This document shows, one piece after another, positions 1 through 52,094 of a DNA stretch of 52,094 bases. The translations under genes and the position numbers were made by a program. This DNA comes from Candidatus Fermentibacterota bacterium (GTDB lineage Bacteria; Fermentibacterota; Fermentibacteria; Fermentibacterales; JCC-6), in assembly GCA_030592645.1 (NCBI GenBank), contig JAUVIR010000015.1, forward strand, positions 1 through 52,094, in the 5' to 3' direction. The stretch's first letter is position 1; the number at the start of each line of letters is the position of its first letter. The notes beneath the pieces are model-generated. The model saw nothing but the letters and a program-made list of their open reading frames with translations, was not told the origin of the DNA and ran no database searches.

Positions 1-1206
1 GTAGTTCAAAGGGTATCGGAGATGGTATGGGATCAGAGTGTCATAAAGATGGCAAGCGGTCACGGACTCGATGTTGTGAATGTAACCTGGGAAGATACAG
101 GGCGATATTCCGGTTCATGCTGGGGACCCAATATCTCTGATATGACCATACAGGTTCACAGCTATGAGAATGGAGCGGAACAACCCACTCTTACGTGTAT
201 GCCCGTGATAAGGTTTCCAAATTTCCACGATATTTCAGCGGACCTGGATCCGGACAACTTCTATCTGCTTGTCGGCAACGAGATAGGAGAAGACCTGGCG
301 CCTGTATCTCTTACGGATTTTGTTGACAATATCCGCTACTATCTTCACGATCCTCAATCATGGGACGGCGATGAGCACAGCCTTCTTGCAGAGAGGGACA
401 GCTCCGTTCTTGTAAGTGCCCAGGCGGTATTCCTGCCAATCCCAAGCTCAGGAAATGCTACCTTCAATCCTGTGCTTTACAACTACCAGTCCTACGAAGG
501 CGATCCTGCCGTACTCACCATCCTGGTCACCAGAGAAGGTACCAGTGTTACTGTAATCGATAATACCAGGGACGCGGTTCCAGGCTCATGGAGCTGGGGT
601 CAGAGGCTGTTCTTCAACGAGGACGGGGAGCGGGCCAGCTTTACCGGACAGAGAATTTCGGATTTCAGGATCGATTACGCGAACAGCGGCGGAGACCCCT
701 CGGACATTTCCGATGAGAGCAACCTCAATATGGTCCTGTTGATACAGATACCTCTTAAACAGACAAACGCAAGGGACACATATTTTGATTATGTCTGCTG
801 CGAATCTTCGTGCGCACCGATGGGCGCTTCGGGTGATTACAGCACCAGGAATTCAGATGTTGAAGCCGCCGTTATAGGACACGGTGAACTGGAAGGTCCT
901 TTCACCGAGATAGATGATCTTGAGATCATTAGGGACCCTGAATTCCCCATCAGAGTTACAGTTCAATTCTACAAGGCTACCTCAAACGGAGTGGCTTCTC
1001 AGCAGGACATCAATGAGATCGCCCAGGAGATCCAGAAGGTTTACGACCAGGGTACGTACGTCGGCTCCCTTGTGGTTCCCGACCCGGGATCGTACAGACC
1101 TACCGACTGGGATAGAGCATCGGTACCCAGAAGACTGAACAGGTACTGGAGAATGGTAAGCAACAACTACCTCGGATGGACGGAAAGAAGAGATCTCATA
1201 AACTGA
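1..1206 (+). CDS. Uncharacterised protein, 5' end cut by the window edge
   Basis: The frame is open from base 1, so the true start lies upstream and at least 401 codons are present. The first internal ATG, at 22, has no convincing ribosome binding site. The visible part is acidic, rich in Asp, Ser and Thr, without membrane segments, and has a cysteine cluster (YVCCESSC) near codon 265. I do not recognise a family. It ends in a charged stretch (WTERRDLIN), not in the beta-rich sorting tail of the secreted proteins elsewhere in the window. Export cannot be judged because any signal peptide is off the edge. A strong hairpin follows directly, so it is the last gene of its transcript. Confidence 0.75.
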   Translation, partial: VVQRVSEMVWDQSVIKMASGHGLDVVNVTWEDTGRYSGSCWGPNISDMTIQVHSYENGAEQPTLTCMPVIRFPNFHDISADLDPDNFYLLVGNEIGEDLAPVSLTDFVDNIRYYLHDPQSWDGDEHSLLAERDSSVLVSAQAVFLPIPSSGNATFNPVLYNYQSYEGDPAVLTILVTREGTSVTVIDNTRDAVPGSWSWGQRLFFNEDGERASFTGQRISDFRIDYANSGGDPSDISDESNLNMVLLIQIPLKQTNARDTYFDYVCCESSCAPMGASGDYSTRNSDVEAAVIGHGELEGPFTEIDDLEIIRDPEFPIRVTVQFYKATSNGVASQQDINEIAQEIQKVYDQGTYVGSLVVPDPGSYRPTDWDRASVPRRLNRYWRMVSNNYLGWTERRDLIN

Positions 1207-1226
1207 TCAGATACGAGTTCAGCTGC

Positions 1227-1251
1227 GGGGCCGGGCATCAAGCCCGGCCCC
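1227..1251 (+). terminator. GC-rich hairpin after the first gene, probable terminator
   Basis: A perfect 10-bp stem (GGGGCCGGGC paired with GCCCGGCCCC) closes a 5-base loop 20 bases after the stop codon. Only a short mixed pyrimidine stretch follows, so the T-run is poor. The arm shares its first ten bases with the palindrome at 38600, so it could also be a member of that repeat family. Confidence 0.55.
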
Positions 1252-1343
1252 TTCCACTATCCTCTTTAAACCCTTGCCTGCTTTGAGATATTCAACATAT
1301 TCTTTTAGTGAGTATTTATCAATATACGGGAAAGGTGAATTCC

Positions 1344-2507
1344 ATGAAACCACAATTACTTATACCATTGCTGCTTCTCACGGCCATGGCGGTATCAAGT
1401 CCTTTTACATTCGATACGCCTTACTACCTGCAATGTGCCGGTACAACCATAGATGTGCAGTACTACGGAGCCCCATGCGTCGTTGACTGGGACGGCGATG
1501 GCCTGAAAGATCTGATCACAGGGCAGTTCTATTATGGAAACATAAGATTCTACAAGAACGAAGGTACAAACGAGTCTCCCGTTTTCAATTCTTTCGCATA
1601 CCTTCAAGCAGATGGAGCCAACATAACCATGGGTTACGGTTGATGCACCGGCTCAACAAATCCACAGGTTGTGGACTACAATAATGATGGAATGCTTGAT
1701 ATCATTGTTGGAGAGCGATACGGTCAAATACACTACTACCGGAGAACATCCGAAGCGCCCATTACATTAACAAAAGAAGCAGATCTCGTATGCGGCGCTA
1801 CTACTATTGATGTGGGCTACAATTCCGCTCCCGTATGCGTCGACTGGAACGAAGACGGCAAGAGAGATCTTCTTGTAGGGAATGAATCTCCGGGGAACCT
1901 CAGGCTCTACATCAACGAATCCATTACTGATGACCCGGTTTACAATTCATATTCATTGATCCAGAATTCCGGAGCCCCTATTGCCAGTTACCGTAACTGC
2001 CCCCAGGTTTACGACATGAATCTGGACGGCATGAAGGATATTCTGATTGGGGTAAATGGCGGACAAATATACTATTACGAAAATACAGGAACGAATGAAA
2101 ACCCGGTCTTCTCCGGAAGTGAATACATTATTTCAACAGGCAGTGGAGGCGCAAGATTCTGGATAGATGACTGGAACGAAGATGGCCTGCCCGATGTAAT
2201 TGCCAGTAATTTCAACGGATTCATACAGATCTACATCCAGCTGTTCCAGTCCATTGAGGAAGAAGAAACCCCTGCTGTCCGTACGCTCACAGCAAACAGG
2301 AATCCATTCGACTCTTCAGTGATCATCAGCGGTAATGGTTTCTGCAATGGTATCATCAGCATATATGATCTTCAGGGACGAGCTGTATTGAGCGAACCCT
2401 TCACCGGTTCTTTTTCATGGAATGCTTCGGAAGCAGCTGCGGGATGCTACTTCGCCGAGGTTCGCGATACTCAGGGTTCTACCGTCATCGATCTTCTGAA
2501 GCTGTAG
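1344..2507 (+). pseudogene. Secreted FG-GAP/VCBS-type repeat protein interrupted by an in-frame TGA
   Basis: The start is the ATG at 1344, behind AAAGGTGA, and opens a signal peptide (MKPQLLIPLLLLTAMAVSS). The reading frame runs to a TGA at 1641-1643 and continues in the same frame to a TAG at 2507. Joined, it gives about 387 residues. Four repeats of about 60 residues each carry the Asp-rich loop of FG-GAP/VCBS propellers (DWDGDGLKD, DYNNDGMLD, DWNEDGKRD, DMNLDGMKD). The TGA falls in repeat 2, between GYG and CTGS. The last 75 residues form a beta-rich tail with an IYDLQGRAV motif, typical of C-terminal sorting domains. TGA could be a TGG (Trp) nonsense mutation, a sequencing error, or a selenocysteine codon. 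Other genes here use TGA as a normal stop, so a code change is unlikely. Confidence 0.75.
1661..1675 (+). other. Small hairpin 17 bases after the in-frame TGA (SECIS-like spacing)
   Basis: TCCACA and TGTGGA pair perfectly (6 bp) around a GGT loop. The loop starts 23 bases after the TGA at 1641-1643. As I recall them, bacterial SECIS rules ask for a small apical loop with an early G about 16-37 bases after UGA, which this meets. Short hairpins like this also arise by chance. Confidence 0.25.
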
Positions 2508-2519
2508 CTGAATTATTGG

Positions 2520-2638
2520 GGCTGGACCTTCTAATATAAAGTTATCGGGGTCGTATCTTGAATTTTGGCATTTCCTAATGTCTTAACAAACCAAATGCCA
2601 AAATTCAAGATACGACCCCAATAATGTTAGGTCCGGCC
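2520..2638. repeat. Long REP/MITE-like palindrome
   Basis: Bases 2547-2573 and 2593-2619 are perfect 27-bp inverted arms around a 19-base loop. After one mismatch the pairing continues for four bases each side (2542-2545 with 2621-2624). An outer 10-bp inverted pair with one mismatch sits at 2520-2529 and 2629-2638. The inner arm (GGGGTCGTATCTTGAATTTT and onward) is identical over 22 bases to the sequences flanking the transposase gene at 24839. This is therefore a likely non-autonomous substrate of that RAYT. It lies between the broken FG-GAP gene and the methyltransferase gene. Confidence 0.85.
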
Positions 2639-2658
2639 ACTTTTGTTAGATTACCTCT

Positions 2659-3441
2659 ATGACTGAAAGAACATCCGGGCGAAAACACTGGGACGATTTC
2701 TGGAAGAGGGATCGTGACCTTTCCGAGATCTACGACAACGATGGCCGTATACCTGAGGAAATTCTCAAGTGTATGGATGTAAGAGATACCGTTGTAATGG
2801 AGGTAGGTGCCGCAACCGCAAGGGATAGTGTCATTCTTGCGGAAAAAGGAGCGATTGCGGTGGCGCTTGATTACTCGCACGAAGCTCTCGGGCTTGCCAG
2901 GGAGGCAGCTCAGAGAGCGAATGTGCAGTTACTCCTGGTATGCGGCGACGCCCTTGCCCTGCCCTTCCGGGATGCTTCCATTGATCTTGTTTTTCACCAG
3001 GGAGTTCTGGAGCATTTTCGCAACCCGATGCCTCTCCTGCATGAAAATGTAAGGGTGCTGAAGGATGACGGAACGGTTCTTGTTGACGTGCCCCAGACGG
3101 TTCATATCTACACACTGATTAAGAAGGTTCTTATTGCAATGAATGTCTGGTTCGCCGGGTGGGAGACTCAGTTCACCCCGCGACAGCTTGCCGACCTTCT
3201 AAGCGAAGCTGGTCTGGAGCCCGAAAGCACTTACGGAAGGTTCTTTTCCCCCTCCCTCGCCTACAGAATACTTCGGGAACTGCTGATGAAACTTGGTATC
3301 AGAATGCCCCTTAGGCCTGTTCTCCTGCCCCCTGTTCACAGGTTTCGCAGTAATCTAAGGAGAAGGACAGAAGCATCCTTCCTCGGACCGAAGCTCGGCT
3401 ACATCGTCGGAATCATCGCCGGAAAGAAGCGGGATGCCTGA
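2659..3441 (+). CDS. Class I SAM-dependent methyltransferase
   Basis: A 260-residue Rossmann-fold methyltransferase. Motif I is VMEVGAATARDS (about residues 45-56), followed by the acidic end of strand 2 (ALDYS), the motif II region CGDALALPF, and the post-motif HQGVLEHFRNP typical of ubiquinone/methyltransferase-11 family enzymes. The substrate cannot be read from the sequence. The gene starts 21 bases after the palindromic repeat and has no clear Shine-Dalgarno site. It overlaps the following glycosyltransferase by 8 bases, so the two are probably co-translated. That points to modification of a sugar, lipid carrier or surface glycan, which is inference. Confidence 0.85.
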   Translation: MTERTSGRKHWDDFWKRDRDLSEIYDNDGRIPEEILKCMDVRDTVVMEVGAATARDSVILAEKGAIAVALDYSHEALGLAREAAQRANVQLLLVCGDALALPFRDASIDLVFHQGVLEHFRNPMPLLHENVRVLKDDGTVLVDVPQTVHIYTLIKKVLIAMNVWFAGWETQFTPRQLADLLSEAGLEPESTYGRFFSPSLAYRILRELLMKLGIRMPLRPVLLPPVHRFRSNLRRRTEASFLGPKLGYIVGIIAGKKRDA

Positions 3442-4555
3442 CATGCGCATTCTCGCTCTCAACTGGAGGGATCCGAAGAACCCCGAGACCGGCGGCGCGG
3501 AGATACACCTGCATGAGATACTCAGGAGAACAGCGGCGGCGGGCCATACGGTTACACAGATCTCACATGCGGCAGGCGGACTTCCTCCCGAAGAGATGAT
3601 GGATGGTGTGCGTATCCTCCGCCATGGGAAGCGGAACACTTTTAATTTTTCGCTGAAAAAGTTCGCCCTCTCCCTCGATATTGCGGCAAATTTCGACCTT
3701 GTGATCGAGGACCTCTGCAAGATACCATTCTACAGTCCTCGATGGTCTCCTGCCCCTGTTCTTACCATCGTTCCCCATCTGTTCGGCACAACAGCATACA
3801 AAGAGGTTGCTCTGCCGCTTGCATTGTATGTAAATTTTATGGAATCCTTCATCCCCGGCGTTTATCGAAATTGTCCCTTTGTAGCCATTTCCGAGTCCAC
3901 AAAGAAGGATCTCGCACGAAGAGGTATTCCGGTAGAGAATATTTCGGTTGTCCCATGCGGGATAGACACTGATCTCTACAGCCCTGGAAAACCGGTTCCG
4001 CAGCAGGATACATTCCTTTACGTAGGCAGGCTGAAGAAGTACAAGGGCGTGCAGTTCATTCTCGCTGCTCTGGCTCTGCTCCGGGATGCCGGAAAAGATT
4101 ACAGGCTTGTTGTGCTGGGATCCGGTGATTACGAGAAAGAGCTTAAAAAGACCGCATTACGCCTGAATCTCAACAATGCTGTCACCTTCGAAGGATTTGT
4201 GCCTCAGGAACGTAAGCTTCACTGGCTTCGAAAAGCCTGGGCAGCAGTCTTTGCATCTGAGAAGGAGGGGTGGGGTCTGACGGTAATCGAAGCAAACGCC
4301 TGCGGAACACCTGTTATTGCCAGCAACAGTGATGGCCTGCGGGATTCGGTACAGGACGGCAGAACAGGTATTCTGGTACCTCATGGTAACGTGGAAGAGC
4401 TGGCAGCGCAAATGAACAGGCTTGCTTCCGACCCTGCTCTTAGATCCAGCCTTGGAAAGAACGGTCTGGAATGGGCCGCAGGCTTCAACTGGGATGCTAC
4501 TGCCGATAGAATGATAGGAATTATGAAAGATACTCTTTGTAAGTGTCGCAAGTGA
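3434..4555 (+). CDS. Glycosyltransferase family 4 (GT-B fold)
   Basis: About 373 residues. The N-terminal half carries a GGAEIHLHEI acceptor-side motif. The C-terminal half has the donor-binding pattern EGWGLTVIEANACG, with the paired glutamates of GT4 retaining enzymes and a downstream GVPxIAS-type loop (GTPVIASNSDG). It probably transfers a nucleotide-activated sugar in surface polysaccharide or glycolipid synthesis at the cytoplasmic face. The ATG at 3434 overlaps the methyltransferase stop; an ATG at 3443 is an alternative. The last five codons and the TGA lie inside a repeat (4526-4564) that recurs at 5200, so the native C-terminus may have been replaced. Confidence 0.88.
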   Translation: MPDMRILALNWRDPKNPETGGAEIHLHEILRRTAAAGHTVTQISHAAGGLPPEEMMDGVRILRHGKRNTFNFSLKKFALSLDIAANFDLVIEDLCKIPFYSPRWSPAPVLTIVPHLFGTTAYKEVALPLALYVNFMESFIPGVYRNCPFVAISESTKKDLARRGIPVENISVVPCGIDTDLYSPGKPVPQQDTFLYVGRLKKYKGVQFILAALALLRDAGKDYRLVVLGSGDYEKELKKTALRLNLNNAVTFEGFVPQERKLHWLRKAWAAVFASEKEGWGLTVIEANACGTPVIASNSDGLRDSVQDGRTGILVPHGNVEELAAQMNRLASDPALRSSLGKNGLEWAAGFNWDATADRMIGIMKDTLCKCRK

Positions 4556-4564
4556 CGTCCGACC
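4526..4564 (+). repeat. Direct repeat copy 1, overlapping the glycosyltransferase stop codon
   Basis: Thirty-nine bases match 5200-5238 at 36 positions; the three differences are contiguous (4536-4538). The core, AAGTGTCGCAAGTGACGTCC and onward, reads on the other strand as GGTCGGACGTCACTTGCGAC and onward. That resembles one arm of the palindrome at 38600. It encodes the final KCRK and TGA of the upstream gene. Confidence 0.8.
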
Positions 4565-4584
4565 TCATTAGAAAGGAGACAAAA

Positions 4585-5097
4585 ATGAAATGGTCATTAA
4601 CAGCTATTACTTTTCTTTTACTAGTGCTTGCAGCAGGGTGCGGCGGGGAAGCAGCTGATCGATCTGATGATACTTCAGATCAGGCTGAAGAAATCGCCGA
4701 TCCTGAGGCTCTTGGAAACAGGGTTGCGGATGTTTATGAAGAAATGTATGCCAGTTTGAATGAAGTGGTAAACCGCGGATTGACTGCGGAGGAGCTCTGG
4801 CCCCTGATCTCAGCCATGAAGGAAGACTACATAAACCAGTTCATTGAATTGGGAGCGGTCAGGGAAGGCATGACAGAAGAACAGAAACAGGCTGCCAACC
4901 GTGCCCTCACGAGCAGATTCTACGATCTCGATCAGGATATATTCAATTCAGTCAACGATGCGATCATTCTCTACCGGGACCTGGACAACTCGCTGGCGAA
5001 TGAAATTTCACAGATGAACATTCTCACGCAGTATGCAGACTACGAGCTCCTCAAACAGCAGGAGCCCGAGGAGGCTGCCCGTTTAGGGATACAGTAG
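4585..5097 (+). CDS. Small predicted lipoprotein of unknown function
   Basis: The start is the ATG at 4585, behind GAAAGGAGA. It gives 170 residues with a lipoprotein signal peptide: MKW, a hydrophobic core, then the lipobox LAAGC with the acylated cysteine near residue 18. After an acidic Ser/Asp linker the mature part is mostly helical and strongly acidic. I recognise no enzymatic motif. The product would be anchored in a membrane of the envelope. The gene lies between two 39-base direct repeats and is followed by a hairpin, so it looks like an independent cassette downstream of the glycosyltransferase. The longer open frame beginning at 4543 only extends it into the repeat. Confidence 0.8.
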   Translation: MKWSLTAITFLLLVLAAGCGGEAADRSDDTSDQAEEIADPEALGNRVADVYEEMYASLNEVVNRGLTAEELWPLISAMKEDYINQFIELGAVREGMTEEQKQAANRALTSRFYDLDQDIFNSVNDAIILYRDLDNSLANEISQMNILTQYADYELLKQQEPEEAARLGIQ

Positions 5098-5135
5098 ACC
5101 GCTGATAAATCCCTGACCCGCCCTGAAACAGGAAC

Positions 5136-5171
5136 AACGGGTGCCAGCTCTGTTACGGGCAGGCACCCGTT
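5136..5171 (+). terminator. Hairpin after the lipoprotein gene
   Basis: AACGGGTGCC (5136-5145) pairs perfectly with GGCACCCGTT (5162-5171) around a 16-base loop, 38 bases after the stop. There is no T-run. It may be a terminator or simply protect the 3' end. Confidence 0.5.
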
Positions 5172-5199
5172 CTGTGCACTTAAAGCAGCCTGATAAATT

Positions 5200-5238
5200 A
5201 AAGATACTCCAGGTAAGTGTCGCAAGTGACGTCCGACC
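5200..5238 (+). repeat. Direct repeat copy 2
   Basis: The second copy of the 39-base repeat (36 of 39 identical to 4526-4564, offset 674 bases). Here it is non-coding and ends 4 bases before the stop of the phosphoesterase gene on the other strand. It continues CGACCCC, so its complement begins GGGG like the other palindrome arms in this window. Confidence 0.8.
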
Positions 5239-5242
5239 CCTG

Positions 5243-5953
5243 CTAGTGTCCTTTGTATAGCCTCTGCCACAGAACGTCGGGCAGTGCTGCATCCTTTATT
5301 CTTGCGGCGGCGTCATCTATGCTGTATTCCACTCTGCGGTGTTCCCAGGTTCGAGCTTCAGTATCTATGAGAACGTAAGCTGCCCTGGGATCTCTGTCCC
5401 TGGGCTGCCCGACACTGCCTGTATTAACAATCCTCACTTTCGAGAAATCACCCTTTGCAGCCTCGGTGAAATTGCCGTCTTCCATCCAGCAGCCGGGAAG
5501 ATGAGTATGGCCGATCAGCGAGATTAACCCCTGCCTTACACTGATGGATTCAAGAGCATGATTCCGGCGGAGCAGATAAGTCCAGCTTTCAGGGTCGGCG
5601 GGATAGCTGTGGCAGAGAAAGAAATTATCATGTTCAGTGTAGTAAGGTAGAAGAGAGAGCCAGCTCATTTCATCCTTCGACAGAACCGACATGGTCCATC
5701 GTATCGCTGTGGCCCCCTCCCAGTTGAACCTGTCCAGGGATACCCTCTTCGCCACTCCTGCGTCATGGTTACCGGCAATCACAATATCACATTCAGCCTG
5801 TACCCTCTCTATGCACCTCGAAGGGTCGGCCCCGTAGCCAACGATATCACCAAGGCAGATTGTTTTATCCGTGTCTTTCCCCGGAGGATCTGCAAGAACC
5901 GCCTCAAGAGCCTGAAGATTGCTGTGAATATCGGAAATAATCCTGATCAGCAT
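5243..5953 (-). CDS. Metallophosphoesterase, YfcE/MJ0936-like
   Basis: A 236-residue calcineurin-like phosphoesterase with the full metal-binding set in order: DIHSN near residue 9, GDIVGYG near 36, GNHDAG near 61, a lone CHS, and GHTHLPG. The family hydrolyses phosphodiesters or phosphomonoesters with a two-metal centre, but the substrate is not predictable. It is the last gene of the ten-gene minus-strand operon, three bases after nusB. A role in the flavin pathway is possible only by position. The start ATG at 5953 is the only sensible one. Confidence 0.88.
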   Translation of the reverse strand: MLIRIISDIHSNLQALEAVLADPPGKDTDKTICLGDIVGYGADPSRCIERVQAECDIVIAGNHDAGVAKRVSLDRFNWEGATAIRWTMSVLSKDEMSWLSLLPYYTEHDNFFLCHSYPADPESWTYLLRRNHALESISVRQGLISLIGHTHLPGCWMEDGNFTEAAKGDFSKVRIVNTGSVGQPRDRDPRAAYVLIDTEARTWEHRRVEYSIDDAAARIKDAALPDVLWQRLYKGH

Positions 5954-5956
5954 AGA

Positions 5957-6415
5957 CTAATTCCCATGGGGAGAATCACTCACTTTATGGGTTTTCATGA
6001 TGGCATCCAGGACTCCATTCACAAAGCCTGCGGTTTCATCAGTATCGAAGATCTTCGCCAGATTGATCGATTCATCAATAACAACCGGAGGCGGAGTCGG
6101 AGGCTCGGAAAAGTACATTTCCCCTGCTGCCTGTTCAAGTATCAGGCGCGTTACAAGGCTGAGCCTGTCCAATGTCCAGTTCTCCAGAGCACCTTCTATC
6201 ATTGTATCGATTTCTACTTTGTTGTAGTGTACCGCCCTTGCCAGATTGGATACCCAGTTCCAATCCTCCGAATCCATTGGAACGCCCAGCCCCAGATCCG
6301 AATCTGCCAGCAGCAGTCTGATGTCCTCCAGGTTCACCAGAAGAGACCCGCTGTTCACTTCCATTGCATACCTGGCCTGAAGAAGGGCTTTGCGTCCTCT
6401 GCTTCTTATACCCAT
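5957..6415 (-). CDS. nusB: Transcription antitermination factor NusB
   Basis: A 152-residue all-helical NusB homologue. The N-terminal RSRGRKALLQARYAME and the conserved C-terminal INLAKIFDTDETAGFVNGVLD block (split here: AKIFDTDE, then FVNGVLD) are diagnostic. NusB with S10 forms part of the rRNA antitermination complex. Its start ATG overlaps the ribH stop by one base (TAATG), so it is translationally coupled. The ribH-nusB pairing is common in bacteria and supports both assignments. Length is normal for the family. Confidence 0.93.
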   Translation of the reverse strand: MGIRSRGRKALLQARYAMEVNSGSLLVNLEDIRLLLADSDLGLGVPMDSEDWNWVSNLARAVHYNKVEIDTMIEGALENWTLDRLSLVTRLILEQAAGEMYFSEPPTPPPVVIDESINLAKIFDTDETAGFVNGVLDAIMKTHKVSDSPHGN

Positions 6416-6936
6416 TACGCCTCAGTCGACTCCTCTGCAGAATTGTCTGCATCGGGTTCTTCCATATCCTCTACATACTCGTAAAGTGCTGTCATTTCAA
6501 TAGCTGTCATTGCAGCGTCGAAACCCTTATTGCCGGATTTGGTCCCTGCCCTGTCAACAGCCTGATCGACCGTATCCGCGGTAATAATGCCGTAAATAAC
6601 CGGAACATCAGCCAGCATGGCTGCCTGAGATACGCCCTTCGCGCTCTCAGCTGATACGTACTCGAAATGAGGAGTTTCTCCGCGGATTACAGCACCGAGG
6701 CATATAACACAGTCGAATAACCCGGTATCGGCTATTCTCACAGCAACTGGGGCAATCTCCCATGCTCCGGGAACCCAGAATACGTTGATGTCATCGGTAT
6801 TAACACCATGTCTCTCCAGGCAGTCAAGAGCTCCATCAAGAAGCTTCTTCGTAATGAAATTGTTGAACCTTGATACAACAACAGCAGGTTTGATCCCTGT
6901 GCCGTCAAGCTGGCCCTCATGGATCCAGGTCATCAT
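6415..6936 (-). CDS. ribH: 6,7-dimethyl-8-ribityllumazine synthase
   Basis: A 173-residue lumazine synthase that condenses 5-amino-6-ribitylaminouracil with 3,4-dihydroxy-2-butanone 4-phosphate. Visible family blocks are [37 protein letters not shown] (with the catalytic His) and GIITADT. The C-terminus has an acidic tail (about 20 residues rich in Glu and Asp) beyond the usual end. The start sits behind GGAGGG inside the end of ribBA (20-base overlap). ATGATG gives two possible starts three bases apart. Confidence 0.95.
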
Positions 6937-8146
6937 CTACTCCCTCCAGCATATGTCCGAGCTTTGTCTTCTTCGTTCTTAAATAATTGATATTCTCTTC
7001 GGTAGGCGTAATCTCTATTCTGACTCTCTCCGTGATCTCAAGGCCGTATCCCTTCAGTCCTACGATCTTTTTAGGGTTGTTCGTCATCAATCTGATTGTT
7101 GTGAGACCCAGTTCCGCCAGGATCTGCGCCCCAGTACCGTAATCTCTGAGGTCAGCCGGAAAGCCCAGCTTTTCGTTGGCCTCAACTGTATCCAACCCGT
7201 GATCCTGCAGGTGATAGGCCTTTATCTTGTTTGCAAGGCCGATTCCACGCCCTTCCTGCGCCATGTAGAGAATTACTCCCGTGCCTTCTTTATTAACCCT
7301 GTCCATCGCCGCGTGAAGCTGGCTTCCGCAGTCGCATCTGCGGGAGGCGAAGACATCTCCTGTCAAACACTGGGAATGCACCCTCACGAGTACGTTATCC
7401 ACGCCCTTAACAGCACCTTTCACCAGGGCTACATGCACTTCTCCATCGGTGATGCTTTCAAACACATGAAGACCGAACAGGCCGTAATCTGTGGGCAGTG
7501 TCGATGTGGCGATCTCTCTGACCAGTTTTTCGGTTTTCCTGCGGTATCGAACCAGTTCCTCTACCGAAGTAAGAACAAGTTCGTGCTTCGCGGCGAATTC
7601 GATGAGCTGAGGGAGCCTTGCCATTGAACCGTCACGGCTCATTATCTCGCAGATAACACCCGCCGGTTCGAGTCCTGCAAGCCTTGCGAGGTCTACTGCT
7701 GCTTCCGTATGGCCGATTCTGGACAGGACTCCTCCGGGTCTCGCAGCAAGCGGGAAGATATGACCGGGTCTGGCCAGGTCGGACGCCTGTGAGGAAGGGT
7801 CCAGCGCAACTGCAATTGTTCTGGCCCTGTCGTGTGCGGATATACCTGTGGCTACTCCTTCGATAGCATCGATACTCACCATGAAAGCTGTTTCATGGAG
7901 AGAAGTATTTCTGGGAACCATCTCATGAATATCCAGCCTTTCGAGGGCTTCCTCCTCCATCGACAGGCATATAAGACCCCGACCTTCAAGCGCCATGAAA
8001 TTCACAGCATCAGCGTTGCACTTTTCCGCTGCAATTATCAGGTCTCCCTCGTTCTCTCTGTTCTCATCGTCCACAACAACGATCATTTTCCCGCTGCGGA
8101 TGGCTTCAATTGCTTCTTCTGCACCGGCTATTCTGTTACTGTTCAA
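6917..8146 (-). CDS. ribBA: Bifunctional 3,4-dihydroxy-2-butanone 4-phosphate synthase / GTP cyclohydrolase II
   Basis: A 409-residue fusion. The N-terminal RibB domain (about residues 1-200) has the acidic [10 protein letters not shown] loop. The C-terminal RibA domain has the zinc-binding cysteines in [14 protein letters not shown] and the [14 protein letters not shown] block. Both halves look intact, so the enzyme should feed both branches of riboflavin synthesis, from ribulose 5-phosphate and from GTP. The start is a TTG at 8146 behind GAGGG, overlapping ribE by 11 bases. With rpiB four genes upstream, the ribulose 5-phosphate supply is encoded in the same operon. Confidence 0.95.
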
Positions 8147-8747
8147 GGTAATCCCTCAACCGTCTGTTTCCAATAACTGCATCAGTCTGTTTCAAAACGT
8201 ATTTGCCAATAATATCGTATTCAAGGTTCACGTGTGAACCCGGCTTCCAGTTTCCCGCTGTGGTTCGCTTCAGTGTTTCCGGTATCAGAACAACCGAGAA
8301 CCTGTCAGGTACCAGTGAGGCAACGGTAAGGCTTATCCCGCAGACGGCAATGGACCCTTTTTCCACCAGAAGCGGATAGTTCTTTCCGGAACAGGATATC
8401 CATACCGTCATACCCTCCGGGCTCCTCTTCACTTTAAGAATCGCTGCTGTGGAATCCACGTGGCCTGTAACAATATGGCCATGCAGTCCGTCCGAAAACC
8501 TAAGGGGTCGTTCCAGATTCACTTCGGTGCCCGGATAGTATCCGGAGATAATGGTTCTTGAAACGGTTTCCGGAGAACAATGGAACGAGAGGCTTCGGCT
8601 CCCGATACTGCTTACGGTCAGGCAGGAACCATCCACAGCGATGCTGTCTCCCGGAGAGGCTGTTTTATATAGCTCTGTCCCAATTGTCAGGCTGCTGCCT
8701 GACCGGGATATCACTTTCCCTCTATCCTCAATCAGCCCTGTAAACAA
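8136..8747 (-). CDS. ribE: Riboflavin synthase, alpha chain
   Basis: About 203 residues with two lumazine-binding beta-barrel repeats. The family starts MFTGLIE, which matches a TTG codon at 8747 preceded by GGAGGG at ideal distance, so I place the start there and not at the longer open frame's ATG at 8795. Markers are [21 protein letters not shown] and HIVTGHVDS in the first repeat, and [12 protein letters not shown] in the second. It performs the dismutation of two lumazines to riboflavin. It overlaps ribD by 20 bases and ribBA by 11. Confidence 0.93.
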
Positions 8748-9846
8748 TACTGCCCTCCGTAAGAAAATCCGACCCTGAGCGGCTGGATGAAACATTATCC
8801 AATCTTATCGCTTTTTCAATACTGTCTATTCCAAGTAATTCAAAAGCCGGTCTTCCCTCGCTCCCTAGTATCATCGGCGCCGTGAAAATACTGACAGAAT
8901 CAACCAGCTCATCCCTCAGCAGCCGCGTGGAAAGATCACTCCCCGCTTCGCAGAGAATTTCTCCTAAACCTTCGGCAGCAGTCCTTTTTAGAAGCGAAAC
9001 GAGGCTGATACTCCGGCTTCCCGAATCAGCGGGAAATTCCCACACTTCAACTCCGGGCAAATCCTTGTATTCGGTCAGGCGAGCCCCCACACCTTCAGGA
9101 ACAGCGATGATAACTCTTCCGGGGTTCCTGAAAATCTTCCATGAATCCCCGAAATCACCTGTAGACGAAACCACTACTCGCGCAGGCTGACTCCAGGGCC
9201 GGGAATCAGGAAGACGAACCGTCAGTTCAGGATCGTCCGCTCTTACAGTCCCCGCTCCTGTCAATACAGCCCCGACAGAAGCTCGCATCCTCTGCACGCG
9301 CCTGCGGGATTGTTCACATGATATCCATCTACTGCTTCCATCGGCCGCTGCTGTTCTGCCGTCAAGACTGAGAGCTATCTTGAGAGTGACCCAGCTTCTT
9401 CCTGTTTCAATGTAATGGAGATACACTCTGTTGAGCTCGCGAACGGATGCCGCGAGCAGATCTGTTTCCACTTCTATTCCAGCTGACTCGAGCTGCTTTA
9501 TTCCCTCTCCGTTGACCCTAGGGTCCGGATCGGTCATGGCAATGACTACCCTTTTGATCCCCGCACTGATAATCGCATCTGTACATGGCCCGGTACGTCC
9601 ATGATGACAGCATGGCTCCAGGGTTACAACCATGGTCCCTCCTGATGCAGCGTCACCTGCGGACGCAATGGCGATTACTTCAGCATGGGGTGCTCCGCAC
9701 TCCCTGTGGAATCCATCTCCCGCATGATTACCATCACGATCCAGAATAACAGCGCCAACCATGGGATTTGGAAAAGTGCTGCCTCCGCCGAGTATCGCAA
9801 GCTTCAGAGCCTTTTTCATTGCATTGATCTCTGCCTTGGAAACCAT
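8728..9846 (-). CDS. ribD: Bifunctional diaminohydroxyphosphoribosylaminopyrimidine deaminase / reductase
   Basis: A 372-residue fusion. The N-terminal cytidine-deaminase-like domain has the zinc motif HAEV plus EPCCHHGRTGPC. The C-terminal reductase domain begins near residue 150 (VTLKIALSLDGRTA) and carries the RADDPELTVR block. It catalyses steps two and three of riboflavin synthesis from the RibA product. The start ATG at 9846 overlaps the upstream stop by one base (TGATG). It is the first rib gene of the operon, but no FMN riboswitch can precede it because there is no intergenic space. Confidence 0.95.
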   Translation of the reverse strand: MVSKAEINAMKKALKLAILGGGSTFPNPMVGAVILDRDGNHAGDGFHRECGAPHAEVIAIASAGDAASGGTMVVTLEPCCHHGRTGPCTDAIISAGIKRVVIAMTDPDPRVNGEGIKQLESAGIEVETDLLAASVRELNRVYLHYIETGRSWVTLKIALSLDGRTAAADGSSRWISCEQSRRRVQRMRASVGAVLTGAGTVRADDPELTVRLPDSRPWSQPARVVVSSTGDFGDSWKIFRNPGRVIIAVPEGVGARLTEYKDLPGVEVWEFPADSGSRSISLVSLLKRTAAEGLGEILCEAGSDLSTRLLRDELVDSVSIFTAPMILGSEGRPAFELLGIDSIEKAIRLDNVSSSRSGSDFLTEGSIVYRAD

Positions 9847-11291
9847 CAGTCCTTTTCCAGCTCGATAACGCTTAATCTGCCGATTGCAGAGTTAACTACA
9901 TACTGCGATTCAAGATCACCAGTCGCCAGGATAATATGGGTTCCATCTGCAATGTACTGGCTGAATGTTGGATCCATCGCTACCCATTCTCCTGTCCAGA
10001 TCATAGGCCATGCATGGTACCCGAACGAACCGTTCAGATATACAATACCGGCACAGATCCTTGCAGGCAGGCCCGCCGCGCGGGCAAGAGCCACAGTAAG
10101 AATGGTGTGCTCGTTACAGTCTCCCCTGAGGTTCTCCATCACGTCCACAGCCGAAGGCAGGGAAACCGTAGGGCTGTTTTCCACACTTGTGTCAACGAAT
10201 GAAGCGATTCTCCTGGCGGCTTCCCACGAGTCGGCAGAACCCTCAGTCAGATCCGCTGCCGTCTGCGCAATTACCGAATCATCGCACTGTATCATGGGCT
10301 CGGGAAGAATGTATTCAATCAGTTCTTCGGGTATCGAAGGCGGAAATTGGGCAATCTGATCAGGCACTCCATTCGAAACCGTTACGGTACAGCCGATCGC
10401 GGTCTGGATGGGTGGAATGTTCAGATGGAACAGGCTCCAGTCTATCTCTCCCTGCAGCACAAAGGTTCTGGGCTCTGTACTTCTGGGGTTCGAAATCGGG
10501 GTTGAGGATACGGCAAATACTTCGTAGAGATCTCTGGTCGCTACAATGTCGCCTCCCTGCGATGGGGGAACACGGGTCATGTCCATACCGAGGCCTTCTT
10601 CGAATTCCCTGATGATCTGACCCTCGAATACCCAGACGGTATTCCTGGTCCCCATCTGTGACAGCCTCAGTCTTGCAGCATAAACAGTATCGCCAAGAAG
10701 GGATACTTCCTCGAAACCTTCGCATACAGCTGTTGATGAAAGTATCATCCCGCTGGCGGGGTCAAAGGATTGAAAAGTCCTCTCCTGCCCTTCCGTCCAT
10801 TCCATCGAGGCACACGCGAGATCTGCCAGAGCCGGCAGATAGTCACCCTCAATAACGGTTGAATTCTCTATTGTTCTTCCAGCCGTGCCGATCTCCGAGA
10901 TCAGCAGGGAATCCTGTCTCCAGGCCCTTATGGTAATAGTAGCAGAACCATCGGACATCTGCATTTCCATGCGTCCCAGATCGTAGTCTATGTCCGTAAC
11001 GGCGATCATGGTCATTTCGATGTCTCTCCTGTTGCCCATTAGAATCATGTTCCAGCTGATGGTCTGCGTTATGAGAAGGGAATCGGTTCCATGGTCAGCA
11101 ATATCCAGCTGCATGTATCCCACATCGTCACCCTGAATTGAAACCGCGAACTTCTGAGTTCCCGCATCGGCAGCGGTTAAGGACAGGTCGGAGCCCTGGT
11201 TTCCGTTTTCACTTCTACTATCGCCGGATCCGCAGGCTGCAACAGGTATCAGCAATACAAATATCCACAACGTAACTAAAACAGGTTTCAT
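9846..11291 (-). CDS. Transglutaminase-like domain lipoprotein
   Basis: A 481-residue predicted lipoprotein. The signal peptide ends at VAAC (cysteine about residue 20), followed by a low-complexity Ser/Gly/Asn linker. The last third is a transglutaminase-like fold with an apparent Cys-His-Asp triad: GDCNEHT, then GYHAWPM, then AMDPTFSQY. Bacterial members act as peptidases or cross-linking enzymes on envelope proteins. The N-terminal 300 residues are beta-rich and unassigned. It is coupled to wecB by an ATGA overlap and to ribD by TGATG. Its place inside a riboflavin operon is unexplained. Confidence 0.87.
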   Translation of the reverse strand: MKPVLVTLWIFVLLIPVAACGSGDSRSENGNQGSDLSLTAADAGTQKFAVSIQGDDVGYMQLDIADHGTDSLLITQTISWNMILMGNRRDIEMTMIAVTDIDYDLGRMEMQMSDGSATITIRAWRQDSLLISEIGTAGRTIENSTVIEGDYLPALADLACASMEWTEGQERTFQSFDPASGMILSSTAVCEGFEEVSLLGDTVYAARLRLSQMGTRNTVWVFEGQIIREFEEGLGMDMTRVPPSQGGDIVATRDLYEVFAVSSTPISNPRSTEPRTFVLQGEIDWSLFHLNIPPIQTAIGCTVTVSNGVPDQIAQFPPSIPEELIEYILPEPMIQCDDSVIAQTAADLTEGSADSWEAARRIASFVDTSVENSPTVSLPSAVDVMENLRGDCNEHTILTVALARAAGLPARICAGIVYLNGSFGYHAWPMIWTGEWVAMDPTFSQYIADGTHIILATGDLESQYVVNSAIGRLSVIELEKD

Positions 11292-12352
11292 CTCTTCGCT
11301 CCAATATAGTTTTCTATGGACGCAGCGATCCTGATTCCTGCTTTTCCATCCCAGAGCGGGATCTCGGGCGGCAGTTCGGGGCGGTTCTTGATCTGTTTCG
11401 CTGCTGCTTCCACTATCCCGGATACATCCGGGCAGAGAATGTTTGTTCCAAGCTCAAGGGTAACAGGCCTTTCAGTGCTGGTTCTTACGGTAACACAGGG
11501 CACTCCGAGTACACTCGTTTCCTCCTGGACACCTCCGGAATCGGTTATCACAACGGAAGCTTCCGCCTGCGCCCTGATGAAATTCAGGTACGTCAGGGGT
11601 TTCCCGATCGAGATCCTGTCCGGGATTGTAATGTCCCATTCTTCTATGTGTCCGAGAGTTCTCGGATGCGCGGGAAAAAACACTTCCAGTTCTGTAAGAT
11701 CACCGAGTGCTTCCAGTATTGCGGACAGCCTGCGGGGGTCATCAACGTTAGAAGGCCTGTGAAGTGTAACAAGCGCGAAGGGGTTTTCCGATAACCGCTC
11801 GGCGCTTTCCATCGCAACGGGCATAAGTCTCAGCAGTGTATCGATCATGGGATTTCCCACAAGCCTTATCATTTCACTGCTTTTACCTTCGGCGAGCAGA
11901 TTATCACGTGCTTCAGAGCTTGTAATAAGAAGCAGGCCGGCAAGCTGATCGGTGAGTATTCGGTTTATCTCCTCCGGCATACAGCGGTCAAAACTCCGGA
12001 GTCCCGCCTCAACATGTATTACAGGAATACCGTACCTGACTGCGACAAGCGAACACGCGAGGGTCGAATTGACATCCCCGACAACTACCACGGCATCGGG
12101 CATCCGATTGAGAATAGCATCCTCGTAACGTTTCATTATGGTTGCGGTCTGTACAGTTATGCTTGCTGAACCGACTTCCAGGTTGATATCGGGTCTGGGC
12201 AGTCCCAGCTCATCAAAAAAGCTCTGGGACATCGCATGGTCATAGTGCTGCCCGGTATGAACGATCCTTATCTCAAAAGCAGGATCCATGTTCCTTATTA
12301 TCGGATCAACCTTCATAAAGTTGGGCCTTGCCCCGCAGACGACATCTATCAT
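11288..12352 (-). CDS. wecB: UDP-N-acetylglucosamine 2-epimerase (non-hydrolysing)
   Basis: A 354-residue GT-B-fold epimerase giving UDP-ManNAc for surface polysaccharide. Family blocks present are GARPNFMKVDPII at the N-terminus, TGQHYDHAMS, VVGDVNSTLA, HVEAGLRSFD with PEEINRILTD, TLHRPSNVD, and TDSGGVQEE. The start ATG at 12352 follows GAGGAATTG. It lies 16 bases after rpiB and overlaps the transglutaminase gene by ATGA. The polysaccharide operon at 18089-21535 and the glycosyltransferases at 3434 and 44318 could use the product. Confidence 0.93.
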   Translation of the reverse strand: MIDVVCGARPNFMKVDPIIRNMDPAFEIRIVHTGQHYDHAMSQSFFDELGLPRPDINLEVGSASITVQTATIMKRYEDAILNRMPDAVVVVGDVNSTLACSLVAVRYGIPVIHVEAGLRSFDRCMPEEINRILTDQLAGLLLITSSEARDNLLAEGKSSEMIRLVGNPMIDTLLRLMPVAMESAERLSENPFALVTLHRPSNVDDPRRLSAILEALGDLTELEVFFPAHPRTLGHIEEWDITIPDRISIGKPLTYLNFIRAQAEASVVITDSGGVQEETSVLGVPCVTVRTSTERPVTLELGTNILCPDVSGIVEAAAKQIKNRPELPPEIPLWDGKAGIRIAASIENYIGAKR

Positions 12353-12368
12353 TCAATTCCTCGCGTTA

Positions 12369-12821
12369 TCAGCTGAGACTGGTCTGTGGTACTGATTCAA
12401 CCTTGCCGGTCCTTCTGCTGTGCCTGCCTCCCTCGAATTCTTCACTGAGAAACATCTCTACGATCTCCCTCGCAAGAAATGGAGCGGTCAGCCCGCCTGC
12501 AAGAATCAGTACATTCGCGTTGTTATGATGCCTTGCATAGTAGGCCATTTCGGGAAAAAGGCAGAGGGCAGCCCTGATACCAGGGTACCTGTTGGCACTT
12601 ATACTCATGCCTATTCCCGAATTGCATATCAGGATACCCCGGGCAGAGCTTTCCTCCAGAATATGCGCGCACAGGTATCCTGCAAAATCCGGATAATCGA
12701 CCGAATCGGACGATGAAGTACCCAGATCCGTTGCTGTCAGACCCAGTTTTTCTGAAAGCCAGGGGATAAGGTCGCACTTCAGAGGGAAGCCGGCATGATC
12801 ACTGGCAATGACCAGGTTCAT
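12369..12821 (-). CDS. rpiB: Ribose-5-phosphate isomerase B
   Basis: A 150-residue RpiB/LacAB-family isomerase. It has the N-terminal IASDHAGFPLK, DLGTSSSDSVDYPDFA, the catalytic-cysteine loop ILICNSGIGMSISANR, and HHNNANVL. It interconverts ribose 5-phosphate and ribulose 5-phosphate. The ATG at 12821 overlaps the ptb stop by one base (TGATG); an adjacent TTG at 12824 would also fit. Ribulose 5-phosphate is the substrate of the RibB half of RibBA in the same operon, which gives a functional reason for the linkage. Confidence 0.93.
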   Translation of the reverse strand: MNLVIASDHAGFPLKCDLIPWLSEKLGLTATDLGTSSSDSVDYPDFAGYLCAHILEESSARGILICNSGIGMSISANRYPGIRAALCLFPEMAYYARHHNNANVLILAGGLTAPFLAREIVEMFLSEEFEGGRHSRRTGKVESVPQTSLS

Positions 12822-13747
12822 CAATCCATACCTTTGGCACTGTAACTGGCAACGACAGTTGACAGGACGATGGAACAGAGTTTTGATTCAGCCGAATCTG
12901 CTCTTGATGTCAGGACTACCGGGCTGTTTGCCCCCATGATAACTGCTCCGAGCTCTCCACCTGAAATGAAGATCAGTGATTTGTAAAGGATATTGGCAGC
13001 CTCTATATCAGGAAGGACCAGTATATCCGCGTCACCTCCCACAGGGGAATCGATCTTTTTGATCCTGCAGGATTCGGCCGATACGGCAAGGTCCATGGCA
13101 AGCGGGGCGTCGAAAATAATATCACCGAACTCCCCTGTATCAGCCATTTCCTTCATCTTTGCGGCTTCCATCGTACAGGGCATTTTCTCGTAGGGGACTT
13201 CCTTGGCACAAACATAGGTCGATTTGGGATGTTCGATTCCAAGGGCTCGGGCCACAATAATGGCATTCTTGAGCATGGCGACTTTCGTATCGTAATCCGG
13301 GGCTATGTTCATGGCCGCGTCTGTAATAATCAGAAGCTTATGGTATCCCGGAACATCAAATGCTGCGACATGGCTCAGGACTCCCGGTCCCCTGATCCCG
13401 TTCTCTCTGTCCAGAATTGCTTTGAGGAAAGTACTTGAAGCAACAAAACCCTTCATTATCAGGTCGGCATTGCCCGAACGGATAATTTCAACACCTTTGA
13501 CGGATGCAGTTTTATCATCCTCTGCATGGATGATCTCCACACCGTTGAGGTCGAAACCCGCCTTTTCAGCTGCTTCCCTGATTCCCTTTTCCGGACCGAT
13601 AAGCACAGCATCCGCCATATCATCTCTAACCGCGGTGCCTATTGCGCCCATAGTTTCGACTTCATCGGCACGAACAACGGCTACCCGCTTTGAGGGAAGC
13701 TTCCTGGCAAATGTTTTCATTTCTTCGAGAGTTCTGATTGGTTTCAT
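12821..13747 (-). CDS. ptb: Phosphate butyryltransferase (phosphate acyltransferase family)
   Basis: The start is the ATG at 13747, behind AGGGGG; the longer open frame has no such site. The 308-residue product fits Ptb rather than the larger bacterial Pta. Visible blocks are LIGPEKGIREAAE, ADLIMKGFVASSTFLKAIL, VLSHVAAFD, ITDAAMNIAPD and GANSPVVLTSRADSAESK. The enzyme exchanges the CoA of butyryl-CoA for phosphate. Together with the butyrate kinase at 32593 it would make ATP from butyryl-CoA, although the two genes are 19 kb apart. It leads the ten-gene operon. Specificity for butyryl over other short acyl groups is inferred. Confidence 0.85.
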   Translation of the reverse strand: MKPIRTLEEMKTFARKLPSKRVAVVRADEVETMGAIGTAVRDDMADAVLIGPEKGIREAAEKAGFDLNGVEIIHAEDDKTASVKGVEIIRSGNADLIMKGFVASSTFLKAILDRENGIRGPGVLSHVAAFDVPGYHKLLIITDAAMNIAPDYDTKVAMLKNAIIVARALGIEHPKSTYVCAKEVPYEKMPCTMEAAKMKEMADTGEFGDIIFDAPLAMDLAVSAESCRIKKIDSPVGGDADILVLPDIEAANILYKSLIFISGGELGAVIMGANSPVVLTSRADSAESKLCSIVLSTVVASYSAKGMD

Positions 13748-13899
13748 TGATTCCCCCTGTAAGAATGATTCATGGTTTAGAACTTTTACGCTTTCAACAT
13801 ACATTATGAATATACCGCCTGTACAATATCTCCTGCAAGAAGTGTTGACAAAATGCATTCTGGAAGTGAGATTCGGAGACATTCTTCACTTACAATTAA

Positions 13900-13921
13900 C
13901 CCGGATTATCAGATAATCGGG
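13900..13921 (+). promoter_or_regulatory. Palindromic hairpin in the divergent ptb/lat spacer
   Basis: The 234-base spacer between the divergent ptb and lat genes holds an inverted repeat: GATTAT pairs with ATAATC around CAG, extended by CCC/GGG past a one-base bulge. It lies 61 bases before the lat start codon and could be an operator or a leader hairpin. A TTGACA at 13845-13850 may be a minus 35 box for lat, but the matching minus 10 is weak. Confidence 0.3.
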
Positions 13922-13981
13922 CACCGGCGTTTAACCAAACGATTAAATGCAATTCTCAATCTCTGGAAAGGGGTGATGTAC

Positions 13982-15301
13982 ATGAAACACATACCAGCAT
14001 CAGAAGTCAGGTCTACGATCGCAAACCACATGCTGGCCGACGGGTTCAATATGGTTCTGGATCTGAAAAAAAGTAGAGGAAGCACCATACATGATGCAGC
14101 TGAAGATAAGGATTATCTTGATCTATTCAGCTTTTTCGCGTCGGCTCCTCTGGGAATGAACCATCCTGCCCTCTGCACGGAAGAGTTCAGAAATCATCTT
14201 GCTGATGTAGCTATCAACAAACCTTCCAATTCCGATTTTTACACGGAAGAACTTGCCTCGTTTGTTGAAACTTTTGCTGATACTGTTATTCCCGACAGTC
14301 ATCCCTACCTCTTCTTTGTTTCGGGCGGCGCTCTTGCGGTTGAAAACGCCCTCAAGACAGCCTTCGACTGGAAAGTCAGACAAAATCTCAAGGCGGGAAG
14401 AGGCGAGATCGGCACGAAAGTGATCCATTTCAGGCATTCCTTTCATGGAAGAACCGGATACACTCTTTCCCTTACAAACACCGCCGACCCCCGGAAGTAC
14501 ATGTACTTCCCTCTGTTCGACTGGCCAAGAGTAGATCCCCCCGCCATCATATTCCCTCTCGAGGAAAACCTTGATGCGGTTATGGAGGCTGAAAAGAAAT
14601 CACTCGCCCAGATAGATGATGCCATAAGCAAATATGGGCATGATATCGCATGCATGGTCATAGAACCTATCCAGGGAGAGGGCGGCGACAACCACTTCAG
14701 ACCCGAGTACCTTCAGCAGCTTCGCGACCGGGCCGATAAGCATGAATACCTGCTGATATTCGATGAGGTCCAGACGGGTATGGGACTTACAGGTGAATGG
14801 TGGGCCTGGCAGTCACTGGGTGTGGAACCGGACATTTTCTGCTTCGGCAAAAAATCACAGGTCTGCGGGATCGCTTCGAACAGACGGGTTGACAGTATCG
14901 AGAACAATGTATTCCATGAATCCAGCAGGCTGAACTCAACCTGGGGCGGCAATCTCGTGGATATGGTCCGATGCAACAAATACCTTGATGTGATGGTCGA
15001 TGAGAATATTCTTGAGAATGTTCGTTCCAGGAGCGAAACCCTTCTTACCAGCCTCAGGAGCCTTCAGGAGAAGTACCCCGAAGTGATCTCCAATATAAGA
15101 GGGAAGGGTCTCATGTGCGCATTTGACCTTCCAGACAGCGAAATCAGGAACAGTATGGTTTCTGAAATATTGAAAAACGGAGCCATCATTCTTCCATGCG
15201 GCGATAGAAGCATCAGATTCAGGCCCCCTCTGAATATCACCGACGAAGAGATTCTGAAGGGATTGGATATTGTTTCGAAGAGTCTTGGAAAACTACTCTG
15301 A
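13982..15301 (+). CDS. lat: L-lysine 6-transaminase (fold type I, class III aminotransferase)
   Basis: The start is the ATG at 13982, behind AAAGGGGTGA (an ATG at 13976 is also possible). About 439 residues. PLP-binding features are SGGALAVENALKTAF in the small-loop region, FDEVQTGMG with the cofactor Asp, and the Schiff-base lysine in CFGKKSQV. The unusual CFGKK context and the overall length match lysine epsilon-aminotransferase rather than ornithine or GABA transaminases. It would transfer the epsilon-amino group of lysine to 2-oxoglutarate, giving the cyclic piperideine carboxylate. That suggests lysine degradation, but no other lysine genes are in view. Confidence 0.85.
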   Translation: MKHIPASEVRSTIANHMLADGFNMVLDLKKSRGSTIHDAAEDKDYLDLFSFFASAPLGMNHPALCTEEFRNHLADVAINKPSNSDFYTEELASFVETFADTVIPDSHPYLFFVSGGALAVENALKTAFDWKVRQNLKAGRGEIGTKVIHFRHSFHGRTGYTLSLTNTADPRKYMYFPLFDWPRVDPPAIIFPLEENLDAVMEAEKKSLAQIDDAISKYGHDIACMVIEPIQGEGGDNHFRPEYLQQLRDRADKHEYLLIFDEVQTGMGLTGEWWAWQSLGVEPDIFCFGKKSQVCGIASNRRVDSIENNVFHESSRLNSTWGGNLVDMVRCNKYLDVMVDENILENVRSRSETLLTSLRSLQEKYPEVISNIRGKGLMCAFDLPDSEIRNSMVSEILKNGAIILPCGDRSIRFRPPLNITDEEILKGLDIVSKSLGKLL

Positions 15302-15311
15302 TAGGAATTGA

Positions 15312-16145
15312 ATGAATCTCATCAGGTCGACGAAAGAGGATATAGGCCGTATAGCCGCCGAGCTTGCAAGAACAGGCTGGGCCGAAGCCAACGCGGGTAA
15401 CATCTCCGTACTTCTGCCTGAGGGATCCGACAGCTCGTTATGGGATGAGGATGTCGTCACAGACATCCTCCCCTCCCCCATACCCGAACTGGCGGGTCGA
15501 ACTTTTCTTGTTACATGCGCAGGAAGCCGGTTCAGAAAGCTCCTGCTCGAGCTGGACACCGAAATCATCCCTGTAAGGGTTTCAGCGGATGGAATGAAAG
15601 TAATACGTTTCGCATCCGGGAAAGAGCCGACAACCGAATTCAGCTCTCATATCCTGGTTCTGGCGGAAGCCGTAAACAGGGGCTGGGAAACCGCCTCTCT
15701 GGTCCATACACACTCCACCCATATGCTCGCGCTCTCCTCAAGCGACCTGCCCGCGGAAATGCTTGAGGATGCTGTGAACAGATCCCATCCGGAAGTCTCT
15801 CTTCTGATGAGCAGAGGCGTCCGCTTCATGGATTACATGACCCCGGGAACCTGGGAACTGGGCGAGGAAACCGCCCGGGCATTCCGTGAGAGTGACTGTG
15901 TCATCTGGAGAAAGCATGGAATTCTCGGTCTGGGGAAGGATATAGATTCAGCGTGTGATGCCGTTGAGGTTGTAGAGAAAGCCGCCAGGCTTCTACTGCT
16001 CGAAAAATCGGCCTTCGGAAAATTCGTAGGACTCAAGGACAGAGACCTGATGCTTTCCCGGGACACGGTTGAGGATCGATCGGATTCCGAATCCGATGAT
16101 CAGGATGATACTCTCTCCCCGGTGCCCCCTGTTATAGAAACATAG
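15312..16145 (+). CDS. rhaD: Class II aldolase, rhamnulose-1-phosphate aldolase type
   Basis: A 277-residue zinc aldolase that lines up well with RhaD along its length. It has GWAEANAGNIS (phosphate loop), FLVTCAGSRFRK, PTTEFSSH with the catalytic glutamate, HTHSTHMLAL with two zinc histidines, YMTPGTWELGEET and WRKHGILGLG with the third zinc histidine. The reaction would split L-rhamnulose 1-phosphate into DHAP and L-lactaldehyde. It starts 10 bases after lat. No rhamnose isomerase or kinase is nearby, so a different ketose phosphate remains possible. The C-terminus has an extra acidic tail. Confidence 0.82.
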   Translation: MNLIRSTKEDIGRIAAELARTGWAEANAGNISVLLPEGSDSSLWDEDVVTDILPSPIPELAGRTFLVTCAGSRFRKLLLELDTEIIPVRVSADGMKVIRFASGKEPTTEFSSHILVLAEAVNRGWETASLVHTHSTHMLALSSSDLPAEMLEDAVNRSHPEVSLLMSRGVRFMDYMTPGTWELGEETARAFRESDCVIWRKHGILGLGKDIDSACDAVEVVEKAARLLLLEKSAFGKFVGLKDRDLMLSRDTVEDRSDSESDDQDDTLSPVPPVIET

Positions 16146-16221
16146 CCTTCAGGGGTCAGCCTTTTCACATCGAGGGGATTCTCTTCAATTCAAGTATCCA
16201 TTGAATCTTCTCTCATGCGAA

Positions 16222-16240
16222 TTGCATGGGATTCATGCAA
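16222..16240. promoter_or_regulatory. Perfect short palindrome, possible operator
   Basis: TTGCATG and CATGCAA form a perfect 7-bp inverted repeat with a 5-base spacer, 126 bases upstream of the secreted-protein gene at 16366. Nothing else stands out in this 220-base spacer. Such geometry suits a dimeric regulator. Confidence 0.3.
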
Positions 16241-16365
16241 AGTGCAATAGTGTTATTACAAAACAGGAATATGCCTCGATTATAGCAGTGCTTATTCAAC
16301 ATATTTTATTGGAAAGGAATATGCTTTCATAAAAAGCAGGTTTGGCAGATATGAGGGGGTATTTT

Positions 16366-17661
16366 ATGAAATCTTCAGTACGATCGCTTTTTTTCCTTAC
16401 ACTGCTTGTAATCACTTCTGTATTACAGGCGGATACTTTTTTCAGGTCTTTTGATGTTGAGGGTCCAGAGTGTTTTATCGGGGCTATAGAGTTGCCTGAT
16501 GGCAGATTTGCAGCTGTACGGTTCGACGAGGGCATCGAGCCATGGATGGATGGTCTTCTGTTATTCAATGCCAGCGGAGATTCTATATCCTATGATGAAG
16601 AGGTCTTTGGCCATGCTTTCTGCAGTGTGTCTGATTCCTTTCTGGTCTTTGTCAAAGGATACTATGACTGGAACCTGCTCTGGACCGACTTCGATGGTAA
16701 CATTGTGGATGAAGTTACCATAACCGGAATCAACCCCTGGGATCACCCTGAAGACATAGTAACAACGATGGATGGAGGACTTTTCATCTGTGGAGATGAA
16801 TTTGTAGTCAAGACTGATGCTTCCGGTGCTTACGAATGGCACCTGCAGACGCCTTGCTGTTATTACCAGTCTGTCACCCAGGGCTCTGACGGGACATTAC
16901 TGGCAGGAGGATCTTGGTTTCCCTCTGAATACATTGTTAACATCTCCAGTGATGGCATTATCCAATGGGACTGGACCAGCTCCGCTATAGAATATCCTGA
17001 ATGTTCGGTAGAGTCTGCCGGCAGTGGTTATATCATGGTTTCCGGAAGTAACAGGATTATAAAGTTCTCCGCCTCGGGGGATAGTCTCTGGAGTTACAGC
17101 TCGCAGCACAGTGATATCCGGTACCGGGGAGTCACTGTATCCGAAACTGATATTCTTGCGTGCGGCAACAGCCCGAGCGAATCGCTTTCTGTAGTAACAA
17201 GGCTCGATACCGATGGCTTCCTGATATGGGAACGTGAGTATCCCGATTGTGCCTTTCTTACTATTGAAGGCACATCAGATAACGGTTTTGTTCTTGCCGG
17301 CGCCTGTCCATACCCCGTTTATGGTGTTGATTATGCCAGTCTTCTCATGAAGGTAGACTCCCTGGGCTGGTGGGGTGGAACCGGGGTGGAACCGGAACCG
17401 ACTCTTGAAAATCTGAATTTGATGGTCTATCCAAATCCTGCTTCATCATACGCAATACTGACTTTCAACCTTGATACTTCTTCGAATGTCAGTCTGGTGG
17501 TTTACGATATCGCGGGAAGATGCGTTCTTGAATTCCGCGAAATGCAGTGCAGTCCCGGAAAGAACGAATATCGGATAGATGGCCTTAGCTCAGGAATCTA
17601 CCTTTGCAGGATGATCTCGGAAGATTGTACTGCGACACAGCGACTCGTTGTAATCAGATAG
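16366..17661 (+). CDS. Secreted protein with C-terminal sorting-type domain
   Basis: The start is the ATG at 16366, behind GAGGGGG. A signal peptide (MKSSVRSLFFLTLLVITSV) ends near the ALQAD-like site. The 431-residue product is made of beta strands with repeated phrases such as FICGDEFVVKTDASG and IMVSGSNRIIKFSASG. This suggests a beta-propeller of the kind seen in PQQ-like or delta-60 repeat proteins. After a Pro-rich linker (EPEPTLENL) the last 80 residues form a sorting-type tail with YPNPASS, VYDIAGRCV and GIYLCRM. The protein is probably exported and anchored or released by a type IX-like system. No catalytic residues are apparent. Confidence 0.85.
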   Translation: MKSSVRSLFFLTLLVITSVLQADTFFRSFDVEGPECFIGAIELPDGRFAAVRFDEGIEPWMDGLLLFNASGDSISYDEEVFGHAFCSVSDSFLVFVKGYYDWNLLWTDFDGNIVDEVTITGINPWDHPEDIVTTMDGGLFICGDEFVVKTDASGAYEWHLQTPCCYYQSVTQGSDGTLLAGGSWFPSEYIVNISSDGIIQWDWTSSAIEYPECSVESAGSGYIMVSGSNRIIKFSASGDSLWSYSSQHSDIRYRGVTVSETDILACGNSPSESLSVVTRLDTDGFLIWEREYPDCAFLTIEGTSDNGFVLAGACPYPVYGVDYASLLMKVDSLGWWGGTGVEPEPTLENLNLMVYPNPASSYAILTFNLDTSSNVSLVVYDIAGRCVLEFREMQCSPGKNEYRIDGLSSGIYLCRMISEDCTATQRLVVIR

Positions 17662-17666
17662 CTGAC

Positions 17667-17846
17667 CTAATCGTGTGAAATAGCTCCTACCGGGCATCCG
17701 TCCTCAGCACTAGATGCGCATTCCTCATCGGGAACCGGATCAACTATGACAGTTGATTTTCCATCAATGATCTCGAATACTTCAGGGCATGATCCCGCAC
17801 ACGCGCCGCAACCGATGCATAATTCCTGATCAACTGCAAAATGCAT
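17667..17846 (-). CDS. Small [4Fe-4S] ferredoxin
   Basis: The start is the ATG at 17846, behind AAAGGAAAC, giving 59 residues; longer starts lack a site. Three cluster cysteines lie in CIGCGACAGSCP and the fourth in DGCPVGAI, so it binds a single low-potential [4Fe-4S] cluster, like the monocluster ferredoxins of Thermotoga and Desulfovibrio. The middle cysteine (ECASS) might be free. It would carry electrons for fermentation enzymes or the hydrogenase encoded further on. It is convergent with the secreted-protein gene, only 5 bases away. Confidence 0.9.
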   Translation of the reverse strand: MHFAVDQELCIGCGACAGSCPEVFEIIDGKSTVIVDPVPDEECASSAEDGCPVGAISHD

Positions 17847-17874
17847 AAAGTTTCCTTTCATTTCGTTTCGCACT

Positions 17875-17901
17875 CATCCGATAAGTCTGCATGATCGGAT
17901 G
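17875..17901. promoter_or_regulatory. Inverted repeat in the ferredoxin / polysaccharide-operon spacer
   Basis: CATCCGAT and ATCGGATG pair perfectly (8 bp) around 11 bases, just upstream of the divergent ferredoxin gene. It could be an operator or a terminator-like hairpin. The rest of the 242-base spacer to 18089 shows no other feature. Confidence 0.3.
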
Positions 17902-18088
17902 CTTGCGGTTACCGGAAAATCCCGATGACAGACAATACCATCAATATTTCATGACAGTCAATGGAAAGTTCAAAAGTTGACCGGTTCCGCCTCTAGCACT
18001 ATTATCGAATCCGAATTGAATAACGCCGGACCTCAGCTGTGATGTTCCCGAAGCACCATAACTTACCTTTGAAACGTATGGGGGCGTA

Positions 18089-19318
18089 TTGAAAATAGCT
18101 TTTATTGTAAGAAGTTTTCCAACTCTGTCGGAGACTTTCATACTGAATCAGATCACAGGTCTTCTGGATCTGGGACACTCTGTGGACATCTTTCGCACCA
18201 TGCCGACTGAACAGACCGGGACCCACCCAATCGTTGAGGAATACGATCTCCTGAAGCGTACCATGTTTATCCCCAGACCGACAGGCAGATTAAAACGCGT
18301 TCTTCGTGGTTTACGCATACTCCTGCACGGACTTTCTCAGAACCCCATCATGATGCTGCGAGCCCTGAACGTATTCAAATACGGAAAACAGGCGGCTTCT
18401 CTCCGGCATCTTTACCTTGCATCGTGTTTTACAGGCTCGTATGACGCAGTTCATTGCCACTTCGGAATGCTTGGAGACATCGGCGTGCTGCTCAAGGACC
18501 TTGGTGCCAGGACCGGTCCTGTCCTGACCTCATTTCACGGCTTCGATATTACAACACACCTTCAGGACAACGGCAAGGACTGCTATCTAAACCTCTTTGA
18601 GAAGGGAGACCGGTTTCTGCCCATAAGCGAGAACTGGAGGCGAAAACTGATCGGCCTCGGCTGTCCGCCGGAGCGGATCGTGGTCCACAGGATGGCGGTG
18701 GATTGCAACCAGTTCCTATATATGCCCAGATCACTTGCTTCAGGGGAGACCGCTGAAGTGCTGAGTGTTGCCAGATTCGTTGAGAAAAAAGGACTGGAAT
18801 ACGCGATAAAAGCTGTTGCGGCACTGCTGAACCGGGGAGTCGATCTTCGGTACACTATCATCGGTGACGGTGAGCTCCGCTCATCTCTTGCCGGTCTTAT
18901 CGAGGAACTGGGAGCTGGCGACCGGATAAGACTGGCCGGATGGCAGCCGCAGGACGACGTGCTGCATGCCATGAACAGCGCGCATATACTTCTAGCGCCC
19001 AGCGTTACAGCCGCAAGCGGTGACCAGGAAGGAATACCTGTCGTTCTCATGGAAGCCATGGCAATGGGGCTGCCCGTATTGTCTACATTTCACAGCGGCA
19101 TCCCCGAACTGGTGGAGAACGGCATATCCGGAATACTGGTGCCCCCGCGGAACTCGAAGGCTCTGGAAGATGCCCTGCACGGCATGATCTCCGATCCGGA
19201 CAGCTGGTCATCCATGGAAATGGCTGCGAGGGAGCGTGTGGAGAGCGACTACAATATCAAGTCCCAGGTGCGCAGGCTTGAACTGATCTATTACGATGCA
19301 TCGAAGGACAATTCGTGA
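18089..19318 (+). CDS. Glycosyltransferase family 4
   Basis: A 409-residue GT-B enzyme starting at a TTG at 18089, close behind a GGGGG tract. The N-terminus MKIAFIVRSFPTLSETF is typical of the WcaL/AmsK-like exopolysaccharide glycosyltransferases. The middle has HCHFGMLGD, and the C-terminal half has VEKKGLEYAI, GDGELRSSL and the donor motif EGIPVVLMEAMAMG with paired acidic residues. It is the first gene of a four-gene operon and overlaps the next by GTGA. It should build a surface polysaccharide repeat unit at the inner face of the membrane; the sugar is unknown. Confidence 0.9.
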   Translation: MKIAFIVRSFPTLSETFILNQITGLLDLGHSVDIFRTMPTEQTGTHPIVEEYDLLKRTMFIPRPTGRLKRVLRGLRILLHGLSQNPIMMLRALNVFKYGKQAASLRHLYLASCFTGSYDAVHCHFGMLGDIGVLLKDLGARTGPVLTSFHGFDITTHLQDNGKDCYLNLFEKGDRFLPISENWRRKLIGLGCPPERIVVHRMAVDCNQFLYMPRSLASGETAEVLSVARFVEKKGLEYAIKAVAALLNRGVDLRYTIIGDGELRSSLAGLIEELGAGDRIRLAGWQPQDDVLHAMNSAHILLAPSVTAASGDQEGIPVVLMEAMAMGLPVLSTFHSGIPELVENGISGILVPPRNSKALEDALHGMISDPDSWSSMEMAARERVESDYNIKSQVRRLELIYYDASKDNS

Positions 19319-20262
19319 AAATCAGCGTTGTAATACCCGTCTATAACGCTTCTGAGTTTCTGCGGAAGGCTGTGGAATCAGCGCTCGAGCAGAAGCAGAC
19401 AGCGCAGGTCATTCTGGTGGAGGACGGCTCCACTGACAGAAGTCTTACGGTATGCAGGCAGCTGGAGAGCCAATACCCTTCGGTGACACTGGTTCGTCAC
19501 AGCGACGGCGGCAACCATGGAGCTGGTGCTTCGCGGAATCTGGGAATCCAGAGGTCGGATGCCTCCTTTGTGGCCTTCCTTGATGCGGACGATTTCTATT
19601 TGCAGAATCGCTTCTCTAAGGCTCAGGAACTCCTGGAATCGCATGATGAAATCGATGGGGTCTACGAGGCCATAGGTGTGCATTGTCAGGACGATGCCTC
19701 CCGCAGAAAGTGGGATGAGAGAGGAGATGGGGAACTCTCCACAATGCACCGGAGAATACCTCCGGAAAAACTCTGTGACGTCCTGATAGAATACAGCCTC
19801 GGCAGTTTCACTCTCGATGGGCTTGTGGTAAGAAAGTCATCCTTCTGGAGGGATAATCCATTTCCAGAGAAATTAAGACTGCACCAGGATACGGTCATGA
19901 TGATACAGCTTTCTCATTACGCAAAACTGATGCCAGGTCGATTGCAGGAGCCCGTGGCCATGAGAAGGGTGCATTCGGGGAACAGATACCTGTCCAGCTA
20001 CAACATACACCGGACTACGATGATGATGTGGGATACTTTGTTCAGGTGGGCTTATCGGGAAAAGCTGCCGGAAAACCGGACAGCGAATATCTTCCGCAAC
20101 GCCCTGTACTTCAGGTTTCTTACAGGAACAGGCAGATTTTCAAGCTACCGCCCGGAGCCTGCTGCGCTTCTGGGTCTGCTGTGGCGAATTACATGCCATC
20201 CGCGTCTTGTCATGCTGGCTTTGAAGGAGCATCGCAGACGGCGCGGGCTGAGCGGGCAATGA
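19315..20262 (+). CDS. Glycosyltransferase family 2 (GT-A fold)
   Basis: A 315-residue enzyme starting with GTG at 19315 in a GTGA overlap. It shows the GT2 signature: ISVVIPVYNASEFL at the N-terminus, the nucleotide-binding VEDGSTDRS, ARNLG-like ASRNLGIQ, and the metal-binding FLDADDFY. No membrane segments are visible, so it is a soluble or peripheral inverting transferase. It sits between a GT4 and a flippase, so it adds a sugar to the same lipid-linked glycan. The C-terminus is basic (RRRGLSG), possibly for membrane contact. Confidence 0.9.
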   Translation: MKISVVIPVYNASEFLRKAVESALEQKQTAQVILVEDGSTDRSLTVCRQLESQYPSVTLVRHSDGGNHGAGASRNLGIQRSDASFVAFLDADDFYLQNRFSKAQELLESHDEIDGVYEAIGVHCQDDASRRKWDERGDGELSTMHRRIPPEKLCDVLIEYSLGSFTLDGLVVRKSSFWRDNPFPEKLRLHQDTVMMIQLSHYAKLMPGRLQEPVAMRRVHSGNRYLSSYNIHRTTMMMWDTLFRWAYREKLPENRTANIFRNALYFRFLTGTGRFSSYRPEPAALLGLLWRITCHPRLVMLALKEHRRRRGLSGQ

Positions 20263-20263
20263 C

Positions 20264-21535
20264 ATGAGCCACTTCAAGTATCTTTACGAAACCCGGCATA
20301 GATTGATCAAACTTGGTCTTCCAGCCCTTGTCAGCCGCGGGACACTTGCCATCTGGGGTGTGCTGACCATCTTCATAATAAGGTCCCTTCCTCCTGAGGC
20401 TTACGCCATATACGCTGTAGCAAAAAGCCTGGAGATGTTCGGAGTCCTCCTGGGCGGAGGGTTCATCCAGCAGGCGATACTGAAGCTTGCTTCAGAGGGG
20501 GATGGGCTGCGGGAGAAGCAGCTTGCCAATTCCGGTATACTCATGGCCCTCTGCTTCTCGCTTCTGTCGGCTATCCTGCTTATTGCGGGGGGCGGGATAA
20601 TCGGATCCTTCTACAAGCCCCTCGATCTGTCAGGTATTCCACTTCTGCTTGCCGGAGTTGTGGTTACAGGAACGCTTAACGGATTGCCCAGGCTGCTTCT
20701 GCTCACCAGACACCGCACCCGGGACGTAATGATCACCGATATCATTCAGTTCATTATGAAGAGCGGAATAATAGGCGTCCTGCTTCTCACTGGCACCCTG
20801 AGGAGTGCACATCAGATATTCACAGCAATGATTATTGCGAACGTAGTTTCATTCTTCGTGTGTGCATGGATCGCCAGACATCTCTTCTTTCCTGCAGCCG
20901 GTATCAGGATCGACCGGATCCGGAATGTCATGAGTTTTTCGTTTATCTTCCTCGGAGCAGCTATGGCTAATTTCATCTATACCAGAACCGATATTCTGAT
21001 GCTTGGCAAGATAGCTCCTGATGATGTTGCGGCTTACGGTGCCTCCCGATCGCTTTCGGGCCTGACCCTGTTGGTCATCAGCGCCGCCAATATGATCCTT
21101 CTTCCCTACATTTCCAGAATATGGAGCCAGGGAAGAAGAAAGGAGATACTCTCCAGGGTATGGAGCACTATTCTGCTCGCGGAGATCCTCATTCTGCCGT
21201 TTGTTATCCTGTATGTGTTCTTCCCCCGGCAGGTAATCGATTTTGTTTACAGCGGAAAGTATTCGGGTAACTGGAACATTCTTCTGGTTCTGGGCGCTCT
21301 CGCAGTTGTGAGACCCCTTGGCAGTTTCTTCGCCACCACGGCATCTGCCATCGGGAAACCCCAGTATGCTCTGTACAGCGTTATCGTATCGGCCGTTGTT
21401 AATGTTGGTCTGAACATCTATCTCATACCCAGATATGGAGGCTTCGGCGCTGCTATTGCCACAACCGCTGCGGTGATATTGGGCGCTGCCTGGGTAGTCC
21501 TGATCTCGACCCGCTACATTCGAAGCAACGCATAA
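20264..21535 (+). CDS. Polysaccharide flippase, Wzx/oligosaccharide-flippase type
   Basis: A 423-residue polytopic membrane protein with about twelve hydrophobic segments spread evenly from residue 20 to the end, and no soluble domain. The layout and phrases such as ALVSRGTLAIWG, YTRTDILMLG and YGGFGAAIATT fit the polysaccharide biosynthesis (PST/MATE-like) family that flips lipid-linked sugar units across the inner membrane. It starts one base after the GT2 stop. No Wzy polymerase is recognisable in the operon, so polymerisation may be encoded elsewhere or the product may be a short glycan. Confidence 0.87.
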   Translation: MSHFKYLYETRHRLIKLGLPALVSRGTLAIWGVLTIFIIRSLPPEAYAIYAVAKSLEMFGVLLGGGFIQQAILKLASEGDGLREKQLANSGILMALCFSLLSAILLIAGGGIIGSFYKPLDLSGIPLLLAGVVVTGTLNGLPRLLLLTRHRTRDVMITDIIQFIMKSGIIGVLLLTGTLRSAHQIFTAMIIANVVSFFVCAWIARHLFFPAAGIRIDRIRNVMSFSFIFLGAAMANFIYTRTDILMLGKIAPDDVAAYGASRSLSGLTLLVISAANMILLPYISRIWSQGRRKEILSRVWSTILLAEILILPFVILYVFFPRQVIDFVYSGKYSGNWNILLVLGALAVVRPLGSFFATTASAIGKPQYALYSVIVSAVVNVGLNIYLIPRYGGFGAAIATTAAVILGAAWVVLISTRYIRSNA

Positions 21536-21552
21536 ATGGAAGGATTGGAATT

Positions 21553-22722
21553 ATGACGACCGAATCAAAAGGAAGAACAGCTCTATACTTTACAGTGCTG
21601 GTTCTATCTGTTGTTATTCTTTCATCTCTATCCATGGCCCTGTGGGGAGAAATACCGGAAACTCTGCCTTCAGATCAAGAATTGGTTCTCCAGGCCAGCA
21701 TGACGATTAAAGAATTCGGTGAAGCTAATCAACTCTCAAATACTGTTCTGAAAGAAGTTTTCGGCCTTGCATCCCCAGAAGACCTGCAAAGGACTCTTTC
21801 AAGCACGGGTATTCCTCTTGAAACCCTCTCTGTAGAGGTTAATAAGGTTCTGTCCCTTGAATCAGAACATGCATCGAAGAACTGGATGAAGATCAGGCTG
21901 AAATTCGTACTATGGGCAATATATCTGGGCGTTGCATTCTTTCTGCTGAAAATGCGGAAGATAACACCCGCCCTGCGGAGAGGATTACTGCTGGGGGCAG
22001 TGGTTCTATTCGGCATTATTCTTGGTGCCGATCCCAGTCCCATGGGCACAGTAAAAGATGCTGTTGTTCTCTTCGGTCAGACGAAGGTCATCTTTCCTCC
22101 GAGACTGATCGCGTTTACGCTCATGCTCACCGGAGGGATACTGATAGCGAACAAATTTCTCTGTGCGTGGGGTTGTCAGTTTGGTACACTTCAGGATCTG
22201 ATCTTCCGGCTGAATCGTGACTCCAAAGACCGCACGGGTGTGATGAAGCAGGTGAAAGTACCGTTTGCTGTCTCCAACAGTATCCGTATTGTGTTCTTTG
22301 TCTTGATGACGCTGGCAGCAGTCCTGTGGGCCACAGATCTGATCGATCCGATTGACCCGTTCAAGCTATTCAAACCTCTTGTTCTCGGAGTGTTCAGCGG
22401 TATTTTCATCGCTGTGCTTCTCATTGCCTCTCTTTTTGTCTACCGTCCGTGGTGTCATTTCTTCTGTCCCTTCGGTCTGGTCGGATGGCTTGTGGAAAAG
22501 ATCAGCATATACAGAATTCAGGTGGATTATAAGACCTGCATTGCCTGTGACGCATGCTCAAAAGCATGTCCATCAACCGTTATGGAGGCAGTGCTGAAAC
22601 GAGACCGGATCATTCCGGACTGTTTCTCCTGCGGAACATGCATAGGGGTGTGCCCGACACAATCGATCAGTTTCAAAGCAGGAAAACGATCGGTGCCACC
22701 GGCCGGGAAGTTTGAGACGTGA
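21553..22722 (+). CDS. Membrane-bound polyferredoxin, NapH/NosR-C-terminal-like
   Basis: A 389-residue membrane iron-sulfur protein. The N-terminal segment is hydrophobic (about residues 12-30), followed by a 75-residue external region and then five or so membrane spans. Paired motifs CAWGCQFG and CHFFCPFG flank the spans, as in NapH, NosR and related proteins. The C-terminal soluble part has two [4Fe-4S] sets (CIACDACSKACP and CFSCGTCIGVCP). It would pass electrons across or along the membrane. It lies 17 bases after the flippase gene, yet no redox partner is adjacent, so the link to polysaccharide genes may be only transcriptional. Confidence 0.88.
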   Translation: MTTESKGRTALYFTVLVLSVVILSSLSMALWGEIPETLPSDQELVLQASMTIKEFGEANQLSNTVLKEVFGLASPEDLQRTLSSTGIPLETLSVEVNKVLSLESEHASKNWMKIRLKFVLWAIYLGVAFFLLKMRKITPALRRGLLLGAVVLFGIILGADPSPMGTVKDAVVLFGQTKVIFPPRLIAFTLMLTGGILIANKFLCAWGCQFGTLQDLIFRLNRDSKDRTGVMKQVKVPFAVSNSIRIVFFVLMTLAAVLWATDLIDPIDPFKLFKPLVLGVFSGIFIAVLLIASLFVYRPWCHFFCPFGLVGWLVEKISIYRIQVDYKTCIACDACSKACPSTVMEAVLKRDRIIPDCFSCGTCIGVCPTQSISFKAGKRSVPPAGKFET

Positions 22723-22770
22723 CAAAACTCAGTATCCGTTCCATATCAGCCATGGCCCGAAGATAGGATT

Positions 22771-24624
22771 CTATTCGATAACTACGAATTGCCGTGTTAC
22801 CGTGAACCCTTCCGAGGTCAACCGGATCATGTACATTCCGCTTGCCAGACCATCCAGAATCACCTCATGTAATCCAGGCTCGTATTCACCAGTAATGGAG
22901 TGAACTACTCGACCAGACAAGTCGTAGACGGTCAGTTCCGCCCGGGAGTTCACGGGAAGTGCGAAGACCAGCGAGGCATGACCAAGCGCAGGATTCGGCT
23001 GCGCACCGTACAGAGCGAATTGCGCAACCTCTCCCGCAGATCCTTCCTGAGTACCCGTGAACGGCTGCCAGCCCACATTCACATCGTGAAGTGTGGGAGT
23101 CGAAAGCGGATCTGTTGTGGTCAGTATTGCCCGGTACTGGAAATAGTTGGCTTCATCAGCCAGAATTCCTTCCAGAGTGCAGGGACCTGCAAGTGTATCC
23201 GACCATGCTCCCATGCTAGATGAATTATCGGAAGCCCTTACCTGAAATGCCACACTTGTTCCTGCAGGTTCGGTACAAGCCCACAGAATAGTTTGCCAGT
23301 CCGGGCTCTCCTGCACATCAAGCACGCTGGACTCGAGCGAACCGCCTGGGAGAAACTCCGTTAGATCCCACCACGTGATGTCGTCGGCATTGAAAGCTGC
23401 TCCGAGAACATCCATCCATCCATCCCCGTTGACATCTGCGGAATAGGCTGAACAGGCAACATCAAAATCCCCGTCTACAATATGTTCCGTCCAGGTTGTA
23501 CCGGAGCCGTCCATGTTTTCCCACCATGTGATATCATCATCTGACTGAGCTGCTCCGAGAACATCCATATAACCGTCTTTATTAAAATCAGCGGAGTACA
23601 CTGAGTATACTCCATCAAAACTCCCGTCTACGGTGTGTTCAGTCCAGCTGGTGCCGGTGCCATCCATGTTCTCCCACCAGGTGATGTCATCGGCATAAAA
23701 GGCTGCCCCAAGAACATCCATATAGTTATCTCCATTGATATCTGCAGCATATACCGATGTTGCTCCATTGAAAGTACCATCTACTGTATGTTCCGTCCAG
23801 GTTGTACCGGAACCATCCAGATTCTCCCACCAGGTGATGTCGTTGGCCAGCTCAGCAGCTCCCAGGATATCCATATAGCCGTCGCCATTGATATCTGAGG
23901 AGTATACGGTCCGGGCATTGTCGAAATTATCATCAACGATATGTTCCGTCCAGCTTGTTCCTGAACCGTCAACATTCTCCCACCAGGTAATGTCGTCGCC
24001 AACTTCTGCAGCACCGAGAACATCCAGCCAGCCGTCTCCGTTGATATCCGAGGAATGGACTGATAAGGGACTATCGAAATCACCATCTACGGTATGTTCT
24101 GTCCAACTGGTGCCGGTGCCATCCATGTTCTCCCACCAGGCGATGTCATCATCCACCCTGGAAGCTCCTAGAACATCCATATAACCATCTCCGTTGATAT
24201 CCGAGGAGTACACTGAATGGGCACCAGTGAAATTCTCATCTACCTGGTGTTTCGTCCAGCTTGTTCCTGAACCGTCTTCATTCTCCCACCAGGTGATACA
24301 GCCCGCAGAATAAGCTGCCCCAAGTACATCCATGTAACCGTCCCCGTTTACATCTGCGGAAACCACTGAGACAGCACCATCAAAATCCCCGTCTACAGTG
24401 TGTTCAAGGGGTATCATCGCGATTGTTTTCTTAAGAATGATATTGGAAAGGATATGGTAACACTCAATGTCTGTATCCATGTAGAACTCACTGCCCCAGT
24501 CGAAAACCGGCCCAAAGACTCCATCCCCGCCGGACCAGTCGGTCTGGGTTGCGGTGCCGGCGAAAGCTTCGAGGGGAGCTAAGATTACCAGGAAAACAGC
24601 AAGGACACAATTCCGTAAATACAT
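22771..24624 (-). CDS. Secreted FG-GAP/VCBS repeat protein with C-terminal sorting-type domain
   Basis: The start is the ATG at 24624, behind GGAGAAAG, and opens a signal peptide (MYLRNCVLAVFLVILAPL) ending near AFAG. Of 617 residues, about 345 are seven tandem 51-residue repeats. Each contains a calcium-loop type D-x-N-x-D-G motif (DINGDGYMD), an ITWWEN strand and a SWTEHTVDG turn, consistent with a seven-bladed beta-propeller. A beta-sandwich region follows, then the sorting tail (ALYGAQPNPALGHA, VYDLSGRVV, GMYMIRL). It is a likely cell-surface or released adhesin-like protein. Transcription is from its own promoter in the 214-base spacer. Confidence 0.9.
   Translation of the reverse strand: MYLRNCVLAVFLVILAPLEAFAGTATQTDWSGGDGVFGPVFDWGSEFYMDTDIECYHILSNIILKKTIAMIPLEHTVDGDFDGAVSVVSADVNGDGYMDVLGAAYSAGCITWWENEDGSGTSWTKHQVDENFTGAHSVYSSDINGDGYMDVLGASRVDDDIAWWENMDGTGTSWTEHTVDGDFDSPLSVHSSDINGDGWLDVLGAAEVGDDITWWENVDGSGTSWTEHIVDDNFDNARTVYSSDINGDGYMDILGAAELANDITWWENLDGSGTTWTEHTVDGTFNGATSVYAADINGDNYMDVLGAAFYADDITWWENMDGTGTSWTEHTVDGSFDGVYSVYSADFNKDGYMDVLGAAQSDDDITWWENMDGSGTTWTEHIVDGDFDVACSAYSADVNGDGWMDVLGAAFNADDITWWDLTEFLPGGSLESSVLDVQESPDWQTILWACTEPAGTSVAFQVRASDNSSSMGAWSDTLAGPCTLEGILADEANYFQYRAILTTTDPLSTPTLHDVNVGWQPFTGTQEGSAGEVAQFALYGAQPNPALGHASLVFALPVNSRAELTVYDLSGRVVHSITGEYEPGLHEVILDGLASGMYMIRLTSEGFTVTRQFVVIE
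23368..24405 (-). repeat. Seven tandem 153-bp coding repeats
   Basis: Seven consecutive units of 51 codons (the last cut short at about 40) inside the FG-GAP gene. Conserved phrases are EHTVDGDF, SDINGDGYMDVLGAA and DDITWWENMDG. Unit length is constant, so the repeats have expanded or recombined in frame. Confidence 0.85.
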
Positions 24625-24646
24625 TACTTTCTCCTTCCGAATCATT

Positions 24647-24712
24647 GAGTTCGGAAGAAGGTGATATTCGTCAGAATGAAATGCTATGTATGTATTTCTT
24701 ACAACCGAACTC
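24647..24712. promoter_or_regulatory. Interrupted inverted repeat upstream of the FG-GAP gene
   Basis: GAGTTCGG (24647-24654) and CCGAACTC (24705-24712) are perfect 8-bp inverted copies 50 bases apart in the leader of the minus-strand FG-GAP gene. They could be paired operator half-sites or a leader stem. I found no convincing promoter boxes. Confidence 0.25.
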
Positions 24713-24793
24713 GGAAATAATCGTACAATATACTAGAATATTAATGTGTAAGTGTATGATAAATGTCAATGCCAACAGAACAGCACACCAATT

Positions 24794-25723
24794 GGGGTCG
24801 TATCTTGAATTTTGGCGTAATTGTTATTATACTTTCTTATGACTAGATCACTCCGAATAGAATATCCGGGTGCTGTATACCATGTTACTGCTCATGGTAC
24901 CGGTCGACAGAACATTTTCTTGAATGATTCCGATAAAACCAGATTTCTGGATCGATTACTTATGACGATAAACCGCCATAACTGGCTTTGCCATGCATAT
25001 TGTCTCATGTCAAACCACTACCATTTATTACTTGAGACATCCGACGGGAATTTGTCAGCGGGAATGAAACTGCTGAACAGCGCATACGCTCAGTACTTCA
25101 ATCATTCGCATGATCGTACAGGTCATTTATTCCAGGGGCGTTTTAAAGCAATTGTTGTAGAGAAGGATAGTTACCTTCTGGAATTGTGCAGATATATCGT
25201 ACTGAATCCTGTTCGTTCCGGTATTGTCGAGTCTCCGGACGATTATAAGTGGAGCAGTTACAGACAGACCGCTGGCCTCTATCAACAAGAAGACAGTCCT
25301 CTTAGTACAGAGTGGATACTATCTCAATTCGGATTTGATAAATTTACAGCTGAGCGGAAGTATGTTTCGTTTGTGAACAATCTTGATGATGATGCAGTCC
25401 CTTTTGAAAAAACAAGTGGACATTTGATTCTAGGCGGAGAGCAGTTCATGGAATCTCTTGTCGGAAGTGATCAGTATAGTGACCTTCCCGAAGTTCCCCG
25501 CAACCAAAGATTCCTAAATCGTCCATCACTTGAATCTCTTTTTGCAAGTGCTTCAGATAAAGTCGGTCGTAATAAAGCTATCTATACTGCTCATATAAAA
25601 CATGGGTATACCCAACAGGAAATTGCTAAGCATTCTGGTATGCACTACAGTACCATCAGCAAGATCATAAAGAATCTTGAGAATAATCAATAGAGAAAAC
25701 ACCAAAATTCAAGATACGACCCC
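24794..25723 (+). mobile_element. RAYT transposase unit bounded by inverted REP-type arms
   Basis: The transposase gene is bracketed by the arm starting GGGGTCGTATCTTGAATTTT (24794-24816) and its inverse ending in ACGACCCC (25702-25723), identical over 22 bases. The same arms form the palindrome at 2547-2619. An inverted REP pair flanking its own tyrosine transposase is the known arrangement of RAYT/REP systems. No target duplication is clear, but a 13-base tandem repeat adjoins the right end. Confidence 0.85.
24839..25693 (+). CDS. rayT: REP-associated tyrosine transposase (Y1 HUH, IS200-like)
   Basis: I choose the ATG at 24839; a TTG at 24821 is in frame but would start inside the leader. 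The 284-residue protein has the Y1 transposase core: AVYHVTAHGTGRQNIF near the N-terminus, the HUH pair in SNHYHLLLE, and a candidate catalytic tyrosine in SAYAQYFN, followed by HLFQGRFKA. The phrase LCRYIVLNPVRSG is typical of RAYTs. The C-terminal 50 residues form a helix-turn-helix (YTQQEIAKHSGMHYSTISKI), likely for recognition of the palindrome. The gene looks intact. The enzyme would nick and join single-stranded REP hairpins. Confidence 0.92.
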   Translation: MTRSLRIEYPGAVYHVTAHGTGRQNIFLNDSDKTRFLDRLLMTINRHNWLCHAYCLMSNHYHLLLETSDGNLSAGMKLLNSAYAQYFNHSHDRTGHLFQGRFKAIVVEKDSYLLELCRYIVLNPVRSGIVESPDDYKWSSYRQTAGLYQQEDSPLSTEWILSQFGFDKFTAERKYVSFVNNLDDDAVPFEKTSGHLILGGEQFMESLVGSDQYSDLPEVPRNQRFLNRPSLESLFASASDKVGRNKAIYTAHIKHGYTQQEIAKHSGMHYSTISKIIKNLENNQ

Positions 25724-25744
25724 ATAAGGTGACCCCATAAGGTG
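25719..25744 (+). repeat. Two tandem copies of a 13-base unit at the RAYT right end
   Basis: ACCCCATAAGGTG occurs twice in direct tandem. The first copy begins inside the last bases of the right REP arm and the second ends at the response-regulator stop. It may be a footprint of insertion or slippage at the element boundary. Confidence 0.7.
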
Positions 25745-26146
25745 TCAGCCGATAAGTCCCTGCACCTTTTCGATGAGAGCCCTTGGTGCGATCGGCTTCT
25801 CAACAAAGTCGTTAACCGGCAGAAAATCTTCGTCCTTCTTCGGATCAAAGAACATTTTCTGCTCGGAGGATACGGCTGATATCATCAGGATAGGAATATC
25901 CCTGAAATCCTTGAATCTGCTGTTCTCGTCTGTGCTTCTGATTTCCCATGCGGCGTTGAAACCCTCTGTGATGGTGGTCATCATTACATCAAGAATCACG
26001 AGGTCCGGTTTGAATTCGAGCAGTTTAACAAACCCGTCATCGCTATCTCCTGCAGATTCGATCTCGTAACCAACAGATTCGAGTGCGATCTTCATCGCCT
26101 CAACGACATCAACATCGTCGTCTATTATCAGTACTTTCTTGCTCAA
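25745..26146 (-). CDS. Stand-alone response regulator receiver domain
   Basis: A 133-residue CheY-like receiver with no output domain. The acidic pocket is IDDD (residues 8-11), the phospho-acceptor is Asp53 in LVILDVMM, the switch Ser90 is in LMISAV, and Lys117 is in VEKPI. A charged insertion of about 15 residues lies between the phosphorylation loop and the switch strand. It starts with TTG at 26146 in a TTGA overlap with the protease gene, behind GGAGGAAAC. It is therefore translated with the hydrogenase operon. No histidine kinase is in the window. Confidence 0.9.
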   Translation of the reverse strand: MSKKVLIIDDDVDVVEAMKIALESVGYEIESAGDSDDGFVKLLEFKPDLVILDVMMTTITEGFNAAWEIRSTDENSRFKDFRDIPILMISAVSSEQKMFFDPKKDEDFLPVNDFVEKPIAPRALIEKVQGLIG

Positions 26147-26613
26147 TCTGTTTCCTCCTTACCGAAACTCAGTATTGTGTTGTAAACGTGGTCAACATAT
26201 TCATCGAAATTTTCTCTCAGTGTACCTGTAAGTTCATTGCCATGCTCGATACTCTCCGGCTGGATACCTATTATCCTGATGGGGGGAAGAGTGGCGATGA
26301 TACCCCCAAGCGCGATTGTTTCCGCGAAAGTAAGGTCATGAAGGGAGTAATTCGGAAAATGGGCTCCGTCTTCGATCTCCGAAATCCCGAATGTCCTGTA
26401 TTCACCTGCAGAAACATCCATTTGCGCAGAGTCAACGATAATAACCCTGTCTGATTCCAGAATATCGTTCAATAGATCAACCCCCATGGTTGCGCCATCC
26501 ATCAACGTGACATCTTCGGGCAATGGACGATCCTTAAGGGAGTTGACTACATGAACGCCCACTCCCTCATCCTTCAGCAGAATATTCCCAAGACCAACTA
26601 CCAGAAGTCCCAC
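26143..26613 (-). CDS. NiFe-hydrogenase maturation protease
   Basis: A 156-residue HycI/HyaD/FrxA-type endopeptidase that clips the C-terminal extension of the large subunit after nickel insertion. The N-terminal GLGNILLKDEGVGVH carries the first metal ligand (Glu16), VDSAQM follows, and the histidine ligand is in SLHDLTF. It starts at GTG at 26613, directly after the hydA stop, in line with its dedicated role. A typical cleavage-site partner is visible at the end of HydA (residues after the final His). Confidence 0.92.
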   Translation of the reverse strand: MGLLVVGLGNILLKDEGVGVHVVNSLKDRPLPEDVTLMDGATMGVDLLNDILESDRVIIVDSAQMDVSAGEYRTFGISEIEDGAHFPNYSLHDLTFAETIALGGIIATLPPIRIIGIQPESIEHGNELTGTLRENFDEYVDHVYNTILSFGKEETD

Positions 26614-27918
26614 TTACTTGAATCTCACGTTCAGCTGATGTGTAGAACAGGAGATGCACGGGTCATACGCACGAACAAGCATTTGAAGAAGAAGAGATAT
26701 CTCCTCCTCGGATTTATCAAGGATTGTCGGTGCGAGCTTCCTGAAATCCTGGTCGATGTTCTCGAGATTCTGGGTGGTTGGAATAACGCAATCTGCGTAT
26801 TCGATTCTTCCTTTGCTGTCGTACGTGTAATGATGGAACAGGATTCCTCTGGGAACCTCTACAGCACTTGATCCGGTTCCCGCCCTTGGCTGGTAGCTGT
26901 AATCCTCCTCCTTTATTCCGCGTCTGATGATCTTATCTATGATCTCAACGGTGTCATGCATGATATGGATGGTCTCAATGAGCTGCGCTAGAGTTATCAT
27001 GTATGGATTATGGACGGGCGCGATCATACCAAGTTTCTCTGCGGCCTTTTTCGCTTCGGGATGGAGCAGGTCGGAGTTATTATTGAATCTGGCCAATGCA
27101 CCAACCATGTACGAATCACGCAAGTGCTTGCAGTGTTTGGCAGTAGAATCCGGAACGATGAACTCATTGGTCACTTTCCTGTATTCAGCCGGGTAGTAAG
27201 TCATGCCCTCCGATGATTTTATGACACCATCGTAGAATGGATATTCGGTACTCCCGCTCACAGGTCCTAGCGATATGTATTCGGTCTCTCTTTCAAAATC
27301 AGGGATTCCGCCTGCAACAGATGCTATAAGGTCAACCGTATCTACAACCTCCGGAAGCATTTCAATGATCTTTTTCTGAACATCCCTGAGCGCGGAAACT
27401 GATGGAAGAACGGTGAAGCCCTTGATATCCATCGTAATCGGGTGGACATGTCTGCCGACAATAACGTCCGAAACATCATTTCCAAGCTTCTTCAGCTTAA
27501 GAGCTCTGACAACGATGTCTCTGTGTGTGGTGGCAAGCGGCAGTACGGATTTAACACCAAACAGATCAGGAGCGACCAGGAAGAAGATATGAAGAAAGTG
27601 GGAGGAGAGGTTTTCACCGGCAAGCACTATTTTTCTGAGGTCGACCACCTGTTCGCTAGGCTCGATACCAAGCGCCGCCTCGGATGCACGGACTGAAGCA
27701 AGCGCGTGACCGCAGGCACAGATACCGCAGATCCGTGATACGATCTCCCGAACCTCATAATGTGCACGCCCCCTGAGCATCCCTTCAAAAAATCTGGGGG
27801 CCTCAACGATGTTGAGAGCGACATGCTCGACCCTGCCATCTTTCACATTAAGCAGCACATCCCCATGACCCTCAACCCGGGTTACGTGATGGACGTGAAT
27901 ATCAATATTCTTTCTCAT
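26614..27918 (-). CDS. hydA: NiFe hydrogenase large (alpha) subunit, group 3b type
   Basis: A 434-residue catalytic subunit. The four nickel-binding cysteines are in RICGICACGH (about residues 61-70) and YDPCISCSTH near the C-terminus. A short extension (QLNVRFK) remains after the last histidine for removal by the adjacent protease. The size and neighbouring HydB, HydG and HydD subunits match the cytoplasmic NAD(P)-linked sulfhydrogenase type of group 3b. It reversibly oxidises hydrogen or reduces protons and may also reduce sulfur. It overlaps hydD by ATGA. Confidence 0.93.
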   Translation of the reverse strand: MRKNIDIHVHHVTRVEGHGDVLLNVKDGRVEHVALNIVEAPRFFEGMLRGRAHYEVREIVSRICGICACGHALASVRASEAALGIEPSEQVVDLRKIVLAGENLSSHFLHIFFLVAPDLFGVKSVLPLATTHRDIVVRALKLKKLGNDVSDVIVGRHVHPITMDIKGFTVLPSVSALRDVQKKIIEMLPEVVDTVDLIASVAGGIPDFERETEYISLGPVSGSTEYPFYDGVIKSSEGMTYYPAEYRKVTNEFIVPDSTAKHCKHLRDSYMVGALARFNNNSDLLHPEAKKAAEKLGMIAPVHNPYMITLAQLIETIHIMHDTVEIIDKIIRRGIKEEDYSYQPRAGTGSSAVEVPRGILFHHYTYDSKGRIEYADCVIPTTQNLENIDQDFRKLAPTILDKSEEEISLLLQMLVRAYDPCISCSTHQLNVRFK

Positions 27919-28658
27919 TGTATATCCTCCGGTCTGAAAGCGTTGAAGATAGTCATGTAGCTCTTTATGTCCTCAACCGTCAGACCATTTTCAGCCAGAA
28001 CATCCATTGCAGCATTCTCGTTCGGATCGTCCACAAGACCCCGACAACCGGTACATGGATGACCGAATGTGGGATCGATAGCACCGCACCCGCCTCTTGT
28101 TATCGGACCCATGCAGGGTTTTCCGAGAGTGAGAAGGCACTCGTTTTCCTTTAGTCTGCACTCAACACAGACAGGGTCATTGTGTCTCAGGGTCTTTTTG
28201 CCCTGGAGAATTAGCTGAACATTCTTAAGGAAATCGTTACGATCTATCGGGCATCCGTATATGTATCCATCAACCTTGATAACCTGATCGATCGGCCTTG
28301 TAGGAAACGTCGGGAACCAGTCCTTCTTATCTCCGTAAACATCCGCCCTGACATCCTCCAGAGGACGTGTGTTCTTGATGGCATTCACACCTCCGGTGCA
28401 TGCGCATGCACCGAGCGCGATAACGACCTTTGAGTTCTCCCGGATCTCTTCCAGCCTGGGAATATCCTGTTCCCGGGTGATTGATCCCTCTACGAATGAT
28501 ACATCGATATCCCATTCCGCTTCAGTTATTGCTTCCCTGAACTGAACAATATCCACATGTCCAAGCAGTACAAGAAATTCCTCAACGAAATTGATCGCCT
28601 CAAGCTGACATCCCTCGCAGGATGCAAAATCGAAGAAAGCTATACGTGGCTTGCTCAT
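27915..28658 (-). CDS. hydD: NiFe hydrogenase small (delta) subunit
   Basis: A 247-residue electron-transfer subunit related to the 20-kDa PSST subunit of complex I. Cysteines for the proximal cluster are in SCEGCQLEA, GACACTGG and YGCPID. Further cysteine sets follow (CVECRLKENEC, then GKPCMG, GGCGA, HPCTGC) for two more clusters. No twin-arginine signal is present, so the enzyme is cytoplasmic. It starts behind GAGGAGGC and overlaps hydG by ATGA. Confidence 0.92.
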   Translation of the reverse strand: MSKPRIAFFDFASCEGCQLEAINFVEEFLVLLGHVDIVQFREAITEAEWDIDVSFVEGSITREQDIPRLEEIRENSKVVIALGACACTGGVNAIKNTRPLEDVRADVYGDKKDWFPTFPTRPIDQVIKVDGYIYGCPIDRNDFLKNVQLILQGKKTLRHNDPVCVECRLKENECLLTLGKPCMGPITRGGCGAIDPTFGHPCTGCRGLVDDPNENAAMDVLAENGLTVEDIKSYMTIFNAFRPEDIQ

Positions 28659-29482
28659 AATGCCTCCTCAAGGTTTTTAACCTGGTTGAAGGTAAACACC
28701 GGACCGTCCTGGCATGTGTAGACACCGTTGATCTGGCAGTGACCGCACTTTCCAAGACCGCATTTCATGTGTCTCTCAAGGGAAACCAGTATCTGTTTAT
28801 CCGGGATACCTCTACCGAGACACTCAAGAATGACAAATCGGTACATGACGGGTGGTCCGCAGACCAGGGCATAAGTCCTGCTCGGATCAACTGTCAGGCC
28901 TTTGAAAAGTGTAGTTATTACACCTGATTTTCCGCTCCAGCTCTCGTCCGGATGGTCAACAGTTTCAAGCAGGTTGACCTCAGAGGAATCAGTCCATCTG
29001 GAAAGCTCATCCTTGAAGAGTCTGTCAGATGGTGTCCTTGCCCCGTGAAGGATGGTGAATTCACCATACTCAGCACGGTTTGCAAGGATGTATCTTATCA
29101 CGGAACGCAGAGGGGCAAGCCCGATTCCTCCGGCGATGATCAATACATCGCTGCCTTTCATCTCTTCAACCGGAAAGCCATTTCCAAAAGAACCGCGGAT
29201 GCCGACTTTGTCGCCTTCCTTCATATTGTGGATGGCGGTTGTAACATCACCCACACGCCTTATTGTAAGATGAAAATTGTTGTCCGTCGGTGAAGAGCAG
29301 ATCGATATGGGAGCCTCACCGATACCGGGAACAAGAAGCTGAACGAACTGACCGGGGTCGTGATTAAGCTGCCTGCCGCCTGGAAGCTCTACCTCAAAAA
29401 CCTTCTCGGTCGGAGTAAGGTCCTGCACCGATTTGATGGTAGAGATCAAAGGTACATAGGAATTTTCTGTGATAGCAGGCAT
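28655..29482 (-). CDS. hydG: Sulfhydrogenase gamma subunit (FAD/NAD(P)-binding diaphorase)
   Basis: A 275-residue ferredoxin-NADP reductase-like subunit. FAD contacts are expected at APISICSSP, the nucleotide-binding Rossmann part begins at VLIIAGGIGLAPLRS, and VCGPPVMY is the NAD(P) motif. The C-terminal cysteines KCGLGKCGHCQ and YTCQDG bind a [2Fe-2S] cluster, as in dihydroorotate dehydrogenase electron-transfer subunits. It links hydrogen turnover to NAD(P)H. It starts in a TAATG overlap with hydB. Confidence 0.93.
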   Translation of the reverse strand: MPAITENSYVPLISTIKSVQDLTPTEKVFEVELPGGRQLNHDPGQFVQLLVPGIGEAPISICSSPTDNNFHLTIRRVGDVTTAIHNMKEGDKVGIRGSFGNGFPVEEMKGSDVLIIAGGIGLAPLRSVIRYILANRAEYGEFTILHGARTPSDRLFKDELSRWTDSSEVNLLETVDHPDESWSGKSGVITTLFKGLTVDPSRTYALVCGPPVMYRFVILECLGRGIPDKQILVSLERHMKCGLGKCGHCQINGVYTCQDGPVFTFNQVKNLEEAL

Positions 29483-30510
29483 TATTCCACCTCCTCTGAG
29501 GACAGTGCGTTTGCTATCTCAACAAGGTTGATTTCTGATGGACAGGTTTCCCAGCATCTGCCGCAGCCTGTACAGAAGATCTCTGAGAATACATCCAGAT
29601 GGTATTTGAATTTCCTGTGGAACCTGTGTCTTATCCTCGCGGCAGCATTGTCTCTGAAGTTCTCTCCGTGTCCGACAAGCGTAAAGTCCGCAAGCTGGCA
29701 TCCGTCCCAGTGTCTGGTCCTGGTGCCTTCTTCCATGGACAATGCCATATCATCTGTAACATTGAAACAGTAACAGGTTGGACAGACAAGAATGCACTGA
29801 CCGCAGGAAAGGCACTTCCTGCCCATTTCCTCCCAGATCGGATGATTCCATTTTCCTTCAAGGACCAGCGGAAGGAGTTTCGCCTGGATATCAATTCTGG
29901 CAGTGAACATCTCACGCTGTGAATTGAGAATGTTTTCACGAAGATTGAGATATCTTTCAGTTGCAGGTTCATGTTCGATGGAATTGATTATCTTCATTCC
30001 CTCTTCGGTTGCAACATCTACAAGGATCATGTTTCCGAGGTCGGTCATGAAGAGATCAAAACCCTCTTCGACCTTAAGATCCATAACGGAATCCTCGTAG
30101 CTGTACTCATCAGGGATACCATCAATACCGATGATGACGGTGTTCTCCCGCCTTGCGATGTAATTTCTATCCTTATTCCGGTTCATCATCACATCATCAA
30201 GAAGTTTGATAGCTCTTATGTCTCCTGGGCGAACACCAAGGATCACCTGTCTGTCAGTAACAAGCTCCTCTTTGAATTCGAGATTCTCCGTCAGCGTGAA
30301 ATTCACCAGAGCTTCATGCTGAGGCATGAGATATTTCTTGGGAGGAAGTATCGTTCTGATGTACTTAAACTCCACATTCGATGCATCTGCTATTTTGTCA
30401 AAAACAAAATGCTTCCCCCTGGGAACGGGCGCATAAACACTTGGATATGCGCTTATCAGGTATGAAATAAGTTCTTTCATCCTCGATTTCTGAAATATGA
30501 ATTGCTTCAC
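29482..30510 (-). CDS. hydB: Sulfhydrogenase beta subunit (two [4Fe-4S] clusters)
   Basis: A 342-residue iron-sulfur subunit and first gene of the hydrogenase operon. The C-terminal third holds two ferredoxin-type cluster sets (CLSCGQCILVCPTCYC and CTGCGRCWETCP). The N-terminal region (VYAPVPRGKHFVFDKI) is characteristic of HydB/AsrA-type proteins. It starts with GTG at 30510 behind an AGG. In sulfhydrogenases this subunit with HydG forms the electron-exchange half. The 257-base upstream spacer must hold the operon promoter. Confidence 0.92.
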   Translation of the reverse strand: MKQFIFQKSRMKELISYLISAYPSVYAPVPRGKHFVFDKIADASNVEFKYIRTILPPKKYLMPQHEALVNFTLTENLEFKEELVTDRQVILGVRPGDIRAIKLLDDVMMNRNKDRNYIARRENTVIIGIDGIPDEYSYEDSVMDLKVEEGFDLFMTDLGNMILVDVATEEGMKIINSIEHEPATERYLNLRENILNSQREMFTARIDIQAKLLPLVLEGKWNHPIWEEMGRKCLSCGQCILVCPTCYCFNVTDDMALSMEEGTRTRHWDGCQLADFTLVGHGENFRDNAAARIRHRFHRKFKYHLDVFSEIFCTGCGRCWETCPSEINLVEIANALSSEEVE

Positions 30511-30590
30511 ATCAACCTGCCTTAGTTAGGATTACTTCAGATCGTAGTAACGCATTTGACCATTCAACAATTAACCGTTTTACTATTTAG

Positions 30591-30640
30591 ATTGAACAGA
30601 ATGTTGAGCCACTTCAAACATCCTGTCAATCATGTTCAAT
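30591..30640. promoter_or_regulatory. Paired inverted half-sites upstream of the hydrogenase operon
   Basis: ATTGAACA (30591-30598) and TGTTCAAT (30633-30640) are perfect inverted copies 34 bases apart in the spacer before hydB. They may be regulator half-sites. The remainder of the 30511-30767 spacer is AT-rich and I could not assign promoter boxes with confidence. Confidence 0.3.
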
Positions 30641-30767
30641 TCTACGAAAAAGAACGCTCAAAGTCACCTGTTTAGAGTTGTAATTTTTAAAGATTCCAGG
30701 GCTCATCCAGTACATGCTAATAATCCGTAAACCTGTTAATGGTAAACGATATCTACCGTAACCTATT

Positions 30768-32111
30768 CTAAGGTGTAAGTCTTTTTACATCACGGGGAAA
30801 CATGGTAGTAAGCCGGATATTGTCAACTCCAAGAATTCTTGCGGTTATCCGCTCAAGGCCTATAGCAAGACCGCCGTGGGGAGGAAGACCGTACTTGTGA
30901 GCCTGCAGATAGCTCTTGAATGACTCTGGATCAAGCCCGAAGGCTTTCATTTTCTCGACCTGGACATCGTAATCATGTATCCGCTGCCCGCCGGTTGTCA
31001 CTTCAAGACCCCTGAAAAGCAGGTCAAAACCGAGAGTTGTGCCCGGGTTATCAGGATCATCCATGGTGTAGAAGGGTCTTTTCTCTGTCGGGAAATGGGT
31101 AACGAAAAGGAATTCGGAATTCCATTTCTCAAGTGACCAGGCACAGAGTAATTTCTCTTCCTCAGGATCAAGGTCCGGTTCTCCCGTGTTGTCCTTCCCG
31201 CTGATCTCCTTCGTGATGCGGTGCGCCTCCTCAAGGGTTACCGATGGAATTGTTTCCGATATCACGGGAAGCTCCGCTCCCAGCATTTCAAGTTCTACGG
31301 AACATTCTCTTTTCAATGCTTCCATACAGTCCCTTAAAACGGCTATTTCGACTGACATAATCTCTTCAAAGCCTGAAATGAATCCCATCTCAAAATCAAG
31401 GGATGTGTACTCGTTGATATGCCGAGATGTCTGATGAGGCTCTGCCCTGAATACGGGTCCGACTTCGAATACACGCTCGAAGACCCCTACTCCCATCTGT
31501 TTGTAGAACTGGGGTGACTGGGCCAGAAACGCTTCGCGGTCAAAGTACTGTATCTTGAAAATGTTCGCTCCGCCTTCAGCGCCTGCCGAGCATATCTTCG
31601 GAGTTCTTATTTCGGTAAAACCCATCCCGGCCAGGCTGTTCCTGAAAGCAGATGCGAACGTTTCTGCAACTTTCAGTCTGGCTCTCTCCGTCGGATGTCT
31701 GAGACTGAGCGGCCGCAGATCGAGATTGGTATCGATATGAAGATCCAGCACTTTCTTTGTCATATCCACAGGGGGCAGTTCCGCGGGCAGGGAGATGAAT
31801 TTAACCGAATCCAGATGCAGCTCGACGGTATTGGGATAAATTGAGACGTCCTTTATCCGAGCCTTCTTCACTGTTCCTGTAACCTCAACCGACTGTTCTA
31901 CTTCCAGTTTATCCAGGATTTCCTCGTTGCCCTCGTTTCCCATTACGCACTGCAGAAGACCGTCATGCCGACGTAGAATGATGAACGCGCCCCAGCCCAG
32001 ACGGCGTATCCTCTGAACCATACCGTGAATCGTTACGATCTCCCCGGTCATATTTTCCAGCTCTGCCGCAGATACAGGACTTCTAAGTCCATTATCACTT
32101 ATGCTCTTCAT
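30768..32111 (-). CDS. aspS: Aspartyl-tRNA synthetase, archaeal (non-GAD) type
   Basis: The start is the ATG at 32111, behind AAGGG; the longer frame overlaps the next gene. The 447-residue enzyme has an N-terminal OB-fold anticodon-binding domain (about residues 20-110) and a class II catalytic domain with motif 2 FRAEPHQTSRH and motif 3 GLERITARIL, ending FPRDVKRLTP. That ending and the lack of the bacterial GAD insert mark the archaeal/eukaryotic type. In the OB fold the sequence reads GMVQRI where discriminating archaeal enzymes, as I recall, have a tryptophan. It might therefore be non-discriminating and also charge tRNA-Asn, which is inference. Confidence 0.9.
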   Translation of the reverse strand: MKSISDNGLRSPVSAAELENMTGEIVTIHGMVQRIRRLGWGAFIILRRHDGLLQCVMGNEGNEEILDKLEVEQSVEVTGTVKKARIKDVSIYPNTVELHLDSVKFISLPAELPPVDMTKKVLDLHIDTNLDLRPLSLRHPTERARLKVAETFASAFRNSLAGMGFTEIRTPKICSAGAEGGANIFKIQYFDREAFLAQSPQFYKQMGVGVFERVFEVGPVFRAEPHQTSRHINEYTSLDFEMGFISGFEEIMSVEIAVLRDCMEALKRECSVELEMLGAELPVISETIPSVTLEEAHRITKEISGKDNTGEPDLDPEEEKLLCAWSLEKWNSEFLFVTHFPTEKRPFYTMDDPDNPGTTLGFDLLFRGLEVTTGGQRIHDYDVQVEKMKAFGLDPESFKSYLQAHKYGLPPHGGLAIGLERITARILGVDNIRLTTMFPRDVKRLTP

Positions 32112-32176
32112 GGAAATCCCTTCAAATGCTTTCGTGTTTGGAATCGGTAATATACTGAAACAAACAGGAATGGAGA

Positions 32177-32521
32177 TTATCCCCCTGCTTTGTAAATACG
32201 AATCAGTCTGTTGGGTGCCGACACCAGATGCGCAAAAAGGCTCTCTCCTTCTTTTCTGCACAGCTCCGCAAAGTCATCGGTTGCCTCCATTTCCGGCTGA
32301 TCCGAAGAGATGAGGAGCTTCAACCTCCTTACATCTCTCAAACACTCGATGATCTCCATCTGATAGACGGATTTTGAGCGTTCCCTGAGCTTCTCCAGCG
32401 CTTTTAGGTCTGAATCCTCAAGGGTGCTCTCTTTTAATAGCCTGAAGCTTTCTCCCAGCCTCTCCATACGCTTCCGGACAAGCTTCAATTCTTCAATGAC
32501 TACAGAATTACAAATTTTCAT
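32177..32521 (-). CDS. Small helical protein of unknown function
   Basis: An open frame of 114 residues from the ATG at 32521 (132 from 32575). Neither start has a good ribosome binding site. The sequence is charged and predicted helical (VIEELKLVRKRMERLGESF, LKALEKLRERSKS), probably coiled-coil. Two cysteines and no enzymatic motif are seen. It lies 65 bases upstream of aspS on the same strand and is divergent from butyrate kinase, so it may be the first gene of the aspS transcript. Protein-like composition makes it probably real. Confidence 0.55.
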   Translation of the reverse strand: MKICNSVVIEELKLVRKRMERLGESFRLLKESTLEDSDLKALEKLRERSKSVYQMEIIECLRDVRRLKLLISSDQPEMEATDDFAELCRKEGESLFAHLVSAPNRLIRIYKAGG

Positions 32522-32592
32522 ATTCTTGGCAATACAGCTTCCGTGAGTTAGTATTCTGCTGAAGTATATAAGCATATTAAGATAGGAGCAGA

Positions 32593-33687
32593 ATGCCAGA
32601 CACCTACAGGATCCTAGCCATCAACCCCGGTTCCACCTCGACAAAGATATCTGTTTTTGAGAATGAAAGGGAAGTCTGGTCAACCAAGCTTACCCATTCG
32701 CAGGATGAGCTTTCGGAGTACGGTCATATCTTCGATCAATACGAATTCCGAAAAGGCGTTATACTGAACGCCCTGCGGAACGCTGATTTCGAAATATCCG
32801 CTTTCGACGCCATAGTCGGCCGGGGCGGTGTTCTATACCCCATAGAAGGCGGAACCTATTCCATAGATGACAGGCTTATCGAGGATCTGCACAAAGGTGT
32901 ACAGGGGGAGCATGTTTCCAACCTCGGAGCTCCTATCGCAAGGGAACTTTCAGTTACTGCCGATTGTCCCGCCTTTATCGTAGACCCTGTTGTTGTTGAT
33001 GAGATGGAACCTCTCGCCAGGTTCTCCGGTCATCCTGATCTTCCCAGAAGATCGATCCTCCACACACTGAACCAGAAAGCTGTCGCAAGAATGGCAGCAG
33101 CCGATCTTGGCAGAGATTACGGCGATCTGAATCTGATAGTGGTTCACCTTGGTGGAGGTATTTCAGCCGGGGCTCACAGGGGGGGCAGAGTGATCGATGT
33201 CAATAATGCTCTAAACGGAGACGGTCCTTTTACTCCGGAACGGTCAGGAGGCCTCCCGGTCGGAGATCTGGTTGAACTCTGTTTCAGCGGCAGGCGGACC
33301 CACACAGAGATCAAACGCATGATCAAAGGCGAGGGCGGGATAGTGGCTTACCTGGGAACCAACGACATGATGCAAGTCGAAGAGGAAGTTAAGAATGGCA
33401 ACAGCAGGTATGAATTGGTTTACAGAGCAATGGCATACCAGATTTCCAAGGAGATAGGCGCTCTCTCGGCAGTTCTCGGTGGAGATGTCGACGCAATAGT
33501 AATTACAGGCGGTATTGCTTATGATAGGAGCTTCATCGACTGGATAATCGGGCGCGTTAAATTCATAGCTGATGTGCTTGTATATCCGGGCGAGAAGGAG
33601 ATGGAGGCCCTGGCTCTCGGGGCACTTCGTGTTCTCCTGAAACAGGAAACAGCAAAGATATACAATCCCGAAGGACAGGTTCGTTAA
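32593..33687 (+). CDS. buk: Butyrate kinase
   Basis: A 364-residue acetokinase-family enzyme starting behind AGGAG. Family blocks are [15 protein letters not shown] at the N-terminus, [28 protein letters not shown] (phosphate-binding), [18 protein letters not shown] and the C-terminal [11 protein letters not shown]. It makes ATP and butyrate from butyryl phosphate, the product of Ptb (gene at 12821). The stop overlaps the mutase start (TAATG), so the two are co-translated. Branched-chain acyl phosphates are possible alternative substrates. Confidence 0.92.
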
Positions 33688-35351
33688 TGAGTAAAAGCGG
33701 TTTTGAAAAGGAGAAAAAGGCCTGGGAGGAGAATATCCTCAACCCCGGGCTTGAAAAGTTCCCCGAAAGGAAGGAAGTTTTCACAACAGGCTCCGGAGAT
33801 CCCGTAGAAAGAGTGTATTTTCCAGATAACCCCGGAGATGAATATCTGGAGAAGCTGGGATTTCCCGGAGAGTATCCCTATACAAGGGGAGTTCAGCCAA
33901 CTATGTACCGTGGCCGTTTCTGGACCATGCGCCAATACGCCGGTTTTGGAAGTGCCGAGGAATCCAACAGACGATACCGCTACCTGCTGGGACAGGGACA
34001 GACCGGGCTTTCAGTAGCCTTCGACCTCCCGACGCAGATAGGATACGATTCCGATCACCCGCTCTGCACTGGAGAAGTAGGGAAAGTGGGCGTTGCGATC
34101 GACAGTCTGGCTGATATGGAGTTACTCTTCAAAGATATCCCACTGGACAGCGTTTCCACATCCATGACCATCAATGCGCCGGCAGCTGTTCTGCTGGCGA
34201 TGTATATAGCCGTCGCTGAAAAGCAGTCCATTCCCCCCGAAAAACTCAGAGGTACAATTCAGAACGACATACTGAAGGAATACATGGCCAGAGGAACTTA
34301 CATTTTCCCGCCCGGCCACTCCATGAGACTGATCACCGATATTTTCAGTTTCTGCAACAGGAATGTTCCGATGTGGAACACGATCAGCATTTCAGGCTAC
34401 CATATCCGGGAGGCAGGATGCACGGCCTCGCAGGAAGTTGCCTTTACCATAGCGGATGGAATCGCATACGTTGACGCAGCGATGGAAGCAGGGCTTGCGG
34501 TGGATGATTTCGCACCAAGGCTCAGTTTCTTCTTCAATGCTCACAATGATCTTCTGGAGGAGGTTGCGAAGTTCAGGGCGGCTCGAAGGCTCTGGGCAAG
34601 GATAATGAGAGAGAGATTCGGCGCGCGCAAAGCAAAAAGCCTGATGCTCCGGTTCCATACACAGACCGGCGGTTCAACACTTACTGCTCAGCAGCCCGAT
34701 AACAATATTGTAAGGGTGGCAATACAAACCCTGGCGGCTGTGCTCGGCGGAACTCAGAGCCTCCACACGAACAGCAGGGATGAAGCTCTTGCGCTGCCAT
34801 CGGAACAAGCTGTACGCATAGCTCTCCGAACCCAGCAGATCGTTGCTGAAGAGTCAGGGGTCTGCAATACGGTAGATCCGCTTGCAGGCAGTTATGCGGT
34901 GGAGGAAATAACGGACAGGATAGAAACCGAGGCCATTAATTATATAGAAAAAATAGATTCTCTGGGCGGAATGGTTCAGGCAGTGGAAGAGGGATATCCG
35001 CAGCGTCAGATCCAGGATGCGGCCTACACCTACCAGCGGGAGATCGAGGATTCCGAGCGGATAGTTGTAGGGGTAAACAGTTTCGTTGTTGAAGAACAGC
35101 CGCCGGAGGGACTGCTGAGGGTTGATCCCTCGGTTGAGAAAACCCAGTTCGCTAAACTTAAAAATACCAGGGAAAACCGTGATAACAGCACGGTATCCGA
35201 TTGCCTGAATGCTCTTGAGCTGGCCGCAAATTCATCTCTTAACCTCATGCCTTCCATATTGGATGCCGTGAGGTCCTATGCTACACTGGGTGAAATATGC
35301 GGTGTACTCCGTGAAGCTTTTGGCGAGTATAGACCAAACACAGTCCTCTGA
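33687..35351 (+). CDS. mcmA1: Methylmalonyl-CoA mutase, catalytic (alpha) subunit without B12 domain
   Basis: A 554-residue TIM-barrel catalytic subunit. The substrate tunnel begins [20 protein letters not shown], with [46 protein letters not shown] and [16 protein letters not shown] following. The Tyr of TMYRGR and the Arg of SMRL match the residues that select methylmalonyl-CoA in MutB; as I recall, isobutyryl-CoA mutases have Phe and Gln. The cobalamin-binding domain with its DxHxxG motif is absent, so a separate small subunit must be encoded elsewhere. It interconverts succinyl-CoA and methylmalonyl-CoA. It is coupled to butyrate kinase. Confidence 0.9.
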
Positions 35352-35404
35352 TGCAGCCTGTATACAGATCGTTGCGAAGCGGACATACCGGAAAGGTGGA
35401 AATA

Positions 35405-37006
35405 ATGAAATTTATTAATCCATCGGCAGTAGCTTTTATTACGTTAACTATTCTGCTACTTACCGCAGGATGCGGCGGTTCAAATGTCGACAGGACAACA
35501 TGGCTCATCGTAGTCGGGGAAGACACGATTTCTGTTGGTGAGGCCGGTGAAGCCTGGAACCAGCTTGGCGACAGCCAGAGAGAACAATTTAATTCCAAGG
35601 ATAATACCATAGGTGAGTACATAGTAACCTACGGACGCAAAGTCCTTCTCCAGATGGAACTCGCGGACTCGGGATACTTGAATGATCACCTCCTGCTCTT
35701 ATCCAGAGGGGCGTGGCTGAATGCGAAGCTGGGCGAAGCTGGAAGGAAACTGCTTTACGAGAGGGAACTGGAAGCCATCGGAGATGACGAAATAGATTTC
35801 TTCTTAAGCTACCTTGGCAGACATGTCCTTTATACTATAAATCCCGGCACCGATTCCGAGCAAACGTTAGGTCCTGTCCACATCCCGCTCCTGCCGGCAG
35901 ATCTGATCAGACTGCTTGATTCCCTTTCATTCGGAGAAGCCGGAATAATGGAAAGCGGAATGGAGATAAGACTGGATTCCATCGTGACAGCGGATTCTTC
36001 GCTTATACTCCAGGCTCTTTCGGATACAGTGATGGTTCGATCAGGGGCATCATCTGCGATTGCAACCAGAAGATACCAGGAAATGGAGGATAGTCTTAAA
36101 CAATCTTTCCATACCGATTACAATCTCAGCCTGGATTCAATGGTTCTGGAGCAATTAGTGCTTTATTACTCCGAGGAGGCTGAATTCCCGAATGGAGAAA
36201 CCGTTGTTTTCACCTCAGACCTTGGCAGCATTACAGCTGAAGAGATGAGGGGTGAGATTTCTTACAACCAGAGCCATCAAATGCTGAGCCCCGCTAATAC
36301 GGTCTGGATGCATGGTTTCGTCGACCTGCTGCTTTTCGACTTCTACAGCCTTGATCTTCTCGAGAACGAATCTATGGAGTTCGTCAATACCCTCCGCGAG
36401 GAATCGGAGAAGTACCTCCTTGAGATCGCATCCGAAGAATTCTACACAGACAGGATTCAGTCCACCGTGACAGTTACCACCGAGTACATGGAAGATCTGT
36501 TTGAAAACCTGGAAGAACCCTTCACTGTTCCGGAAAAGAGAATTCTTCAGGCCATCTATATGCATGAGGATTCCGCCAGAGTATATCGCGATCTGGCCCA
36601 GGATGATAAGAACGATTTCCGGCTCAGAATGCCTGGATTCGTGAACCTTGCCGCCGATTCAGCTTATCCTCAGATAACCGAGCCTCTATCCGTCAGTCAG
36701 GTTCCCGGATTCTACGGTGAGGATATTTTCCTTATCGATCCTGCAGATACTACTACCTGGATGGGACCTCTTGCTCTATACGACGGAGATCTCATGTGCA
36801 TGTTCCGGCTGATCGAAGTGATCCCCGAAAGGAATTCTACATTTACCGAGGTTGAGGATCAACTGTATATGATGGCCAGGAACAGGCTGGAGGAGCAGGC
36901 CACGGTGGACGTTATTCGTGAGCTTGAGGAGAAGTTCGGACTGCTCATTAATGAGGACATTCTTGAACAGCTGCCTGAAGATCCCGGCAGCTGGTCCGAA
37001 CTCTAA
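35405..37006 (+). CDS. Large predicted lipoprotein, possibly SurA/parvulin-like
   Basis: The start is the ATG at 35405, behind AAGGTGG, giving 533 residues with a lipoprotein signal peptide and lipobox LTAGC. The mature protein is acidic and helical. It opens with a SurA_N-like region (VVGEDTISVGEAGEAWNQL). A second similar segment (FTSDLGSITAEEMRGEI) lies in the middle. The region around VPEKRILQAIYMHEDSA resembles a degenerate parvulin domain, although active-site residues are not convincing. A periplasmic chaperone or prolyl-isomerase role is tentative. It follows the mutase gene by 53 bases and is followed by a strong hairpin. Confidence 0.75.
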   Translation: MKFINPSAVAFITLTILLLTAGCGGSNVDRTTWLIVVGEDTISVGEAGEAWNQLGDSQREQFNSKDNTIGEYIVTYGRKVLLQMELADSGYLNDHLLLLSRGAWLNAKLGEAGRKLLYERELEAIGDDEIDFFLSYLGRHVLYTINPGTDSEQTLGPVHIPLLPADLIRLLDSLSFGEAGIMESGMEIRLDSIVTADSSLILQALSDTVMVRSGASSAIATRRYQEMEDSLKQSFHTDYNLSLDSMVLEQLVLYYSEEAEFPNGETVVFTSDLGSITAEEMRGEISYNQSHQMLSPANTVWMHGFVDLLLFDFYSLDLLENESMEFVNTLREESEKYLLEIASEEFYTDRIQSTVTVTTEYMEDLFENLEEPFTVPEKRILQAIYMHEDSARVYRDLAQDDKNDFRLRMPGFVNLAADSAYPQITEPLSVSQVPGFYGEDIFLIDPADTTTWMGPLALYDGDLMCMFRLIEVIPERNSTFTEVEDQLYMMARNRLEEQATVDVIRELEEKFGLLINEDILEQLPEDPGSWSEL

Positions 37007-37023
37007 TCTGAGTTGAACGAAAG

Positions 37024-37054
37024 AGGGGACATGTGCTTGAAGCTCATGTCCCCT
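37024..37054. terminator. Hairpin between convergent genes
   Basis: AGGGGACATG and CATGTCCCCT pair perfectly (10 bp). Inside, GCT and AGC pair around TGA after one T-T mismatch. It lies between convergent genes ending at 37006 and 37074 and could end both transcripts, although T-runs are poor. Its GGGG start resembles the other REP-like arms in the window. Confidence 0.6.
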
Positions 37055-37073
37055 TAAACTTACCCGTCTGAAG

Positions 37074-38570
37074 TTATTTTAAAATTATTATCGACGCGGA
37101 TGCTGTGGCGCCATCCTCAGATGTAACCCGAACAATGTAATAACCCGCGTTCAATGAATTTACCTGCAATGTGCATTCTGAATCCTCAAGGTTTCCGGTA
37201 GCAACAAGTCTACCTGAGGTGTCGTAGAGATCCAGGGTGCCGTTATCCGCAGGATAGGAAACGGAAAGTGATCCGTAGCAGGGATTCCCGGTGACTGTAA
37301 TCTCTGGAAGACTGATCCCGCTGCCGGAGTCCTCAATTCCAAGCATATGCATAGCGGGCATAAGTGTAGGGTCACCCAGCACCACCATCCCGAGATGCCA
37401 TGACAGCTCACTCGGAGAAAGGCCACCCTGGGAAATGTAATCCCACCAGTCCTGGTAGGCTTCGCCCAGTGATGCGCCGGTACCCAGGGGTGAATAGAAG
37501 GGCGTGAAGTGCAGCATTGCGCCGCTTTTGGTGCTTCCCACAGATGCAAGGCTGCTCTCTGTACAGTAAGCGTATACGGCTCCCATGCTGTGTATTGTCG
37601 TGAAGCGGGCGTTCGAGCAGGCGAAAAGGTTGTAGAAATGAGCCTGCGGCAATGCGGGAATCAGTTCATCGTATGTCGTTGTCGGTCCCGGACTCCAGAA
37701 GTGGGTGCTGGAGCTCGAGTGAACGAATGGGCTTATCCAGACGTAGTTGCCTGGAAGCCTGTTTTCGAGATAATCGGTACCGTTTGTAGCTGCTGCATTA
37801 CTCACAAGTTCGGTATTGGGATAGAGATATTGCATGGAGGCCTGGTATTGATACGCCCAGGGAATCCAGTCGTCATCTACGTAGCAGAGTGCGTTAAGGG
37901 GTTCCGGGTCGCCGTTCAGTCTCCAATCATGGATCCTCTCCAGGTAATCGTTCAGGATTTCGGTAGGGTCCCCAACCGCCGTCAGGTTATCGACCTTGAT
38001 CCGTCCCACGTATATCTCCGGGTCAAGGGTTCCGTAGAATGTGTCATAGATCCCGTCTGAACCGGGGATAAGCTGGAATGGGTATCCTATCCAGTTATCC
38101 TCCCAGTCGCCATCAAGGTCCATATAGAAGTAATCACTTGGAAACGTTTGCGAACCCTTTGCTGTACTGTCGCTGTACGCGCTCCAGGGTGCAGGGAGGT
38201 TCCCTACAAGCACAGCGCCTTCAAGACCATCGTTGAATTTGTCTGTAAGATACGCCTTCATCTCTTCGGGCGTGCTGTATGTAACCTCGATGACTTCGGT
38301 GGAAAGCCCCTGCGACGCTATATCCGCCGTCCACTGGTCAAGCAGACCGGCATCAAGGCTGTCCGTAAGCCCGTCTTCAAAGATCAGGATGAAATCGGCT
38401 CCATCGGTCCCTGAGATAGAGGTGACAATAAGGGGCATGTACTGAGGCTGAGCCAGGATCCACTCCTCGTAAGTTCCCTCTACAAATGACGGATCGGGGT
38501 TGATCGTCATGGGCGTATCATCATATACGCCCCCGATCAGGACCAGAAATATCAGAGTCAGATCAAGCAT
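37074..38570 (-). CDS. C25 (gingipain-like) peptidase-family secreted protein with sorting-type domain
   Basis: 498 residues, starting behind GGAATGA. A hydrophobic leader (LTLIFLVLIGGVY) lacks the usual basic start. The central region has the C25 order: EEMKAYL, EGAVLVGNLP, FPSDYFYMDLDGDW, a VGRI strand, then a candidate catalytic pair, His in SPFVHSSSST and Cys in NLFACSNARF. A VLGDPTL strand ends the domain. The last 75 residues form a sorting tail (VTGNPCYG, LYDTSGRLV, GYYIVRV). The classical propeptide is short or absent. It is probably a secreted cysteine protease of the caspase fold, or an inactive relative. Confidence 0.8.
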   Translation of the reverse strand: MLDLTLIFLVLIGGVYDDTPMTINPDPSFVEGTYEEWILAQPQYMPLIVTSISGTDGADFILIFEDGLTDSLDAGLLDQWTADIASQGLSTEVIEVTYSTPEEMKAYLTDKFNDGLEGAVLVGNLPAPWSAYSDSTAKGSQTFPSDYFYMDLDGDWEDNWIGYPFQLIPGSDGIYDTFYGTLDPEIYVGRIKVDNLTAVGDPTEILNDYLERIHDWRLNGDPEPLNALCYVDDDWIPWAYQYQASMQYLYPNTELVSNAAATNGTDYLENRLPGNYVWISPFVHSSSSTHFWSPGPTTTYDELIPALPQAHFYNLFACSNARFTTIHSMGAVYAYCTESSLASVGSTKSGAMLHFTPFYSPLGTGASLGEAYQDWWDYISQGGLSPSELSWHLGMVVLGDPTLMPAMHMLGIEDSGSGISLPEITVTGNPCYGSLSVSYPADNGTLDLYDTSGRLVATGNLEDSECTLQVNSLNAGYYIVRVTSEDGATASASIIILK

Positions 38571-38599
38571 AATATCATTCCTATTCTATTTAGTTCCAT

Positions 38600-38661
38600 G
38601 GGGCCGGGCGTCACTTCTGGTCACTTGCTAATGTAAGTGACCAGAAGTGACGCCCGGCCCC
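38600..38661. repeat. Perfect 27-bp palindrome, second REP-like family
   Basis: GGGGCCGGGCGTCACTTCTG plus seven bases (38600-38626) pairs perfectly with 38635-38661 around an 8-base loop. The arm resembles the complement of the direct repeats at 4541 and 5215 (GGGGTCGGACGTCACTTGCG). It ends two bases before the stop of the truncated M50 gene fragment. Confidence 0.88.
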
Positions 38662-38663
38662 GC

Positions 38664-38759
38664 TTAGAGTTTGAGGTACTGGTAGAGGTCGAGGTGGCGG
38701 ACGACAAAATTCAGCGCGGGGTAGAGGATACTTGAAATAACCCCCAGCCACAATACCAT
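38664..38759 (-). pseudogene. Remnant: 3' tail of an M50 site-2 protease gene
   Basis: A 31-codon frame whose last 27 residues (LGVISSILYPALNF and onward, ending YQYLKL) match the end of the intact protease at 42133-42762 with three changes. By eye, 11 of about 82 bases differ, and most differences are at synonymous positions. It therefore descends from a once-selected paralogue rather than a fresh copy. Nothing of the HEIAH active site remains. The palindrome at 38600 adjoins its 3' end. Confidence 0.75.
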
Positions 38760-38791
38760 TTCCCGAAAGACGGTGTTTGTACCTTTCTCTT

Positions 38792-40213
38792 CTATTCCAG
38801 CTTCAGCAACGTTGCAGTGATTATAGTATTCCCCGAACACAGCCTTGCCGTATAGATACCTGTTGAGACTTCAAGTCCAGAAGATGATTCACCATTCCAA
38901 TTAAATACAGCTTCCCCTTCAGTGGAAACAGCTTCAAGCTCAGCCAGCATTCTCCCAGACAGATCAAAGATCTGAATGTCAACGGGATGACCCGGAATAT
39001 CCGAAGCTGTAATAGTGACTGAATTGGAGAAAGGATTAGGAGAGGCTTGTAGATTCAAGTCGAATACTGAACCTGATTCATGTCCCTCTATGCCAAGGTT
39101 GATGGTGGTGTTGCGATATATTCCTCCCCATTTCATAACCAGATCTAAATCTCCATCAATGTCCATATCAAGAAAATCCGCACCAGGCACAGTGGAAAGC
39201 CATCCCGACCCTCCTGCGTTGAACATCCCGTCCCCATACCCGGCAATGGAACCACCTATTTCTGCTCCTAAAGATAGATCAAGATGACCATCAAGATCAA
39301 GATCTACGGACGCTAATTTCTCAATACTACATCCACCATAGAAATAACAATGCTGTGGATATTCAGGGATTTCAAATGTTCCATCCTGCTGATTCAGGAA
39401 GATAAAGGTGGATGGATCGCTCATGCCGGCAGTTCCGGCAATAGCTATATCCATATACCCATTCTCATTGAGATCACCGTGGGTACAATGATAATTTAAG
39501 TCCAATCCGAAGCCATCGGTAATTTCGTAAAAAGTTGAGTCGGTAAAACTTCCATCACCGGTTCCTTCAAATAGCAGTACTCCAGCACCTGCTTTATTAC
39601 ATGCAATATACAGATCAAGATCAGTGTCATCTGGGCCGTTGAAGTACGCCAGTTTACATGATGAAGACAAATCATAGTATACTGACTCCCACTCCAGGGT
39701 AAAATGTCCCATACCATCACCAAGCATCACTGTAACAGTGTTTCCTTCGGAGTTAACACCAACCAGATCCAGGTGGCCGTCGTTGTCTACATCTCCAATA
39801 CAACCATTTAAGTATGACCATGGAAATACATCATTCAGTATGAAGTTCCCTGTGCCATCACCCAGATACAGCCATGACTCCTCAAGGCTCATGAGCAATA
39901 CATCTTTGTTGGAGTCTTCATTGAAGTCAGCCGTGAGTAATTGAAATACATAGGAAGTATCAATGTAGACAGGGCCCAGACGCGTAAAGCTGCAGTCGCC
40001 ATTTGAAAGAAATACTTCGTAATAACTGCTATCAATAATCCAATCTGCTACCGCAAAATCCTCAAGTCCGTCGTTATTGAAATCCGCAGATTCAATATCG
40101 CTTACGGTTATGTCATAATAATTGACCAGCTCGAATATCTCAGCAGTTGTTCTTGATGTAATGAAGAACGGAATTATCAGAAAAATAAATGTGACTATTG
40201 AATTGAATTTCAT
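38792..40213 (-). CDS. Secreted FG-GAP/VCBS repeat protein with sorting-type domain
   Basis: The start is the ATG at 40213, behind GGGAG (ATG at 40222 also possible). The signal peptide is MKFNSIVTFIFLIIPFF, ending near TTAE. The 473-residue product carries at least six Asp-rich propeller loops (DFNNDGLED, DFNEDSNKD, DVDNDGHLD, DLNENGYMD, DLDLDGHLD, DMDIDGDLD). The C-terminal tail has SPNPFSNSV, IFDLSGRML and GIYTARL, and ends LLKLE. It is a probable surface beta-propeller. It is 13 bases from the frameshifted gene and in the same orientation, so they may be one transcript. Confidence 0.88.
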   Translation of the reverse strand: MKFNSIVTFIFLIIPFFITSRTTAEIFELVNYYDITVSDIESADFNNDGLEDFAVADWIIDSSYYEVFLSNGDCSFTRLGPVYIDTSYVFQLLTADFNEDSNKDVLLMSLEESWLYLGDGTGNFILNDVFPWSYLNGCIGDVDNDGHLDLVGVNSEGNTVTVMLGDGMGHFTLEWESVYYDLSSSCKLAYFNGPDDTDLDLYIACNKAGAGVLLFEGTGDGSFTDSTFYEITDGFGLDLNYHCTHGDLNENGYMDIAIAGTAGMSDPSTFIFLNQQDGTFEIPEYPQHCYFYGGCSIEKLASVDLDLDGHLDLSLGAEIGGSIAGYGDGMFNAGGSGWLSTVPGADFLDMDIDGDLDLVMKWGGIYRNTTINLGIEGHESGSVFDLNLQASPNPFSNSVTITASDIPGHPVDIQIFDLSGRMLAELEAVSTEGEAVFNWNGESSSGLEVSTGIYTARLCSGNTIITATLLKLE

Positions 40214-40226
40214 CCCAATCATCTCC

Positions 40227-41986
40227 CTAAGGAAGAACTACAACCCTGCGGATAAGTTCCTCTTCGTTGATTCCTTCTATTACTATCGTATACAATCCTG
40301 CCGGGAGGATATCATGCGTAGAAAGCTCAAGAATATGAGAACCTGAAGCAAGTTCACGCAGATCTTCCTCCGCAACAAGTCTGCCATCGATGGAATAAGC
40401 CCTGATTGAGATACCGCTATAAATCGGTTCCAGCAGGTCAAGGTTCAGCACGATACTCTCGCATGGGCTTTGAAGAAAGATACTGGTTACGGAGGGTGCA
40501 TTGACGGCAAGATTCCCAGTTGCTCTTGCATTGTTGTCTTCAGCTGCTTCAGGATACTCGTTGTCAGGATCAACTCTTACAATAAGGTCATCGGTAATAA
40601 ATCCTGTCTCAGGAAGTATCAGTTCTATTATGTAATACCATCGTACAGCGGAAACTCAGAAGAACTGAGTACTCTGTTCCCAATGAAAAGGGCTATTCCC
40701 ACAGTGTTATAATCATATCCGATTACATCTTCTGAGGATTGTCTGACCTGTAATTCCACTTCCGATGTCCTCGTGGTTTCTGCCGATGGATTGTCAGCAA
40801 CCTGTACAGTGCGAGGTGAGTGGGATATCAGAACTGAAGGTGCTCTTATATCTACTACAACAGGAGCAGGCACTCCGGAGCCTGTAACTTCCACCTCCGC
40901 GAGAAGAGTTAGCGCAGCGTTCCCATCTATTCGCCTATCAGAAATAACTTGTTCTACTCCAAGCAGTTTGAAATCCAGCTCTTCACCATCAGAGAACTGC
41001 ATATCGTAATTACCTGTTCTCCAGGGATCATGCTGATACATGGGCCAGCCTCCGGATGATGTTGAATATCCTTCCCATTCATACAGAGTCAGTAAACCGG
41101 ATGCGTCTGATGTAAGACATTCCATGGTTCCGTCACTATCAAGATCGACAATAAGCGGTGCCACAAAAGAGGCATCCTCGGACCATGTCGGAAATCCGGG
41201 AAGAACATTCATGTTATCCTGTGGGTCATGCCCGTAATTCAATGTTGAGAATCCCGTAAAAGGTACCTGAATTTCCGATTCATAAACGGTTGTACCACCA
41301 ATGATAGTTACGGATCTTACTGTTTCATCCCATTCCGAATGAGTGTTTTCCTCCATCACACCGGCATTCAATTGCCAGACAGGTTCAGGATACTCATTAC
41401 TTGATAAGAGTCTCCATCCGCACATACCCTCAAGAGTATACGCTACTTCAGGTTCGGTATCGTCATCAAGCTGTCCAATGGCTGGTCCGCCCATGTTCGC
41501 CCAGCAATCATAGCCAGTCTCCCAGTCATGATGCCGCCATTCCATATAAGAACCTGTCAGATTGTATACGAAAACCTTTTTGAATTTGTAATTATTTGCT
41601 TTTAAAGGATCATCTGAAGCATATACTTCGGTATCCGGAAGAGTGAATGTTGTGTCTTCCATTGAACCTGACTGTGCTGGATACAGATAGTATTTACCTG
41701 GAAGTGTATCCCAGCTGGTTGATGAGATGAGAATCGTATCAATCGCAATATCAGGTGGGAGAAGAAATGTCTGTGCTATAAAAGGTACAGATGGAAGACC
41801 TGCAGAGTATTCTCCACTCATCGGCAGGGGGAAATCCGTCACTGAGACTGTGTGGTATGTTATCCCCTCCACTTCAACGGTATCGATGAAAACATCACCT
41901 GGAAGGCAGGATGGCGTGAAGGTTATGTCTGCGTATGCCCCCCCCAGTACAATAAATAGCACATAAATTAAGAATAGCTTGCTCAT
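40227..41986 (-). pseudogene. Secreted protein with C25-propeptide-like and CARDB regions, broken by a frameshift
   Basis: The 5' part (41986 to 40628, 452 residues) starts behind GGGGGGATA with signal peptide MSKLFLIYVLFIVLGGAYA. It has a gingipain-propeptide-like stretch (SAGLPSVPFIAQTFLLPPD) and then FG-GAP-like strands (GGPAIGQLDDDTEP, LIVDLDSDGTME). No protease domain lies between them. The frame stops after FPLYDGIT. The missing 3' part reads on in another frame from about 40650: WYYIIELILPETG, the CARDB-like VRVDPDNEYPEAAEDNNA and a sorting tail (IRAYSIDGRLV, GLYTIVI). One base lost near 40640-40660 explains this. Intact length would be about 585 residues. Confidence 0.82.
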
Positions 41987-42132
41987 TATCCCCCCAATAG
42001 CTTAGCTGTTAACTTTATTTGTGTTACTGTTAATTTGTCAGCTTGGTAAGGAGATGTCAATCGAGCTGGATTGAAGGGAAAGTGATCTAATCCTGGATTT
42101 CTATGGAAAGTCCCTGTGGTGGTTGAAACCGG

Positions 42133-42762
42133 TTAGAGCCTGAGGTACTGGTAGAGATCAAGGTGACGGACGGCGAAATTCAGCGCGGGGTAAAGGATAG
42201 TTGAGATAACCCCGAGGTATAACAGTCCAAACACTATGAAGATTCCAAACCTTTCAAGCTTTCTGTAATTGTAAAGAGCCTGCCCCTTTAAAAACCTCGC
42301 CACTATCCTGCTGCCGTCAAGCGGAGGGATCGGCAGGAGGTTGAAGACCATAAGCACGATGTTCATAAGTGCGCCCATCGCAAGGCTGTGCACCAGTATC
42401 GAAGGCAGAATACCGCTTGCAAGATGAAGAAAAAGCGTAAGTACAATAGCTATCGCGAAGTTCGTAGCAGGGCCTGCAATAGCAACCCACATCATGCCTG
42501 TCTTCGGGTTTCTGAAGAATCCCGGATTAACCGGTACAGGCTTTGCCCATGCCAGCATGATGGGGCTGTTACTGATGAGGAAGAATGCGGGAAGCAGGAT
42601 CGTTCCCACTAGATCAATATGGGGAACAGGGTTGAATGTCAGTCTACCCATCTTGTAAGCGGTGGGATCTCCAAGTTTAAGCGCAACGTACCCGTGGGCG
42701 ATCTCATGACAGACCACGCTGAAAAAGACGATAATTATTATGAACGGAGTTTCTATACCCAT
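42133..42762 (-). CDS. Site-2 protease family (M50B) membrane metalloprotease
   Basis: A 209-residue intramembrane protease. The zinc site is in VVCHEIAHGYVALKLGD (HExxH near residue 19) and the third ligand is in NLLPIPPLDGSRI. About five membrane segments are visible and no PDZ domain is present, which is the compact YwhC-like form. It probably cleaves membrane proteins within the bilayer. It overlaps the YugP-like gene by TAATG, and both are membrane zinc peptidases, so a joint membrane-protein quality role is plausible. A decayed copy of its 3' end lies at 38664. Confidence 0.9.
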   Translation of the reverse strand: MGIETPFIIIIVFFSVVCHEIAHGYVALKLGDPTAYKMGRLTFNPVPHIDLVGTILLPAFFLISNSPIMLAWAKPVPVNPGFFRNPKTGMMWVAIAGPATNFAIAIVLTLFLHLASGILPSILVHSLAMGALMNIVLMVFNLLPIPPLDGSRIVARFLKGQALYNYRKLERFGIFIVFGLLYLGVISTILYPALNFAVRHLDLYQYLRL

Positions 42763-43451
42763 TACCTTCTCCGCCCTGCAAGCAGCAGCCAGACCATCTG
42801 CCCTAAGGATGCAAGCGCTGCGGCTACATAGGTCATGGATGCAGCGCCCAGCACTTTCTTGACGCCTGCCAGTTCGTCTCCGCTCATGTTGCCGCTTCTC
42901 TCCAGATATACCATGGCTCGCCTGCTGGCATCGAATTCAACAGGAAGTGTGACAAGCTGAAAAAGCAGAGCGGCACCGTAAAGCGCGGCTCCGAGATAGT
43001 AGAGTGCGGTCATGTGAAAGAACAGCCCGCCTATTATCAGCGGAAAGAGCATCTGGGAACCAAGGTTTGCAACAGGCACCAGCTTCTGGCGAAGCTTGAA
43101 GGGACTGTAGCCCATAGCGTCCTGAACGGCATGCCCCGCTTCATGGGCTGCTACTCCTACGGATGCTATGGAATTCCCGCTGTAAACATTCTGGGAAAGG
43201 CTCAGCATATTGTTCCGGGGATCGTAATGATCTGTAAGGTTTCCGGCTATTTCCTGAATACCGATATTCGCAAGTCCGTAGCTGTCGAGTATTTCCCGTG
43301 CGACAGCTCCGCCGGGTATTCCTCTTCCAGTACTTACTTCGCTGAAACGTTTGTATGTACTGCTGACCTTCGATCTGGCTATGAGGCCAATGATCATAGC
43401 GGCGATAATAACTAGAAAACCAGCATTCATGTCCATAAATCCCAGATACAT
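42762..43451 (-). CDS. YugP-like zinc metallopeptidase (neutral zinc peptidase 2 family)
   Basis: A 229-residue membrane protein. It has an N-terminal hydrophobic segment (residues 8-24), then NNMLSLSQNVYSGNSIASVGV and the zinc motif AAHEAGHAVQDAMGY. Two or three hydrophobic stretches follow (SQMLFPLIIGGLF, YYLGAALYGAALLF). PVEFDASRRA is diagnostic for the family. Substrates are unknown. The start follows GAGGGCGG. It is co-transcribed with the M50 protease gene. Confidence 0.9.
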   Translation of the reverse strand: MYLGFMDMNAGFLVIIAAMIIGLIARSKVSSTYKRFSEVSTGRGIPGGAVAREILDSYGLANIGIQEIAGNLTDHYDPRNNMLSLSQNVYSGNSIASVGVAAHEAGHAVQDAMGYSPFKLRQKLVPVANLGSQMLFPLIIGGLFFHMTALYYLGAALYGAALLFQLVTLPVEFDASRRAMVYLERSGNMSGDELAGVKKVLGAASMTYVAAALASLGQMVWLLLAGRRR

Positions 43452-43577
43452 TTTCCGCCCTCTTTTAAGCTGTAACTACAAAATTCGTTCCTCATGCACG
43501 AATATAAGCAAGATTATTACCCTTGAATATTGTGCTTATAGAGCACCTGGAACTATACATCACCGTTTCAGGTGACA

Positions 43578-44315
43578 TTATGGCACAGGCAGGAGATCGC
43601 TGAAACTGACCGTTTCCCGTCTTCCCAGAAGGGTTTTTAACCGCTCAATGACCGCTTTCTGTCTAACATCGTCCTCGAAGTCACAGGGATGAATGGCGAA
43701 TCTTACCGCAGGGGAACCTCGCAGAAGCATACCGGAAACAGTTACCCAGAATGCCGCAAGAGTTCTTTTCACAAAGCTGCCACCCGCATAGTTCACAGCA
43801 GGCATTCGAAGAATAGTCCGGTCTGTTCGGGGGTCCCAGATGCGCCACCTGCTCTCCGCGAAGGTGAACCCGGTTCTCGCCAGTGCTGCTATCGAACTTC
43901 TGCTGTACAACCATGCCGGAGCAACAAAACCGTTGACTTCAATACCAAGAGTCCGTTCAAGAACCGCGCGGCCCTCAAGAAGAAGTTTTTCCGCCGCTTT
44001 TTCATCAAGACCCAGAAATTCACCTTCGCCCCTGGTGAACAGAGCCGACCTGATCCTCTCTGAGATAGACAAAGGGGAGCTGCCGGCTATATGCTTAAAA
44101 CCGTGAAGAACCACCTCCACTCCATTTCTCTCCAGCTCTGAAAGCCATTTGCAGAAATCAGGGAATTCGTCCAGCAGCCACCTTCCATGGTAGTCCGGAA
44201 CAACCAGCATGCTGTACCTTCTGACCCCGAGTTCCCGAAGAGCGGAGTGTATCCTTCTCAGGGTCTCTTCATGAGCCGGCGTCACATCGTGCACGGTCAG
44301 TTGCAGTCGTTTCAC
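43578..44315 (-). CDS. Polysaccharide deacetylase-like protein (DUF2334 type)
   Basis: About 245 residues from a GTG at 44315; a GTG at 44330 would add five residues and overlap the upstream gene. The N-terminus LQLTVHDVTPAHEETLRRI holds the metal-site Asp, and VVLHGFKH the histidine, of the NodB-like barrel in DUF2334 proteins. GFVAPAWLY and FAIHPCDF follow as later barrel strands. It may remove acetyl groups from a glycan. It is the last gene of the metK operon, after a glycosyltransferase, which fits a glycan role. Confidence 0.82.
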   Translation of the reverse strand: MKRLQLTVHDVTPAHEETLRRIHSALRELGVRRYSMLVVPDYHGRWLLDEFPDFCKWLSELERNGVEVVLHGFKHIAGSSPLSISERIRSALFTRGEGEFLGLDEKAAEKLLLEGRAVLERTLGIEVNGFVAPAWLYSRSSIAALARTGFTFAESRWRIWDPRTDRTILRMPAVNYAGGSFVKRTLAAFWVTVSGMLLRGSPAVRFAIHPCDFEDDVRQKAVIERLKTLLGRRETVSFSDLLPVP

Positions 44316-44317
44316 GA

Positions 44318-45523
44318 TTATTTCCACCACCTGTCCGGTGAAACCAGTCTCTCAACGTCCTTCTCATCGAAGGCATCAATTATCCTTTCGTAGAAACTCT
44401 CGATTTTCCTGAAAACATCCTCCCAGGAATGCCTCTCAACGGCGTACTTCCTGAGATATTTAGTGGTTTCTTTATTGGATATTGCTGCAGCCTGAGAAAT
44501 GAAGTCAGCCAGGCTTTCAGGGTTACCGGACTCGAAGGGAGGAAGAAGACCAAGAGACACTGCCATTTCACCCGAAGCGGATACATCGGGAAAGACGGGA
44601 ACGGTACCGGACGCAATCGCCTCAAGGCCTGCGAGTCCGAATGTCTCATACCGGCCCAGGGCCAGAAAGACATCGGAGGATGCCATAGCTTGCGCAACGT
44701 CATCTCTGCCGCTGAGAAAGGGCAGACGATGGATTTCAGGGTACTTATCGATGAAATCACTCACAATACCTTCGTGCGGACCGCGGCCCCCTATGACAAG
44801 CTTGATCCTGCGGGGATCTCTGAAAAGCGGGTAAGCCTCCATCAGAAGGTCCAGTCCCTTCTCCCAGTGAAGCCTTGCAAGATACAGAACGATCCTGCAC
44901 CCTGCGGATGCGCCGACTTCCCTTCGGAACCCGCTTGAGAATGCAGACGGAGAAAACCTGTCCGTATCAACTCCAAGAGGGGTATGAAAGAGTCTTCTTA
45001 AACCGGCTTCGTACAGCTTCTGAAGCATGCATTCTGAAGCGGCAAAAACCGCTGTCATACGGCTGTAGTGCCTGCTGACATGGTTTACGGCAATCCTGCG
45101 AAACCGCTCGGCAACTTTCGAGGGAAATATCTTCCCGGCGTAGGGACCTATATAACTATCCGGAAAGTCCGAATGGTAGAAACCTACCGTTGGAACCGGG
45201 GAGGCGCCCAGGGCTCTGCCAACAAGAGCCGGAAGAAGATAGGGGCTTCCTATCTCAATAATGTCAGGTCTGAAATCGAGAAAGGCGGAATTGAGACCTC
45301 CGCTGTCTACTATCATGCGGTACCCGGATTTGAATAGAGGTACGGATCGCAGCGTGTATACCCCGGTGCCGCCCCTGAGGGTCAGGCTGTCATCCTTTCC
45401 GGGGATAACCAGGGCGGCGGTGTGACGGGGATGTTCGGAAAAGTATTCAAGCTTCCTGTCATGGTAAACCCGTATTCCTCCGCCGACACTGGAATACAGG
45501 CTGTTCACATCACAGATTCTCAT
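44318..45523 (-). CDS. Glycosyltransferase family 4
   Basis: A 401-residue GT-B enzyme. The N-terminal acceptor loop SSVGGGIRVYHDRK, the middle VPTVGFYHSDFP, YLARLHWEKGLD and GGRGPHEG, and the C-terminal donor motif YETFGLAGLEAIASG (with paired glutamates) are clear. The N-terminus resembles GDP-mannose-dependent alpha-mannosyltransferases, but sugar specificity is inference. It begins 6 bases after the metG stop and its stop codon lies within the start region of the deacetylase-like gene, so the pair is coupled. Confidence 0.9.
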   Translation of the reverse strand: MRICDVNSLYSSVGGGIRVYHDRKLEYFSEHPRHTAALVIPGKDDSLTLRGGTGVYTLRSVPLFKSGYRMIVDSGGLNSAFLDFRPDIIEIGSPYLLPALVGRALGASPVPTVGFYHSDFPDSYIGPYAGKIFPSKVAERFRRIAVNHVSRHYSRMTAVFAASECMLQKLYEAGLRRLFHTPLGVDTDRFSPSAFSSGFRREVGASAGCRIVLYLARLHWEKGLDLLMEAYPLFRDPRRIKLVIGGRGPHEGIVSDFIDKYPEIHRLPFLSGRDDVAQAMASSDVFLALGRYETFGLAGLEAIASGTVPVFPDVSASGEMAVSLGLLPPFESGNPESLADFISQAAAISNKETTKYLRKYAVERHSWEDVFRKIESFYERIIDAFDEKDVERLVSPDRWWK

Positions 45524-45529
45524 TTGCGC

Positions 45530-47551
45530 TCAGTGTATGCCGTCACCCGGACCGGCATCACTTCCCGGCTGAAGAAGATACACGCCGCCCTTTCCATCAT
45601 CTGATGCCAGAACCATTCCGTTGCTTTCAACCCCCCTTATCTTAATCGGCTGAAGATTGACCAGAACTACTACTTTCCTGCCGATCAATTCTTCCTTCGA
45701 ATAGAAAGGTTTCATTCCCGCAACCAGTTGACGTGTATGATCGCCCATGTCCACCATGAGCCTGAAGAGTTTGTCGGCACCTTCTATATCATCGACCTCT
45801 TTAACAACACCTGCTCTCATGTCGATCTTCATGAAATCATCGTAGGATACCGTTTCTTTGATAGCAGGCCTATCAGTTTCCTGTTCGGCTGATTCGGATT
45901 TGCTGCCCTCCTGCTGCATAACTTTCTCAAAACCCTTCTTGAGCTTCTCAAGCAGTATTTCAGGCTCTCCAAGCTTTCGTCCGAACGGAATATTCTCGCC
46001 GCCGGCATCTCTCCAGAGCAGCGAATCGCTGCCAAGCATCCTGCCGGTTTTCTCGCAGGTGAACGGAATGAAAGGGGCGAACAGTATCCGGAGAGTGTCA
46101 GCTAATTGAATGCTGTAATAGATGGTTGTTGCGCACTTATCCCTGTCTGTCTGCGCGGTTTTCCACGGTTGGGACTGATCGAAGTATCTGTTGCCCTCTC
46201 TTGCGAGGTCCATTACCCGAAGACAAGCAGCCTTGAGTTTGAAATTCCGCAGCAGCTCTTCCATCTCGTCGCGGGCGGCGGCGGCGGATGTCATGAGCTT
46301 CGTCTCCTCCGGTCCCGCCGCTCCGGGCTCCGGTACCAGTCCATCGAATGTCTTATGAGCAAATTTCATTATCCTGTTGACGAAATTCCCGTAAACATCT
46401 GCAAGTTCATTGTTCTTTTGCCGGAACTCATCCCATGTAAAGTCGGCATCACGATTCTCCGGTGCGTTTATGGCAAGAGCATACCTCATGGGGTCAGGGG
46501 GGAAGTGAGCCAGATAATCCGTCAGCCAGATCGCAGTTCCCCTGCTTGTTGAAATTTTCTGTCCATTGACGGTAAGGTATTCGTTGGCAGGAATATTCCA
46601 TGGAAGAACGTAGTCACCGAGACCGTGGAAAACGGAGGGTTCAATGATCGCGTGAAAAACAATATTATCCTTCCCGATGAACTGCACCAGGCGGGTTTGC
46701 GGATCGTACCAGTAATCCTTCCAGCCCTCCGGTTCCCCTTTTCTCGCGAACAATTCCATAGTGCTGCTCACGTAACCGAGTAGTGCTTCGAACCATACGT
46801 AGAGAACTTTTCCCTCAGCCTCCTTCAGGGGGACAGGTACGCCCCAGTCAAGATCCCTTGTGATGGCCCTTTCCCGGAGACCGTCTTTCAGCCAGCCCCG
46901 GCAGTAGTTGAGCACATTATTCTTCCAGCCGGCGTGAGATCCCAGCCACCCTTCAAGCCATTCCTGAAAAGCGTTCAGCCTGAGGAACCAGTGTGTAGTT
47001 TCCCGGGGGGCGGGTGAGGAACCGCATATTTCGCAGATCGGCTCCAGAAGATCGAGCGCATCAAGCCATGATCCGCAGTCTTCACACTGATCTCCCCTGG
47101 CTCCCTCCGAGCCGCACTGCGGACAGGTACCTCCAACGTACCTGTCGGGCAGAAACCGATCACACTTATCGCAGTAGAACTGCTTCATGGATTTCTCAAC
47201 AATGTATCCCCTGGAAAGCAGGTTCAGAAAAACATCCTGTGTGAACTTGTAGTGTTCCGGCTTTTCGGTTCTGGAGAAATTATCAAAGGAGATTCCGAAA
47301 CGCTCAAAATCCGATCTGATGATCTCATGGTATCTGTCAACAACCTCTCGGGGAGTTATTCCCATCTGCTCAGCCTTGATGGTTATGGGAACACCATGCT
47401 CATCTGTGCCGCAGATGTACAGCACATCCTCCTCGCACATTCTGAGAAAACGGACGTATATATCAGCCGGCAGGTATGCCCCGGCCAGGTGCCCCAGATG
47501 TGACGGACCGTTTGCGTATGGAAGCGCGCTTGTTACCAGATATCTTGACAT
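45530..47551 (-). CDS. metG: Methionyl-tRNA synthetase with C-terminal tRNA-binding domain
   Basis: The start is the ATG at 47551, behind GGAGAAAC, giving 673 residues. Class I signatures are the HIGH-like PSHLGHLAG near residue 17 and the KMSKS-like QKISTSRG. Between them are two zinc-knuckle cysteine pairs (CGTCPQCG region and CEDCG/CEICG). The C-terminal 110 residues are an EMAP/Trbp tRNA-binding OB fold (FMKIDMRAGVV, LFRLMVDMG, SNGMVLASDD). The gene follows ricT by 31 bases. It belongs to an operon led by metK, which joins methionine charging and SAM synthesis. Confidence 0.95.
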   Translation of the reverse strand: MSRYLVTSALPYANGPSHLGHLAGAYLPADIYVRFLRMCEEDVLYICGTDEHGVPITIKAEQMGITPREVVDRYHEIIRSDFERFGISFDNFSRTEKPEHYKFTQDVFLNLLSRGYIVEKSMKQFYCDKCDRFLPDRYVGGTCPQCGSEGARGDQCEDCGSWLDALDLLEPICEICGSSPAPRETTHWFLRLNAFQEWLEGWLGSHAGWKNNVLNYCRGWLKDGLRERAITRDLDWGVPVPLKEAEGKVLYVWFEALLGYVSSTMELFARKGEPEGWKDYWYDPQTRLVQFIGKDNIVFHAIIEPSVFHGLGDYVLPWNIPANEYLTVNGQKISTSRGTAIWLTDYLAHFPPDPMRYALAINAPENRDADFTWDEFRQKNNELADVYGNFVNRIMKFAHKTFDGLVPEPGAAGPEETKLMTSAAAARDEMEELLRNFKLKAACLRVMDLAREGNRYFDQSQPWKTAQTDRDKCATTIYYSIQLADTLRILFAPFIPFTCEKTGRMLGSDSLLWRDAGGENIPFGRKLGEPEILLEKLKKGFEKVMQQEGSKSESAEQETDRPAIKETVSYDDFMKIDMRAGVVKEVDDIEGADKLFRLMVDMGDHTRQLVAGMKPFYSKEELIGRKVVVLVNLQPIKIRGVESNGMVLASDDGKGGVYLLQPGSDAGPGDGIH

Positions 47552-47582
47552 TGTTTCTCCAGGTTCGGGGAATAGTGCTGTT

Positions 47583-48464
47583 TCATTCCTTCTGGTCACG
47601 AGGTTTCTTGAGAGGTTTCTTTCTCCTGTGGAACTTCTCGATGTCCATGACCTTTTCTTCTTCATCCTCCAGCTGAATGGTTACCGTCTCTCTGAATATG
47701 TCAACTGCGATGATCTTTCCCTCCCTCTTTCCGATCCTCGTTCGAGAACCGAGCTGAGGGTAGAGTTTAGAGGCCTTTCTGTAAAAATCAGTTTCGTAAT
47801 TCAGGCAGCACATCAGTCGGCCGCAGACACCAGATACTTTGGAAGGATTTGGCGCCAGGTCCTGCTCTCTGGCTGTCTTGAGGGTAATCGACCTGAAATG
47901 CGACAGATAGGAAGCACAGCATAACCTCTTTCCGCACAAACCTATACCGTCCTTCTGCCTGGCATCGTCCCTTACACCTATCTGCCTCATCTCTATTCTT
48001 GCATGGAACTTACTTGCAAGATCCCGGACAAGACCTCTGAAATCCTTCCGCTGGTCAGCCGTGAAATATATCCGTAATTTTCTTCTGTCCAGCTGTGATT
48101 CACAGCTGGTAAGCTTCATATCCATGCTCCTTGTTGAGACTCTTTCCATGCAGAACTTCAACACTTTTTTCTCGAATTCCCTGTTCTGCTGATCCTTCTG
48201 AAGGTCATCAGGTGTAGCTTTCCGCACAAAATGGCCGTTTATGGAAGCTACAGGATCCCTTGGATCGTACTTCGCGATGACCATCCCGAGATCTTCCCCT
48301 CTGTCCGCGGAAACAACGACCAGATCACCAACAGAAATAGGTTTTTTTGAAAGGTTGATGAAGGTATCAAGCCTTCGCGAACTGAACAGAAGCCGGAAAA
48401 GCTCGATGGCACTGGACCTTTCCTTATCGTAGTTTTCACTGCTTCCGTTTTCGTTCTCACTCAC
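47583..48464 (-). CDS. ricT: PSP1-domain protein RicT (YaaT)
   Basis: About 293 residues from a GTG at 48464; an ATG at 48512 is in frame but would overlap holB by 43 bases. The PSP1 core has VGDLVVVSADRGEDLG, GLCGKRLCCASYL and GVCGRLMCCLNYE, whose cysteines bind iron-sulfur in the Bacillus Y-complex. In Bacillus, RicT helps RNase Y mature polycistronic mRNAs and affects biofilm and sporulation. The C-terminus is strongly basic (RRKKPLKKPRDQK), suggesting RNA contact. The holB-ricT neighbourhood is widely conserved. Confidence 0.92.
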   Translation of the reverse strand: MSENENGSSENYDKERSSAIELFRLLFSSRRLDTFINLSKKPISVGDLVVVSADRGEDLGMVIAKYDPRDPVASINGHFVRKATPDDLQKDQQNREFEKKVLKFCMERVSTRSMDMKLTSCESQLDRRKLRIYFTADQRKDFRGLVRDLASKFHARIEMRQIGVRDDARQKDGIGLCGKRLCCASYLSHFRSITLKTAREQDLAPNPSKVSGVCGRLMCCLNYETDFYRKASKLYPQLGSRTRIGKREGKIIAVDIFRETVTIQLEDEEEKVMDIEKFHRRKKPLKKPRDQKE

Positions 48465-48469
48465 ATAAC

Positions 48470-49558
48470 TCAATTCAATGATTCCTTTCCAGATCTGATT
48501 GTACTCTTCCACATACCGGTGAATGCCGCTGCCAGAACTACTCCAGACATACCGTTTCGGGCAAGTCTGGTTTCAGCCCTGCGGAACAGTTCCACGCCGC
48601 AGCCGCAGGCATGTTCATCGATACTGAAGCCCTGAAGGGCTTTCAGAGGATGAACAACAGGCTCCTTGTCAAAGGCGCATCTCCTGAGATCATGGATGAA
48701 TGTCTGCATGTTTCTGCAGAACTCCAGGGATCTTTCCCTGCCCAGTTTCCGTGCAACCTCAGTGGCCAGGGCTACCGCTGACCATCCCGAACTGCATTCG
48801 GTTATCCTCCGCAGAACATTTTCCGGTCCGTACTTGAGCTCCGCCTCTGATGGGTTCAGAGCTTTCAGAAGGGCGATACCGGGTCTTCCATCGGAAGCCT
48901 TTGCAATATCGCGGGCATCCTCTTCTCCCAGAGCCAGCCGGTCCATCAGAATTCCCCTGATAGTATCCTCATTAAGCCTCCTGAACCTTATGAGGTGTGA
49001 ACGGGACCTGACGGTAGGAAGCAGGGCAGACCATTTTGAACTGATAAGTATTATTACGGTTTCGTCTGGAGGTTCCTCAAGTGTTTTCAGCAATGCGTTT
49101 GCAGCCTCCACTCCCATTGTATCCGCATAAGTAATGATCTCTATATGCCCTTTGTCCTCGAAAGCCTTTTTTGAGATCCGTACTCCCATTTCCCTTATCC
49201 GGTCAATGCTTATCCTGATGTTCCCCGCAAGCCGAAGCGACGAAACACCGTCATCCACTCTTGACTTGAGAAGCTTTGCTATCTCTTCGGGCTTGGTGCT
49301 TCCAAGCTCGGGAATAGTAAGTCTGACATCGGGATGCTCGAATCTGAATACCCTTATGCAGTCCCTGCACTCGCCGCAGTAACCGTCCTTGTCCTCCTCG
49401 CACATCCAGGCTGCCGCAAGCTCAAGCGCGGCGGTAAGCTTGCCGACACCGGAGGGACCGGCGAAAAGGTAAGAATGGGCAAGTCGTCTTTTTGAATATG
49501 ACCTGCTCAAAAGCTCATCCGCTCGATCCTGACCTATGACCTTCTTCAATATACCCAT
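48470..49558 (-). CDS. holB: DNA polymerase III delta prime subunit
   Basis: A 362-residue AAA+ clamp-loader subunit. The P-loop is GPSGVGKLT, and zinc-binding cysteines follow in CEEDKDGYCGECRDC. The domain 2 sensor EEPPDETVIILIS is visible. A typical DnaX-like Walker B is replaced by IEIITYADTM. The DELLSRSYSKRRLAHSYLFAG start is standard for HolB. It begins 2 bases after the EnvC-like gene. The C-terminal collar is 360-typical in length. Confidence 0.92.
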   Translation of the reverse strand: MGILKKVIGQDRADELLSRSYSKRRLAHSYLFAGPSGVGKLTAALELAAAWMCEEDKDGYCGECRDCIRVFRFEHPDVRLTIPELGSTKPEEIAKLLKSRVDDGVSSLRLAGNIRISIDRIREMGVRISKKAFEDKGHIEIITYADTMGVEAANALLKTLEEPPDETVIILISSKWSALLPTVRSRSHLIRFRRLNEDTIRGILMDRLALGEEDARDIAKASDGRPGIALLKALNPSEAELKYGPENVLRRITECSSGWSAVALATEVARKLGRERSLEFCRNMQTFIHDLRRCAFDKEPVVHPLKALQGFSIDEHACGCGVELFRRAETRLARNGMSGVVLAAAFTGMWKSTIRSGKESLN

Positions 49559-49560
49559 AT

Positions 49561-50676
49561 CTACTGCAGATACTCCTCGGGATTCAACGGTTCTCCTCCC
49601 CTGCGGATCTCGAAATAGTATCCAGGCCGCCCTCCAGGTACCGATCCGGATCTGCCCAGCGCAGATCCTGGATCAAGCACATCACCGACGCTGACCATGA
49701 CCTGCCCAAGATAACCGTATATCGTGTAATAACCATCCTGGTGATCAAGAACAACCATATACCCCATGCTCAGGTATTCACTGGCGAACATTACCTCTCC
49801 AGGTGCCGATGCGCTGACATCCTGCGACGGGGCAGTAACAACGGTTATTCCATCGCTTACGGTCTCGGTCCCGTACTGCGGATTCGTCTGTATTCCAAAA
49901 CCCCTGATCACTTCTCCTGCAGCAGGCCAGTTTATGCTGCCCCGCTGGCGCTCAATAAAGCTGTTCATGTCCGGCTGCGTGAGAGGTACGGAGACGGAAG
50001 AAGGGCTTGAACGGGTACTGAGCTGAGTTACAAACTGAGCCCTGCTTACTCTCCTGTCTTCAAGTACGGCCAGAGATTCCTCAGCGGCGGCGATCCTTCC
50101 CATTATCTGATTCCTCATTGTAACCTGGCGCGCCTCTTCAACGTATATACGCTCCTGCGTCTCCTCCATCTGATGCCTCAGCTGCTGCACGTTGACAAGA
50201 AGGACTTCAAGTGAATCACGGAAACTGCCAAGCGAATCCTGGCTGATCGAGAGCATGAACACTTCACCCGCTGCCTTTGATGCGAGATAATCCACGTAAG
50301 CCTGCCTGTGGAGCATCCTGCTGAATCCTCCCTCCACGAAAAAGCTGCCTATTCCTCCGAGGTTCCGATGAGAGTACAGGTAGATCATGTACGACGAAAG
50401 GCTTTCAACCAGGGCTTCCCGCAACGAATCCTCAGAGGTGAACACACCGGATACACTGCTTAACTGCTGGAGTATTTCCGCCTCTTCCAGCGCCAGCTCA
50501 TTGTAGTAACTTCTGGAGGTGAGAATGTGCTGGTGGATTGCATCAAGGATAGTGGATACATTCGCTCCCTCCTCCTCAAGGAGGGCTATCTGCTCCTGAG
50601 TTTGCTGCACGCAGGCATCAAGGCTGTCAAGTGAGCTGGCGGAAATCAGTGCCGCAAATAGCATCAGTGCAGTCAA
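49561..50676 (-). CDS. EnvC-like murein hydrolase activator with degenerate LytM domain
   Basis: A 371-residue exported protein starting at TTG at 50676, behind GGGAGG. A short hydrophobic N-terminus (LMLFAALISASS) is followed by a long coiled coil (about residues 20-215) and then an M23/LytM fold (INWPAAGEVIRGFG onward). The catalytic histidines and aspartate of active LytM are not found: the last HxH position reads YYFEIRRGG and the first His site is replaced in VSDGITVV. This is the EnvC pattern, in which the domain activates amidases instead of cutting peptidoglycan. No FtsEX is nearby. Confidence 0.88.
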   Translation of the reverse strand: MTALMLFAALISASSLDSLDACVQQTQEQIALLEEEGANVSTILDAIHQHILTSRSYYNELALEEAEILQQLSSVSGVFTSEDSLREALVESLSSYMIYLYSHRNLGGIGSFFVEGGFSRMLHRQAYVDYLASKAAGEVFMLSISQDSLGSFRDSLEVLLVNVQQLRHQMEETQERIYVEEARQVTMRNQIMGRIAAAEESLAVLEDRRVSRAQFVTQLSTRSSPSSVSVPLTQPDMNSFIERQRGSINWPAAGEVIRGFGIQTNPQYGTETVSDGITVVTAPSQDVSASAPGEVMFASEYLSMGYMVVLDHQDGYYTIYGYLGQVMVSVGDVLDPGSALGRSGSVPGGRPGYYFEIRRGGEPLNPEEYLQ

Positions 50677-50697
50677 CTGCGCCTCCCGTCCTGCGGT

Positions 50698-51855
50698 TTA
50701 CAGAAGCCTTGAAGCCAGTTCCTCGGCCCTGTCGGTTTTCTCCCAGGAAAAGAACCCGCCAGCTTCAGGTTCTCTGCCGAAATGCCCGAAGGAGGATGTG
50801 CTTGAAAAAATAGGTTTCCTGAGACCAAGATACTCAATAATCCTGTAGGGGCGAAGGGGGAATATATCCCTGATCACCTTTTCAATGGAAGCACCATTGC
50901 GGATTTTGCCTGTTCCGAAGGTTTCCACCATTACCGAAACCGGTTCCGCTCTGCCTATTGCGTAGGCAAGCTGAATTTCGCATCTATCTGCAATGCCTGC
51001 CTTTACAATGTTCTTTGCGATATGCCGGGCCATATATGCAGCCGAACGATCGACTTTTGTCGCGTCCTTACCTGAGAACGCTCCGCCCCCGTGTCTGCCT
51101 GAACCCCCATACGTATCAACAATTATCTTTCTTCCTGTCAGCCCTGCGTCTCCGTGAGGGCCGCCTATAGCGAACCTGCCGGATGGATTGAACAGGAACT
51201 TCCCGCTCCATTTCAGAATCGGTTTGCATCTTTGCAGCACGGGTGTGATGACCTTTTTCAGTATATCATCTTCCATATCACCTTGTTCAGCATCAGGTGC
51301 ATGATGAACGGAGATGAGGAGCTCATCGATGGAAATGGGTGTATGTCCTTCGTATTCGACGGTCACCTGACTTTTCGCATCGGGTCTTGCCCATGGGATA
51401 TCCCCCGCTTTGCGTGATTCCCTTAATTGCTCCAGAAGCCTGTGCGCCAGCTGAACGGGGTAGGGCATAAGGACTTCCGTTTCTCTGCATGCGAAACCGA
51501 ACATCAATCCCTGATCCCCTGCACCCTCGTTATCAACTACACCATGATCGATATCAGGTGACTGAGAATGTATTCTGATTCTGTACGTATTCTCGCTGAA
51601 ATGAAAACCCAGATCCGGGATTTCGTACCCTATCGAGCGGATTGTATCCCTTGCCACCTTCTCATAATCCACACTGGAGCGGCTCTTCACTTCACCCGCC
51701 AAAAGGCAGAAATTGGTAGTTACTAGGGTTTCGCAGGCAACGTGTGCATCCGGGTCATCCTTGAGATGCGCGTCAAGTACAGCATCAGAGATCTGGTCAC
51801 AGATCTTGTCGGGATGCCCATCGGAAACGGATTCGCTGGTAAACATTGTACCCAT
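50698..51855 (-). CDS. metK: S-adenosylmethionine synthetase
   Basis: A 385-residue bacterial-type MAT. It has FTSESVSDGHPDKICDQIS at the N-terminus, the adenine-binding GAGDQGLMFG, FLFNPSGRFAIGGPHGDAGL, and GGGAFSGKDATKVDRSAAY. It makes SAM from methionine and ATP. The start ATG at 51855 has a GAGG 11 bases upstream; a second ATG nine bases on is equally possible. It is the first gene of an operon that continues through the EnvC-like gene, holB, ricT and metG. Its leader carries a SAM-II-like aptamer and terminator, so the whole operon is probably under SAM feedback. Confidence 0.96.
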   Translation of the reverse strand: MGTMFTSESVSDGHPDKICDQISDAVLDAHLKDDPDAHVACETLVTTNFCLLAGEVKSRSSVDYEKVARDTIRSIGYEIPDLGFHFSENTYRIRIHSQSPDIDHGVVDNEGAGDQGLMFGFACRETEVLMPYPVQLAHRLLEQLRESRKAGDIPWARPDAKSQVTVEYEGHTPISIDELLISVHHAPDAEQGDMEDDILKKVITPVLQRCKPILKWSGKFLFNPSGRFAIGGPHGDAGLTGRKIIVDTYGGSGRHGGGAFSGKDATKVDRSAAYMARHIAKNIVKAGIADRCEIQLAYAIGRAEPVSVMVETFGTGKIRNGASIEKVIRDIFPLRPYRIIEYLGLRKPIFSSTSSFGHFGREPEAGGFFSWEKTDRAEELASRLL

Positions 51856-51886
51856 GATAAGATAAACCTCGCCAATTCTAGTGCCG

Positions 51887-51914
51887 AAAAAAGAAAACCG
51901 CCTGCCGGCGGCTT
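51887..51914 (-). terminator. Intrinsic terminator in the metK leader
   Basis: On the minus strand AAGCCGCC pairs with GGCGGTTT (8 bp including a G-T) around GGCA, followed by TTTTCTTTTTT. It ends 31 bases before the metK start. A flanking GCCGA/TCGGC pair (bases at about 51926-51930 and 51882-51886) could compete with the aptamer or extend the stem. This position, between a promoter and metK, implies transcription attenuation. Confidence 0.8.
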
Positions 51915-51928
51915 GAGGGTGAGCTATC

Positions 51929-51982
51929 GGCTTTTTAGCACTTTTTTTAGTGTGGTTGCAATATTCCCCAAATCATTCCACA
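51929..51982 (-). promoter_or_regulatory. SAM-II-like riboswitch aptamer
   Basis: The minus-strand RNA begins with stem TGTGG (51982-51978), closing with CCACA (51955-51951). Its loop contains GATTT, GGGG and ATATTGCA in order, and an A-rich 3' segment ends GCTAAAAAGCC. From memory the SAM-II consensus has the same order: P1 stem, GAUUU, UAUUGCA, then an A-rich strand ending GCUAAAAAGG. The pseudoknot is plausible but imperfect (ATATT with AAAGT has one A-A clash; GG with CC is changed on both sides). Location at the predicted transcript start and just before metK strongly supports it. Confidence 0.65.
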
Positions 51983-51990
51983 TGAAAGTA

Positions 51991-52018
51991 ATGATACACT
52001 AAATCCTGCTGAAGTCAA
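51991..52018 (-). promoter_or_regulatory. Sigma70-type promoter for the metK operon
   Basis: On the minus strand TTGACT (52018-52013) and TATCAT (51996-51991) are separated by 16 bases, each one base from consensus. The expected transcript start is near 51984, two bases before the aptamer stem. Confidence 0.65.
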
Positions 52019-52026
52019 CATCTGAC

Positions 52027-52060
52027 GGGGGGGGGGCGGGGGGGGGTTTTTTTTTTTTTT
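52027..52060 (+). other. Low-complexity G-run then T-run near the window end
   Basis: Nineteen G with one C (52027-52046) run directly into 14 T (52047-52060), followed by AT-rich sequence to the end. It resembles a sequencing or assembly artefact at a contig end, not a biological feature. Confidence 0.7.
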
Positions 52061-52094
52061 GTTATGTTTATATATTTTCCACTAAAATACCAAC

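Follow-up and report, generated by a model that had tools for sequence, protein, structure and literature searches.

The stretch of DNA considered here (the window) is the 52,094-nucleotide contig JAUVIR010000015.1 of a Candidatus Fermentibacterota bacterium, and the features of interest lie towards its end on the minus strand. Open reading frames and Pfam domains define a series of nearly contiguous or overlapping genes headed by metK (S-adenosylmethionine synthetase, 385 aa; 50698..51855), which is followed by the gene for an EnvC-like M23 peptidase (49561..50676), holB (DNA polymerase III delta', DNA_pol3_delta2; 48470..49558), ricT (PSP1 domain; 47583..48512), metG (methionyl-tRNA synthetase, Pfam MetRS; 45530..47665) and two further genes encoding a GT4 glycosyltransferase and a DUF2334 protein (43578..45523). 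Pfam bears out the names metK, holB, ricT and metG used in a preliminary description of this locus, whereas envC was that description's own name for a gene in which Pfam shows an M23 domain only. The same description had placed a promoter, an RNA with the strand order of a SAM-II riboswitch and a terminator ahead of metK; all four elements are confirmed on the minus strand where it had put them.

In a cmscan search of the whole window, the sole match over any Rfam cut-off is to RF01726, the SAM-II long loop family, at 51987-51925 on the minus strand, with 44.4 bits against a gathering score of 44 and an E-value of 2.8e-5 (52 kb, all families). The covariance-model check that had been suggested earlier is thereby passed with RF01726, whereas the model actually named, RF00521 (SAM_alpha), reaches 25.2 bits on 51400-52094 at a permissive threshold and stays under its cut-off of 36. 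SAM-V gave no match in the window, nor in 51400-52094 at E up to 10, and SAM-I (RF00162) gave none at E <= 0.001 in the window's genome.

The aptamer (51925..51987) can be laid out strand by strand, with its positions numbered from 1. The 5′ strand of P1, TGTGG (51978..51982), pairs with CCACA (51951..51955) and is also a proposed anti-terminator strand. The UUU of loop 1 (51970..51972), by homology the third strand of the SAM-binding triplex, is followed by the outer P2 5′ strand (GG plus an A that is unpaired in the window; 51965..51967, alignment columns 21-23) and by the P2 core 5′ strand AUUGC (51958..51962), which is invariant in 35 of 35 aligned aptamers. On the other side stand the P2 core 3′ strand GCUAAAA (51933..51939), which carries the SAM-contacting U and A residues and whose first G forms a C-G pair in 33 of the 35, and the outer P2 3′ strand GCC (51929..51931, alignment columns 57-59). 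That P2 pairs imperfectly, as remarked in the preliminary description, is right for the window's clade: the A at aptamer position 23 faces G57, so that two Watson-Crick pairs remain in outer P2. Its last pair is formed in 30 of the 35 genomes and broken in the window and four others.

Across the 35 aligned aptamers, UUU (positions 16-18), UAUUGCA (25-31) and CUAAAA (50-55) never change. In the structure of the SAM-V riboswitch, SAM is held by UUU, A-U-U-G and U-A-A-A, and SAM-II is described as binding SAM in virtually the same way (PMC6061858); the match of the invariant bases to these contacts was made by eye, by motif order. The aptamers of this phylum appear to keep the published SAM-binding core, and SAM binding itself is predicted on these grounds. 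The preliminary description had raised the idea of a divergent SAM-II subclass, which is not supported: the core is invariant and ordinary, and of 11 loci from relatives the RF01726 cut-off is exceeded by seven and the RF00521 cut-off by two, one locus exceeding both and three neither. By its core, the element in the window is an ordinary SAM-II aptamer.

Searching 42 genomes of the phylum with RF01726 at E <= 0.001 returned a match in 35, one each and covering nine of nine genera; 19 of these lie over the family's cut-off and 16 below it. In every one of the 35, the aptamer precedes metK, whose start (assigned by our own rule) lies 48-70 nt 3′ of it. A model built from the phylum's own aptamers and run with stricter filters gave no second SAM-II match in any of the 42 genomes (E <= 0.001). 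MetK itself was found in 38 of the 42 genomes, and none of the seven genomes that lack the aptamer has an assembled metK start. In two of them, G002 and G023, metK is cut by a contig end. A third, G024, holds on a 3.4-kb contig (contig 61, locus L179) a metK fragment that spans residues 198-318, contains one internal stop and has no N-terminal half, though the contig extends 1.6 kb further upstream. The other four (G009, G013, G017 and G020) have no MetK match. No metG orthologue was found in G009, G013, G020 or G024 either, so that these assemblies are missing most of the operon, if not all of it. With no readable metK leader in any of the seven misses, every genome that does have one carries the aptamer (35 of 35). 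Conservation of the leader in relatives, another of the checks suggested earlier, is thus borne out, with covariation in addition, and the recurrence of the aptamer before metK in 35 genomes is more than chance.

Alignment of the 35 leaders permits the proposed structure, i.e. P1, P2 core, outer P2 and terminator, to be scored as a whole. Paired bases fill 94.4% of its cells, and six of its pairs change on both sides, neither of which was reached by any of 500 shuffles; versions of the structure slid along the alignment are 28-59% paired. The number of pair types over the whole structure is not above shuffles (269 of 500 reach it). Within the aptamer, an H-type pseudoknot, the paired fractions are 98.9% for P1, 95.2% for outer P2 and 97.1% for the P2 core, and both-sided change is seen in one pair of P1 and in one of outer P2, the latter in one genome. 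P1 covaries in its outer pair alone (CG in 18 genomes, UA in 10, UG in 5, other in 2), the other four of its five pairs never varying (n = 35). In outer P2, a G-C pair has become A-U in G006 and the last pair varies between U-G, C-G and U-A. The terminator stem covaries as well (35 genomes). The stability of the minimum-energy fold of the whole leader is not above that of shuffles (z 0.40), a measure that is uninformative because the aptamer is a pseudoknot.

A sigma-70-like promoter, TTGACT-16-TATCAT (51991..52018, minus strand; 10 of 12 matches), lies just upstream, the end of its −10 box being 9 nt ahead of the P1 sequence GTGG. Over the 35 genomes, the best promoter match in the 60 nt upstream has a mean of 9.2 of 12 and a range from 6 (G004, a poor match) to 11, compared with a mean of 7.1 and a maximum of 7.6 for letter shuffles (n = 200). 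As the −10 box ends 6-14 nt ahead of P1 in all of them, the transcript probably begins at, or just before, the aptamer. Upstream of the promoter and near the contig end, 52027-52060 consists of a run of 14 A and then a C-rich run; a shorter C-rich stretch occupies the same place in the relative G008. This sequence could be a slippage site or an artefact of the assembly end.

Between aptamer and metK stands an intrinsic terminator, composed of the hairpin AAGCCGCC-GGCA-GGCGGTTT (51895..51914) and, directly after it, the U-tract TCTTTTTT (51887..51894). A terminator with a U-tract is present in 33 of the 35 genomes, the two without a U-tract being G041 and G006. Just ahead of the hairpin, the linker CCTC (51915..51918) is complementary to loop 1, which reads UUUGRGGY in most genomes and contributes GGGG as the partner of the linker in the window and GAGG in the larger part of the relatives. 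In pairing tests of this proposed anti-terminator contact, a genome's own loop 1-linker pairing was reached by permuted partners in 4 of 20000 permutations (30 distinct combinations), in 62 of 20000 when a single genome per genus was kept, and by letter-shuffled linkers in 0 of 2000, with the reservation that the permutation tests do not fully remove relatedness among the genomes. In a fixed register, the pairing of the variable aptamer position 23 with the linker was reached by 2 of 2000 permutations; position 24 is not above permutation (531 of 2000), the three U of loop 1 are uninformative, and the helix as a whole is modestly above permutation (24 of 2000 reach it), its count of pair types not being so (1621 of 2000).

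Together, loop 1 and the P1 5′ strand can extend by 4 nt or more into the terminator hairpin's 5′ arm in 35 of 35 genomes (shuffles: mean 24.3; 0 of 300 reach 35), and the resulting anti-terminator has a mean energy of −12.6 kcal/mol over the 35 genomes, which none of 300 letter shuffles reached. In the window, the anti-terminator (−13.0 kcal/mol) and the terminator (−12.6 kcal/mol) lie close together; in G033 and G038, the former is far weaker (−6.2 and −7.7 versus −12.9 and −14.5 kcal/mol). In ViennaRNA predictions, which leave out pseudoknots, the nascent RNA favours the anti-terminator in 20 of the 35 genomes, including 12 of 13 in g1 and 1 of 13 in the genus g3. The anti-terminator and the SAM-bound pseudoknot would be mutually exclusive because both use the same strands. 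On this basis, there is fair support for the loop 1/P1 anti-terminator as the probable working alternative fold, weak as it is in g3.

To follow the genes behind the switch, twenty relatives were fetched. G006 is readable up to holB, and the sequence of G031 stops behind metK; in all 18 with enough sequence, representing seven genera, the order is metK-M23-holB-ricT-metG. In each of the six fetched relatives from g1, metG is followed by the GT4 and DUF2334 genes. The operon strand shows no terminator-like site between 43400 and 51000, and the proposal of an operon has gained support from both this result and the fixed five-gene order. Outside the phylum, none of 80 named metK loci (chosen by similarity and, by their titles, mostly Bacillota) has holB, ricT or this M23 gene at E <= 1e-4 in flanks of up to 6 kb, and six of the 80 show some metG similarity beside metK.

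Several features of these genes merit mention in their own right. The metG open reading frame has 38 extra codons at its start (47551-47665) that overlap ricT; alignments to relatives start at residue 28-40 in 13 of 18 cases and at residue 1-8 in five, and the ATG near 47551 may be the actual start. In g3, RicT carries a Lys/Arg-rich C-terminal tail of 58-113 residues (loci L142, L143, L149, L158 and L160), and in these five loci the apparent ricT-metG gap is this basic tail, which reaches or passes the start of the metG match. Methionine synthesis in the phylum looks reduced or unusual by domain searches: PF01717, the MetE C-terminal family, has no match in any of the 42 genomes, a strong Cys/Met PLP enzyme (E < 1e-100) occurs in seven of 42, and the MetH activation domain is weakly and partially matched in 12 of 42.

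The reading that best accommodates these observations, and which we regard as highly likely, is that a SAM-II riboswitch turns the metK-M23-holB-ricT-metG operon off by transcription termination, with SAM binding and the control of genes beyond metK as its predicted parts. RNA polymerase would start at P1 or a few bases before it. At low SAM, loop 1 (UUUGRGG) together with the GUGG of the P1 5′ strand would base-pair with the CCUC linker and with the terminator's 5′ arm, which would block the terminator and let RNA polymerase read into the operon. When SAM is plentiful, the strands of P1, loop 1 and P2 would be held in the pseudoknot, leaving the terminator hairpin free to form; transcription would then stop before metK and the operon would be shut off. 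By this route, SAM would lower the expression of holB, ricT and metG. The interpretation given in the preliminary description is supported in its principal points.

Other readings share parts of this evidence. The riboswitch might act mainly on the translation of metK, with SAM freeing the linker CCUC to mask the Shine-Dalgarno sequence; the linker is indeed complementary to Shine-Dalgarno sequences of the GAGG type, and the crystallised metX SAM-II riboswitch is described as translational (PMC6061858). However, a genome's own linker-Shine-Dalgarno pairing is weaker than that of permuted partners (4976 of 5000 reach it), by which the linker is rejected as an anti-Shine-Dalgarno, and a terminator with a U-tract is present in nearly all genomes, so that a mainly translational switch is very unlikely. 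A different alternative fold, in which the freed P2 3′ strand captures the 3′ arm of the terminator, draws its appeal from g3, where the P2 strand resembles the terminator 5′ arm, where the loop 1 anti-terminator folds poorly and where the pairing would amount to −9.0 to −14.0 kcal/mol (−5.4 to −15.7 kcal/mol over all genomes). Own partners nevertheless pair no better than permuted ones (665 of 5000 reach), and in 30 of 35 genomes this pairing is weaker than the local terminator hairpin. As the main anti-terminator, this pairing, which exists and yet does not beat permutation, is rejected; that it operates at all, perhaps in g3, is unlikely.

Two more readings concern the effect of the switch. 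Its effect could be confined to metK, with holB, ricT and metG mostly driven by internal promoters, and three weak promoter-like sites (9 of 12 each) do lie on the operon strand at 49143-49116, 47307-47279 and 46395-46368; in addition, holB and metG are essential in model bacteria. Yet, such sites may be chance, as the two strands together hold seven of them and shuffles yield 5.3 (sd 2.2), and the genes are closely packed in an order fixed in 18 of 18 relatives. A metK-only effect is on the unlikely side. The most sceptical reading, a relic or look-alike without a ligand response, can point to the marginal Rfam score of the window's copy and to the fact that SAM binding by this RNA is a prediction. 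Against an invariant SAM core in 35 of 35 aptamers, covariation and a fixed place before metK, we consider it extremely improbable.

Termination by a SAM-II switch may not be the whole of the arrangement, as the sequence immediately after the U-tract could act on read-through RNA. CGGC (51883..51886, minus strand) is complementary to the P2 3′ strand and does not vary among all 14 genomes of g1 and g2, where the bases that follow it are mostly variable. A 5-6-nt complement to the P2 3′ strand, required to contain at least three G or C, is found in all 14, compared with a mean of 0.6 and a maximum of four of 14 in 1000 shuffles. G006, one of the two genomes without a U-tract, has an 8-nt perfect P2 complement after the hairpin (4 of 20000 shuffles reach it), and among the other 20 genomes only G003 has a complement, of 4 nt. 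Within g1 there is no covariation of this complement: CGGC is followed by A in three of 13 genomes and by C in one of 13, and the last pair is lost. Only transcripts that read through could contain such a latch, and there it would be a competitor of P2; equally possible is that CGGC belongs to a compound stem around the terminator instead. A bolder version would see a one-way device that sets the supply of SAM together with replication and translation: both arms of the terminator would have rival partners in the aptamer, CGGC would seize the P2 3′ strand and render escaped transcripts blind to SAM, and in G006, a single genome of another family, the 8-bp latch (AGUCGGAU:AUCCGACU) would be the main expression platform. 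We offer it as a distinctly unlikely proposal.

SAM-II also occurs outside this phylum. The preliminary description gave its distribution as mainly Alphaproteobacteria and Bacteroidetes, which is broadly right and incomplete, as γ-Proteobacteria are added in PMC2258182. Among 343 genomes from outside the phylum, at least seven match RF01726, a lower bound owing to stricter filters. Two of these matches (G374 and G156) lie directly before metK, with no obvious terminator behind the aptamer by eye; three (G277, G274 and G136) lie before what appears by eye to be a Cys/Met-type PLP enzyme gene; and two (G123 and G283) have no metK match within the few kb fetched. The model trained on the phylum yielded five matches in the same 343 genomes, the strongest being in G277, G274 and G136. 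The loci outside the phylum with an apparent Cys/Met-type PLP enzyme gene behind the aptamer (by eye) are L168, L169 and L170, and behind the aptamer of L168 a hairpin resembling a terminator, with a T-run, can be seen by eye.

SAM-II with a terminator was already known; the phylum and the fixed operon are new, as is the latch that read-through RNA may carry. A literature search, in itself a weak basis, returned no earlier report of SAM-II in this phylum or before this operon. The presence of one copy per genome, always before metK, in a little-studied phylum is relevant to the question of an ancient origin of SAM-II in this part of the bacterial tree versus its transfer between phyla. If the operon is one transcript, the level of SAM would set not only its own synthesis but also that of a clamp-loader subunit, an RNA-processing factor and the Met-tRNA synthetase, a reach that would be unusual for a SAM switch. 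Moreover, terminating SAM-II switches gain a concrete model of an anti-terminator, in which loop 1 and the P1 strand pair with the 5′ arm of the terminator.

Set against known systems, the element combines familiar parts in an unfamiliar place. With the RF01726 set it shares the core, i.e. the GAUUU of loop 1, AUUGCA and GCUAAA; unlike that family as tabled in PMC2864571, where 'SAM-II long loops' are listed from Bacteroidetes and marine sequences, it is found in another phylum, is followed by a terminator and heads a metK-holB-ricT-metG operon. SAM_alpha (RF00521) is of the same class, its cut-off being passed by two of the 11 relatives' loci and not by the window's copy. The SAM-V riboswitch, which precedes metY, has the same SAM-binding core and is described as translational (PMC6061858), whereas the SAM-II element in the window has a terminator after it. 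According to the same source, most SAM-II riboswitches are transcriptional, and in some tandem SAM-II arrangements each aptamer has its own terminator (PMC9481103). In S. meliloti, SAM-II examples precede metA and metZ, and the metZ switch is predicted to terminate transcription in response to SAM, with a short riboswitch RNA as the product (PMC9373788). The S. meliloti metZ switch stands before a gene for methionine synthesis, while the one described here stands before metK together with genes of translation and replication.
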